From: a virus
IMG/VR virus record: IMGVR_UViG_3300020477_000051
Span: 1-43,724 of that record
Reading direction: 5' to 3' (one strand)
DNA length: 43,724 bases
Shown here: one piece after another, positions 1 to 43,724 of the stretch
Numbering within the stretch: position 1 is the first letter of the stretch
Layout: each line of letters opens with the position of its first letter
Translations under genes and position numbers: made by a program
Notes under the pieces: model-generated
What the model was told of the DNA's origin: nothing
Databases searched by the model: none
What the model saw: only the letters and a program-made list of their open reading frames with translations

Positions 1-365
1 GGATCCCCATACGCGCCGAGCCTCAGCCCGATCCGACTCAGGATCGAAACCGCGTCGCCGCGTTCGGGGTTATTGGCGTGGGCTTTCCATGTCGCGATCT
101 CGCCACGCGTCCGGACGTAGCACACGCCTTTTTTCTTCTTCTCGACACGGTCGCCCGGTCTCAATTCACACGTCCCACATACCAACTGATCGGATCCGCT
201 AAGCTGGGCCGCTTTCGGATTTTCATCCTTCACTAAGATATGTAACTGACACACCGGGCCAGTCTTCGAATTACGGCTAGCGTTATCTGGTTTATACCCG
301 GTCAGAATGGCTTGAATATCTCCGACCATCCCGCGAAACTTCGAACGTCCCTCATAGATAATCAT
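1..365 (-). CDS. DUF7227-like phage protein, truncated by the window edge
   Basis: This reading frame starts at an ATG at 365 and runs without a stop to the left edge, giving 121 visible residues. It begins MIIYEGRSKFRGM. It contains a KTGPVCQLHILVKD segment near residue 35, a Cys pair (VCGTCELRPGD) near residue 65, a CYVRT element and an NPERGDAVSILSRIG segment. This arrangement matches, from memory, a widespread phage and plasmid family of unknown function (DUF7227-like), in which the cysteines probably bind a metal. A GGGGAG ribosome site lies just upstream, and a near-perfect promoter sits at 386-414. In a circular genome the missing 3' part would lie beyond the right end of the window. 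Confidence 0.75.
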   Translation of the reverse strand, partial: MIIYEGRSKFRGMVGDIQAILTGYKPDNASRNSKTGPVCQLHILVKDENPKAAQLSGSDQLVCGTCELRPGDRVEKKKKGVCYVRTRGEIATWKAHANNPERGDAVSILSRIGLRLGAYGD

Positions 366-385
366 GGGCTCCCCTTTCACTACCC

Positions 386-414
386 AGTATAGAGTAATCA
401 CGATACTGTGTCAA
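386..414 (-). promoter_or_regulatory. Consensus sigma70 promoter for the DUF7227-like gene
   Basis: On the minus strand TTGACA (409-414) and TATACT (386-391) are separated by exactly 17 bp, close to the ideal sigma70 promoter. Transcription would begin around 379, about 14 bp before the start codon. The arms CAGTAT (385-390) and ATACTG (403-408) form a 6-bp inverted repeat spanning the spacer and the -10, so a repressor could bind there. No cognate regulator is identified. Confidence 0.75.
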
Positions 415-421
415 GTCTTCC

Positions 422-488
422 GGGAAATTCCGGGAAATTCCGGGAAATTCCATCTTCCGGGAAATTCCCGGAAATTCCGGGAAATTCC
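422..488. repeat. Six 10-bp iterons GGGAAATTCC in two triplets
   Basis: GGGAAATTCC occurs three times head to tail at 422-451. After a 7-bp gap it occurs three more times at 459-488, where the middle copy has one substitution (CGGAAATTCC). Each unit contains the near-palindrome GGAA-N-TTCC. The 10-bp period places all sites on roughly one face of the helix, as expected for cooperative binding by an oligomeric protein such as a terminase small subunit or a replication initiator. Confidence 0.9.
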
Positions 489-500
489 ATCCCAACTAAA

Positions 501-530
501 GGGAACTGAAGGGAACTGAAGGGAAAGAAC
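501..530. repeat. Three 10-bp direct repeats GGGAACTGAA
   Basis: Two exact copies of GGGAACTGAA (501-520) are followed by a partial copy (GGGAAAGAAC, 521-530) and a related GAACGAAAGG stretch. The 10-bp period and the GGGAA core match the preceding iteron family, so this may be a weaker extension of the same binding array. Confidence 0.8.
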
Positions 531-574
531 GAACGAAAGGATTAATCGATCCCGGCGGTTGCTCGAGGGATATT

Positions 575-639
575 CGTCGGAGAATTACGTCGGAGAATTA
601 CGTCGGAGAATAACGTCTGAGGATTACGTCGGAGAATTA
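575..639. repeat. Five tandem 13-bp repeats CGTCGGAGAATTA overlapping the terS 3' end
   Basis: Five adjoining 13-bp units start at 575, 588, 601, 614 and 627. Units 1, 2 and 5 are identical. Unit 3 has one change and unit 4 has two. The last 16 bases lie inside the terminase small subunit gene and include its stop codon. Such an array beside terS is a candidate packaging (pac) or replication-initiator site. Confidence 0.9.
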
Positions 640-1256
640 AGACGCTTGCCCTCTGGCACAATATGCCCTGTAAGGCTCTCAGCGCCCCCCTGTAGCTCTT
701 TCGAGACCTCGCTAAGGGTCTGGTATGCCTCCTCTATTCTACGTAGCTGTACGTCGCTCATAGCGGCAAGCTGATCTTCACTGAAATGGGCCACCATATG
801 CATGTGTTCATGTTGCTCCGGACGGAGCAATCCTAGGTGCCGGCACAACTGCTCGAGAGCTTGGTTCTTATTCCATGTCTTGATCCGAGAGACACGCGTC
901 GAGCCATCAGCGTTGGTCCCGACTTCGAAACTAGCAATACTCGCAGCCGCTTCGTCACTCAGCCGACTCATCGGGAGGAGGTTCCCGTCATCGTCCAATA
1001 GTTTACGCACGTCACTAAATGCGATCTGGGCCAGTTCGGCCAAGACATTCTCCGATCGGACGTTAAACCGGTCCATCTTTTCTCGGTGCAACCGGGCCAC
1101 CAGGGCTGCCGCTGGGGGTTTTTTTAACAAGCGCGAACCCTGTTGCGCGGCATTTTTGGGGCTATACCCTGCTCGAAGGGCTGCGTTCCCGATATGCAAA
1201 TCGACCACGTATTCACGGCAGAAACGTTCTTGTTTGGGGGTCAGTGTCTCGCTCAT
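624..1256 (-). CDS. terS: Terminase small subunit
   Basis: The 210-residue protein opens with LTPKQERFCREYVVDLHIGN followed by AALRAGYSPKNA, the N-terminal helix-turn-helix signature of the Terminase_2 family of small terminase subunits. A charged middle (SENVLAELAQIAFSDV) and a helical C-terminus would form the oligomerisation region. TerS recognises the packaging site on the concatemer and hands DNA to the large subunit. The gene is divergent from the plus-strand operon at 1340 and lies far from terL in this linearisation, though the two would be close on a circular map. No convincing ribosome site precedes the ATG. Its 3' end carries part of a 13-bp repeat array that may be its own target. 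Confidence 0.9.
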   Translation of the reverse strand: MSETLTPKQERFCREYVVDLHIGNAALRAGYSPKNAAQQGSRLLKKPPAAALVARLHREKMDRFNVRSENVLAELAQIAFSDVRKLLDDDGNLLPMSRLSDEAAASIASFEVGTNADGSTRVSRIKTWNKNQALEQLCRHLGLLRPEQHEHMHMVAHFSEDQLAAMSDVQLRRIEEAYQTLSEVSKELQGGAESLTGHIVPEGKRLNSPT

Positions 1257-1274
1257 AGAAGTAGTCTATCTGAA

Positions 1275-1305
1275 TTGCTTCACTCCCCGCACTATGCTAT
1301 AGTGC
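1275..1305 (+). promoter_or_regulatory. Promoter of the plus-strand operon with an operator palindrome over the -10
   Basis: TTGCTT (1275-1280), a 17-bp spacer and TATAGT (1298-1303) form a good sigma70 promoter. The perfect 7-bp inverted repeat GCACTAT-GCT-ATAGTGC (1289-1305) covers the -10 box, as in repressor operators. The start codon at 1340 follows a strong AAGGAG. The region is also the 5' leader of divergent terS. Confidence 0.7.
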
Positions 1306-1339
1306 ATATACGTTAATCTCTGGAAAGGAGAACGAGGTA

Positions 1340-1543
1340 ATGAAGAGTCTGAGGCAGCGAATTACGAGCACCATCACGCGCATCGCACCCGACTTCAAGC
1401 GCCACCCAGATGGCGGGTATTTTGTGTTTGCGAATAAACCGCAACGATTCGAAGTGACGTGGGATGAGGGGTATTACACCGGACCAACGAAGGCTGACAT
1501 TGTGAGACGAGTCCTATCGGATATTGGGGGGGGATTGAAATAA
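1340..1543 (+). CDS. Small hypothetical protein, first gene of the plus-strand operon
   Basis: The 67-residue product is basic at its N-terminus (MKSLRQRITSTITR) and then contains aromatic-rich segments (GGYFVFANKPQRFEV, DEGYYTGPTKADIVRRVL). I do not recognise a family. The start is well supported by GGAAAGGAG about 10 bp upstream and by the promoter at 1275-1305. Its stop codon overlaps the next start (TAATGG), so the genes are translationally coupled. The position suggests an early or accessory protein. Confidence 0.7.
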   Translation: MKSLRQRITSTITRIAPDFKRHPDGGYFVFANKPQRFEVTWDEGYYTGPTKADIVRRVLSDIGGGLK

Positions 1544-1770
1544 TGGCAAAGATGAATCCGGATACGGTGTGTGTGACACAGATCAATGCGGTGGAGGTCT
1601 ACTTGCAACTCCATGAGGCGTTGGATGCGAGCACCCATGACGAGATGTGCAACAGACTGTCTCGGTGGTCTGACGAGGTCGCGAAGACCATTCGTGAGTC
1701 TGAGGGGCGCACGGTGGGGGAGATATTGGGCTGGAGCCACCTCTCTGCGTTGCAGGAAGGAGAGGAGTAA
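1543..1770 (+). CDS. Small hypothetical acidic protein
   Basis: The 75-residue product is predicted helical and acidic, with segments such as VYLQLHEALDA and SRWSDEVAKTIRESEG, and no recognisable motif. It begins in a TAATGG overlap with the previous gene and ends in another TAATGG overlap with the next, so it belongs to a tightly coupled operon. The family is unknown. Confidence 0.65.
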   Translation: MAKMNPDTVCVTQINAVEVYLQLHEALDASTHDEMCNRLSRWSDEVAKTIRESEGRTVGEILGWSHLSALQEGEE

Positions 1771-2066
1771 TGGCACCGTCAAACGTGATTCCAGGTTCAA
1801 TCTATCGCTACTGCGAAGTGCCATGGCGGCATCGAGTGGTCGCCCCCCTTCCGAAGGACGGACAAGAGGTCATCATTGTGCGTCCCTCTATGGTTCCTGA
1901 TGCGTCTATGTCATATTGCTTTGTGCAGGACGCGGAGACGCGTGAAGACTTGGGGCTCGTGCCACTCCATGCGCTGGGACAACAGATGCGCCCAGCCGTG
2001 AAGTCGGTGACCACGATCATCGGGCCATCAATTAACGGAGAGGACATCGGTTATGTCATCAAGTAA
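1770..2066 (+). CDS. Small hypothetical protein, probably beta-rich
   Basis: The 98-residue product has alternating hydrophobic stretches (HRVVAPLPKDGQEVIIVRPS, MSYCFVQDAETREDLGLVPL) that suggest a small beta-barrel or SH3-like fold. That is inference only. It starts in a TAATGG overlap, and its end overlaps the next gene by 14 bp. No family is recognised. Confidence 0.65.
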   Translation: MAPSNVIPGSIYRYCEVPWRHRVVAPLPKDGQEVIIVRPSMVPDASMSYCFVQDAETREDLGLVPLHALGQQMRPAVKSVTTIIGPSINGEDIGYVIK

Positions 2067-2382
2067 ACGACGAAAGGTTCGGCGCGATCCAGCGTCGGGT
2101 GTCTTGGAGAATGATGACCTGTGGCAGGAGGTGGCGGCGGGGGCAGATTCCCAGCTTGAGGATTTGAAGGCGCGATTTGATGGGGATCCGCAATTAGGGT
2201 TAGCGACCCTGGCCTTGGCGATGGCGTATCTCATGGCGATTACGCGCACCCCGAAGGACCGACGTGCCGGCCTGTATGAATGCATTGAAGAACGTCTCGA
2301 CCATTTGAAAAAGGGCAAGATGTCGGTGACTTCAACGACGCTGTTTGAAGAACTCCCCAAGAAGGGGGAAACGGTTCACTAA
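2053..2382 (+). CDS. Hypothetical protein with basic N-terminus
   Basis: The 109-residue product has a highly basic start (MSSSKRRKVRRDP) followed by acidic and helical segments, including ATLALAMAYLMAITRT near residues 50-65. The start at 2053 lies inside the previous gene and has GAGAGGAC about 8 bp upstream. The stop overlaps the next ATG (TAATGG). No family is recognised. Confidence 0.65.
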   Translation: MSSSKRRKVRRDPASGVLENDDLWQEVAAGADSQLEDLKARFDGDPQLGLATLALAMAYLMAITRTPKDRRAGLYECIEERLDHLKKGKMSVTSTTLFEELPKKGETVH

Positions 2383-2666
2383 TGGCTGGACTGACGTTCA
2401 CGGTGCCATGCCCTTGGCAGGTGCCTGAACAGGCGTATGCGATCGATGAGCAGAATGCGATTGTGGTGCGTCGGACGCGTGTGGGAGACGGGACGCTCCC
2501 CCAACAAAAACCGGGGTACCAGTATCGGTATGCGTGGGCAGACCTCCGCGATCTCATTCGCCCGGTGGATCTGACCAGCGAGCCCCCCGAATTCATTGGG
2601 GATGAGTGGCATCCCCTCACCATGACTGCACTAAACGAATACATTCGTGACGGTTTAGTGCAGTAA
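2382..2666 (+). CDS. Hypothetical protein whose 3' end is tandemly duplicated
   Basis: The 94-residue product has an N-terminal stretch with beta character (GLTFTVPCPWQVPEQAY, AIVVRRTRVGDGTLPQQKPG) and ends ALNEYIRDGLVQ. The DNA encoding the last 12 residues and stop is repeated almost exactly after the stop codon (2667-2704). No family is recognised. It is coupled to the preceding gene by TAATGG. Confidence 0.65.
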   Translation: MAGLTFTVPCPWQVPEQAYAIDEQNAIVVRRTRVGDGTLPQQKPGYQYRYAWADLRDLIRPVDLTSEPPEFIGDEWHPLTMTALNEYIRDGLVQ

Positions 2667-2704
2667 CACTAAATGAATACATTTGTGACGGTTTAGTGCA
2701 GTAA
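2629..2704 (+). repeat. Two 38-bp tandem repeats, each able to form a hairpin
   Basis: Units 2629-2666 and 2667-2704 differ at two positions, both C to T. In the first unit GCACTAAAC (2628-2636) pairs with GTTTAGTGC (2653-2661), and an inner ACGAAT-AC-ATTCGT palindrome adds stem. In the second unit the two changes convert inner C-G pairs into G-U wobble pairs in RNA, so the inner stem can still form. The first copy is the coding 3' end of the preceding gene and the second is intergenic. Confidence 0.9.
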
Positions 2705-2713
2705 GGAGCGTGA

Positions 2714-2899
2714 ATGATTATTCAACTGATGGGTAATATGAGTGCGGTCGGCTGCGCCGGCCTGTCGGTGTATTTTATGGGCGTGTTCCCTGAGTGGTCT
2801 GTGGGACTCGCCTTTTTTTCTGGACTCCTCACGGCCATCGTGAGTCAATATCGGATGGGGATAGAACCCGAGCCTCCCGAAGAAACGGATAACGCATGA
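2714..2899 (+). CDS. Small membrane protein with two hydrophobic segments
   Basis: The 61-residue product has hydrophobic stretches around residues 3-23 (NMSAVGCAGLSVYFMGVF) and 28-46 (SVGLAFFSGLLTAIVSQY) and an acidic tail (EPEPPEETDNA). It would sit in the inner membrane as a two-helix hairpin. AAGGAG at 2703-2708 supports the start. It overlaps the next gene by 4 bp (ATGA). It could be a holin or an early host-interaction protein. Its early-operon position argues against a main holin role. Confidence 0.7.
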   Translation: MIIQLMGNMSAVGCAGLSVYFMGVFPEWSVGLAFFSGLLTAIVSQYRMGIEPEPPEETDNA

Positions 2900-3705
2900 G
2901 AATCATTTCCTATGGCGGAGGAGTGCAATCCACCGCGTTGTGTGTCTTAGCCATCCAAGGAAAGATCGGCCAGATTGATGCCGCGCTCTTTTCGAATGTC
3001 GGCGATGACTCCGAGCACCCCGCAAGTATTAGTTATGTCCGAGAGGTCATGCAGCCGTGGGCCGCAGAACGGGGATTAGCGGTCCATGAGCTTCATCGGA
3101 TCAAACGGACAGGGGAAACGGAAACGCTCTGGCAACGTCTGATGAAACCAAACTCTCGGTCGCTCCCGATCCCTGTGCGGATGTCGGACACGGGCGCTCC
3201 TGGGACACGCAGTTGCACCGTGGACTTCAAGATCAAGGTGATTGCCAAGTGGTTGAAACAACACGGCGCGAACAAAACTGATCCAGCGAAGGTGTGCATC
3301 GGTTTTAGCACGGATGAAGCGCATCGAGCGAGCAACCGCCATCCCAATGACTACGAAGTGCCTGAGTATCCCCTTCTTGACCTCAGACTCAACCGGCAGG
3401 ACTGTAAAAACATCATCGCGGAGGCAGGACTTCCTGTCCCGCCTAAGTCGAGTTGCTTTTTCTGTCCCTTCCACCGCCCAGTGATGTGGGAAAAGATGCG
3501 TCGGGACGAGCCTGAGTTATTCCAGAAAAGCGTGGAACTTGAGAATACGCTGAATGCGCGCCGGCGCTTGCTGAAGCGCGACGAAGTCTTTTTAACGCGG
3601 TTTGGGAAACCGCTTGAGGACGTGATCCAAGAACGGCAACCTGACTTACCCGGACTCGATGCTCCTGATACGGACTCCTGTGACGAAGGGTATTGTTGGA
3701 CTTAG
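2896..3705 (+). CDS. PP-loop ATPase, PAPS reductase-like family
   Basis: The 269-residue protein begins MRIISYGGGVQSTALC, a variant of the SGGxxS PP-loop that binds ATP in adenine nucleotide alpha-hydrolases (PAPS reductase, DndC, tRNA thiolases). Further support comes from DAALFSNVGDDSEHP (strand 2), the TRSCTVDFKIKVIAKWL segment near residue 105, and a late SSCFFCPFH motif near residue 187 whose cysteines could hold a metal or sulfur. Family members adenylate a substrate before sulfur transfer or reduction. Phage versions of this exact type are common and not functionally assigned. It overlaps the preceding gene by 4 bp. A role in nucleic-acid thiolation is possible but not shown. Confidence 0.85.
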   Translation: MRIISYGGGVQSTALCVLAIQGKIGQIDAALFSNVGDDSEHPASISYVREVMQPWAAERGLAVHELHRIKRTGETETLWQRLMKPNSRSLPIPVRMSDTGAPGTRSCTVDFKIKVIAKWLKQHGANKTDPAKVCIGFSTDEAHRASNRHPNDYEVPEYPLLDLRLNRQDCKNIIAEAGLPVPPKSSCFFCPFHRPVMWEKMRRDEPELFQKSVELENTLNARRRLLKRDEVFLTRFGKPLEDVIQERQPDLPGLDAPDTDSCDEGYCWT

Positions 3706-3707
3706 TC

Positions 3708-4241
3708 ATGCGACTGACCCTGCAACCGATCACCTATCCTGAAGCGTGCCAGTTCGTGCGGCAACACCACCGCCACCACCAACCTCCGCAAGGGTGGAAG
3801 TGGGGCATCGCGGTCAATGATGGTACCCGCATCGTCGGGGTGATTATGGTGGGGCGTCCCGTAGCGCGTCGTTCAGACGATGGACTCACCTTAGAAGTGA
3901 CGCGGTGTTGCACAAACGGGACGAAAAACGCAGCGTCGAAACTGTATGGGGCGGCTTGGAGAGCCACGAAGGCGATGGGCTATCACCGGTTAATCACCTT
4001 CACGCTCACCAGTGAACCCGGCACCACCTTGGAGGCGGCGGGATGGCGCGTCGTGCATGAGGTAAAAGGCCAAAGCTGGAGCGTCCCATCTCGACCACGA
4101 GCAGATCGTCATCCCTTGTGCGATAAACGCAAATGGGAGGTCACGACGACGGCATCACCTCGTTTGGCTCTGGAATCTGAACCCCAAACTCCGTCAACGC
4201 CCATGCTCGAATTTTCGCAAGGTAGGCTTCGAACTGATTAG
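3708..4241 (+). CDS. XF1762-like phage protein
   Basis: The ATG at 3708 follows directly on the stop of the preceding gene. The 177-residue product contains QHHRHHQPPQGWKWGIAV, IVGVIMVGRPVARRSDD, LEVTRCCTNGTKNAASKLYG and PGTTLEAAGWRVVHEVKGQ. From memory these match the XF1762 family, a phage protein with a GNAT-like layout and no known substrate. The family pattern ends around DKRKWE (residue 140). The remaining 37 residues are Ser/Pro/Thr-rich and antisense to the convergent NinB-like gene, so the true C-terminal extension may be non-conserved. This is the last gene of the plus-strand operon. Confidence 0.8.
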   Translation: MRLTLQPITYPEACQFVRQHHRHHQPPQGWKWGIAVNDGTRIVGVIMVGRPVARRSDDGLTLEVTRCCTNGTKNAASKLYGAAWRATKAMGYHRLITFTLTSEPGTTLEAAGWRVVHEVKGQSWSVPSRPRADRHPLCDKRKWEVTTTASPRLALESEPQTPSTPMLEFSQGRLRTD

Positions 4242-4518
4242 CCTCGAGCGTCGCCGTCGAACGCACCCCAAACTCCCGCTTCAAGTCCTGATGGACTGAG
4301 GCGGGGGTACACCCCCACTCCTCAGCCAACAGGGCCACCACGACCCCGTGGTAGTAGTTGTTTTGCGATCCACTCCGAAGTTCATGGGGTTCACGGACCA
4401 CGAGCACCACGTCCTTGCCGGCCAGTCCCCGGAGGTGCCGCTTGTATTTGGTGGGCGAACGCAACTGGAGGGTGCCATCAGCCGACACGCGTCCAGTGAA
4501 GACAGGACTCGGACTCAC
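4141..4518 (-). CDS. NinB-like recombination protein candidate
   Basis: The start is a GTG at 4518 that overlaps the upstream stop by 4 bp. The 125-residue protein has SGSQNNYYHGVVVALLAEEW, CTPASVHQDLKREFGV and QFEAYLAKIRAWALTEFGVQ then IPEPNEV. This combination is typical of a phage family I associate with NinB/Orf-type recombination mediators, which bind single-stranded DNA and assist annealing or RecA loading. The match is by remembered pattern only. The last 101 bp overlap the convergent XF1762-like gene. Confidence 0.6.
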   Translation of the reverse strand: MSPSPVFTGRVSADGTLQLRSPTKYKRHLRGLAGKDVVLVVREPHELRSGSQNNYYHGVVVALLAEEWGCTPASVHQDLKREFGVRSTATLEANQFEAYLAKIRAWALTEFGVQIPEPNEVMPSS

Positions 4519-4667
4519 GCTCGTCTCTTCCTCGTCTTCTTCGTGGCCTTCTTCCTCGTCTTCTTCGTGAACCCATCCGTGGCGTAGTAGAGCTTCACCT
4601 GTTTATCGGTAAAGGTACGCCCACTGGGGCTCTTGTTCGTGTTCCGTCCGGTTTTTTCAAAGGGCAT
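4515..4667 (-). CDS. Small Lys/Arg-rich protein
   Basis: The 50-residue protein starts at an ATG in a TAATG overlap with the upstream gene and ends in a GTGA overlap with the next. The N-terminal half is polar (MPFEKTGRNTNKSPSGRTFT). The C-terminus is almost only Lys, Arg and Thr, encoded by a short AAGAAGACGAGG-type repeat around 4522-4570. Such a tail suggests nucleic-acid binding. The family is unknown. Confidence 0.6.
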   Translation of the reverse strand: MPFEKTGRNTNKSPSGRTFTDKQVKLYYATDGFTKKTRKKATKKTRKRRA

Positions 4668-4864
4668 TACAAATCTCCGTGAATCGCGAGTTGGCGGTGC
4701 ATCAGTTGACTGATAAACCGGTCTTTCACTTTCTTCAACGACACCGTGCGATCGGGATCTCCGGGTTGCGTCACGGTGTGGGTGCGACGGTGATTAAACC
4801 CATCGTCTGGTTGCCGTAACAACTGGCGATACGCTTCGGTCTTACATAGATCAATGACGATCAT
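4667..4864 (-). CDS. Small hypothetical protein
   Basis: The start at 4864 is chosen because AAAGGA lies 6 bp upstream. A longer in-frame start exists at 4960 but lacks a ribosome site and would overlap the previous gene heavily. The 65-residue product (MIVIDLCKTEAYRQLLRQ, then KKVKDRFISQLMHRQL) is basic and helical. No family is recognised. It overlaps the 3' end of the upstream gene by 14 bp. Confidence 0.6.
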   Translation of the reverse strand: MIVIDLCKTEAYRQLLRQPDDGFNHRRTHTVTQPGDPDRTVSLKKVKDRFISQLMHRQLAIHGDL

Positions 4865-5162
4865 GCTGAGTCCTTTGTTCGCGGGTATTCCGTCCCCAGA
4901 AGTGTGTCGCTGTATTGCCATACGTCCTCGAGGTACTGCACTGTGTGCAGGTCGCCACATCCTGATGGCTCATAACGTGAGGGGTATAGCGCAACCGACG
5001 CACGACCTCCTTTAACTCCGACGTGGCACAGGGTTGCGATCCCCCAAACTGCATCTTCGCGTGTGCCGACACCAACATCGCCGCTTTGTATTGCTGGCGA
5101 AGAGACGCCTCATTACACCTACCCTCACAAATCAATTGATAGAACCGTGTCTGTTTACTCAT
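4851..5162 (-). CDS. Small hypothetical protein with a CxxC motif
   Basis: The 103-residue protein starts after AAAGGA with a 5-bp spacing. It contains a helical N-terminal half (FYQLICEGRCNEASLRQQYK) and a later HVMSHQDVATCTQCSTSRTY segment. The CTQC pair and nearby His residues might hold a zinc ion, but only one clear pair is visible. It lies in the nuclease/DNA-binding cluster of the minus-strand early operon. The family is unknown. Confidence 0.6.
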   Translation of the reverse strand: MSKQTRFYQLICEGRCNEASLRQQYKAAMLVSAHAKMQFGGSQPCATSELKEVVRRLRYTPHVMSHQDVATCTQCSTSRTYGNTATHFWGRNTREQRTQHDRH

Positions 5163-5475
5163 CCGTATCCTTTCCTTGGGTTAACGCCACGGCCCATGCG
5201 TGAGCCGTGTCCGTGTCACGGAGAATCATTACCGGACGCCCCGTCCATGTCGCACAAAACTGTTCCTGCATCGGCGTGAGTTTCTGGGCGGAACTGGACT
5301 TCGAACCATCTTTCACTTCCACCAAATACGTTTTTCCATTCACGCCGCAAATTAAATCTGGAATTCCGTTGCCCATCCCGGCCAGGGAATAGACGGTCAA
5401 CTGCCCCTTCCCAGCTTTCCTGAGTGCCTGAATGATCTCCGTTTGATTCCGATCAACCTTCGCTGCCTGTCGCAT
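5155..5475 (-). CDS. VRR-NUC / PD-(D/E)XK-type nuclease
   Basis: The 106-residue protein has the compact layout of a single-domain VRR-NUC or resolvase-like nuclease. It shows VDRNQTEIIQALRKAGK at the N-terminus, then GMGNGIPDLICG (catalytic Asp) and TYLVEVKDGSKSSSAQKLTP (the E-x-K pair), then QEQFCATWTGRPVMILRD. Such enzymes cut branched or structured DNA, and in phages they process replication intermediates before packaging. It overlaps the next gene by 8 bp and lies 3' of a winged-helix-like gene. The assignment rests on motif order. Confidence 0.8.
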   Translation of the reverse strand: MRQAAKVDRNQTEIIQALRKAGKGQLTVYSLAGMGNGIPDLICGVNGKTYLVEVKDGSKSSSAQKLTPMQEQFCATWTGRPVMILRDTDTAHAWAVALTQGKDTDE

Positions 5476-5776
5476 CTTCTGATGTTAAAAGAAATAAGCG
5501 TTCCGCTGGCCTAAAACAATACTCGGAAATGGTGCGTCGTTTCTCTCGACGTTGCCGATTCTCGATCTTCATCCCCAATTGTGTGCGACATTCGGAAACG
5601 CGAGAACGCCATCCATACATCCCCCCAAGCTGTAGAAGACGCGAGGCATCAATCCAGCAGTCCGGGTGGTCGCGAAAGAAACGGGCCACTTTGTCTCGAA
5701 GCACACTGGTATCCTCTGGGATATCCGGGGGATCCGGATCCCCAAACGCCTTGGTCGGGTCAAAGGTAAAACTCAT
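5453..5776 (-). CDS. Winged-helix-like DNA-binding protein candidate
   Basis: The 107-residue protein has AGGAG 7 bp before its ATG, which overlaps the stop of the radical SAM gene (ATGA). The middle portion (VARFFRDHPDCWIDASRLLQ, then WRSRVSECRTQLGMKIENR and ISEYCFRP) reads as a recognition-helix and wing arrangement seen in many small phage wHTH proteins. It may bind DNA near the adjacent nuclease or act as a regulator. No partner or operator is identified. Confidence 0.6.
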   Translation of the reverse strand: MSFTFDPTKAFGDPDPPDIPEDTSVLRDKVARFFRDHPDCWIDASRLLQLGGMYGWRSRVSECRTQLGMKIENRQRREKRRTISEYCFRPAERLFLLTSEDATGSEG

Positions 5777-6774
5777 AGGTTCTCCTTGTATGCAAAGGTT
5801 CGTTGATTGACATGCTGTCGTAGATTCCTGGGTTCATACTTCGCCGCTTTCCACTCCTCCCATGGGAAGTATTGGTCATAATGCCCAAGTACCCATCGCT
5901 GAAATCCGACAAGTTCTTTCGTTCGAACATACGGCATCGGGTAGGGCATCGCCCCAAACGCACGAAGTGTTTTCCGACGATACTCGCGGTCATCGTGGGT
6001 TTCGTCAGGCCAGTATCCGCACAACATATACACCATCACATGTTTCGGTTTCACTCCATGACGCACTAACGCGTCAAGTCCACGAAACAAGCGGTCTTCG
6101 TCCTTCCGATTGTCCCATGCGGTATAAATCTGTTTGTATTTCATGCCATCATCCCGATAATCCACAGACGCAATCGCCGCCGCTGTCTCATCAGTAAGCA
6201 TCCGGGCATTAATGCCCTGATTAAACGACACTTTGAACTGCCCCTCCTGAAGCTCGTGAATGCGAGCCTCCCATCCATCCTGTCCAAAGAAATCATTGTC
6301 CAACAGGAGAATGTGTCTCGGCCATGGATCACCGCGCCAAATGTCAGCGATCCGGTTGACCTCACGGACGGCTCCTTCTTTCGCTGGCACGACACAAAAC
6401 GAACACTTCAAGCGACATCCTCGTTGCGTAAATCCAATGGATGATGTCCATCGAGGATAGTCGGTGTAATCCAGTGGCCCTATCGAAGGGATGCCGGCAT
6501 CATCCAGCGTGGACATGCCATCCCATCCTGTGCCTCCAATCACGGCATCTGGATAGACAGTCTGGAAGGCGTCAGCGACAGGGCGTGTATGCGTAAAAAT
6601 TGTTGAGGCGTAGATCCGATCAGCGGGACGATCATCAAGATGCGGTTGTATCGCAGTGAGATTCCCAGCACGACGAAGCTCAACATCATCGCCCTGTGCT
6701 CTGTGGTGCGCGGCAATCCGCATCAACGCGAGATTAGGAAGTTTTCCGTCTAACTGGAAGAGACGAATCAACAT
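5773..6774 (-). CDS. Radical SAM enzyme
   Basis: The 333-residue protein is assigned from the motif GCRLKCSFCVVP, where Cys120, Cys124 and Cys127 form the CxxxCxxC site for the 4Fe-4S cluster that cleaves S-adenosylmethionine. Upstream, VIGGTGWDGMSTLDD resembles the front domain of B12-binding-type radical SAM proteins, although no cobalamin His motif is evident. LLLDNDFFGQDGWEARI and GVKPKHVMVYMLCGYWPDE fit later strands of the barrel. The start at 6774 begins the compact fold. A longer frame to 6864 is possible but would overlap another small ORF. The substrate is unknown. With the PP-loop enzyme at 2896-3705 it could belong to a sulfur or base modification route, but that is speculation. 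Confidence 0.85.
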   Translation of the reverse strand: MLIRLFQLDGKLPNLALMRIAAHHRAQGDDVELRRAGNLTAIQPHLDDRPADRIYASTIFTHTRPVADAFQTVYPDAVIGGTGWDGMSTLDDAGIPSIGPLDYTDYPRWTSSIGFTQRGCRLKCSFCVVPAKEGAVREVNRIADIWRGDPWPRHILLLDNDFFGQDGWEARIHELQEGQFKVSFNQGINARMLTDETAAAIASVDYRDDGMKYKQIYTAWDNRKDEDRLFRGLDALVRHGVKPKHVMVYMLCGYWPDETHDDREYRRKTLRAFGAMPYPMPYVRTKELVGFQRWVLGHYDQYFPWEEWKAAKYEPRNLRQHVNQRTFAYKENL

Positions 6775-6928
6775 CAGGTAACCCCAAAATACGCGCTGAC
6801 TCCCGACACGCCTGACACGCGCAATCATCAGACGCAAGAAATGAACCGTTGTCGCCCACCGCACGGTTCAACACGGCGGAAAGCGGGTGACAAGCAACAC
6901 CCGTGGGCAATATATCTTTCTCAGTCAC
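6734..6928 (-). CDS. Small Cys-containing ORF, possible gene
   Basis: A GTG at 6928 overlaps the glycosidase-like gene by a few bases and opens a 64-residue frame (MTEKDILPTGVACHPLSAVL, then DDCACQACRESARILGLPDV). The CAC-x-x-C pattern and composition look protein-like, and the frame fills an otherwise empty 146-bp gap. It overlaps the radical SAM start by 41 bp. No ribosome site is clear. It is a plausible but uncertain gene. Confidence 0.4.
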   Translation of the reverse strand: MTEKDILPTGVACHPLSAVLNRAVGDNGSFLASDDCACQACRESARILGLPDVDSSLPVRRKTS

Positions 6929-8417
6929 TAATCACGACCTGGGCTCGACCAAGTTCCTGCCGGCAGGTATACGGACCATGGCCGTGATACACCGTGTTCC
7001 CCGTCAAGAGACTCACGACCCGATATGGCACCGCTTGCACATCTTCAAGGGGACATTCCCCACGAATCCCCGTGAGCACCATCACGTATTGGTGATGACG
7101 CGTGGCTGCATAGGCGCGTGACACGCCATCAGGATGCCCACTGAACGTCCAGTGATACGCCTCCACCATCGGGAACGGATGCCCCGTGCGACCGGCTCGC
7201 ACCGTATGCCAGTTCGGTAAATCCACCGGCAGTTGTGGAACGACGGTCTTGAACACATGCCGTAACGCATCATACTCTGGCCCAGACCACCCATCAGGGT
7301 CAGGAAATACGCCCTCTTGGTCATGGTGACAGGACATCGCACATCCACAGACCCACGCCACAATCGGCGCAGCAGCAGCAACCTCCACGATCTGCCCCCC
7401 GTGACTTGAACGCCACTTCTGATGTTCGTTATCCACCAGCATCTCAGGCACCCCCGCCACCCCCGTGTGAACATGGTACGGTTGACGCACCCACCGCCAC
7501 GGGCCTTCAGAGGCCGTTTCTTTGCGCGGAAAGTGAATCGTGCCAGCCGTCGCATTCGCGCCAGAATACAGGTGCATCAGCGCAGGTTCCTGGTCCTGCC
7601 ATGTTTCTCCGAGCGGGGCAGTCACGGCCACTGGCGTCGGAGACGATGAACCGATCGCGTGTTGGAATACCAAGAGGAGTTCTCGCAGTTCCTCTGAATC
7701 CCATCCGTTGTCGGGATGTTCTCCCTCATTCGCTATCTCCACCAGACAGACTTTGTCTGGATGCTTCGCAATGATTTTCGCCCACCGCTCGACGTACTCT
7801 ATTGCGTCTTCGAATCCGGGGTTCACCAGTAACTTTCGACGCGTGGCGAGGGTAATGGCGCTCAGAAGACCATGCTCATGCAAAATGAGAATGGTGTCTT
7901 CCGCCGCCTTCCAGTAGTCCTCGTTTAATCGCTCTCGCGTATCCACTCCGCCAGCCCAATCATGCGATCCAAACCAGCGGATATACGACGCTCCGGACTG
8001 CTGCGCGAACGCCAAGAGCCCATGCGCCGCTCGGTCACCAGACTCAATATCCCGCGTTAAGACCCCATCCAGCACCTTCCCGAGCAACCAGAACCCTGAG
8101 ATGCCCAGACCCAAGAAGGGGCTGTTGTCATCACGGAGACAGCGACTCGCCGTGCGGATCGGACCAACCGTCTGCGTCCAGACCAGCGACGGGTCAGAAA
8201 TGTCATTAATGATGGCCCCCATGGAACCCCATTGGTCCTGCTCATAGAGCGCCCGATAGAGGCAATGCCCAATTAACGTGTCATGGTCATCGCGACCGAC
8301 TTCTGCCGCCTTCCGCGTGACCTGCCCCACAAACTCCGCTAACTCCTGAGACCCCAGCAATTGCACATGCGCGGAGTCTCTCCAGTTCTGTATAAACCAC
8401 CCATAATCAGGCTTCAT
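6921..8417 (-). CDS. TIM-barrel glycoside hydrolase-like protein
   Basis: The 498-residue protein has an excellent ribosome site (AGGAGGAAACG before ATG). Its layout resembles a clan GH-A glycosidase. ASYIRWFGSHDWAGG would be an inner barrel strand. LVEIANEGEHPDNG carries the Asn-Glu pair expected of the acid/base on strand 4. IHFPR follows, and VPEMLVDNEHQKW carries a Glu that could be the strand-7 nucleophile. A C-terminal beta-rich region after residue 430 may be an accessory domain. No signal peptide is present. The position between dnaB and the radical SAM gene, far from the tail genes, is unusual. It could act on a host polysaccharide at lysis, on DNA-linked sugar, or be a virion depolymerase. 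Family and catalysis are unproven. Confidence 0.6.
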   Translation of the reverse strand: MKPDYGWFIQNWRDSAHVQLLGSQELAEFVGQVTRKAAEVGRDDHDTLIGHCLYRALYEQDQWGSMGAIINDISDPSLVWTQTVGPIRTASRCLRDDNSPFLGLGISGFWLLGKVLDGVLTRDIESGDRAAHGLLAFAQQSGASYIRWFGSHDWAGGVDTRERLNEDYWKAAEDTILILHEHGLLSAITLATRRKLLVNPGFEDAIEYVERWAKIIAKHPDKVCLVEIANEGEHPDNGWDSEELRELLLVFQHAIGSSSPTPVAVTAPLGETWQDQEPALMHLYSGANATAGTIHFPRKETASEGPWRWVRQPYHVHTGVAGVPEMLVDNEHQKWRSSHGGQIVEVAAAAPIVAWVCGCAMSCHHDQEGVFPDPDGWSGPEYDALRHVFKTVVPQLPVDLPNWHTVRAGRTGHPFPMVEAYHWTFSGHPDGVSRAYAATRHHQYVMVLTGIRGECPLEDVQAVPYRVVSLLTGNTVYHGHGPYTCRQELGRAQVVISD

Positions 8418-8426
8418 CGTTTCCTC

Positions 8427-9761
8427 CTACCATGAATTATTTCCCCACGATTTCATTTTCTGGTCATCACTCGACGCCTCCACCAGTGGGGCATCACCCG
8501 CCTGTCGCGGTCGAAACCGCTGCGTTGAGCCATCAAAGACCAGTTCGGCGCGACCTAACTCCCCGTTACGATGCTTGCTGACCTTCACCACGCACCGGTC
8601 TACGGGTTCTGACTCGTTAAAGAGATGTGGGCGAGAAATTAAAAAGATTTGGTCAGCGTCCTGCTCTAACTCCCCAGAGTCTCGCAGGTCGGCGTTCATC
8701 GCATCACCGCCGCGATGCTCGACCTGACGGTTCAATTGACTCAACGCCAAGACACTGACCTTGAGGTCGTGAGCAATCGCTTTCAGGCCACGCGAGACCG
8801 CTCCAAGCTGTTGCACACGGTTATCGGACAACGTGCCACGAGGGGGTTGCACTAACCCCACGTAATCCACAATCAGGAGACCCCGACCGCCGACCATAGC
8901 GCGGCGCAAATCACTCAGGCCAATCAAACCATGGTCATCCACCGTAATCGGGAGGCGACTCAGGGCAGAAATCGACTCTGCGATCTTGGTGTAATCGGTC
9001 GGGGTCAATACATTCTGACGCAACGCTCCAAACGAGACGGAGGCATCAGAGGCCAGCCATCGAAGTGCCAAGGCATCCTTGGTCATCTCCAAACTCGCGA
9101 TATAAACAGGATCCGTCTTCGCGACCGCACGGGCCATATGTAACGCAAGCGCCGTCTTGCCATGACTGGGACGCCCAGCCAGGAGGGTTAGTTCTCCGGG
9201 CCGAAACCCGCACCCCAGATCATCAAGGGCTTTAATGCCGGTCGGCACACACTGCGGTTCATGGTTCAGACTCTCCATGACCGTTGTTAAAATTGACCCC
9301 AGCGACTCGCCGGCCTCACCGCGCACATGCACCGCACGGCGCACCTCATCCACCACCGTGGTCGCCACGTCTTCGGGTGTCACACTGGCGGGGATATCAG
9401 CGAGAGCCTGACGACAGACAGTCATCAAGCGACGGCGGTCAGCGTGGTCACTGACGACCTTGGCATACGCCATGATATTCATCGAACGTGGCACCCCATC
9501 CGTCAGCGAGGAGAGATACGCAAGGTTTACCGACTCCAGTTGGTTGGCGTGTTCAAGGGCATCTTTTAACGTAATCAAATCAATCGTGACTCGACGCTCT
9601 GTGAGCCCCAGCATTTCCTGATACACCGTGCGATGCACATCACGGAAGAAATCATCTGGTTCCAGCACAGGGGCGAGTTCAATCAACGACTCTGGCCTGA
9701 CCATAACGCCACCGAGCACGGCGCGCTCAGCATCAAGGTCATGGGGGGTGTCTGTGGTCAT
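8427..9761 (-). CDS. dnaB: Replicative DNA helicase, DnaB family
   Basis: The 444-residue protein has the two-domain structure of DnaB. The N-terminal domain begins PHDLDAERAVLGGVM and continues through residue 140. The RecA-like domain follows, with Walker A GRPSHGKTA (196-204), a Walker B-like GLLIVDYVGLV, and a C-terminal DSGELEQDADQIFLISRP motif. It unwinds DNA at the phage fork as a hexamer. Its start overlaps the stop of the upstream replication protein (ATGA), so initiator and helicase are made together. No primase or polymerase gene was found, so host enzymes must be recruited. The length is typical for the family. Confidence 0.95.
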   Translation of the reverse strand: MTTDTPHDLDAERAVLGGVMVRPESLIELAPVLEPDDFFRDVHRTVYQEMLGLTERRVTIDLITLKDALEHANQLESVNLAYLSSLTDGVPRSMNIMAYAKVVSDHADRRRLMTVCRQALADIPASVTPEDVATTVVDEVRRAVHVRGEAGESLGSILTTVMESLNHEPQCVPTGIKALDDLGCGFRPGELTLLAGRPSHGKTALALHMARAVAKTDPVYIASLEMTKDALALRWLASDASVSFGALRQNVLTPTDYTKIAESISALSRLPITVDDHGLIGLSDLRRAMVGGRGLLIVDYVGLVQPPRGTLSDNRVQQLGAVSRGLKAIAHDLKVSVLALSQLNRQVEHRGGDAMNADLRDSGELEQDADQIFLISRPHLFNESEPVDRCVVKVSKHRNGELGRAELVFDGSTQRFRPRQAGDAPLVEASSDDQKMKSWGNNSW

Positions 9762-10474
9762 GCGACAACCCCTTGGATGTCTAGTTGCGTAGCAATCGAA
9801 CCCGCCACCAGACTGAACATCGGAAGCGTCCGTTGCTTCCCACTCACCAATCCCTTCAGGCTTGGATGGTTATCGCTGATCCCAAGGAACTGCGTAATCA
9901 TGCGCTTCAGATCATCGTCGTTGTACGCCATACAGAGAATCTTGGCTTCACCAAGGTCTTTTTCTGCCTGTAAACGATGCTGTAAATAGGGTTGCTTGCG
10001 TATCTTGGAGTATTCCTCAATGTAAAACTGCATCATCTCACGCGCACGTCCCTCAACGACATCTTCCTTCGGTGCGACAGATGTTGTGACGGCTCTGGGC
10101 TCGCGCCGCGTCCGTCGTGTGGGAGGATCGGGGAACTTGCTTGCTGTCCGTTTGTGCAGACCAACCTGGTGGTCGCTGAAATTGGCGACCTCAATGATGT
10201 GCTTTCCCTCGATTTGATACCACGCAATCAATCCCACGTCATGGAGAAGTTTGAGTGCTTTTGCGAAATCTTTTTCTGACCGATCGCTTACAGGAAAGAC
10301 GCGATGCTTGATCGTGAACGCATCTCCATCCTGCCGACCGAAGTCATCAGCATGACTCAAGATAAGCACAAAGAGAACTTGTGCAAACTCGCTGAGACCA
10401 TGCTTTGATGTTTCTAATTGTTTGAACCGACGACTACTACCTAGTGTCTTCGACACCATGCGACCACGCGCCAT
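9758..10474 (-). CDS. Replication initiation / helicase-loader-like protein
   Basis: The 238-residue protein begins MARGRMVSKTLGSSRRF, then carries a helical region (LSEFAQVLFVLILSHADDFG, KALKLLHDVGLIAWYQIEGK) like the winged-helix start of phage O/DnaD-type replication proteins. A basic linker (PPTRRTRREPRAV) leads to a C-terminal helical domain (KDLGEAKILCMAYNDDDLKR) that may contact the helicase. AAAGGAG precedes the ATG by 7 bp. It sits directly upstream of dnaB and downstream of two stem-loops, the usual place for an origin-binding protein. The function is inferred from context and general pattern. Confidence 0.75.
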   Translation of the reverse strand: MARGRMVSKTLGSSRRFKQLETSKHGLSEFAQVLFVLILSHADDFGRQDGDAFTIKHRVFPVSDRSEKDFAKALKLLHDVGLIAWYQIEGKHIIEVANFSDHQVGLHKRTASKFPDPPTRRTRREPRAVTTSVAPKEDVVEGRAREMMQFYIEEYSKIRKQPYLQHRLQAEKDLGEAKILCMAYNDDDLKRMITQFLGISDNHPSLKGLVSGKQRTLPMFSLVAGSIATQLDIQGVVA

Positions 10475-10503
10475 CTCAGTCTCCTTTCCAGAGCATTAAA
10501 TGG

Positions 10504-10588
10504 TAGTCCGTTATTTCCCCACCCGCACGGACTAACACGGGGTAAGGGCATGCGCTAACTTCCTGAAAGGGGAAGGTGGGAGCGCATG
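10504..10588. other. Two adjacent stem-loops in the gap before the replication gene
   Basis: The first has 8-bp perfect arms TAGTCCGT (10504-10511) and ACGGACTA (10527-10534) around a 15-nt loop. The second has arms CATGCGCT (10549-10556) and AGCGCATG (10581-10588), with an inner CTTCC/GGAAG stem (10559-10563 and 10571-10575). Both lie in a 121-bp gap between the SSB-like and replication genes. They could form an origin, a protein-binding site or an RNA processing/attenuation structure. No T-run follows, so an intrinsic terminator is unlikely. Confidence 0.75.
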
Positions 10589-10595
10589 TGGGGAA

Positions 10596-10868
10596 CTAAA
10601 ATGGCACGTCGTCGTCTGGGGGTTCCTGCCGTGCAGGGGCTTCATACGGTGGCCCCGCCACCATGTTCAGGTCCGGAGAATTCTCACTGAACTTCTCCTT
10701 GTTCACCCAGAGCGTGATATCCATTTTATCACCATCTTTCAGTCCCGCTTTCTTGACAGCTTCTTTCAGGGTGCTAATCTCAATCTTCCCCTTGTAAAAC
10801 TCCTTCGAGCCATCACGAGACTGCTTTTTCCAGCATCCACCAAGTTTTGTTTCCTGTTCTCTCGACAC
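10596..10868 (-). CDS. SSB-like small protein with an acidic DDDVPF tail
   Basis: The 90-residue protein ends in DDDVPF. This is the signature C-terminal tip by which single-stranded DNA-binding proteins recruit partner enzymes (bacterial SSB ends in DDDIPF). The body is small and basic to neutral (KLGGCWKKQSRDGSKEFYKG, then MDITLWVNKEKF), compatible with a minimal OB-fold, though I do not see a classical SSB sequence. It lies between the exonuclease and the replication protein, where an SSB would be expected. It is best called a probable phage SSB analogue. Confidence 0.65.
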   Translation of the reverse strand: MSREQETKLGGCWKKQSRDGSKEFYKGKIEISTLKEAVKKAGLKDGDKMDITLWVNKEKFSENSPDLNMVAGPPYEAPARQEPPDDDVPF

Positions 10869-10878
10869 ATCGCCCTCC

Positions 10879-11550
10879 TTAGCTAGTCTTTCCGATCAAC
10901 TTGTGTTCGTTCTTCCACATCACGAGTGTTCTCGCCGCCATGAAGACGGCGATGTCCTGCACGTCCGAAAACTTCGTTAACTTGTAGGTGCCACGCTTCG
11001 TAATATACAAACAGTACCGCTCCACAAGAGGCTTACTACTGTTGTGCTGATGCGCGTTCCCCATCCGTAATAACTTCCTGGTAACCAAATGCTGATAACA
11101 GGCCAGTTGCACGGCATGGTAGGGCGCAGACGCCCCGCTTTTAATATCCAAGACCACGCGAATTTTCTTCTTGCCTGTCGGGTTCATATACCCCCACCGG
11201 TCGATCGTGCCGGCAATCCCCAGTTGAGGGTCACACATCTGCTCTTCAATGCCCTCCCACTGAGGATGACACTCCGCCGTAAACTTCTTATACGCCACGA
11301 TATACGGCACAATCGCCTCATCCAGATCATCTTCTTGAAGCTCAACGTCCTCACGATCCAGATACTCCGTCGCCGAATGAATGAACGTGCCTCGCTCCGC
11401 AGCCGCCGGGGAGAAGAAGCGGGTGTCTACTAACCCCGCCTCTGCTCCGATTTGTGTGGCTGAAAAGAGGCGCGTCCCCTCATCAGGATCGCCAACCCAA
11501 TAGGTGTGGTCTGACTCACGAAAGGTGAGCGTCGGCTCACTACCAGCCAT
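10879..11550 (-). CDS. PD-(D/E)XK exonuclease, recombination partner of ERF
   Basis: The start is placed at 11550 because GGAGG lies 6 bp upstream. A longer frame to 11637 overlaps ERF heavily. The 223-residue protein shows ERGTFIHSATEYLDRE near residue 60 (the RecB-type GxxxH motif), then GIAGTIDRWGYM (catalytic Asp), then VVLDIKSGASAPYHAVQLAC (the DxK motif followed by the Q-x-x-x-Y-like helix). This is the Cas4/RecB/lambda-Exo-like pattern. It would resect double-strand ends to give ssDNA for the adjacent ERF annealing protein. The gene overlaps ERF by 11 bp. Confidence 0.85.
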   Translation of the reverse strand: MAGSEPTLTFRESDHTYWVGDPDEGTRLFSATQIGAEAGLVDTRFFSPAAAERGTFIHSATEYLDREDVELQEDDLDEAIVPYIVAYKKFTAECHPQWEGIEEQMCDPQLGIAGTIDRWGYMNPTGKKKIRVVLDIKSGASAPYHAVQLACYQHLVTRKLLRMGNAHQHNSSKPLVERYCLYITKRGTYKLTKFSDVQDIAVFMAARTLVMWKNEHKLIGKTS

Positions 11551-12271
11551 CGATTCCTCCGAGAGGTGGTTCCGGTTGCTTCTCATCGTCCACCGACTCA
11601 GACGCTTTTTCAGGCTCGTTCGGACTGGTTGAGACATTGTCCTTCGACTCCCTCTGCTGTTTAGTGACTGCGCCTTTTTTCTTGCTGCTCTGGCGTGTTT
11701 TCTTCGCGCCCGGTTTCTTCATCCCACTTGGGTTCTTCCGGGGGTCTGTGGTCGCTGACTCGCCATCGTCATCCTCTTTGGCCCCAGACGCGAGTCGGTT
11801 GTTTGTCGGCACGACGCCTACCATCGAAGCCAAACTGTATCGTTTTGCGTAGGTCGTTGCTGACCCAATCGCCTGTGGACCGGGCTTTTCAGGTTTGACC
11901 GCAAGGGTGCTCTGGATATATTCACCAGACTCCCCATGAATAATCATAGTCGTGACTTCCACATACCCCGTCGCCGCATTAAACGTCGGGCATTGCACCA
12001 ACGCTAGACCAGCCGCGCCAAAGTGTTCACGAATACCTTCTCGCACGGCAGTGAAATCCGCATACATCGAATTGTAGAAATCCGCTTTCGCTTCAGCGAA
12101 CACTGGCGTGATGTGTTGTTGGGCCGCGCACAAGGCGCTTGCAACATTCACAATTGATGGAGACATCACAACGCTTGGCAATGGTTCCGGTGGTATCACT
12201 CCCCATCCTTCCTCAAGTGGGGTATGCATTGGCTCATCATTGTCAGCCCACTCCTCGTTTAACACCTTCAT
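11540..12271 (-). CDS. erf: ERF family single-strand annealing protein
   Basis: The 243-residue protein contains VNVASALCAAQQHITPVFAE, then YADFTAVREGIREHFGAAGL, the EVTTMIIHGESGEYIQSTL strand and QAIGSATTYAKRYSLASMVG, the conserved core of ERF (P22-type) recombinases. The C-terminus is a long Lys/Ser/Glu-rich low-complexity tail. ERF anneals complementary strands and helps circularise or concatemerise the phage DNA. The start at 12271 is preferred over 12277 because AGGGAGG then has a normal spacing. It pairs with the exonuclease downstream and lies just after the XRE regulator. Confidence 0.92.
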   Translation of the reverse strand: MKVLNEEWADNDEPMHTPLEEGWGVIPPEPLPSVVMSPSIVNVASALCAAQQHITPVFAEAKADFYNSMYADFTAVREGIREHFGAAGLALVQCPTFNAATGYVEVTTMIIHGESGEYIQSTLAVKPEKPGPQAIGSATTYAKRYSLASMVGVVPTNNRLASGAKEDDDGESATTDPRKNPSGMKKPGAKKTRQSSKKKGAVTKQQRESKDNVSTSPNEPEKASESVDDEKQPEPPLGGIDGW

Positions 12272-12292
12272 ACTCATCCTCCCTTTGAATGA

Positions 12293-12556
12293 TTACTGGC
12301 GGTCTTTCTCTTTGAACGCAGAAGGGGGAAACAAATCTTCAATCGTACACCCGAAGTAATTACTAAAGCGATACGCATTCTGCACCGTAATCGTCTGATA
12401 CCGAGCACGCACCACGTCACTAATATATGTTTGGGTTAGACCGAGATCCTGGGCCATCGCTGTTTGCGTCACCCCTCCCAACTCCAACGCTTTCCCTAAT
12501 CGACTTTGATCGTCAGGCACTCGACGGAGTGCCTGTATATGAGTTTTTGTCAGCAT
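12293..12556 (-). CDS. XRE-family transcriptional regulator, probably leaderless
   Basis: The 87-residue protein contains a helix-turn-helix, VTQTAMAQDLGLTQTYISDV, followed by NAYRFSNYFGCTIEDLFPP, which is the standard XRE layout. The ATG at 12556 falls at or one base after the predicted transcription start of the promoter at 12564-12592, so no ribosome site can exist for it. A 12-codon longer frame to 12592 would begin within the -35 element and is rejected. It is immediately upstream of the ERF-exonuclease operon and may control it or itself. No integrase was seen, so it need not be a lysogeny repressor. Confidence 0.85.
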   Translation of the reverse strand: MLTKTHIQALRRVPDDQSRLGKALELGGVTQTAMAQDLGLTQTYISDVVRARYQTITVQNAYRFSNYFGCTIEDLFPPSAFKEKDRQ

Positions 12557-12563
12557 GGTGTGG

Positions 12564-12592
12564 AGTATATAGAAAACCCACACCCGCGTCAA
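12564..12592 (-). promoter_or_regulatory. Strong sigma70 promoter giving a leaderless regulator mRNA
   Basis: On the minus strand TTGACG (12587-12592) and TATACT (12564-12569) are separated by 17 bp. Seven bases separate the -10 from the XRE start codon. The arms GTGTGG (12558-12563) and CCACAC (12578-12583) form a 6-bp inverted repeat around the -10, a likely operator. The arrangement resembles the leaderless cI transcript of lambda. Confidence 0.75.
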
Positions 12593-12613
12593 CGTGATGC
12601 CCCGTAATGGTGT

Positions 12614-13063
12614 TCACGATGACCATTTGCCGGTTCGCATCATCTCCGTAAGGTCTGACAAGCGCCCTGCGCCGATCTGGGTGGCCCACTTGGAGTCATG
12701 CATCTCAGCAACCGCTTCCTTCCAGTCCTTCACGGCAATCGCTTCTCGCATTTTGACAAACCCGTTAATGGATCCCATGTTAAAGATCATCGACACAATT
12801 ACCGCTTGGCGAGCAGAGTTCAGGCCAGCAAACCATTTGTATTGCTTGGCTCGAGCAGTGGCTTTTTCCACATCAGCTTTCAGCAAGACCATCACTTCAT
12901 CCCGTGTTAATCCCACGCTAGTCAGATTGCGCCCGATGCCAATGGTGAGCCATCCCTCAAGCGCATCTCCCTTTGATAGCGTGGCCCCAGTCGCATCGTC
13001 GTAGGGCTTGAGGCGAATGCCCTCATGCTTTTCCAGTAATGCGTATACGTCTTTAGTTGCCAC
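12614..13063 (-). CDS. Endolysin, T4/P22-type lysozyme
   Basis: The 149-residue protein starts at a GTG at 13063. KHEGIRLKPYDDATG gives the catalytic Glu14 and the Asp near residue 22, and GWLTIGIGRNLT supplies Thr40. This is the E-D-T pattern of phage lysozymes that cut the MurNAc-GlcNAc bond of peptidoglycan. LNSARQAVIVSMIFNMGS is the typical C-terminal lobe. No signal peptide is present, so it should need a holin, and the membrane protein gene just upstream is the obvious partner. The two genes overlap by 11 bp. Confidence 0.92.
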   Translation of the reverse strand: MATKDVYALLEKHEGIRLKPYDDATGATLSKGDALEGWLTIGIGRNLTSVGLTRDEVMVLLKADVEKATARAKQYKWFAGLNSARQAVIVSMIFNMGSINGFVKMREAIAVKDWKEAVAEMHDSKWATQIGAGRLSDLTEMMRTGKWSS

Positions 13064-13298
13064 GCCCCGGACTCACTTTCATTGCAAGTATTGCACCGAC
13101 CATCGATCCGGTGGCATAGGGAAAAAACCCATATGGCACTTGCTCTACCGCCGCAATCACGTTCCCATACCACCAGCACCCAATCAAAAAACTGCCAAAC
13201 GCAATCCGACGCAATTCACCAAGCTGAATCGCTCGCGTTTGCCATGACACCAACCCCACCATAATCAACCCACGACAAAACAACAACAGGTAACTCAT
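13053..13298 (-). CDS. Putative holin, multi-pass membrane protein
   Basis: The 81-residue protein has hydrophobic segments at residues 3-19 (YLLLFCRGLIMVGLVSW), 32-49 (IAFGSFLIGCWWYGNVIA) and 58-75 (FFPYATGSMVGAILAMKV), consistent with a three-helix membrane protein. Its position immediately before the endolysin, with overlapping ends, is the classical holin site. It starts in an overlap with the upstream gene (ATGA). Function is inferred from topology and neighbours. Confidence 0.7.
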   Translation of the reverse strand: MSYLLLFCRGLIMVGLVSWQTRAIQLGELRRIAFGSFLIGCWWYGNVIAAVEQVPYGFFPYATGSMVGAILAMKVSPGRGN

Positions 13299-13582
13299 TG
13301 CGGAGGCTCGCCATATAAAAAGGTATAGGCGTCCATGGCGCTTTGCCCATCAAGGGCCATCCGGGCGAGTTGGTCTTTGGCTGTCTTGTGATAGACAACA
13401 AGATCGAGGATTTCTTCTTCAGCGTGCTGGAGCATGTTGGGTTTTTCAAAACAGAGACCGCCATGTTCTTGCTGGCCTCGGTGGTATTTACTGGTCAGGG
13501 TATCCGTAAACCAATGCAGGATAAATCGAATGTGGTCGGCTGGGGTTTTTACGCCATGAATGAAAATCTTACCCGTCTTCAC
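13295..13582 (-). CDS. MazG-like nucleotide pyrophosphohydrolase candidate
   Basis: The GTG at 13582 has AGGTGGAG just upstream and gives 95 residues. An alternative ATG at 13615 would add 11. The segment SKYHRGQQEHGGLCFEK followed by MLQHAEEEILDLVVYHKTAK resembles the all-alpha MazG-like fold, in which the EExxxD cluster binds metal and a nucleotide triphosphate. Such phage enzymes can remove dNTPs or alarmones. The match is by pattern. The genes overlap by a few bases on each side. Confidence 0.5.
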   Translation of the reverse strand: MKTGKIFIHGVKTPADHIRFILHWFTDTLTSKYHRGQQEHGGLCFEKPNMLQHAEEEILDLVVYHKTAKDQLARMALDGQSAMDAYTFLYGEPPQ

Positions 13583-13904
13583 GCTTCTCCACCTTTCGTT
13601 CTCGATACTGTTCATAGATAGCCTTCACTTCGGAGTGGCTCAATTGTCTCACTAATCGTGTGGTAAATCGACGCACGGTCTTTTCCGTCCACTCTGGGCG
13701 CACGAAATGAATTAACTCGTGGATGAGCGTTGGCACGATCGCCACGGCTTCATTAATCACGATCTCTTCCCCGCTCTGTGTCCCGTGGAGGAAGTGTGTT
13801 TTCTTGTTCTCCTCGTCGATCAGGTATCGCTCAGAGATACGAACGTCACCTAGCGCAGCAAGGATTTCAACGAGGAGTGGGCTGCGGTCTCTATCATTCG
13901 ACAT
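13569..13904 (-). CDS. Small zincin-like protein with HELIH motif
   Basis: The 111-residue protein contains VAIVPTLIHELIHFVRPEW near residues 52-70. HELIH is a perfect HExxH zinc-protease signature. The following WTEKTVRRFTTRLVRQL helix could carry the third ligand or be structural. The protein is too small for a full protease and has no signal peptide. It may be a mini-zincin or a degraded relative. It overlaps the phosphoesterase gene by 11 bp. The target is unknown. Confidence 0.65.
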   Translation of the reverse strand: MSNDRDRSPLLVEILAALGDVRISERYLIDEENKKTHFLHGTQSGEEIVINEAVAIVPTLIHELIHFVRPEWTEKTVRRFTTRLVRQLSHSEVKAIYEQYRERKVEKREDG

Positions 13905-15018
13905 CCGAATACCAGTGCATGCCGATGGAGTTCATATCAGTAATGCCGTCCACTTGTTCGAACCACACATACCCCTTTTTTTGAGGCCGGCCTCCCAGCC
14001 TCGGGCTCAATTGGTATCCTTGAGTTCTACAAACGCACCCGCATTCAACAAGCATTGAGTTCGAACGCCACGGAATCAAGGCCAACTGGTGCGTATGCCC
14101 CAGAACAATGACGCGGAAACGGTCAAGTCCCAGGGATGACTCCACATCCAAGAGCCAGTCCTCGAGCGCCCTCAGCGCATTTCCTGGAACTCGACTGAAT
14201 TTCTGTGGATGGCCGAGCCACGCATCGCCAATCGTGGTGAACCAGTCCACTGTATGTGTGGTGCCGGGGACTTCGTGTCTCGCAATGGTGATGTTCTCAA
14301 ACTGCTTCGTGAGGGCCGTTAATGGACAGAGCGTGCCGCCCGTCATATACATCACGGCATCGATCATGTCCTCAGTCAGATGGTTTCGAAGGCGCTTCTC
14401 AAGACGCTCATCGTGGTTGCCGATAATGATCTCGACCTCAGGAAAGTTTTCCGAGAGAGTCGCAAGTAACGCGGTGACATGCGCCCATTCATCCGAAAAG
14501 GTGACGCGGTCATATTTCAAAAATGTACTAAAGGAATACGCATCAGAAATATCACCGATACATATGAGCTTTGAGGCTTTGTCTTTTTCGCGCTTAATGA
14601 TATCTGCAATGACGGCGGTGTCATGGAAGGGGGCATGCACGTCCGGTAACACGACGTAACGCTGTCGTCTCCCCTTGGGAGCCTTTGGAGGTTTTTTCAG
14701 CTTCTCGTTCTTCCGTCCGATCTCAAGCGACCAGATGCGACGAGCCTCCTCGTAATCCGCTAAGGGCTCACGGTACGTGCGCTTCTCTTCTTCTGGTTTT
14801 TCTTTCCTACTTCCACGGTTATCCCAGCAATCAATACATTTCTTTGCACGTTTGCTAACTTCCTTGCCACACACCTCACAGGTCGGCTTCGGTCGAGCTT
14901 TACTCGGAATCCCCTTACGGGCGAAGTAACAATCTCCACACCGCTTAGCGTTCGGGTTGGTCGAAAGCTCTTTGCCGCACTCGACACATTGTCGGCGTGG
15001 CTTGCGTGGTCGGCCCAT
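13894..15018 (-). CDS. Calcineurin-like metallophosphoesterase with two N-terminal zinc ribbons
   Basis: The 374-residue protein starts with two CxxC-x(12)-CxxC-type knuckles (Cys11/14 with 27/30, Cys47/50 with 61/64). The calcineurin phosphoesterase core follows: LPDVHAPFHD (from about 124), CIGDISDAYSF, IIGNHDERLEKR and VILGHTHQLA. These four motifs hold two metals and a phosphate ester. Such phage enzymes cut nucleic acids or nucleotides or repair ends. The zinc ribbons suggest that it binds DNA, RNA or a protein partner. An AGGA about 8 bp before the ATG supports the start. The substrate is unknown. Confidence 0.88.
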   Translation of the reverse strand: MGRPRKPRRQCVECGKELSTNPNAKRCGDCYFARKGIPSKARPKPTCEVCGKEVSKRAKKCIDCWDNRGSRKEKPEEEKRTYREPLADYEEARRIWSLEIGRKNEKLKKPPKAPKGRRQRYVVLPDVHAPFHDTAVIADIIKREKDKASKLICIGDISDAYSFSTFLKYDRVTFSDEWAHVTALLATLSENFPEVEIIIGNHDERLEKRLRNHLTEDMIDAVMYMTGGTLCPLTALTKQFENITIARHEVPGTTHTVDWFTTIGDAWLGHPQKFSRVPGNALRALEDWLLDVESSLGLDRFRVIVLGHTHQLALIPWRSNSMLVECGCVCRTQGYQLSPRLGGRPQKKGYVWFEQVDGITDMNSIGMHWYSDVE

Positions 15019-15027
15019 AATGTTGTC

Positions 15028-15270
15028 CTATCGGGGCGTCAAACATGCAGCCCTCGACACTGCATCTTCAGCAGTGTTCAAACAAATTTGCCTCGATACG
15101 CTTAGGAGTTCGCGAAGAAGCACGTCGCTGGAATCGGCATGCTCTTGAATAGCTGACATCACTTGACTAGAGAGAAACCACACGAGAAATAGCGCAATGG
15201 CTGAAGGCACGCCCACGCTTGCGACGAATCGCGTGTACCACGGGCCGCCGTTGCCATTGCTCATAGGCAT
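15028..15270 (-). CDS. Single-pass membrane protein of unknown function
   Basis: The 80-residue protein has one clear transmembrane segment (VGVPSAIALFLVWFLSSQV, about residues 19-37) after a short polar N-terminus, and a C-terminal cytoplasmic or periplasmic helix ending in RQICLNTAEDAVSRAACLTP. I recall this pattern as frequent in podovirus genomes, usually near tail and lysis genes. It could be an accessory lysis or injection protein. It starts in a TAATG overlap. Confidence 0.7.
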   Translation of the reverse strand: MPMSNGNGGPWYTRFVASVGVPSAIALFLVWFLSSQVMSAIQEHADSSDVLLRELLSVSRQICLNTAEDAVSRAACLTPR

Positions 15271-15674
15271 TAGGAAGCTCCAGGACGAGCAATCGCCTTC
15301 ACTGTGACCGTCCCACCACCACCGACCGCCGTGCTCACTCGCACGCGCAAGGCTCTGAAGGAACCACGCTGATGAAAGACATCAGTCGAGGATGCTGCGC
15401 TCCAGGTAACGGTGCCAATCGAAGACCATGTCCCAGTGTAAGTCGGATCGTAGGCTTCCTCGATCGTAATAACACCAGCATTGGTGCTCGAACCCCACTC
15501 GACATAAATACTGAAGTTGACAAAAGAGTTCACCGGAATCGCGGTGGAAGTCGTCTCGTCAGCACTCACCGCATCTAGGTAAGTAAAGGTGAAATTACGG
15601 TTCTCTGTGTCTTGAGCAATAGCTGGTGTTGAGAGACAGACCAGTAGCAACAGGGTAAACAATACTTTACGCAT
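15270..15674 (-). CDS. Beta-rich exported protein with Sec signal peptide
   Basis: The 134-residue protein begins with a textbook Sec signal: MRK, then VLFTLLLLVCLSTPAIA, with cleavage after AIA and before QDTENRN. There is no lipobox, so it should be a soluble periplasmic or secreted protein. The mature part is rich in Ser, Thr and aromatic residues, like phage fibre or decoration domains (VNFSIYVEWGSSTNAG, RVRVSTAVGGGGTVTVKA). It sits in the tail-fibre cluster, which makes a Sec signal odd. Function unknown. Confidence 0.8.
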   Translation of the reverse strand: MRKVLFTLLLLVCLSTPAIAQDTENRNFTFTYLDAVSADETTSTAIPVNSFVNFSIYVEWGSSTNAGVITIEEAYDPTYTGTWSSIGTVTWSAASSTDVFHQRGSFRALRVRVSTAVGGGGTVTVKAIARPGAS

Positions 15675-16006
15675 CAGGAACTCTCCTTCAGGTTGTTCTT
15701 CATTGATTCATGCAGGGTAGCTTTCTCGTCGTCATCTGGAGGAGAGCCGTTCATGGATTCAAAGACCGCATACATTCCTGCTAAGGCTGCATCACTGATC
15801 AAACTTTCGGCGTGCAGGTCAGCAGCGATGCCTTCATCTCTAAATTCCTGCGTCCATTCCGCGAGTTCTGCTTCAGTCGGCTGCTCCCCTGGCCCTTCCC
15901 ACAGACGGATAGTGCCGTCAAAACCAACACCTTCAACCACAAACCTCGCAGCAGGTCGCTTCCACGTAATAACATGAGAGGTATCTTCAAATAAAGCGTA
16001 ACTCAT
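15674..16006 (-). CDS. Acidic hypothetical protein, possible fibre-assembly factor
   Basis: The 110-residue protein is acidic and helical after an N-terminal beta part (MSYALFEDTSHVITWKRPAA). A PTEAELAEWTQEFRDEGIAA segment follows. It overlaps the upstream fibre gene by 4 bp (ATGA) and the next gene by 1 bp. Its position after a fibre gene is usual for tail-fibre chaperones, but no family is recognised. Confidence 0.65.
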   Translation of the reverse strand: MSYALFEDTSHVITWKRPAARFVVEGVGFDGTIRLWEGPGEQPTEAELAEWTQEFRDEGIAADLHAESLISDAALAGMYAVFESMNGSPPDDDEKATLHESMKNNLKESS

Positions 16007-16737
16007 CCTTCGACCTCCAAGACGACAATAAAGCTAACCGCATTCGATCCCTGAACGTATGTTGTCCCCGCAGCAAGCGTATTTTTTTGTTGCACTTTAA
16101 AAGTTACAGCTGAAGTGCTTGAGGGTGAGTCGAGGTAGGCAAAGCCCACACCACCAAACATTATCGTGCCTGATCCAGCGTCATACCCTCCAAGTCCCTC
16201 AAAGTCTGCCAGCGTTGACGAATCGCGCAGTAATCGCAATCCTAATCCCGTGGAGCCATCTTTTCGACATCCATTGATACTGCCGATCACGAGGACTTTA
16301 TTATCTGTGCTCGCGGGGGTGATATCGACAGTAAGTCCGGTGTCAGCTAATGTAGAAGAGGTTGATGTAACTTGTGTGCCGTAGGTGGCTGACACCGCCT
16401 GAAGGACTTTCCCGCCACCGGCTGCTGCCCATGAGCCATCTCCACGGAGGAAGGTGCTACTCGATGCCGTGCCTGACCCCAGTCGAGCCGTTGCCACGGT
16501 TCCTGACGACAAATTACTGGCGTTCAGCGTTGTGAGGTTCGCCCCACTGAGGTCATCAATAATTGTTGAACTTAATGGGCCACTCAGCTTCCCGTCTACG
16601 CCCACTAAGGCCACATCTCCAGAGCCTATTGTGAGGCCACCAGCGACATCGAGGCTCGTTGCAGAGGTATCCGTTGTGACGACCTTCTCGGCAGTCAGGG
16701 TGCCGGTGACATTGTTTTCTGGAAATTGTGAAGGCAT
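16003..16737 (-). CDS. Tail fibre protein
   Basis: The 244-residue protein shows the repetitive Ser/Thr/Gly/Leu pattern of phage tail fibres: TAEKVVTTDTSATSLDVAGG, LTTLNASNLSSGTVATARLG, then the hallmark LRGDGSWAAAGGG linker, followed by a C-terminal beta domain that would face the receptor. It follows another small fibre-cluster gene (16739-17080) and is probably exposed on the virion. No enzyme motif is visible. A role in host recognition is inferred from composition and position. Confidence 0.8.
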   Translation of the reverse strand: MPSQFPENNVTGTLTAEKVVTTDTSATSLDVAGGLTIGSGDVALVGVDGKLSGPLSSTIIDDLSGANLTTLNASNLSSGTVATARLGSGTASSSTFLRGDGSWAAAGGGKVLQAVSATYGTQVTSTSSTLADTGLTVDITPASTDNKVLVIGSINGCRKDGSTGLGLRLLRDSSTLADFEGLGGYDAGSGTIMFGGVGFAYLDSPSSTSAVTFKVQQKNTLAAGTTYVQGSNAVSFIVVLEVEG

Positions 16738-16738
16738 A

Positions 16739-17080
16739 TTAGGACTCCTTAAGCAGGTCTTTCAGAGAGTCGATATATTCGGCCCTCGTGATAACTGATT
16801 TCTCCACAAGCAGATCAACCATAGCTTGAGTTTGAACGGACTCAGACAGTCGATCCTCAGCTTGCATATTCGCTTTGTAATCAAGTGCCTCCGCGACTTC
16901 TTCTGGCGTGGCCGCACGAAACGGATCTTCGGGATCGCCAGAGTAACGTTGATTGATCGGATCTGGATTAGGGCCATCGTCAGGGAGCGGAACCCACTCA
17001 TACTCAGGCGAAACCATGTTCTCCTGTGGTCGCTCGATAAACATCCCGTTATCGACTTTGACAAACGCTGATATGTGCAT
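16739..17080 (-). CDS. Acidic fibre-cluster protein with SGDPEDPFR motif
   Basis: The 113-residue protein has an N-terminal beta part (MHISAFVKVDNGMFIER) and a helical acidic C-terminal half. The sequence RYSGDPEDPFRAATPEEV carries a motif (SGDPED-x-FR) also present in the internal protein at 29874-30995. At DNA level the two sites match at 27 of 28 bases. The motif may be an assembly contact or the mark of a recombination event. The family is otherwise unknown. Confidence 0.65.
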   Translation of the reverse strand: MHISAFVKVDNGMFIERPQENMVSPEYEWVPLPDDGPNPDPINQRYSGDPEDPFRAATPEEVAEALDYKANMQAEDRLSESVQTQAMVDLLVEKSVITRAEYIDSLKDLLKES

Positions 17081-17089
17081 ACATAACCC

Positions 17090-17680
17090 CTAGAGAAGCG
17101 TAATTGGAGACACCTTATAGATGTTCCAAGACCAACCACAAGTTCCACCGCTCTGCGGATAACCACGGATCGCGATCTGTTTTGTAGTGCTAGCAGTCCA
17201 CGAGGTCATCGATGTGAAATAGCCTGACGTTGAATGCCCCCCCACAGACCAACTCGTCCACGCGGTCGCAGATCCTCGCGCCATCGGCCCAAGAAACGAC
17301 AGGCCACCTAATGGCGTTCCCGCAGTAATATTTGCCTCCGTCATCACCCCGCACTGGGTTGACGTATTTGTCAAATAGAGTCTGGGATCGTTTGTGTTGG
17401 CCGACTGCGGATACAACTGCCAGAGGATCAAAAAATAGACGTTCATGTTCATTGCGCCACCCAGATCGTAAGTGACGAAATTATTATCGGATATAGTGCT
17501 ATTCGTGCCTGAGCTTTCATGTACCAGTTCGATTTTGCTCGACGACGTAGACGCAAACGACAGTGTGCCTGACCCATCGCTCGTTAGGGTTCCCGCAGCA
17601 TCAGCAGCAGGAAACGCCAGGGCATAGGGAGAACTTGCCATAATCCTGACGTTTTGCAGTATGTCATTAACTTTTGCCAT
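17090..17680 (-). CDS. Putative tail fibre / receptor-binding structural protein
   Basis: The 196-residue protein is Ser/Thr/Gly/Ala-rich and predicted beta, with segments such as AGTLTSDGSGTLSFASTSSS and GYPQSGGTCGWSWNIYKV at the end. The N-terminal MAKVNDILQNVRIMASSP is polar. The composition matches the neck or fibre tip domains next to it. No catalytic motif is seen. It is probably exposed on the virion. Confidence 0.7.
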   Translation of the reverse strand: MAKVNDILQNVRIMASSPYALAFPAADAAGTLTSDGSGTLSFASTSSSKIELVHESSGTNSTISDNNFVTYDLGGAMNMNVYFLILWQLYPQSANTNDPRLYLTNTSTQCGVMTEANITAGTPLGGLSFLGPMARGSATAWTSWSVGGHSTSGYFTSMTSWTASTTKQIAIRGYPQSGGTCGWSWNIYKVSPITLL

Positions 17681-17689
17681 TCCTATCTC

Positions 17690-18379
17690 CTACGCTGTGC
17701 GAACGAGTTCGAGCCCCCAGGCCGTGACGTATGTGGCACTGTTCGCACTCTTGAGTTTGACCCCGTAGTTCTTCACGCTGCCGCCACTGGCGAACGTAAT
17801 TGCCCCAGATGTTTTAATCTCTCCAGTCGTCGAGGTCGAGGTGATCTCGACGAGTGCTGTATCAGGAGAGCCATCACTGAGATTCACTAAACCCGCCGTC
17901 GCCGCATGACTCGCATTGCCCGTCTTGAGCATTCCCCGGAGCGCCCATGTCCCAGTGGCATTGGCACTGTCCAGCGGAAGAATCTTCGTCGTGGGACTCA
18001 ACTTGTCAGCCGTGGTGCCTGATGCATAGGACGTGTCGTTCACCGATCGCTCTTCCGTCCCGAACATGGGGAGGTTCTCTCCAATCACAGTCTGCTGAAG
18101 CGTGAGCGACTGGACGTTGTCCTGCTCCCAGACCAAGGCATCCGCGCTGGTCTTCAAAATAACTTTGTACGCGTTTGCTGACAGATACACCGTGGCCCGA
18201 CCACCAGAATCCAGCACAACAGGGTTCGTATTGGCGCTTGTTAACGCGCTTGTTGTGTAGGTGTCGAGTGGCGAGGTCGTGCCAGCACTATAAAAATAGA
18301 CTTTTCCCCCTGAGAGGGGGTTGCCGTTGTTATCTAACCCCGTAAATTTGGGGTCAGGCATGACGTTTCCAGTTGCCAT
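17690..18379 (-). CDS. Tail fibre N-terminal attachment protein
   Basis: The 229-residue protein starts MATGNVMPDPKFTGLDNNGN and continues with SGGKVYFYSAGTTSPLDTYT and LDSGGRATVYLSANAYKVIL. From memory this is typical of the domain that anchors many podovirus fibres to the tail. The C-terminal half is a beta-rich extension. It is the first gene after the giant ejection protein, behind a possible promoter (TATAAT at 18409-18414). The GGAAGGATAG before the ATG is a good ribosome site. Confidence 0.82.
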   Translation of the reverse strand: MATGNVMPDPKFTGLDNNGNPLSGGKVYFYSAGTTSPLDTYTTSALTSANTNPVVLDSGGRATVYLSANAYKVILKTSADALVWEQDNVQSLTLQQTVIGENLPMFGTEERSVNDTSYASGTTADKLSPTTKILPLDSANATGTWALRGMLKTGNASHAATAGLVNLSDGSPDTALVEITSTSTTGEIKTSGAITFASGGSVKNYGVKLKSANSATYVTAWGLELVRTA

Positions 18380-18408
18380 CGTCTTCTATCCTTCCCTATG
18401 CTCTCTTA

Positions 18409-18414
18409 ATTATA
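18409..18414 (-). promoter_or_regulatory. Possible -10 element of a tail-fibre promoter
   Basis: The short gap before the fibre cluster contains a perfect TATAAT on the minus strand at 18409-18414, about 30 bp upstream of the fibre start codon. No good -35 is visible at 16-18 bp spacing, so this is a weak candidate for a promoter that boosts fibre expression. Confidence 0.4.
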
Positions 18415-18431
18415 CGGGTTATGTTCCTTTA

Positions 18432-21400
18432 TCACTGATCAGGATCGTCCGACGTGAAAAGTCCAGAAATGGAGAGTCCCGATTCAGGGGGGCGGTCAGG
18501 TTCCCTTTCCTTCATCAGAAATCTTCTCCGTCGTTCTATCGCCGCTCGTCGTAATGCTCGCACCTTTTCAACATCTTCTTGTCCAACCACATCACGCCTC
18601 AACACGGTCTCTTCTGTGGCTAGATAATCAGGAATCAACTCCTTCGCCCATTCTTGTCTCTGTCCTATCTGAAACGGTCTGTTTGACCGACTAGGACGCC
18701 CTAGCACCTCCTCTTCCAATGGATCAATATCAGAAAACTCTTGCAGGTTGCCCCTCTCTTCAAATTTCAACGCACGGTCCTTCACCAAGTCCTGCACCGC
18801 AAATATTAGGGCTTGATAGGCTTCTGGCTTCAAGAGACCGACGAGTGTGTCGTCTGCGCTTCGCATCGATCCATCAATCAATGAAGGTCTATAGGCAACA
18901 AGTTGCTGAATCTCATTCGCGAATTCAAGATCAGTCATAACATTCTGTCTCAGAAGGTCGAACCGATTGTTGAGAATCTGGGCTCGTGACGTAGTGGAAG
19001 CAGCAGGTCTAAGCACATCAGCAAGCGGAAAACGGTTTGCTTGAGCTAATCCATAGGACACTTTCTCCCTAATCTCCCCCAGCCTCTTGTTGAATTTATC
19101 CTGATACAAATATTCTTTTCCGCTTCCAGTTGTCTCCCAATCAGTTAGCAGGTTGTGGGGGTATACAGTACGGCGAACATTCTCCATGCCGGTTAGGATG
19201 AGCGTCGGGATGTTGTCTGGATCGGTGCGCGTTGCTCGGTCTAATTGAAATATCTCATCCCTAGTAATCATCGACTTTAACTGGTCAAGAAAGCCAACAT
19301 CCCCAGTAATCATCGACTTCCAGTTCTCTACAGCGTTTTTTTCGTCGGTATTCCATTCAGCATCAGACCTCTCCACTGCACTCTCTGTGGGTTGACGCTG
19401 TTCACGAGTCCCATAATCGGCGCGTCGAATAAAGCGCCCTACGATGTTTGAGATCAGGGGCATTTCAGTGACACGCTCCAACATGTCAGCATCTACATGC
19501 CTGAGATCCTGTTGCCGTCGAAACCGATGGATGATGCCCCCACCTAGTTGGTTCCACATATATTCGAGGAACAGGCGGTGAGTCGAACCTCTCTTGAGTC
19601 CATCTGGCCCCTGGCTCCGCGCCTGGTTACTTAGTACTGGCTGACCACGAAACGCATCATATGGCCCCGGACGCTCGTTATCACCTAGGTAGGAAATATA
19701 GTCAAACGTGTCGCCGAGAGCTTTAATCGTCGGGGTAATAGTAGGAACATTGTCCCCCGCAAACATAAACGCAAACGATGCACCATACGCCAGCCCATCC
19801 ATCAGGCGCGTCAGGGTATTCTCCCCTGTGACATCCTCTCTATAGTCAGCTATCTGACCTAAGAATTCTGCATCCGGTTTGTTCATGTAGTTCTGGAAGA
19901 TCGTCCACATGACACCCGTGAGCACCCTGTCAGTATCAGAGAGCGGGATGCGAAGATACAAAGGTAATCCGCTTTGTTCCCCACGCCACAACGGCAGGAT
20001 GAAGTAATTCATCAAATCGTATGACGGGAGTTGGCGCATCATAGTGCTTAATCCTTCTTCGTCATCGTCTTCATCGGACCCGCCAAGTATCCCGCTGTAG
20101 GCCATCATCATAAGGAACTTGGGAAGAACCTGAGCCCCAATCATCTTCGTGAGATACCCCCCTCGCGTCTCTGGATCAGTAGCGGTATGCCAGTCTCCAC
20201 GCCATCCCTGGATCATGGCATTGGAAAAGAGGAACAGTTCATTCGACCATGCGGTCATGGTGCCACCAGAAAGGAAGTCGGGACTTCCAACTTGGGCTCG
20301 AATAAACTGCGCTTCCTTCTTCGTCAACCGTGAGATGTCTCCGCCTTCAAATGAGGCCAGATGTGTGAGTGCTGCCGCCTTGGGAAGCGTCTCAATGTAG
20401 TCCCCGGTTTTTTTAATAAAGTCTCTCATTGCGCCAAAGTTCTTTCGGCTCCAGAATTTCCGCTGTCCCGACGCCTCGTTCAGGTCGATCCCGAACTTCT
20501 GAAGATACTCTTGCTCGAGGCTATGATCGGCGTCTTTTCCCATCATCTGGTCGTTGTAGGTAATCCCGAACGCCATGATTTTGTGGGCATCCGACAAGTT
20601 CTTCCACGCTTGCTCTGACTGTTTTCGTTGTCGCTGAGACAAGCGCCCGAGCTTGATGTTCTTCCCGAAGAACTTAAACCCTCGATACTCTTTTCTCCCA
20701 AAGGCTCGCGTTCGTGCGAGTCGATGAGCGGCCCCAAAATACAAGCGAATGGCTTTTCCTAAACTGACGTTCCGATCTTTATACTCAGGGTTGTCAGCAC
20801 GAAGACCCATTTGTTTCAGGATCCCCCGTCGCCCATGGGACATTGCCTTATAGAATCTCCAGAAATCCCTCCATAAATTGATCGCCATGAACCCAGGGTT
20901 CATCACTGTAAACAACGGGCGAAATAGTCTACTGTTGAAGTTTTTCAGGAGTCGCAAGATGAGATTGTTATATTGCGCTGGTTGTTGATTCAACGACTCC
21001 GCAATATATTTCTCAACATAGCGTGCTTCCGTGCGTCCATCCTGTCTCCACGTCACCAAGTGTCGATCTTTCTGCGCCTTCCCAGCTTTCAACTTGGCAC
21101 GCGCCTGTACCGGTTTATAGCGATCCTCTGCTGTTATTTCCGTTTGCGTCGGAAGACCGACATCTTCAGGGAAATACGTCTGTATAAACGTCATCGTGTT
21201 TCGTTTGACGTTATTGAGTTCAATCTTCCGAAGCGTCACTGCCATTTTCATCATGGTGGCAGTCGCAGGATTTTGAATAGGCTCAAGCATTCCTTCTTGT
21301 TTTTCGACGGACGCCGTTACATCTTCACCTAAGTGGTAGAGGGATCTGAAGGTCGCATAAAAATGCCCCTTCTTTCGATTCGCCTCCAATGCCTCATATG

Positions 21401-24400
21401 TCTCTTTGTTCATCAGTCCTTCTTCGTAGGACTGCTTCACTACACTCCATGTGGCCTCATTGAAACGCTGTAACTCTCGGTCGAGCACCTTCTCTCTGTC
21501 CATCATGCGAGGGTCATGCTTAAAGTTGTCAGGACGCAACTCCACTGGCACCTCAGAATTGACCGATACACGTATCGGTTCCTTTCTTAGCCGTTGGCGA
21601 AATCTCTTCAGCGCCAACACCGCCTCGTCCTGCGTCAATGCCCCTGGACTTGCCATCCCTGAGCGAGCCCCCGATGCCACACGCGTGTAAAGAATGACGG
21701 TGCCAAAGGTCTGCCACGAAATATCTGCTCCAGCGAGATTCATCGCCATGCGCTGGAAGTTCCCCTGCATATACTCTTTTACTCTCGCTCCGATGTAAGG
21801 AATTTGCGCGAGTAGGTACGTCGGGTTGATCGACTCATTTAACGTTCTGCCTTTGGACTTCAGATCCTTGACAACCACTCGCACTTTTCTTTGTATCGGC
21901 GAGTGCCTATCAATCAATGCCTTGCGAACCCATGACACAACATTCGCAGCCTTCATAAACCGGTAGTTGATGTTTTCTTTTGACCAAAACGGCACTTCTA
22001 ATTCATTTAACGCTCTCCCTGTTTTAATGGCACGCCAAATATCAAGGGCGCGTTTATCTGTCATGCCGATGTCCTTGTGGGCAAGCTCAAAATTCTCATC
22101 GGAGAGTCTGCCTTCTTGGTCAAGGAGGTTCAGTTCCGGGGTGTCTTCGGTGGACCCCATAAACAATTGCATCTCAAAATACTTGTCTCTCAACACAGGA
22201 CGCGTGTCGAGATAGGTGAAAAAGTCTTTGAAAAACGTAGGAGCGATGGTTTCTACAAGCCCAGGTTTCGTCAGTAATGCCGACATAGCATCCGCGAATA
22301 ACTCGGATGCCGTGTCTCGATAATCCACATATTTTTGAATATTCTGACGCTCTTCATCACTCAAAGACGGATCCTTAGCCGCCTCTCGATCGAACGGACG
22401 CCACATCCTACTGAGTTCAACGACCTCATCACGAATCTTTCCTTCGCGTTCAATGTTGCGTTTTTCAAGATATTTCTTCAGACCCGATAACCCTCGAATC
22501 TTTTCGAGGATCGGTTCCTGTCGCTTGATGGTGCGATTCGACATCCAGTCAATAACGTGACCAAGCTCATGGGAAATTAACGCCGCGAGTAATTGAGGAT
22601 CCCCGTCCTTCATGCGACCGGTATCTGGATCGGGATCCCCTTGAAACGCCTCGGTTCCGATCATCATTTCACCACGAGACAAGCGATGTCTGCTCTCATT
22701 CATAGACTGAATCAGCACACTCGCATCAGCCCTGTCTTCATCAGTGACCTCACGGCCCATTAATTCACGCAATGTGCGGTGACGACCTTCCCCTGGCATC
22801 CACACATCTGGACGCCCCTCATTAATTGCAGCAGCAAATGCCAGCAATTGTTGGAACGGCGTGTCAATATCCATCGCTGCCGGCGTGGAACCGCCCGTCA
22901 CAAACCCAAGGTCTATCTCGTTAAAGTCAATGGTGACCGTTGTGGGTGTTTGTACGGGTGTCCCGTTTTCCTCAACCGGCTTGAGTCGAGAAAGGATCTT
23001 TGCCCGGTCTGTTCCTTGGTAATTGTCATCAATAAACTGGACAAACTTCTCATACATTCTGATAGGGATCGTAATTTGATTAACACTGTAAATATGATGA
23101 TCGACACTCCCCGCTGCGCCTTGCTGATTTAGAATGCGAGGATAGTGTGGTAAATCGTCCCCAGGATGCATCGCCGTGAGAATGGCACTGGCTAACCGCA
23201 CTAACTGAGAGGCTTGGAGCCCAGTGATAAACTCCCCAACCAGTCCCTCTCTCGCCTCATTCGCCCGATCCGCGTCTCGCCCTGTTGCCACGGATGACAT
23301 TTCATCCGCTAATACTGTAAACGTCTTTCCGGTATCTGGATTTCTAATCGTCGCGACTAGATAGCGGAACCCATCACGGTCTTTGCCAATATCAATGTCT
23401 TCTACGACCCCAGCAATCTTCCGAAACGACGATTTCTTCTCCCCGTCAATCTCAACCGTCGTGACCGAACTTTCAAGTTCGATCGTGTCATCAACCTTTG
23501 CCTCGTTTAATCGAGTGAGACTCGGATCCCACCCCACGATCAAGACTTCCCCAGACCCATCTTCGAATTGAAGTTCTGTGGCGCGTGTTGCCACTGGAAC
23601 CTCACTTTGAACATGACCCGGAATATCAGATGACACATCCGCTGGCTCAGACACATCAGGCGTCAAATCAAGAAAATAGGCGGTGCGTGCCTCTTTTCGA
23701 GAGCGATCTACCGTGACGCTGTATCCTTCTTTTCTGGTTTCACGTTTTACGACCGTGGCTCGACGACCACCAAATGTAACAATCTCGCCTTCCTTTAATT
23801 GGTCAACGGTGTCCACCGACTGACCATCTTCACGGCGTATTAATGACTCAGGTAACCTCGCTCTATCAAGCCCTGTTCCCCCACGACGAATCCATTTCCA
23901 GTTTGGAACATCAAAAATACCCGCAATACCCTTCTCAACTGGGGCGACAAGGTCTCTTGTTTTTCTCGCCGCCGTCGTTGCTGCTTGACCAACCTTTGTT
24001 TCCGCCGCCTTCTTCGCAACCTCTCCAACCTTCTCAGCACCAGCGACCACTGTTTCAGTGGCGGTTTTTACGCCAGGAATCACTTCCCCAACAGTGGTTG
24101 CCGCTTCTATAATTTTCTCTGTTGCTGATTTTTCTCGTTCAACGTGAACCGGATCTGTATCCGGAGGGGCATCTTCTATCGCATGCCCTTCACGCGAACG
24201 GGCCAGTGCGCGGCGAGACATTTCATGCGCGACCACCTCACGCATAAGTTCATCCCTCGATAACTGCAACGTCTCATCGCTGAGTAACTGGTTGTAATAC
24301 TCAATCGTATTTGGCGACACTACATTGCCTTGCCCGTTCTCAGCCGCTTGAAGAATTTCTTCAGCCACCTCAACATTATTCTCAATCAAGGCATCCGCTG

Positions 24401-27290
24401 ATTCCATCGCCGCTTCATGGGACACGACATCCTCATAGGACACCTCAAGGTTGTTCCGTTCCTTTAATTCATTGAAATACTCTTCCGATGGAACAACCGA
24501 TACGACCTGATTGCTTTCGTTTTGATAGGTAAACGCGTTAGTGACGTTCGACACAGGTCGAGGAGTATCACCATGAGCTTCACGCCATCGAGAATCGGCA
24601 TCATCGTCGTTGTGAACCACAATCGTGCGGTCGGGGAGCGTGGGCGTATTTGGCAGTTCTACTTTCTCGAGTTCGTTCTGCGCGATCCGGAGCGATGACT
24701 GCTCCACGGTTAACGCCGCAGACCACGCCTGACGCTGGTCTTCGTTCTCTGCTGCCTCGCTCAACTCATTCCAGTTACTCATGCGCTGCTCTATCTCATA
24801 GAGCGCAGCCTGTTGACGTTCGCGCAAGGTCAGTTCTCTATCATCGAGGTCTGGTTGTCCGGTCACCGCCTCACGAAACTTCCTCGCGCTTTGCTCCTTA
24901 TTCTGATCACCCTGAAGTTGAAGGTCGGACACATTATGAAACCGGTTCAATCGATTGATGTAGCTCTGGCGAGCCTGTGACTCAATGTCAATCTCATCCA
25001 GTAGATTGTTATCTCCTGAATACCGGTCTAAATTCCACATCCCCAGTTCTGACATGAGACGCGAAATAAATCCCGCTTCCGCTTCACCTTCTCTACTCGC
25101 ATCGGGATTTCTCGCCGCCTCCGTTAATCCCTCAATAACTTCAGGGACCGCATTCCTGGCTAATCCCGGTGCGCCAGCAGAGATGGCCCCCGTAACCAAC
25201 CCCAGAAATCCCGCTTCTGATGTTTTATGGAAATAGTCTTTGCCTTCCTCGTGGTTGATCACCATCTGTTCCCAAATGGATTGCCCTAACTCTTCAACAC
25301 CTTCCATCCCAGACGCCGATCCTGCCAACCGAGCCACACGCGCCGTGCGCTTCAAGGGTGTATCTTCTAACCCCAGATTCAGTGGGCCTTTCGTGTTCTG
25401 CATGTTTTGACGTGCTCGTCTCGCAGCAACGACTGCTAGGTCTCGTGCTAAAAACCCGCTTTCAATTTCTCCGCTTTTAATACGATTAGTTAATGTTTCA
25501 AGGTCATCAAAATCATCTACTCCCCACCGACGAGACAAACGATTAGAAACTGCACCCAAGACCGATACACCCACGCCCGTGGCTAACGCGTGATTAATAT
25601 GTCTTTGGGTGATTTGACCGCCGTTAGCACGACTCATGTCATCTAATGCCGCCCCCGCAGAAATCAGCCCTTCACCAAATCCCCCCAAGATAAATCGCTC
25701 AGTGCTTTCTATCTTCTGAATAAGAGACATCGGCATTGACGCTAGTACAGAAGGCGATACCACCCCTCGTCCAATCGCCTTTCCCAGTAACGCTGACACG
25801 CCCCGTGCTGCCGCCCCCGTGCCGGCAGCCGCAAACATAAACGGCAGCGACTCTACCGCCATCCCGATTGCCCCTCTCCATCCAGCACGCGACGTGAGCG
25901 TGGACTTTACCAGCGCCCCAAAGTTTTCAGATGACTGGAGAAGATGATCTGCTTCCTTCTGATCATCGGATAACCGCTCTGCCATCAACGATCTTCTGAA
26001 ATCCCCATAATTCCGAAAGTCTTTTGCAAGCTTAGAATCCAACCCTACAAACGCAGGAAGCACCGCCAATGAATTTGCAACTGTCCATGCCCCACTGGCG
26101 AGTTTGATAGACACATCACTAATAAGGTCGCTGACTTCATTCGTCGCTGCCCCGACATATCCTCTTCGCGGATCGTCATCTCCGCGACGCCGACGTGGAT
26201 CACCAAGAGGCAGTCGCGCCATCTCCGCTTCTGTTAACGGATCAACCTCAATCTCTTTTACGTTGTCGTAGATATCTCGACGCAATTTATCAAACGAACT
26301 CACGTTAAAAGAGGACCGTAATTCCGCTTGCTCTTCTGGTGTCGTCCCAGGAAGTCCCAATCGATAAAGGTCTGTTGCTGCCTCAAGACCGGGAGCGCGT
26401 CGTTCAAAGAAACTGGGACGCTCTGGTTGCTCTGGCTCTTCCGGAACAGGCTGTTGGGGAAGATTCGCCATCATGTCTTTTATGATGGGCTCTGCCAAGT
26501 CCTCCTCAGCAGTTGACTGCGGAGTACGATGAAACCCGCGCTGATGCCCTCCCGTCCGATCGATTAATTCCTTGAAAAACGGGTCAGTGAGATAACGACG
26601 CTCTTGTTCTTCTCCGACTGAGCGTCCTTCTTGGGGCGTAAACTGTAGCCCGAATCCTATTTCATCGGTTCCCCACTCCTGAAGGTCTTCCAATTCAGCG
26701 ATCGATAACGAGCTTGGATTCAACCACGAACGAATATCATTTCGTACCTCTGCTTCAATATTTCCTTGCTCCTGCCTTGCTCTCTGTAAAATATCAGACG
26801 CAAATGGGGATGCTTGCACTGAGGGATCATTGGCGAGTCGCTCGGAATCAACAGAAAAGGGTCTCTGGGCCGTGCGACGTTGTATCTCTGCTTCGATCCG
26901 ATCTTCCAACCACTGAGGTTTCGGCACATTCTGGGTCAGTCTCGTTGACGCCCATTCCAATGACTTTTGTCGAGCCTCTTTAGCCTCAGCCCCTTGCGTG
27001 AGTCGATCTAACGCAACCAACGCCCCTTCTTCGTCTAAATTATGTCGCCTGACATAATCCGAAAACATCCGATTTGGAGGATTAACGCTCTCAGATGGGC
27101 CGATGTAATTCGGATCCCACACACGCGGATGCGAACGCTGGAGCGACCGCCGTGGTGGCGTTGGAGACAGTGTGTCATAGACTGATGACGTGGGACGAAA
27201 CGTCTCACTCGTTGTAATTCGTGGACGCAGCGATGACTGTGGACCCGTCCCCTGCCGTCTTCTTCGAAGCCCCTCAAGTAATCTTCCCAC
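18432..27290 (-). CDS. Giant internal virion protein with HELGH metalloprotease and LPD38-like regions
   Basis: The 2952-residue product is the largest in the window and starts at a GTG at 27290 with AGGAAG upstream. Regions in order are an Arg/Pro-rich N-terminus and a hydrophobic stretch near residues 473-503 (AIGMAVESLPFMFAAAG). A second hydrophobic region lies near 685-706, and an Ala/Lys coiled segment near 1060-1113. The protease-like HELGH is at 1574-1578 followed by VIDWM, and the C-terminal third has NPGFMAINLWRDFWRFYK (about 2135) and PKFLMMMAYSGILGG (about 2390). The last part resembles, by pattern, large polyvalent domain 38 proteins. Such proteins are ejected into the cell with the DNA, as in Bcep22-type podoviruses. 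They may digest a barrier or protect DNA. Exact domains need profile searches. Confidence 0.85.
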   Translation of the reverse strand: MGRLLEGLRRRRQGTGPQSSLRPRITTSETFRPTSSVYDTLSPTPPRRSLQRSHPRVWDPNYIGPSESVNPPNRMFSDYVRRHNLDEEGALVALDRLTQGAEAKEARQKSLEWASTRLTQNVPKPQWLEDRIEAEIQRRTAQRPFSVDSERLANDPSVQASPFASDILQRARQEQGNIEAEVRNDIRSWLNPSSLSIAELEDLQEWGTDEIGFGLQFTPQEGRSVGEEQERRYLTDPFFKELIDRTGGHQRGFHRTPQSTAEEDLAEPIIKDMMANLPQQPVPEEPEQPERPSFFERRAPGLEAATDLYRLGLPGTTPEEQAELRSSFNVSSFDKLRRDIYDNVKEIEVDPLTEAEMARLPLGDPRRRRGDDDPRRGYVGAATNEVSDLISDVSIKLASGAWTVANSLAVLPAFVGLDSKLAKDFRNYGDFRRSLMAERLSDDQKEADHLLQSSENFGALVKSTLTSRAGWRGAIGMAVESLPFMFAAAGTGAAARGVSALLGKAIGRGVVSPSVLASMPMSLIQKIESTERFILGGFGEGLISAGAALDDMSRANGGQITQRHINHALATGVGVSVLGAVSNRLSRRWGVDDFDDLETLTNRIKSGEIESGFLARDLAVVAARRARQNMQNTKGPLNLGLEDTPLKRTARVARLAGSASGMEGVEELGQSIWEQMVINHEEGKDYFHKTSEAGFLGLVTGAISAGAPGLARNAVPEVIEGLTEAARNPDASREGEAEAGFISRLMSELGMWNLDRYSGDNNLLDEIDIESQARQSYINRLNRFHNVSDLQLQGDQNKEQSARKFREAVTGQPDLDDRELTLRERQQAALYEIEQRMSNWNELSEAAENEDQRQAWSAALTVEQSSLRIAQNELEKVELPNTPTLPDRTIVVHNDDDADSRWREAHGDTPRPVSNVTNAFTYQNESNQVVSVVPSEEYFNELKERNNLEVSYEDVVSHEAAMESADALIENNVEVAEEILQAAENGQGNVVSPNTIEYYNQLLSDETLQLSRDELMREVVAHEMSRRALARSREGHAIEDAPPDTDPVHVEREKSATEKIIEAATTVGEVIPGVKTATETVVAGAEKVGEVAKKAAETKVGQAATTAARKTRDLVAPVEKGIAGIFDVPNWKWIRRGGTGLDRARLPESLIRREDGQSVDTVDQLKEGEIVTFGGRRATVVKRETRKEGYSVTVDRSRKEARTAYFLDLTPDVSEPADVSSDIPGHVQSEVPVATRATELQFEDGSGEVLIVGWDPSLTRLNEAKVDDTIELESSVTTVEIDGEKKSSFRKIAGVVEDIDIGKDRDGFRYLVATIRNPDTGKTFTVLADEMSSVATGRDADRANEAREGLVGEFITGLQASQLVRLASAILTAMHPGDDLPHYPRILNQQGAAGSVDHHIYSVNQITIPIRMYEKFVQFIDDNYQGTDRAKILSRLKPVEENGTPVQTPTTVTIDFNEIDLGFVTGGSTPAAMDIDTPFQQLLAFAAAINEGRPDVWMPGEGRHRTLRELMGREVTDEDRADASVLIQSMNESRHRLSRGEMMIGTEAFQGDPDPDTGRMKDGDPQLLAALISHELGHVIDWMSNRTIKRQEPILEKIRGLSGLKKYLEKRNIEREGKIRDEVVELSRMWRPFDREAAKDPSLSDEERQNIQKYVDYRDTASELFADAMSALLTKPGLVETIAPTFFKDFFTYLDTRPVLRDKYFEMQLFMGSTEDTPELNLLDQEGRLSDENFELAHKDIGMTDKRALDIWRAIKTGRALNELEVPFWSKENINYRFMKAANVVSWVRKALIDRHSPIQRKVRVVVKDLKSKGRTLNESINPTYLLAQIPYIGARVKEYMQGNFQRMAMNLAGADISWQTFGTVILYTRVASGARSGMASPGALTQDEAVLALKRFRQRLRKEPIRVSVNSEVPVELRPDNFKHDPRMMDREKVLDRELQRFNEATWSVVKQSYEEGLMNKETYEALEANRKKGHFYATFRSLYHLGEDVTASVEKQEGMLEPIQNPATATMMKMAVTLRKIELNNVKRNTMTFIQTYFPEDVGLPTQTEITAEDRYKPVQARAKLKAGKAQKDRHLVTWRQDGRTEARYVEKYIAESLNQQPAQYNNLILRLLKNFNSRLFRPLFTVMNPGFMAINLWRDFWRFYKAMSHGRRGILKQMGLRADNPEYKDRNVSLGKAIRLYFGAAHRLARTRAFGRKEYRGFKFFGKNIKLGRLSQRQRKQSEQAWKNLSDAHKIMAFGITYNDQMMGKDADHSLEQEYLQKFGIDLNEASGQRKFWSRKNFGAMRDFIKKTGDYIETLPKAAALTHLASFEGGDISRLTKKEAQFIRAQVGSPDFLSGGTMTAWSNELFLFSNAMIQGWRGDWHTATDPETRGGYLTKMIGAQVLPKFLMMMAYSGILGGSDEDDDEEGLSTMMRQLPSYDLMNYFILPLWRGEQSGLPLYLRIPLSDTDRVLTGVMWTIFQNYMNKPDAEFLGQIADYREDVTGENTLTRLMDGLAYGASFAFMFAGDNVPTITPTIKALGDTFDYISYLGDNERPGPYDAFRGQPVLSNQARSQGPDGLKRGSTHRLFLEYMWNQLGGGIIHRFRRQQDLRHVDADMLERVTEMPLISNIVGRFIRRADYGTREQRQPTESAVERSDAEWNTDEKNAVENWKSMITGDVGFLDQLKSMITRDEIFQLDRATRTDPDNIPTLILTGMENVRRTVYPHNLLTDWETTGSGKEYLYQDKFNKRLGEIREKVSYGLAQANRFPLADVLRPAASTTSRAQILNNRFDLLRQNVMTDLEFANEIQQLVAYRPSLIDGSMRSADDTLVGLLKPEAYQALIFAVQDLVKDRALKFEERGNLQEFSDIDPLEEEVLGRPSRSNRPFQIGQRQEWAKELIPDYLATEETVLRRDVVGQEDVEKVRALRRAAIERRRRFLMKEREPDRPPESGLSISGLFTSDDPDQ

Positions 27291-27298
27291 GCGACTTC

Positions 27299-29869
27299 CT
27301 ATTTCCCACTACGCAGTTGATACTCGAGGAACGCAAGGGGGTTGCTCGTAACCTGACTTTTAATATTTTCGATGAGTCGTGTGTTTTCCCTCGGATCCAT
27401 CCCTCCTAACCATTGATCCAATTGCCTTTGCGTAGTATCTCTTGGGAGATTCAGTAGCTCTTTATAGAGACCCCTAAATGGATTCCCCGCCACAATCGCT
27501 GACTCCATCGCATCAGGGAACGCGTCAACAAGAAAGGCTTGGAATTGTGATGGGTCTCCTATTTCGGCACCGATCTCATTCTGGATAAACTCTCTAACCC
27601 TTGCTAAGTCCCGTGTTTGTGAGGGTACCGTCACATTGGGAGCGGGTGAGACGGACTCAGCCACCGCTCTAGAAAAGTCCTGCCAATCGCTCGTCCCTTT
27701 TTGACCCGCTATCGCATCTCTCGCGTAATCGGCGTCAGTTGCGGCTTTATTTTTATCCTGAGCACTACCAGAGGTATTTTCTCTGACATGTTCCTTAAAC
27801 GCTCTAGCGATAACCTGCCTGAACGTATCAGTCTCGCCCTCTGCGATAGGATCATCTGCGACTGCATCAAGCCCCTGACCCAATCCCAAGCTCACCACAT
27901 GCTCCGTTTGCCTCACGGTCGGGATTCCCTCTCTTAATCTTTCCGCATCCCAGGCTGCGTCTCGTGCCGTTTCGATATCACCCACCGTACCGGCATCAAT
28001 CACAAGTTTTTTCAGGTCTCCGTGCCGCCCCTCATTAAGCGCAGCAATCGCCTCAGTGAAACTCGTTCGCTGATCACTTCCCCGCGCCCCAGGCGACGGA
28101 GCCCCAAAACGAAGAGTGGCATCCACCCCTTCAAATGCTCCACGGAACGAATCATCCATTCCAACACTTAGCTCTGAATCTTGCCAATTATCATCTCCTG
28201 CAACATCCTCGTTATCAGGGGGAGTAGATCCAGTCCAGTCCTGTATCTCATCAACTACTACGTCACCAATCGCCGGGTCAGGATTTCGTATCCTAAACTT
28301 CACGTCAGTATCTCCAGACGCGACTTCATATGTAATGTCAACTTCATTCGGGTTGAATGACTGCCACGCACCATCTCCACTTCGCCCTCTCAAAGAGAGA
28401 ACCGTTGTATCTGGAACATGGGAGACCCGACCGTCAGAATCACGAGTCACACCCCAAAGTTGCTCATATACCTCCGGTGTGTTCAAGTCCATATACCTCG
28501 GTATCCTTCGTTCTTGATTGTCCACAATGATGCTTCTTGTCTGACTTGCGAATGTACCCGAATCAGGCATCTGCCACGCACTGGCTTCTGCGCTGGTTGG
28601 CGGTTTACGGAGACCATCTCCACTACCTCCGCCTATGGCTGTGCGCCTTCCAATTGAAGAAATGATGGACAGCGACTGATCTGGATATTGTTGCATGTAA
28701 GCATCAACACGCTGTTGTTGTGTTCCCTTGAAGTTAGGGAAAGCATCACTGCTTGCCGCGACCATCTCATTCCACGCAAGTGCAGCGCGAACCTTATCAA
28801 AACTTTCAAATCCCTCTGAATCTTCTACTGCTCCTATGCGCTGCGCCCACGTACCACGGCCCGGTGTGCTTGCGGTAAAGAATCCCATCGCATCCCAGAT
28901 TTCAATAGACTGTTCAGGGAGCGCCTCTTGCATCGTACGCACCAAGTGGTTATCACTCCCTCGGTCTGTTAACAACTTTTTGAGATTGTCTAAATCCTGT
29001 TGTGATGGATCGTTAAGATTTCCCGCATCAGACACCCACTCACTTGGAAACATGTTCACTATTGCCTTGAATGCATTTGGCATTGTCTCTAGCACCGCTA
29101 AACTCATCGGCCCCTCTGTCGCCTCAACGTCCTCCACAGCAGCGGCCATGAGGTCAAACTCCGCCTGTTTGCCAGACGCCATCGCTATCGCTGATTTGAA
29201 CTGATCCCCCATCAATATATTCGCGGTAGTCCCCTCTTTCTCCGCTCTGGCCTGAAGATCACCGTAACTAACAAACGGGTCTAGTCCTGTGCTAAACCCA
29301 TCCTCTTGAAGAGCCGCGATGCCCTGATTAAACGATTGTCGGAACTTGTCATACTGATCTGCTTGCAACTCAGGCGGAGCGTTATACACTTCGTTCATTC
29401 CTGCGAGTAACGACGCGACACCCTCCTGAGCCATCTCAGAGTTGTATCTCATCTCGTTCAGGGCAAACGTCCTATTATTGGCGATTGCCTGATTAACCTG
29501 TGTAACGATTTGCGGATTCTGCTGCGCGGCTGCACGCATTCCTGCGGCATCCAGCAAACCCGTGTCTGGATTTGTATTTTGAGTAACCGCTTCGTTATAG
29601 ATCCTCTGGTCCCGTTCTTGACGGTCAAGCCTCCGAGCGGCCCGTTCTTGATTGGCACGCAATGACGCCATGTACCGTTGGTTCTCTTCGTCTCGCGCAA
29701 TTTGACGCTTCCGGTCCTCAAGCTGCCATAGCATGCTCATGGTTTGCTCAGGCATTCGAGCAAACTGGGTAAACGTCTGCCCCTTATTTAAGGCACTCTG
29801 CGCCTCAAGGTCTCCACGTCGCGTGAAGAGGTCGGCCATTCTGGAATGATAATCAGATCGATATGCCAT
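27299..29869 (-). CDS. Large internal virion protein, 856 residues
   Basis: The protein begins MAYRSDYHSRMADLFTRRGD and has an extended charged helical N-terminal region (RRLDRQERDQRIYNEAVTQN), then mixed alpha/beta and acidic domains. There is no signal peptide and no recognisable enzyme. It is next to the giant HELGH protein and to two more helical proteins, the layout of ejection proteins that cross the periplasm with the DNA. It shares its first five residues (MAYRS) and 14 bp of coding start with the unknown gene at 40513-41421. Function is inferred from position. Confidence 0.75.
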   Translation of the reverse strand: MAYRSDYHSRMADLFTRRGDLEAQSALNKGQTFTQFARMPEQTMSMLWQLEDRKRQIARDEENQRYMASLRANQERAARRLDRQERDQRIYNEAVTQNTNPDTGLLDAAGMRAAAQQNPQIVTQVNQAIANNRTFALNEMRYNSEMAQEGVASLLAGMNEVYNAPPELQADQYDKFRQSFNQGIAALQEDGFSTGLDPFVSYGDLQARAEKEGTTANILMGDQFKSAIAMASGKQAEFDLMAAAVEDVEATEGPMSLAVLETMPNAFKAIVNMFPSEWVSDAGNLNDPSQQDLDNLKKLLTDRGSDNHLVRTMQEALPEQSIEIWDAMGFFTASTPGRGTWAQRIGAVEDSEGFESFDKVRAALAWNEMVAASSDAFPNFKGTQQQRVDAYMQQYPDQSLSIISSIGRRTAIGGGSGDGLRKPPTSAEASAWQMPDSGTFASQTRSIIVDNQERRIPRYMDLNTPEVYEQLWGVTRDSDGRVSHVPDTTVLSLRGRSGDGAWQSFNPNEVDITYEVASGDTDVKFRIRNPDPAIGDVVVDEIQDWTGSTPPDNEDVAGDDNWQDSELSVGMDDSFRGAFEGVDATLRFGAPSPGARGSDQRTSFTEAIAALNEGRHGDLKKLVIDAGTVGDIETARDAAWDAERLREGIPTVRQTEHVVSLGLGQGLDAVADDPIAEGETDTFRQVIARAFKEHVRENTSGSAQDKNKAATDADYARDAIAGQKGTSDWQDFSRAVAESVSPAPNVTVPSQTRDLARVREFIQNEIGAEIGDPSQFQAFLVDAFPDAMESAIVAGNPFRGLYKELLNLPRDTTQRQLDQWLGGMDPRENTRLIENIKSQVTSNPLAFLEYQLRSGK

Positions 29870-29873
29870 TTAC

Positions 29874-30995
29874 CTACCCCTGCTGGTTGTACCACTTGTA
29901 CCGGTCCCATCGTCGCTCTTGATCTGCTTCCCATCCCTCATACTTGTCTCGGTATTCATCAGCGGCTCGTTGATAGGCACGGTTATACGCTCTCTCACGC
30001 GCAGCCATATTTGATGCTGACGCTGATTGCGCTCGCGCCGCCGCCGACTCGGCCAGTTGCGATTCATGCATCGCCCGTTGCAGGTCATAGCCATATCCAG
30101 CTAGTTCCCCTTGATACGTTCGATCGTATACGGACAACCCTCCTGCCTGATTGGCTTGATGACGCTGGAATGCCCGATCATACATATCAAGGTCTCGCTG
30201 TCGATTCAGTCCATACGTCGTCGCTCCTTGCTGAAACGCTAGTCGCTGCTCATTGAGCGCCCGACTGTATTCGTCCTGATTCTGTTGTCGCGCTTGCTGA
30301 TATGCCAAATCATGCTCTGCGCGTCGCCGTCCATACGTTTTGTCATATTCAGACGTGGCCGCACCCTGTCCATAGCGGAGCAAGTCTTTCCACGTATTCC
30401 CCGTGCGAAGCATTCCTTTTGCCGCCGCCGCGTTTTCTAACGCACGCTGTCCCTCAGCTAACCGAAACTGATACCCAGGGCTTGAAATGGCCTCCTCTTC
30501 GGTAGGAGCCCTAAACTCACGGAAATCAAGAGCTTCATTCGGCGCAACAAATCGACCTTCAGGCGTGAACTCAGGAGACGAGTATTGTTCCGTGAACTGC
30601 TCATAAGCTGGGGGTTTCGTCCAATCAAAACTCCCAACAGCACCGACCATCCCTCGACCACCCGGCCCACCCGTTCCCACGCTCCCAAAACTCCCCGGAT
30701 CGTCAGGGCGGTAATCCGTCCACTTGCCGGTATAGGGATTGCGTTCCATCCCGAATGCCTTATCGAAATCTATATCAACATCTGGGCGACCGCTTCCCGG
30801 TCCGTTTCCTGATCCGCCACCACCTGTTGGAAAAACATGGCTTGGGTCAGCGGATTTATTGTAACGACCAGCGCCAGTATTCGATGGTCCTGAACCACCT
30901 GTTCGAGAACTACCCGCCGAAGGAGCGCCTTCGTCACGAAACTGATCTTCGGGATCGCCAGACCCCGGAAACGGTGAATTAGGATCTCTCCACAT
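29874..30995 (-). CDS. Internal virion protein rich in Tyr/Arg/Gln
   Basis: The 373-residue protein has a Gly/Pro/Ser-rich N-terminal third containing FPGSGDPEDQFRDEGAPSAG. A long helical half follows, made of repeating Tyr, Arg, Gln and Ala residues (YQQARQQNQDEYSRALNEQR, AYNRAYQRAADEYRDKYEGW). Such long amphipathic helices are common in phage ejection proteins. The GDPEDQFR site shares a 28-nt DNA segment, with one mismatch, with the fibre-cluster gene at 16739-17080. Function is inferred from position next to the other internal proteins. Confidence 0.72.
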   Translation of the reverse strand: MWRDPNSPFPGSGDPEDQFRDEGAPSAGSSRTGGSGPSNTGAGRYNKSADPSHVFPTGGGGSGNGPGSGRPDVDIDFDKAFGMERNPYTGKWTDYRPDDPGSFGSVGTGGPGGRGMVGAVGSFDWTKPPAYEQFTEQYSSPEFTPEGRFVAPNEALDFREFRAPTEEEAISSPGYQFRLAEGQRALENAAAAKGMLRTGNTWKDLLRYGQGAATSEYDKTYGRRRAEHDLAYQQARQQNQDEYSRALNEQRLAFQQGATTYGLNRQRDLDMYDRAFQRHQANQAGGLSVYDRTYQGELAGYGYDLQRAMHESQLAESAAARAQSASASNMAARERAYNRAYQRAADEYRDKYEGWEADQERRWDRYKWYNQQG

Positions 30996-31004
30996 CGCAA
31001 CCCC

Positions 31005-32054
31005 CTATGGCACCAAACGGCCCATGGAAATGTATTCTTCTTCTGGCAACCGAAACGTGGTATCTATCGCTATTTCTGGGCGAGATCGTAGACGCGGATC
31101 TACGTCGGAGAATCTCTCTTGTTCGAACATAGGTCGGGGTAGGGTTGGTGGTCGCCGACGAGGCTCTCGCATTATTCTCTCTCGATCCCTCTCACGGAAC
31201 TCCTCCACCCTCCGTTCCATGCGTTCTTTCATGCGTTCTTGCTGCCTTTGCTGATACTCATCCATACGTTCACGCCTAGAGCGATCCCTCATCTCACGCC
31301 AGTCTTCAATTAGTTCACGACGGCGTCTTTCCAGGAGTAAATCTTCCATTCTGGATGGGCGTTCTGTCACTTGTGCTTCTTGGAACGTGCCTTGCGGGGT
31401 GCTCATCACCATGTCACTCATCGTGAGGGACTCCCGTGGAGATGAATACGGGGCCATCCCATAGTCCTGAGACGGCGACGCATACGTTGCCATTCCGAAC
31501 CCACGATGTTTCCGCTGGTTCTCCATGGCGATGTCTTCGTCAATTTGACGCTGAAGACGCCCTTGGTCAGCCGTCATTACATAGTTGGGATCCCACGTTG
31601 AGGGGTGGTAATCAAAGAACCCCGCCTCTTTCGCGCCCGTATCCTTCATCCCCCACTGCAACGCCGCATTCGCTATCCGCGCACGCGGCATATTCCTATT
31701 CATTTCAGCGCGAGCCATCTGGCGGTTGAATAACTCCCCTTGCCGTGTTGTAGCTTGCGCTTGTTGATTCGCTCGAATCCCAGCCTGTGTGGCTTTATTC
31801 TGGGCTCTGTTCTGCAACCAACTACCAATAGCACTGGATGCCAGCGAGGCGACTGCTAACCCTGTCATTAAACCCATACCGTCCGTCCCTTCTAGATACC
31901 CGATTCCAGCCGTTGATTTGGAAGGCACATTCGCGCCACGCATTTTCATTCCTGCATCACGGGATACTCGCAATGGTTTTGATGGAATTCTTCTAAGCGG
32001 TGGTAACGAATCCACCGCTGAGGGATCCCATGAACTAAATGGACCATTAGCCAT
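31005..32054 (-). CDS. Internal virion protein with hydrophobic segment
   Basis: The start is placed at 32054, because GGAGG lies 7 bp upstream. A longer in-frame ATG at 32090 has less support. The 349-residue protein begins MANGPFSSWDPSAVDSLPPL. It has a hydrophobic stretch (GLMTGLAVASLASSAIGSWL, about residues 61-80) followed by Gln/Ala/Arg-rich helical segments (QAQATTRQGELFNRQMARAE), then a very Arg/Glu-rich C-terminal half. This matches DNA-ejection proteins that carry one membrane-active segment. It overlaps the GNAT gene by 8 bp. Confidence 0.72.
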   Translation of the reverse strand: MANGPFSSWDPSAVDSLPPLRRIPSKPLRVSRDAGMKMRGANVPSKSTAGIGYLEGTDGMGLMTGLAVASLASSAIGSWLQNRAQNKATQAGIRANQQAQATTRQGELFNRQMARAEMNRNMPRARIANAALQWGMKDTGAKEAGFFDYHPSTWDPNYVMTADQGRLQRQIDEDIAMENQRKHRGFGMATYASPSQDYGMAPYSSPRESLTMSDMVMSTPQGTFQEAQVTERPSRMEDLLLERRRRELIEDWREMRDRSRRERMDEYQQRQQERMKERMERRVEEFRERDRERIMREPRRRPPTLPRPMFEQERFSDVDPRLRSRPEIAIDTTFRLPEEEYISMGRLVP

Positions 32055-32496
32055 GATGAGCCTCCGCCTGTTTGAAGAAATGGATCTCAAGGGGGCTATA
32101 CCCTAATCGCTCGTAAAACTCTGCCACCTTGGCACTGGGAGCAATCATATGCATCCACTCCACACCCTGCGACTTCACCCATGACTCCGCATCGCGCAAC
32201 AACCGCAACGCATCACGGCCCCCACGCGACTCCGGATTCATCCACCAAAAGTTCTCCGCCGCCATTTTCTTTCCCGACAACGGATGTTCGAACACATGCA
32301 TCCCAATCATTCCCGTCACGTCCTCGTCTCCAGACACCAATAACAACCCATTGTCATGGAGAATAAGATTCTTAAACGTCGAGGCCAATGAGTCTGGCTC
32401 AAACGGCATAATCGCCCCATAGGATGACTCCTGAAGGAACTGTCGCCCCATCTCAATTAACGCAGGAATATCATCCACTGTTGCCGTGCGAATCAT
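32047..32496 (-). CDS. GNAT N-acetyltransferase
   Basis: The 149-residue protein begins MIRTATVDDIPALIEMGRQF, typical of GNAT enzymes. A central VSGDEDVTGMIGMHVFEHPL strand pair follows, then WWMNPESRGGRDALRLLRDA (the acetyl-CoA-binding motif A, with a variant RGGRDA loop) and FYERLGYSPLEIHFFK at the end. It transfers an acetyl group to an unknown amine. The gene sits between a neck-cluster protein and the internal proteins, overlapping both neighbours by a few bases, so it is made with virion proteins and might modify one of them or be packaged. Confidence 0.88.
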   Translation of the reverse strand: MIRTATVDDIPALIEMGRQFLQESSYGAIMPFEPDSLASTFKNLILHDNGLLLVSGDEDVTGMIGMHVFEHPLSGKKMAAENFWWMNPESRGGRDALRLLRDAESWVKSQGVEWMHMIAPSAKVAEFYERLGYSPLEIHFFKQAEAHHG

Positions 32497-32978
32497 CCTA
32501 TTTGCTCCACCAGCACAAACAAGCTGTATTGCATCGTCGTCCCACCACTACTCGCATACGCGGTGGCATACTTGATGACATCATTCGCTGACGAGGCATT
32601 CGTGCCGTTATGCACGAGAAATGTTCCGTTCTGCTGGGTCGTGGTGGAGTTCCCCGTCATCGCCGCACCACTTTGTGACTGCGCCACATCCCCATCACGC
32701 CATGAGAGAGTCACGGTCAGGCTGGAACTTGTGCTCGCCGCCCGACTAATCCGCGCACTATACGACACGCGATACACCCCAGGATCCAAGGTTCCGGTAT
32801 CAATCGTCGTGGTTGAAATTGCAGCGGATTGCGTGGTCAGTGACACCAGTGCTCGCTTACGAGCGGCGTTGTTCACCACATCAACTACGGACTGCAAATA
32901 ACGAATCCACTCACGAGTCAATAGATTCCGGACATCCGTCAACACCATCGACCGGAATGGCACTTCAGCTAATGCCAT
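32493..32978 (-). CDS. Neck-cluster structural protein, beta-rich
   Basis: The 161-residue protein has a helical N-terminal part (MVLTDVRNLLTREWIRYLQS) and a Ser/Thr-rich beta C-terminal part (YSARISRAASTSSSLTVTL, MQYSLFVLVEQIG), a familiar layout for small phage tail or neck proteins. It starts in a TAATGG overlap with the gp10-like gene and ends in an ATGA overlap with the GNAT gene. A needle-like role cannot be supported from sequence. Confidence 0.7.
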   Translation of the reverse strand: MALAEVPFRSMVLTDVRNLLTREWIRYLQSVVDVVNNAARKRALVSLTTQSAAISTTTIDTGTLDPGVYRVSYSARISRAASTSSSLTVTLSWRDGDVAQSQSGAAMTGNSTTTQQNGTFLVHNGTNASSANDVIKYATAYASSGGTTMQYSLFVLVEQIG

Positions 32979-34444
32979 TACTGTTGTCTCCTCGCGTCAA
33001 TGTATGCCCCTGTGAGTCGCCACGGGATCGGGTCACTCACCGCTAACTCATACACACGGTCATACCCACGGCCAAGGCGACGCCAAATGGCTCGCGTGCC
33101 ATAAGTACCACGCTTTCCCGCTGACACCCAATGTTCATCGCCCCACGTTTCTCCACCGTCATCACTCCATCGCAACATCGCCGTAGGGTCACTTCCCTGC
33201 CCGGAGGTCAACCCCAACCCTGTCTCCATTGCCACCTGAAACGTGTTGTAGATCACATAGTCATTATTCACAGACAGATGCGGTGTTCTCCGTACACGAC
33301 GCATGATTTGTCCACCCACATCCGTATAGTGGTTGATGGACATATCGTAAATCGTGCCAGTTTCTCGGTCCCCCACCACATGCTTGCCATTGAAATACGC
33401 ATGGTATTGCGGTCGCCATGCCGTAAACCGCACATTCGTGGAGTCCCACGTTCCGCGTTCATGCCACAGTTGTGTGGAGAGGTCATACACCCACGTCGCT
33501 TTCGCGTCAGGAAAGTTCAACACATAGAACGTATGCCCATCTTCCTGATACGTAAACGCCACGGCATCTGTGATATCAGACCCATCTCGCACATATTGCT
33601 GAATGGCATACTCCACGGCATGCGTACTCACCCGCTGCGGGTTATACCCATTCGCCATCCACACGACGCCATTCCCATCGTCACTACTTCCGAGCCACAT
33701 CACGGTGTTCCCGATCGCTTTCGCAGAGAACGGGGCAGTAATCCCTTGCTCGAGGAACGCCCCAGGAATCGCAGCAAAGGGAAAGGGTGATGTGCCGGCG
33801 TTGTACCACACCTCAGATGTTTGTTTTCCAAACAACCAGATATCCCGATGCACAACCACCATGGCTTGCCACGGGTCAGACCCTGCGGTTCGCTGGGCCA
33901 CCTGTGACCCTTCCCATGTGGTGCCATCATTCAACCCAGAGACTTTCAAGGTTGAGGTGGCACTATCCAATGCCAGGAAAAATCCATCAAGAAACGCGCC
34001 CTGCGTCGCCCCTGAACTAATCACGGTGCTAATGGTGGTGCCACCGAGCGCGTAAATATATCCCTTATCACCAGAGGTGAAAAACAACTGACTTCCTGTG
34101 AGGTCAACACCAGCAAAGGTCGCAGGATTATTGTCCCGCGCAATCGTCAATCCCACAGGTTCCGTTTTATCTCCGGGTTCGTGGAATTCAAAATCTGTGC
34201 TGATTTCGTAAAAGGTTTGTCCCACCGCAGCAAAACACCGCCCGTTTTCCTCAGTGATCCCACGCACAGGGTCTTCTGTGGCTGTATCGAGGGACGAGCA
34301 TCCCGGTGTCGGGTACAGCGCAGACGGAAACGGTTCACTCGGAACCTCAATCTGCTCAACGTACCAATTCATGCACTGCTGGTCAGCAGCACGCACACTT
34401 TGCGATGTGTAGGACGGACCCACAAACCCAGGGAACTTAAACAT
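32978..34444 (-). CDS. P22 gp10-like packaged-DNA stabilisation (tail hub) protein
   Basis: The 488-residue protein starts MFKFPGFVGPSYTSQSVRAA followed by DQQCMNWYVEQIEV. From memory this opening, the later PTPGCSSLDTATEDPVRGI and the beta-propeller-like middle match the P22 gp10 family, which seals the portal channel after packaging and forms the tail hub. The length is close to that of P22 gp10. It follows directly on the gp4-like gene and precedes small neck proteins. Confidence 0.85.
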   Translation of the reverse strand: MFKFPGFVGPSYTSQSVRAADQQCMNWYVEQIEVPSEPFPSALYPTPGCSSLDTATEDPVRGITEENGRCFAAVGQTFYEISTDFEFHEPGDKTEPVGLTIARDNNPATFAGVDLTGSQLFFTSGDKGYIYALGGTTISTVISSGATQGAFLDGFFLALDSATSTLKVSGLNDGTTWEGSQVAQRTAGSDPWQAMVVVHRDIWLFGKQTSEVWYNAGTSPFPFAAIPGAFLEQGITAPFSAKAIGNTVMWLGSSDDGNGVVWMANGYNPQRVSTHAVEYAIQQYVRDGSDITDAVAFTYQEDGHTFYVLNFPDAKATWVYDLSTQLWHERGTWDSTNVRFTAWRPQYHAYFNGKHVVGDRETGTIYDMSINHYTDVGGQIMRRVRRTPHLSVNNDYVIYNTFQVAMETGLGLTSGQGSDPTAMLRWSDDGGETWGDEHWVSAGKRGTYGTRAIWRRLGRGYDRVYELAVSDPIPWRLTGAYIDARRQQ

Positions 34445-35179
34445 TTAGTTGTATCCATCCGTGCGCCAGTTGTAGCGTCCACCCTGAGCGGTTAAAGCCG
34501 CATCAATTCCGAGCGTATTAGGCGTCGCATTTACGCGTTTAATATTGGCAAATGTTCGAGATGCGAGTAACCGCACATCAGGACTTAAATCCACCCCGAA
34601 CTCAGGCGCAATACGCAAACACAACTGATAGCGCATCGCTTCCTCATATCCAGGGGGAAAGGTGTAGGCCGTCGTCAGGTCAGCAAATTCTGTAAGGGCC
34701 GTTGGGGTATACAGCACCAGTTGGACGTTCGCGTTGTCCGGAATCGGCCACACACTAATCTTCCCCAACCCAGCCGCCCATGCCTTGTCATAGTAGAACT
34801 CAGACGGGTAAGTGCTCGTAATCCCCTTAATCGTGACATCCTGCCACTTCGAGGGCGTCAACGCACTGGTGAGCGGGAGTTCGACCTTCTCTGAGGCCGC
34901 CGCACTTTTATTCGTGATAATGCTTGCGCCTTCAATCCAGACCGGACGAACGATGTCAAACGTTCCCCCGGTGCCAATCGTGTATTCCTGCGTTGAGGCA
35001 GACAGATCAAAGACCGACCGAGCCACTGTGTAAATCGTCAATCGCTCAGTTCCCCATGTGTTGATCATGTTATTCAACACAGTGAACGAGTCGGACATCT
35101 CATCACTGTTCGCCGTCTCTCCAGACGCCAAGACACCAATCGTTCGAAGCGATCGGGTAATCAAGTCATTCGCAGTCAC
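34445..35179 (-). CDS. P22 gp4-like neck (head-closure) protein
   Basis: The 244-residue protein starts at a GTG at 35179 with GGAGA upstream. It begins TANDLITRSLRTIGVLASGE and continues FTVLNNMINTWGTERLTIYT, the sequence pattern of the P22 gp4/tail-accessory family that binds below the portal and starts the tail. The C-terminal part (YEEAMRYQLCLRIAPEFGVD) also fits. The protein is longer than P22 gp4 (about 166 residues). Confidence 0.85.
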   Translation of the reverse strand: MTANDLITRSLRTIGVLASGETANSDEMSDSFTVLNNMINTWGTERLTIYTVARSVFDLSASTQEYTIGTGGTFDIVRPVWIEGASIITNKSAAASEKVELPLTSALTPSKWQDVTIKGITSTYPSEFYYDKAWAAGLGKISVWPIPDNANVQLVLYTPTALTEFADLTTAYTFPPGYEEAMRYQLCLRIAPEFGVDLSPDVRLLASRTFANIKRVNATPNTLGIDAALTAQGGRYNWRTDGYN

Positions 35180-35182
35180 GGT

Positions 35183-35383
35183 CTATCTCCGTGGCGGTTT
35201 TGAAACACGCTTGGCTTTTGGTGCTTTCTTGGTCGATCCCCCAAACGGACCATCTGGTGATTCTGACCACCCAGACGGGAGACCCTCAAGCTCAGCAGGA
35301 CTTTGAATTACACGTCCCTCAATCGCCCCGTTCTCCGTTTTGTAATAGACCCACTTGGGATACGCCTGATATTCGTATGACAT
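35183..35383 (-). CDS. Small hypothetical protein between coat and neck genes
   Basis: The 66-residue protein starts at an ATG with AAGGA 5 bp upstream. The GTG three bases earlier is too close to the same site. YQAYPKWVYYKTENGAIEGR is followed by a Lys/Pro/Arg-rich tail. Many phages have such a small protein after the coat gene. No fold is recognised. It lies directly downstream of the terminator at 35402-35442, so it depends on readthrough or another promoter. Confidence 0.7.
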   Translation of the reverse strand: MSYEYQAYPKWVYYKTENGAIEGRVIQSPAELEGLPSGWSESPDGPFGGSTKKAPKAKRVSKPPRR

Positions 35384-35401
35384 CACGATCCTTCCTGTCG
35401 T

Positions 35402-35442
35402 AAAAAAAAACCGGGAGAGAGGAATCCCCCCCCCTCCCGGTT
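35402..35442 (-). terminator. Rho-independent terminator after the coat gene
   Basis: On the minus strand a 9-bp perfect stem AACCGGGAG / CTCCCGGTT encloses a G-rich 16-nt loop and is followed by TTTTTTT. In plus coordinates the arms are 35409-35417 and 35434-35442. It ends most coat transcripts, leaving less mRNA for downstream neck genes. Confidence 0.9.
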
Positions 35443-35455
35443 ACGACACTTCGAC

Positions 35456-36667
35456 TTACTTGCCTTGAATACGGCAAGCCAATTCAGGACGCAATGCCGC
35501 CCATCCGAACAACACATCGAGACGGCAAGGGAACTTATCCGTCGTGATGTCGTAGTCGCGGATCATGCGGATCGACATACCGAGTTGACTGTCACTCACA
35601 CGCGCTGCCATGTCGGTGCCTTGCGGCAACGGAAGGTCAGCCATCGCCAAGGTAAATGCATCTTTATGATGCAGGAGACCCTGAGATGTTGATGTGCTTG
35701 CTGCACCCACCACCGTAATCGCTGCGTTATCGGCAGGACTTCCGGTCACGGTCTGGAACGCACCAGACGTAGTGATTGACGGCGAGATTGCTGCGGTTAG
35801 ATTGCCAGAACCATCAGAACTCACATCAGCGGTGACAACGAATTGCTGTAGTTCACCAGTACTCTGACGTGACTGCGGGTTGACACTATTCACACCTGCA
35901 ATCGTGAACACGTCGCCTTTTTTGAGTCGAGACGCAGCCGCTGCTGTCCACCCATCAGTGACGAGTGATGCACCAGTCTGCGAACCACCATTCACCAACG
36001 GGGTGCCACCGAGTGGCCCCACGGTGTGGGTGTTGCAGTTTTGATCCATATACCAATCGAACCCGATGGCTGTTCCCATCTGGCCGCGACGATACTGGCT
36101 GGCAATCGCTGATGACTGCTGGAAGAGACCCTTCAACGCATCAACGATAGTCGCTTGCATTAATGGCGTAATGCAAATAGCGCGGTCACCGTCCATTGGC
36201 GCAGCATTGTTGTCGAGTTTGACACCCGCTTGCAGGTAAGTCAGCAACGCATTTGGCGTGGTACCTGGGGTGCCAACGCTGTTATACACACTCGTATAGA
36301 GTCCGAGCCCAGAGTGGTCGATCTTGTTCGCAATCGTTGCCACGGCTGGGGAAATAAACCGCTTCGAGAAGTCGTCGATTTTCAACGCGAGGTCTTCTGA
36401 CGTGAAGCTGATATCCACACCAAATTGGGTATCAAGCGTCACGGCGACCTGCGTTTCTGTCGCGTCTTCAATACTGATCGCAGTGCCAGTGCGACCAACA
36501 TAACGAGGAGGTTTACGGACATTCAGTACGGTCCCGATTTTTGCGCCTTCAACGCCGAATCGATCGTCGTACTGACGATTAACGGTCTTTGTGAACGTCA
36601 GGTTGTTCTCAAGAACACGCAGGGCTTCCCTGGTGATCATTGAGATAGTAAGTAACGTATTTGCCAT
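35456..36667 (-). CDS. Major capsid protein, P22 coat-like
   Basis: The 403-residue protein begins MANTLLTISMITREALRVLE and continues KTVNRQYDDRFGVEGAKIGT and ISFTSEDLALKIDDFSKRFI, the recognisable front of the P22 coat protein family (HK97 fold with an inserted domain). VASAVA-type linkers and a Gly/Ser-rich C-terminal half are typical. It would form the head with the scaffold encoded just upstream. The strong terminator immediately downstream suggests high expression. Length is close to P22 coat (430). Confidence 0.93.
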   Translation of the reverse strand: MANTLLTISMITREALRVLENNLTFTKTVNRQYDDRFGVEGAKIGTVLNVRKPPRYVGRTGTAISIEDATETQVAVTLDTQFGVDISFTSEDLALKIDDFSKRFISPAVATIANKIDHSGLGLYTSVYNSVGTPGTTPNALLTYLQAGVKLDNNAAPMDGDRAICITPLMQATIVDALKGLFQQSSAIASQYRRGQMGTAIGFDWYMDQNCNTHTVGPLGGTPLVNGGSQTGASLVTDGWTAAAASRLKKGDVFTIAGVNSVNPQSRQSTGELQQFVVTADVSSDGSGNLTAAISPSITTSGAFQTVTGSPADNAAITVVGAASTSTSQGLLHHKDAFTLAMADLPLPQGTDMAARVSDSQLGMSIRMIRDYDITTDKFPCRLDVLFGWAALRPELACRIQGK

Positions 36668-36706
36668 GATGGCACTCTCTCTCTATGAGAGCGTCATCGA
36701 CTACGC

Positions 36707-37837
36707 TTACCGTTGATTTAGCGCCTCAAGATGCTTCTCTCTCGCACGCTTAAAATCTTGATAACTCATCTGGTCAAGCGGAACCGTTGACGCTGTCGCA
36801 CCCCCACCGACCGGCTTTATAGGTCGAGGTGCTTTGGTTACAGGTTCCGCAACAGGAGTCGGGCCGGGGTGCGTAGCGACCTCAAGTTGCATTTCCAGTC
36901 TTCCCATTTCCTTGATCGCAGCCAGCGGATGCATCTGTGCAATCCGGTCACATTCTTCCGGATTTTTGCACAAATGGTACATCAACGCAGGGCCATGTTC
37001 AGAGTTGTAAATGGTATCGACCATCGGTTGTGTTATCGGTAAATTACCGTTTGCTTCAACGACTGTTGCATCGAAATCTGGATTCTCCGCACGGAAGGCG
37101 TCGATTCGCGCTTCATGGGCAGCGACGACCTGTCGTTGGGAATCTGTTTGACGCTGTTGCTCAACGCGCTCGGCGCGTTCTTTCTCATGCGTATCTAACC
37201 GCTGAGAAACCTTCCAATCCACCAATGCCTCTTGATACTCTTCGTAGTTCTCAAAATCCCCCTGCTCCGGGCGCTTCGCTTCCTGGGATTCTTCCGCAGG
37301 AGTAGGCGCAGTAAAGTCAGGACGTTGAGGCGGTTGGGGTTGGGTTGCCCCTCGTTTCAGGGCATCTAACTCAAGCGCGAGTGCATTGGCTCGTGCAGCC
37401 TCCGCTGCTTTTTCCCGAGCGAGTTGACTCGCACGATCTTTATACGAACGACCGCGACGACGACGTTTCTTTTTTGCGGGAACTTCTGGTGTTTCCTCCT
37501 CAGACGCCTTCTCTTCTTCCTCTTCTGCCTTCGCCTCCACTGCGTCAGGGTCTTCAACCTCATCAGACTCAGTGGCAACCTCACCAGCAGCTTCAACGTC
37601 TGGAGCAGTCTCCTCGTCCCCGGTTGTAGCACGCTCTTGTTCCGACTCGTCTGGAGATGTCTCCTCACTCACGGCTTCAACAGGAGTTTCCTCTTCGACA
37701 GAAGTCGCCTCCACCGCCGATATCTCAGGCGCAGGAGCACGTCCTTCTTCGACATGAGGGGTCTCCTCCGGGGAAATCCCTGCCGCTTCTTGGATCTCTA
37801 CATCCGTGTCGGTTGTGCTACTTATGGTTACCGTCAT
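36707..37837 (-). CDS. Scaffolding protein
   Basis: The 376-residue protein is strongly acidic in the first 130 residues (Glu/Asp/Val-rich), then very basic (KKKRRRRGRSYKDRASQLAR), then helical, ending in KRAREKHLEALNQR. This charge pattern and the location between portal and coat genes identify the phage scaffold that guides coat assembly and leaves before DNA entry. The basic C-terminus would bind the coat protein. It is longer than P22 scaffold (303), mainly through the acidic N-terminus. Confidence 0.85.
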   Translation of the reverse strand: MTVTISSTTDTDVEIQEAAGISPEETPHVEEGRAPAPEISAVEATSVEEETPVEAVSEETSPDESEQERATTGDEETAPDVEAAGEVATESDEVEDPDAVEAKAEEEEEKASEEETPEVPAKKKRRRRGRSYKDRASQLAREKAAEAARANALALELDALKRGATQPQPPQRPDFTAPTPAEESQEAKRPEQGDFENYEEYQEALVDWKVSQRLDTHEKERAERVEQQRQTDSQRQVVAAHEARIDAFRAENPDFDATVVEANGNLPITQPMVDTIYNSEHGPALMYHLCKNPEECDRIAQMHPLAAIKEMGRLEMQLEVATHPGPTPVAEPVTKAPRPIKPVGGGATASTVPLDQMSYQDFKRAREKHLEALNQR

Positions 37838-37894
37838 TGCTACGCTGTCGTCCTTCCTCTGGTAGTTTGCCAGAAAACTGTCTCGTTGTTAACC

Positions 37895-40267
37895 CTACTC
37901 CGGAATTCTTCCTGGTGGTGGCCCCGGCATCATGGGGGGACCACCGCCAGGAGGTCCACCTTGAGGTGGCATATTCGGTGGTAGTCCTTGAGGCGATTGC
38001 GCGGGAGTCCCCGTGTTTTGCGCCTCATCATTAGTTACCATGCGCTCGTATCGATCCTGCTCTCGATTTGAAAAATCCACTTCTCGATCAATCATTTTTT
38101 CAAGTCGATTAATTTCCGTCGTTAAAATTTCACTCGCTCGCTGTTGCTCAATCTTCGCCAACGCTCTGGCATTCTCACCCTGTTGGCGGATTTCTTCAAG
38201 CTGGATACGAGCCTGAGTATCACGCTCTTGAGACGCCGCATCCGCTGCGAGTTCCATCTCTTTCACCTTGACCTTGGCCCCTTCTTTGACTTGATCCGTC
38301 TGGATCGCTGTTTGCGCTTGCTCATACGCCTGAGATACTTGCTGTAATTGCTGCTCTAGTTGTTGGAGATGAGCCTGTACCGCAGGAGGAACCTGCCTCG
38401 GATCCATGTCATCACGCAACTGCGGAGGCAACATCTTCTTAAGACGCGCCGCAACCTGCTTCGCTCCCGGCCAATCCATGTTCTCAGCCAGTAAATCCCC
38501 GATCATCGGGAACGCATCAGGGTAGGATTGGACAAATTGAATCAGGGAATCCACCGCTTCCTGCCGTCTTGTCTGGAAACTTGGCCCCACTGACACCGTG
38601 ACATCGTATCGACCGACGTTCAGGTCGTAAATCCCATCCACCCCAGGGGGTAATTGAGGCTCTTGCGTGGCTGAAGGTTGGTTTTCCTGCCCACTAAACA
38701 CCATCACGTTGCGATCGTTGTTGTCTTCCCCGAGAATCCGCACCACACGCGCCACATCGTAGATTTTAGGAATTAAATCCACCAAAATGCGTCCCACTTG
38801 ACGCACCGCACGCCCCAAATTGTCCAGATAATGGCTATTTGCCATCTCATCCTGCTGCTGGCGACTGCGAATCGCTCGGCCAGACTCCTGTGCGCCACGA
38901 ATACCCAAGGAGGCGTCATTAAAGCCCCCCGTGGACTTCAAATCGTTGTCACTCTGGGCAATTGCCATCGTCATCGCCTGAATCGGGGGCTCAAACGGTT
39001 GTCGTGCCGGCGGCGGGGCAACTTGCCCACTCAATGACGTTTGTTTGTACTCTAAATAGGGGTAATTTCGGGTGTTGGCGGTGTTCCACTTATCACTATG
39101 GCCTTCAAACTGACCCTCGGCCCCAATAAATGGCGCACGAGGAGCCAACGCAATCATCTCAGTCTGCGCTGAAACCCAGTAATTGTACATCCGTTGCGGA
39201 TCCTGCGAGTCACGCACGATCCCTCGATAGTCTTTCACCCCGTTAATGTTGATTTCATCGCCTAAAACCGGAATAATCGGGATATATTTCCCCGGCCACT
39301 CCATTCCTTCGGTCTTATCATCACTGCCCTCGAGGATTTCCACCGCATTAATCAACGCCCACCGCACTTTTCGCAACACGACTTCGCGTTCAGCAACGAT
39401 GGTCAATGACTCAAGCTCTTCCGGGTCTGACGGCAAGGATGATCGGGGAATTCTGACGCGCTCCCCCTCCATGGTTTCCACCAACGCCATCTGTTGCTTC
39501 TCTTCTTCAAGGTAAAAATACTCCGCCACACGCACGCTGCCCTCTGGCATCCACTCTTCAACCGCATTTCCCGTTGACGTGAACTCTGATAACGCCGCCA
39601 TGGCCGATCGTGGGTAGCGCCAGCGATATTCCTCTACCGGGATATCCTCAACCACAAAGGCATATCGGGCATCTGACCCATCAGGGTTCTGTGACGCAGG
39701 ATCCACATAGACCGAAAAGGGATTCTGAACCCGTTGCACCTTGATTTCTTGGTCTAAACGGGTGGGATCATCATCAATGTAATCCGTAATGACACGCACA
39801 TACCCACGTCCCATCGTGACTTGATGCTCACCAGCCGTGGTATAGGCGACATCCGCATCGCTCTTAACTTCGATGTGACGCACGAGCCCCTGAAATACCT
39901 CAGCAATATCCGGATCGCCCTCATCTCCGGTCGGACTGACAGCCACCGCTGGACGCGACGCACGCTGGTTGTTCGTCACCTGACGAATAAATTGAGGAAG
40001 GCGATTAATGGTCAAACACGGACGTTGGTCTTGTTCTCGCTGAGACCGAACATGCTCAGGCCACTGCTCAGAGGCACGGAACCGCAAGTCTTCGAGCATC
40101 TTTTGACGCAACTCCGACTCCGCATCACTAATCGTCCGGAACCGCTCCTGCGCCAGTCGAAGAAACTGATCAACCGTTTCTCGTTGTTCCGTTGCGGGAT
40201 CGACCGTCTCTTCAACATCGACCTCTTCAACGACGCGTTGATATCCACCACCAGTTGGATCTGCCAT
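37895..40267 (-). CDS. Portal protein, P22-like
   Basis: The 790-residue protein has a charged helical start (TEQRETVDQFLRLAQERFRT), then RPCLTINRLPQFIRQVTNNQ, VYVDPASQNPDGSDARY and IRGAQESGRAIRSRQQQDEM. These are the signatures I know for the P22-type portal family, including the extended C-terminal helical barrel (QQLEQQLQQVSQAYEQAQTA). The C-terminus is Pro/Gly-rich (PPGGGPPMMPGPPPGRIPE). Twelve copies would form the DNA entry channel. It starts in a TAATGG overlap with the preceding gene. Confidence 0.93.
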   Translation of the reverse strand: MADPTGGGYQRVVEEVDVEETVDPATEQRETVDQFLRLAQERFRTISDAESELRQKMLEDLRFRASEQWPEHVRSQREQDQRPCLTINRLPQFIRQVTNNQRASRPAVAVSPTGDEGDPDIAEVFQGLVRHIEVKSDADVAYTTAGEHQVTMGRGYVRVITDYIDDDPTRLDQEIKVQRVQNPFSVYVDPASQNPDGSDARYAFVVEDIPVEEYRWRYPRSAMAALSEFTSTGNAVEEWMPEGSVRVAEYFYLEEEKQQMALVETMEGERVRIPRSSLPSDPEELESLTIVAEREVVLRKVRWALINAVEILEGSDDKTEGMEWPGKYIPIIPVLGDEININGVKDYRGIVRDSQDPQRMYNYWVSAQTEMIALAPRAPFIGAEGQFEGHSDKWNTANTRNYPYLEYKQTSLSGQVAPPPARQPFEPPIQAMTMAIAQSDNDLKSTGGFNDASLGIRGAQESGRAIRSRQQQDEMANSHYLDNLGRAVRQVGRILVDLIPKIYDVARVVRILGEDNNDRNVMVFSGQENQPSATQEPQLPPGVDGIYDLNVGRYDVTVSVGPSFQTRRQEAVDSLIQFVQSYPDAFPMIGDLLAENMDWPGAKQVAARLKKMLPPQLRDDMDPRQVPPAVQAHLQQLEQQLQQVSQAYEQAQTAIQTDQVKEGAKVKVKEMELAADAASQERDTQARIQLEEIRQQGENARALAKIEQQRASEILTTEINRLEKMIDREVDFSNREQDRYERMVTNDEAQNTGTPAQSPQGLPPNMPPQGGPPGGGPPMMPGPPPGRIPE

Positions 40268-40506
40268 TACTGCCTCACAGTTGGTGACACTTGTTCTGCT
40301 CGCTTCACAAGCAATCTAAACGCGTGCCGATACTCTTCATGGGTAAAGCCATGCCCCGTCCAGTGTTCCCTCGCGTGGGAAATAAACTCATCCTCGCCTC
40401 CCGCCACCATCGCTAATAAGGTCGGAAGATCCACCTGATGTAACAACGTCGTGACCGCCGCATCAACAAACGCCCCGCGCTCCAGTATAAGTTGTTCGTT
40501 TCCCAT
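40267..40506 (-). CDS. Small hypothetical protein before the portal gene
   Basis: The 79-residue protein is helical (FVDAAVTTLLHQVDLPTLLA, then YRHAFRLLVKRAEQVSP) and mildly acidic, with no metal motif. It is coupled to the portal gene by a TAATGG overlap and follows the 306-residue unknown gene by 6 bp. It could be a portal chaperone. No family is recognised. Confidence 0.65.
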   Translation of the reverse strand: MGNEQLILERGAFVDAAVTTLLHQVDLPTLLAMVAGGEDEFISHAREHWTGHGFTHEEYRHAFRLLVKRAEQVSPTVRQ

Positions 40507-40512
40507 TACGTC

Positions 40513-41421
40513 TTATTGCCCTCGTAATAACGTGTCCATCTTCTCCAGAATCGAACGCTGTTTATCCGTATACACATCATGACGACGCATTTCATCGCGC
40601 TTGTCAGGGGCTAAATACCCCCGCACAAATGCATCGCGACCGCTGTATTTCCACCAGTTATCGAATGGTCTCTCCCCGTCTGGATATTGACGTTCGTAGA
40701 CCTGTCTCTCAAACGCTTTTTGCCTGTCCGTCATCGACTCATCAATCTCACCTAAGAGCTTCTGGAACTCAGGAGCCACCCCACGGGTTTCCCCCTCATC
40801 ACTTAAATGATGCAGCATGTCTCCGAATAACGCCTTCGGAAGATCCTCTGATTCCACTCGTTCATACAGTTCAATCGTAGGGTGATACCCCCCCGCATAA
40901 AACCCCTCCGTCGATTTATCAGACTCAGGACGCCTTGCGTCCGGTGGGCCAGATTCTTCGCGCCCCAGAAATTCCAAGGAACCTTTCACATAATTTGGGA
41001 CAGTCTGGTCACGTCGCCGATCGCGCACGCGAATGTCATACTCGCGAAGCGTCGGATACCGCTCATACACAATCTCCTGAGCCTCCCTGATCTGCACTTC
41101 GTTCTGACGCGGATCAGGCGAACTGCGCCACTCTCGCTGATAGACATCCATCGGAAGATTCGGGGCATACTTCTCCTGATTCAAACTCTCTTCCACCGGA
41201 GGATACGCGAAGGGATCACGAGGAGGTTGCTGTCCCGTATACCGGTCAAATTGAATCTCCTCATACGGGTGTGTCGCTAAATCTCTCATCCGATTCGGAT
41301 CCGGACTAGGCACCGCAGGGGCCACCTGCTGACGCACCGGAAGCTGTCCCCGGTCACGCATCACGCCCCGTGGATCCTGAGATAACCCCGCCATCGTGCC
41401 AAATCTCGATCGATATGCCAT
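40513..41421 (-). CDS. Unknown protein between terminase and portal
   Basis: The start at 41421 is chosen because its ATG overlaps the terminase stop (TAATGG). A second ATG lies four codons upstream at 41433. The 302-residue product starts MAYRSRFGTMAGLSQDPRGV. It is Arg/Asp/Glu/Pro-rich and has no signal peptide. Its C-terminal half has FDNWWKYSGRDAFVRGYLAP. The first five residues and 14 bp of coding start match the internal protein at 27299-29869. Function unknown. It may be a virion protein. Confidence 0.65.
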   Translation of the reverse strand: MAYRSRFGTMAGLSQDPRGVMRDRGQLPVRQQVAPAVPSPDPNRMRDLATHPYEEIQFDRYTGQQPPRDPFAYPPVEESLNQEKYAPNLPMDVYQREWRSSPDPRQNEVQIREAQEIVYERYPTLREYDIRVRDRRRDQTVPNYVKGSLEFLGREESGPPDARRPESDKSTEGFYAGGYHPTIELYERVESEDLPKALFGDMLHHLSDEGETRGVAPEFQKLLGEIDESMTDRQKAFERQVYERQYPDGERPFDNWWKYSGRDAFVRGYLAPDKRDEMRRHDVYTDKQRSILEKMDTLLRGQ

Positions 41422-42161
41422 TAGTGCATCCACCCCCCCGAATCATGGTGCATGAAGAAATAACGCATAGCAGGTTCTTCCTCCTGCAACGGTTCCGTCG
41501 ATAACCATTGCACTCCCGACAAAATCGCATACCGCGTCGCATCCATCAAGTGGTCGTTCTGCTTCACAATCCGTCCCTTGAGATCCCGACGATATAACCG
41601 GAACTCCTCCACCCACGCCTTACACGACGCAAAGACCTTCAACTGTCCCGTGCTCAATAACCGCCAGACTTCAAAGAGACCCGACTCCACCGCATTCGGG
41701 GCCACGTCGAGAAATAACCCCATGTCCACGTAATCCTGAATCAGTTGCCGTCCGTCATTCTGACTGCGCCCACGAGACGCCGGGTCAATCCGTCCGGGAA
41801 TCCACATCCCTCGCGCCCGAATCGCATCCGCATGCACACTCGGTTCCGCTTCCCCACGCTTATGCACCGCATACACATAGCGAATGTTCGTCTCCCGATC
41901 ATGGGCAATCCAGACCGCCGCCGTGCAATTCCACCCCACATCCAACCCATACCCACGCGTATAGTGCGCGGGAAGCTCGAAATCCTCCACCAGAATGTCC
42001 GTCTCAGGGACCGGGAAAATCGCCCCCGAGCCCAACTGCGGGACGCCCTTCGTACGGGCCTCACGCTGATGAGGGGGGATCGACGCAATTAACTCGTCTT
42101 TTTCCGATTGTGACAGATGAGGGACATCATCCCAATCCGCCATGACGACGAACTTCGCCAT
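41421..42161 (-). CDS. terL: Terminase large subunit, C-terminal nuclease half (separate ORF)
   Basis: The 246-residue protein starts in a TGATG overlap with the nested holin-like gene. Its sequence opens DWDDVPHLSQSEKDELIASI and continues QLGSGAIFPVPETDI. The RNase H-like nuclease follows: GLDVGWNCTAAVW (Asp74), GRIDPASRGRSQ (Asp126) and NDHLMDATRY (Asp203 and Asp207). These residues would bind two metals to cut concatemeric DNA. In ordinary relatives this domain is fused to the ATPase encoded here at 42294-43136. Together the halves total 526 residues, a normal TerL length. Confidence 0.9.
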   Translation of the reverse strand: MAKFVVMADWDDVPHLSQSEKDELIASIPPHQREARTKGVPQLGSGAIFPVPETDILVEDFELPAHYTRGYGLDVGWNCTAAVWIAHDRETNIRYVYAVHKRGEAEPSVHADAIRARGMWIPGRIDPASRGRSQNDGRQLIQDYVDMGLFLDVAPNAVESGLFEVWRLLSTGQLKVFASCKAWVEEFRLYRRDLKGRIVKQNDHLMDATRYAILSGVQWLSTEPLQEEEPAMRYFFMHHDSGGWMH

Positions 42162-42334
42162 CAGCTACTCGAACCACCACCCAACGGCTGGTGCGTGAAA
42201 AAACGCAACACAATGTTCGCCACCGCTAACACCTGTCCCAGCGCTTCAGGATTCGGTTGCTCCACCGCAGAGGCGACCCCCAACGTCGCTAAATTAAGCC
42301 AGAAGGTCTTCGACTTCCACCATGCTTTCATCAT
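42161..42334 (-). CDS. Holin-like membrane protein nested between the terminase halves
   Basis: The start at 42334 is supported by AAAGGA 3 bp upstream. The 57-residue product has a basic start (MMKAWWKSKT), a hydrophobic segment (FWLNLATLGVASAV), a polar turn (EQPNPEALG) and a second hydrophobic segment (VLAVANIVLRFF), ending HQPLGGGSSS. This is the layout of small two-helix phage holins. It overlaps the end of the terminase ATPase gene by 41 bp and the nuclease gene by 1 bp. It could make pores at lysis. Confidence 0.8.
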   Translation of the reverse strand: MMKAWWKSKTFWLNLATLGVASAVEQPNPEALGQVLAVANIVLRFFTHQPLGGGSSS

Positions 42335-43136
42335 CTGTCCTTTCGAGAAGAGGAGTCTCCCCCTCAATAATCGGCGTCACCCCATCTTCCGGAAGTCGCC
42401 CCCCAGGAAGAAACTCCAACACCAACGGCGTTAACCCCTGCAACGGCGTAAACGTCAACATCAACATCCCGCCCGAAAAATCAGAGGTCTGCGCCGTGCG
42501 AAGCAGACACTCCACGTAAATGTCATCCGGAGGCTCTTCGTCCAACCAGACCCCGTGCTTCCGCGTCCCCTGAAACGCCTCGCGACGCTGGTCATAACTC
42601 TTCAGCCCCAATTCCGAGACACACGGCGCTCCATGCTCACGCTCCACATGCTTCACCCACACCGTCTCAATCGCATCCGTGACCCCAGGCTTTCGAGAAA
42701 AATGCTCAATTAAATGCCTCGGAATAAACCCAGACCCGATCGCATTCATCGGCCCCATTAACTCCAATTGCCCAATGTCACGCACCGTCTTCGATGTGTC
42801 ACCCACCGCCCACCATGAGACCGGATGCTCAAACTGACGCCCCGCCCACCACGAAGGATAAATGCCCGTTAAATGCGCCGTCGTCTCATACGCCCCCGCC
42901 TGGGTCTTCCCAATCCGGTTCGCCGCAATCATTAACCGCTCTCGAGCCTGAGACGAAAAAAAGGCCAGATGCTTGCGATACAACGCCCGACACATCCCCG
43001 TATGATCTTCCGCCCGAAACGACGCCTCGTCACACGCCGACGTGCAATCCGGGAAATACGTGAAAAACTTCCCAGACTCCCGATCCGCTCGTAACGCCGC
43101 AATCGCCGATAACGTCTCGTCAGGAGACGAACTCAT
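42294..43136 (-). CDS. terL: Terminase large subunit, N-terminal ATPase half (separate ORF)
   Basis: The 280-residue protein holds the packaging ATPase: Walker A AANRIGKTQ (71-79), an adenine-side WWAVGDTSKT, Walker B GVWLDEEPP (195-203) and the C-motif LMLTFTPLQG (from about 225). It ends soon after, at a stop at 42294, with no nuclease domain. That domain is the separate ORF at 41421-42161. GGTAGGATGCG precedes the ATG as a modest ribosome site. The ATP-driven motor would need both polypeptides. Confidence 0.92.
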   Translation of the reverse strand: MSSSPDETLSAIAALRADRESGKFFTYFPDCTSACDEASFRAEDHTGMCRALYRKHLAFFSSQARERLMIAANRIGKTQAGAYETTAHLTGIYPSWWAGRQFEHPVSWWAVGDTSKTVRDIGQLELMGPMNAIGSGFIPRHLIEHFSRKPGVTDAIETVWVKHVEREHGAPCVSELGLKSYDQRREAFQGTRKHGVWLDEEPPDDIYVECLLRTAQTSDFSGGMLMLTFTPLQGLTPLVLEFLPGGRLPEDGVTPIIEGETPLLERTDDESMVEVEDLLA

Positions 43137-43142
43137 CGCATC

Positions 43143-43376
43143 CTACCGGTAAATACCAGGACGCCCCGTCGTGCCTCGCGCACGCGCCACACGGTTCTTG
43201 TGCTCACTTCGCGCCGATCCAGGGCCACCCTTCCGCGTCCCAGACGCCGGTTTCGAAATCTTCGTCCCCGTCCGACGTAACCCCCGACTCGGACGATTAA
43301 TCTCTCGCTCCACTTGTCCAGAGGTTCGCATGAATCTTCCAACAATATTGCCGGTTTTTGGTAATTTTTTCGCCAT
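43143..43376 (-). CDS. Small basic hypothetical protein before the terminase
   Basis: The 77-residue protein is very basic (MAKKLPKTGNIVGRFMRTSG, GTRKGGPGSARSEHKNRVAR) with few hydrophobics. It might bind DNA or a virion component. It lies 6 bp before the terminase ATPase gene. The overlapping shifted frame was not chosen because it lacks a reasonable start. The family is unknown. Confidence 0.6.
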   Translation of the reverse strand: MAKKLPKTGNIVGRFMRTSGQVEREINRPSRGLRRTGTKISKPASGTRKGGPGSARSEHKNRVARARGTTGRPGIYR

Positions 43377-43378
43377 CG

Positions 43379-43537
43379 CTAATGCCCACCCAAAATATCG
43401 TGGAGCGTGACCGTCTTCTCCCCAGTCGCCGCCTTCACCACAGGCTTCATTACCTCACTCTTTTTTCCCGCATGCGGATCCACCGGCTCCTGCGGAACCG
43501 GCTCAATCACAATCTTCACAATCGGTAGTTGCTCCAT
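43379..43537 (-). CDS. Small hypothetical protein, 52 residues
   Basis: An ATG at 43537 opens MEQLPIVKIVIEPVPQEPVD and ends VTLHDILGGH. It is acidic to neutral with a beta-like start, and its stop lies 2 bp before the next start codon. The tight spacing and codon choice support a real gene. No motif is recognised and no strong ribosome site is seen. Confidence 0.55.
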   Translation of the reverse strand: MEQLPIVKIVIEPVPQEPVDPHAGKKSEVMKPVVKAATGEKTVTLHDILGGH

Positions 43538-43656
43538 TCACTCACCCCCATGTGACGATACCATACCCCCACCAACTTTTCCCGATCTTGTCACGAAAAC
43601 CAGGGGAAGGGACCATACCATACCCCCCCCGCCACCCAAACCCGACAGGATGCATA

Positions 43657-43679
43657 CCCCCACCCCCACCCCTACCCCC
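43657..43679 (-). other. G-quadruplex-forming sequence on the minus strand
   Basis: The minus strand has four G-runs of 5, 4, 5 and 5 bases separated by 1-2 bases (43657-43679), which satisfies the canonical G-quadruplex pattern. CATACCCCC also recurs nearby (43561-43570, about 43616-43626 and 43653-43661). It lies at the very edge of the contig, next to the poly-C run. Confidence 0.7.
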
Positions 43680-43690
43680 ACCATGCAATA

Positions 43691-43724
<34 letters not shown>

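Follow-up and report, generated by a model that had tools for sequence, protein, structure and literature searches.

The terminase large subunit gene of P22-like phages is repeatedly split at one site

Anatomy of the split terL locus

The window analysed here is the whole 43,724-nucleotide stretch of the viral record IMGVR_UViG_3300020477_000051. Its terminase large subunit gene (terL) consists of two minus-strand ORFs totalling 526 amino acids, with a small membrane-type ORF nested at their junction. The first (42294..43136, 280 amino acids) ends in a TAA stop codon and encodes the ATPase half, which matched Pfam Terminase_6N (3.6e-10) and PHROG 31467 (2.5e-54). It carries the Walker A (AANRIGKTQ) and Walker B (VWLDEE) motifs and the coupling segment (TFTPLQG) of a P-loop ASCE core, and it terminates in a non-conserved tail of about 30 residues past FLPGG. 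Across 16 relatives, 33 columns of this half were invariant, and N73, R74, G76, K77, D199, E200 and T230/P231 did not vary, as is expected of an ASCE P-loop ATPase.

The second minus-strand ORF (41421..42161, 246 amino acids) has its own ATG and encodes the lid subdomain and the RNase H-like nuclease (Pfam Terminase_6C, 1.2e-11). The acidic residues D74, D126, D203 and D207 are retained and invariant among relatives, consistent with an RNase H-like active site, and profile searches matched this half to the P22 gp2 nuclease (4dkw, 1.6e-38) and to D6E TerL (5oe8, 1.1e-8). An AF2 model of the nuclease half (pLDDT 82.9) was matched to 4dkw by Foldseek with a TMt of 0.85. TerL of the P22 type is thus encoded in the window not as one chain but by two ORFs that are given as lying in different frames and are separated by a net interval of 132 bp from the ATPase stop to the nuclease start (42162..42293, minus strand).

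The nested ORF (42161..42334, minus strand, 57 amino acids) shares 41 bp with the ATPase ORF and 1 bp with the nuclease start, the latter in the sequence TGATG. It starts at the first of two adjacent ATG codons, 3-6 nt downstream of a Shine-Dalgarno sequence (AAGGA). Relatives with 68-85% identity lie within the terL genes of three other loci (L006, L008 and L017); the gap of L006 has the same minimal gene order as the window, with overlaps of 23 and 4 bp. Further relatives occur outside terL, in L110-L122. Pairwise pN/pS for this ORF ranged from 0.17 to 0.48 (median 0.32). Its conservation indicates that it is a real gene, apparently coupled to both neighbours and served by its own Shine-Dalgarno sequence.

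The coordinates, both overlaps and the residue total of the original prediction were all reproduced. It had also described a clean stop at the 42294 end, a nuclease half with its own ATG and catalytic aspartates, and a complete middle ORF with its own ribosome site; each of these was confirmed, the last being kept in three relatives. No relative has an intact terL of which the middle ORF is simply an out-of-frame segment.

Except for terL, the window genome is that of an ordinary P22-like podovirus. The next large genes downstream encode a 306-amino-acid protein and then a P22-like portal (37895..40267, minus strand, Pfam P22_portal, 1.6e-175), followed by genes for scaffold, major head and head-closure proteins. 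In a circular or circularly permuted genome, the small terminase subunit gene (624..1256, minus strand, PHROG 51, 1.5e-29) would directly precede terL. Elsewhere the window carries auxiliary metabolic genes for a radical SAM protein (5773-6864, minus strand, phrog_9298) and a phosphoadenosine phosphosulfate reductase (2896-3705, plus strand, phrog_424). The contig is closed by a 31-base poly-C/poly-G run (43694-43724) that is likely a sequencing artefact.

Recurrence of the split and position of the break

The three window ORFs were searched by tblastn against 79 related viral contigs. All 14 of the closest relatives recovered (74-86% identity) were split at the same place as the window, and the search for the same gene order found the middle ORF in the three loci named above. 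The window and these 14 relatives form one clade (support 100*) in which every terL is split, with a gap that differs in size in each relative (about 0.16-1.5 kb). Among the 15 genomes of this clade, median pairwise pN/pS was 0.23 for the ATPase half and 0.20 for the nuclease half, indicating that both fragments are conserved under purifying selection there, as in a gene in pieces of the Aeh1 nrdA type.

Beyond this clade, we classed 145 dereplicated TerL loci of the P22/Terminase_6-like family after two further scans. Eighty-seven were fused and 58 were split, 34 of the latter with an insert of more than 60 bp (up to 2.8 kb) and 24 without. Among the prophages of bacterial genomes, 58 terL loci were complete and 26 of them were split, a count that could include defective elements; some of these prophages are in cultured isolates, and the hosts include Sphingomonas melonis, Azospirillum spp., Acetobacter musti and Eilatimonas. 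In a 142-row tree, made by a quick search from concatenated halves, the fused or split label changes at least 22 times, gains and losses pooled, and nine of these changes are forced by starred branches. By these comparisons the split is family-wide and recurrent, well beyond the single case that had been predicted.

To map the breaks, the intact 485-amino-acid TerL of a fused relative (L019) was used as query against 204 records. Seventy-six of the 77 breaks fell at residues 220-259 of the query; the sole outlier was in L207, where a second apparent break, seen in no other terL, lies within the nuclease (query residues 391-395). Breaks within the ATPase or nuclease cores were sought separately in 203 loci and none was found. 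In an AF2 model of the intact protein (pLDDT 90.5), the only interior segment below 50 was residues 237-239, between a helix (222-227) and a strand (244-249), with the lid helices (259-279) next. This is the model's single disordered interior loop, with the ASCE core on one side of it and the lid on the other.

What the genomes show directly is that terL is split, that the split recurs, that it has a single break site, that both halves are under selection in the clade of the window and that stop and start codons overlap, as described below. It could be argued that such a split is a sequencing or assembly error, or a pseudogene in decay, and the window is indeed a contig from a metagenomic collection with a poly-G end. 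However, 14 independent contigs of the clade share the split, isolate genomes have it as well, the breaks cluster at one site while the cores are free of them, and both halves have retained their catalytic residues with pN/pS of about 0.2. We consider an error or decay extremely unlikely. The original prediction had already argued that the split is not a frameshift error, and this is borne out because it recurs, has stop-start overlaps and occurs in isolate genomes.

Stop and start codons overlap in 22 of 38 insert-free splits, by 4 nt in 16 (NTGA) and by 1 nt in six (TAATG or TGATG). Overlaps of these types are the usual form of translational coupling, which they would be expected to provide here. 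The relative frame of the second cistron was at offset 2 in 25 of these 38 splits, and this preference for one frame is what would be seen if ribosomal frameshifting, or bypassing as in T4 gene 60, yielded a full-length TerL. Yet both other frames occur (offset 1 in 12 splits and offset 0 in one), and the ATGA and TAATG overlaps account for the excess at offset 2. Inserts can be as long as 2.8 kb and contain several genes, the nuclease half mostly begins at a start codon of its own that is no more than about 15 residues from the WDD motif, and no slippery site was seen on inspection by eye. Recoding of this kind is therefore very unlikely.

Another explanation is that the interval is the remnant of a self-splicing intron or an intein, so that one TerL is restored after splicing. 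This has precedent, since terL genes interrupted by spliced group I introns are documented in the Jug phages (PMC12363816) and in the Bastillevirinae SIOphi and phiAGATE (PMC11878797). Like the loci studied here, those genes are in fragments with endonucleases between them, but they are spliced to give one protein, whereas this family has overlapping stop-start cistrons and no detected intron. No Rfam intron was found in window positions 41400-43200 or in ten split relatives, a search that degenerate introns may escape, and no intein family was matched among the inserts. Many splits consist of a stop-start overlap of 1-4 nt with no insert whatsoever, and the net interval of the window is just 132 bp and carries a conserved ORF. 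We regard splicing as highly improbable.

A probable terminase motor of two chains

The explanation that we favour, and hold as a whole to be very probable, is that TerL is made as two unspliced chains that associate non-covalently, the gene being broken at a loop that tolerates fission. Adjacent, translationally coupled cistrons would give an ASCE ATPase core of 280 amino acids and a lid and RNase H-like nuclease chain of 246 amino acids, which would assemble into the packaging motor. The break would fall in a flexible loop past the coupling helix and ahead of the strand running into the lid; fission at this loop appears to have been tolerated many times in the TerL family. From the genomic evidence we infer that both chains are produced, associate and have motor activity. 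The two-polypeptide motor of the original prediction is strongly supported by the sequence comparisons, namely the recurrence at one site, the stop-start overlaps, the purifying selection, the lack of a detected intron and the isolate genomes. Against such a motor, the separated domains of T4 gp17 are reported to retain partial activities without restoring packaging.

Because a PDB sequence search with the ATPase half returned only an irrelevant weak match, we used a fold search for TerL. The AF2 model of the intact relative matched D6E TerL (3.3e-21) and the P22 nuclease (TMt 0.86). The profile of the nuclease half begins its alignment to D6E TerL at residue 200, short of the linker (residues 230-241), so the cut would part the ASCE core from the lid and nuclease together rather than fall at the linker between the ATPase and nuclease domains. 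The family thus resembles P22 gp2 and D6E TerL (5oe8) in sequence family, fold, catalytic residues and neighbourhood (TerS and a P22-like portal), although TerL is a single chain in the known P22 and D6E cases.

In the model of the lone nuclease half from the window, the first eight residues, which correspond to strand 244-249, were disordered (pLDDT 47). The same strand is ordered in the fused model. This would fit, without proving, the folding of this strand against the ATPase half. It also lends some support to a bolder reading, which we put forward as possible but doubtful: that the covalent link between ASCE core and lid is dispensable throughout the family, that the nuclease chain supplies a beta-strand and the lid in trans, and that this is a recurrent fission point of a mechanochemical motor that may allow the dosage or exchange of motor and cutter to vary independently.

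Packaging motors are treated as single-chain proteins, and the leading models send the power of ATP hydrolysis through the lid, which has a covalent joint with the ATPase core. If this joint is cut in many lineages, these phages would offer ready-made two-chain motors for testing which contacts bear force, and the recurrent splits at the same spot would be a natural test of how the motor halves cooperate. There is also a practical consequence: terL is one of the main marker genes used to classify phages, and copies in two parts will probably be mis-annotated or miscounted.

Terminase genes interrupted by other genes are known from the herpesviruses, where the two exons of UL15 flank UL16 and UL17 and are spliced in the eukaryotic nucleus; that gene, however, gives one protein. 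Among phages, essential enzymes encoded as two cistrons with an endonuclease gene or spacer between them include nrdA of Aeromonas phage Aeh1 (a mobE insertion), the T4 topoisomerase gp39/gp60 and gene 43A/43B of phage 25/44RR, and the chains of Aeh1 NrdA and of gp43A/B co-purify and form functional enzyme (PMC2988022). The terL of the window is like these in its arrangement, but it encodes a packaging motor, one loop is broken repeatedly and often without an insert, and most of the inserts encode something other than an endonuclease. The split RNA polymerase of HTVC019P-type pelagiphages (PMC6811365) and the split DNA polymerase of MEP401-type phages (PMC10580990) are likewise clade-conserved fissions of essential phage genes; they affect other enzymes in single lineages, and the parts of these two reports available to us describe no repeated hot spot. 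Two-cistron phage enzymes and intron-split terL genes are therefore already known. In literature mostly outside subscription journals, we came across no account of an unspliced TerL encoded by two cistrons or of a single recurrent break site, and the unspliced split TerL, which is unusually broad in its distribution, appears to be a new form of gene in pieces.

Genes at the junction and origin of the split

The content of the insert differs in every relative, and includes holin-like proteins, HNH nucleases, Dam methylase, HipA, tail-fibre-like proteins and proteins without a match. Within the clade of the window, the further gaps hold a family of 84-amino-acid proteins (nine members), a protein that matched a PHROG “holin” (L010, 1.6e-3), HNH-like fragments and genes without assignment. 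The best reading of these comparisons is that the terL junction is a turnover site for unrelated small genes in this clade, occupied in the window by a putative small membrane protein. An essential gene would thus serve as a landing site for accessory genes.

The original prediction called the middle ORF holin-like and proposed that packaging and lysis genes are linked. The product is both short and hydrophobic, and one of its distant relatives, in L126, adjoins an endolysin. On the other hand, it matched no family in Pfam or PHROG, and hence no holin family, and its close relatives in other phages have assorted neighbours that include replication-type genes and are mostly not lysis genes. The best 19-residue Kyte-Doolittle means of its relatives are modest (1.0-1.3) and fall below the usual cut of 1.6 for membrane segments. 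Its identity as a holin is unproven. One could still propose that the junction is a selected packaging-lysis cassette in which a holin is coupled to terminase synthesis, given the apparent coupling of the ORF in the window, its three relatives within terL, the PHROG match in L010 and the endolysin neighbour in L126. The inserts, however, often have no relation to lysis, and many split terminases have no insert at all, so the functional link found no support and a selected cassette is unlikely. A conserved lysis cassette was rejected because the insert content turns over.

How the split arose may differ between lineages. A complete HNH endonuclease lies between the terL halves of L057 (phrog_953, 1.1e-61) and an endonuclease VII-type gene is at the junction of L108 (2.1e-34). 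In MW202785.1 (L083), whose GenBank record annotates two genes as “large terminase protein” and is thus a case of the mis-annotation mentioned above, a 46-amino-acid ORF (2364-2504) is the remnant of an HNH C-terminal DNA-binding region (phrog_99, 4.7e-5) and overlaps both terL neighbours by ATGA. In L058 and L059 the halves overlap by ATGA with nothing inserted between them, and the leader of their nuclease half is similar to that of L057; these loci are candidates for the occupied (L057) and empty (L058 and L059) states of one junction. Such a distribution is what would be seen if endonucleases came and went at the junction.

Since an HNH gene or its remnant is found at the junction in some lineages, endonuclease invasion is a likely route for part of the cases: a homing-type HNH endonuclease would at least sometimes enter the junction, and other genes could occupy it later. 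HNH genes are present at only a minority of junctions, and the window has no mobile endonuclease at its own, unlike Aeh1 nrdA. Because most junctions contain other genes or nothing, cistron fission alone in a loop that tolerates it is just as good a candidate for many of the lineages, where a simple stop-start fission could be enough. A role for HNH endonucleases in most splits is unproven.

Several further features of the inserts were noted. The family of 84-115-amino-acid proteins (GLKLLPYIV...; nine members) is found in the inserts of L002, L003, L009, L010, L011, L013, L014, L016 and L039, and is often encoded by the last gene ahead of the nuclease half. The split prophage terL genes of three Azospirillum species (L211, L215 and L224) are interrupted at the same site by inserts of roughly 1.2, 2.7 and 0.4 kb, respectively, and form a useful set for comparison in hosts that are in culture. 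In L189 (4744-6844) a HipA-type toxin gene and a membrane protein gene lie inside the split terL on the opposite strand. Finally, a 40-bp element that contains two palindromes, GGTACATACC and GGTATATACC, at a spacing of about 21 bp, is present in L001 (1367-1406, plus strand) and L010 (2946-2985, minus strand), at opposite edges of the insert and in opposite orientation. It is absent from the window and is possibly an operator or a recombination site.
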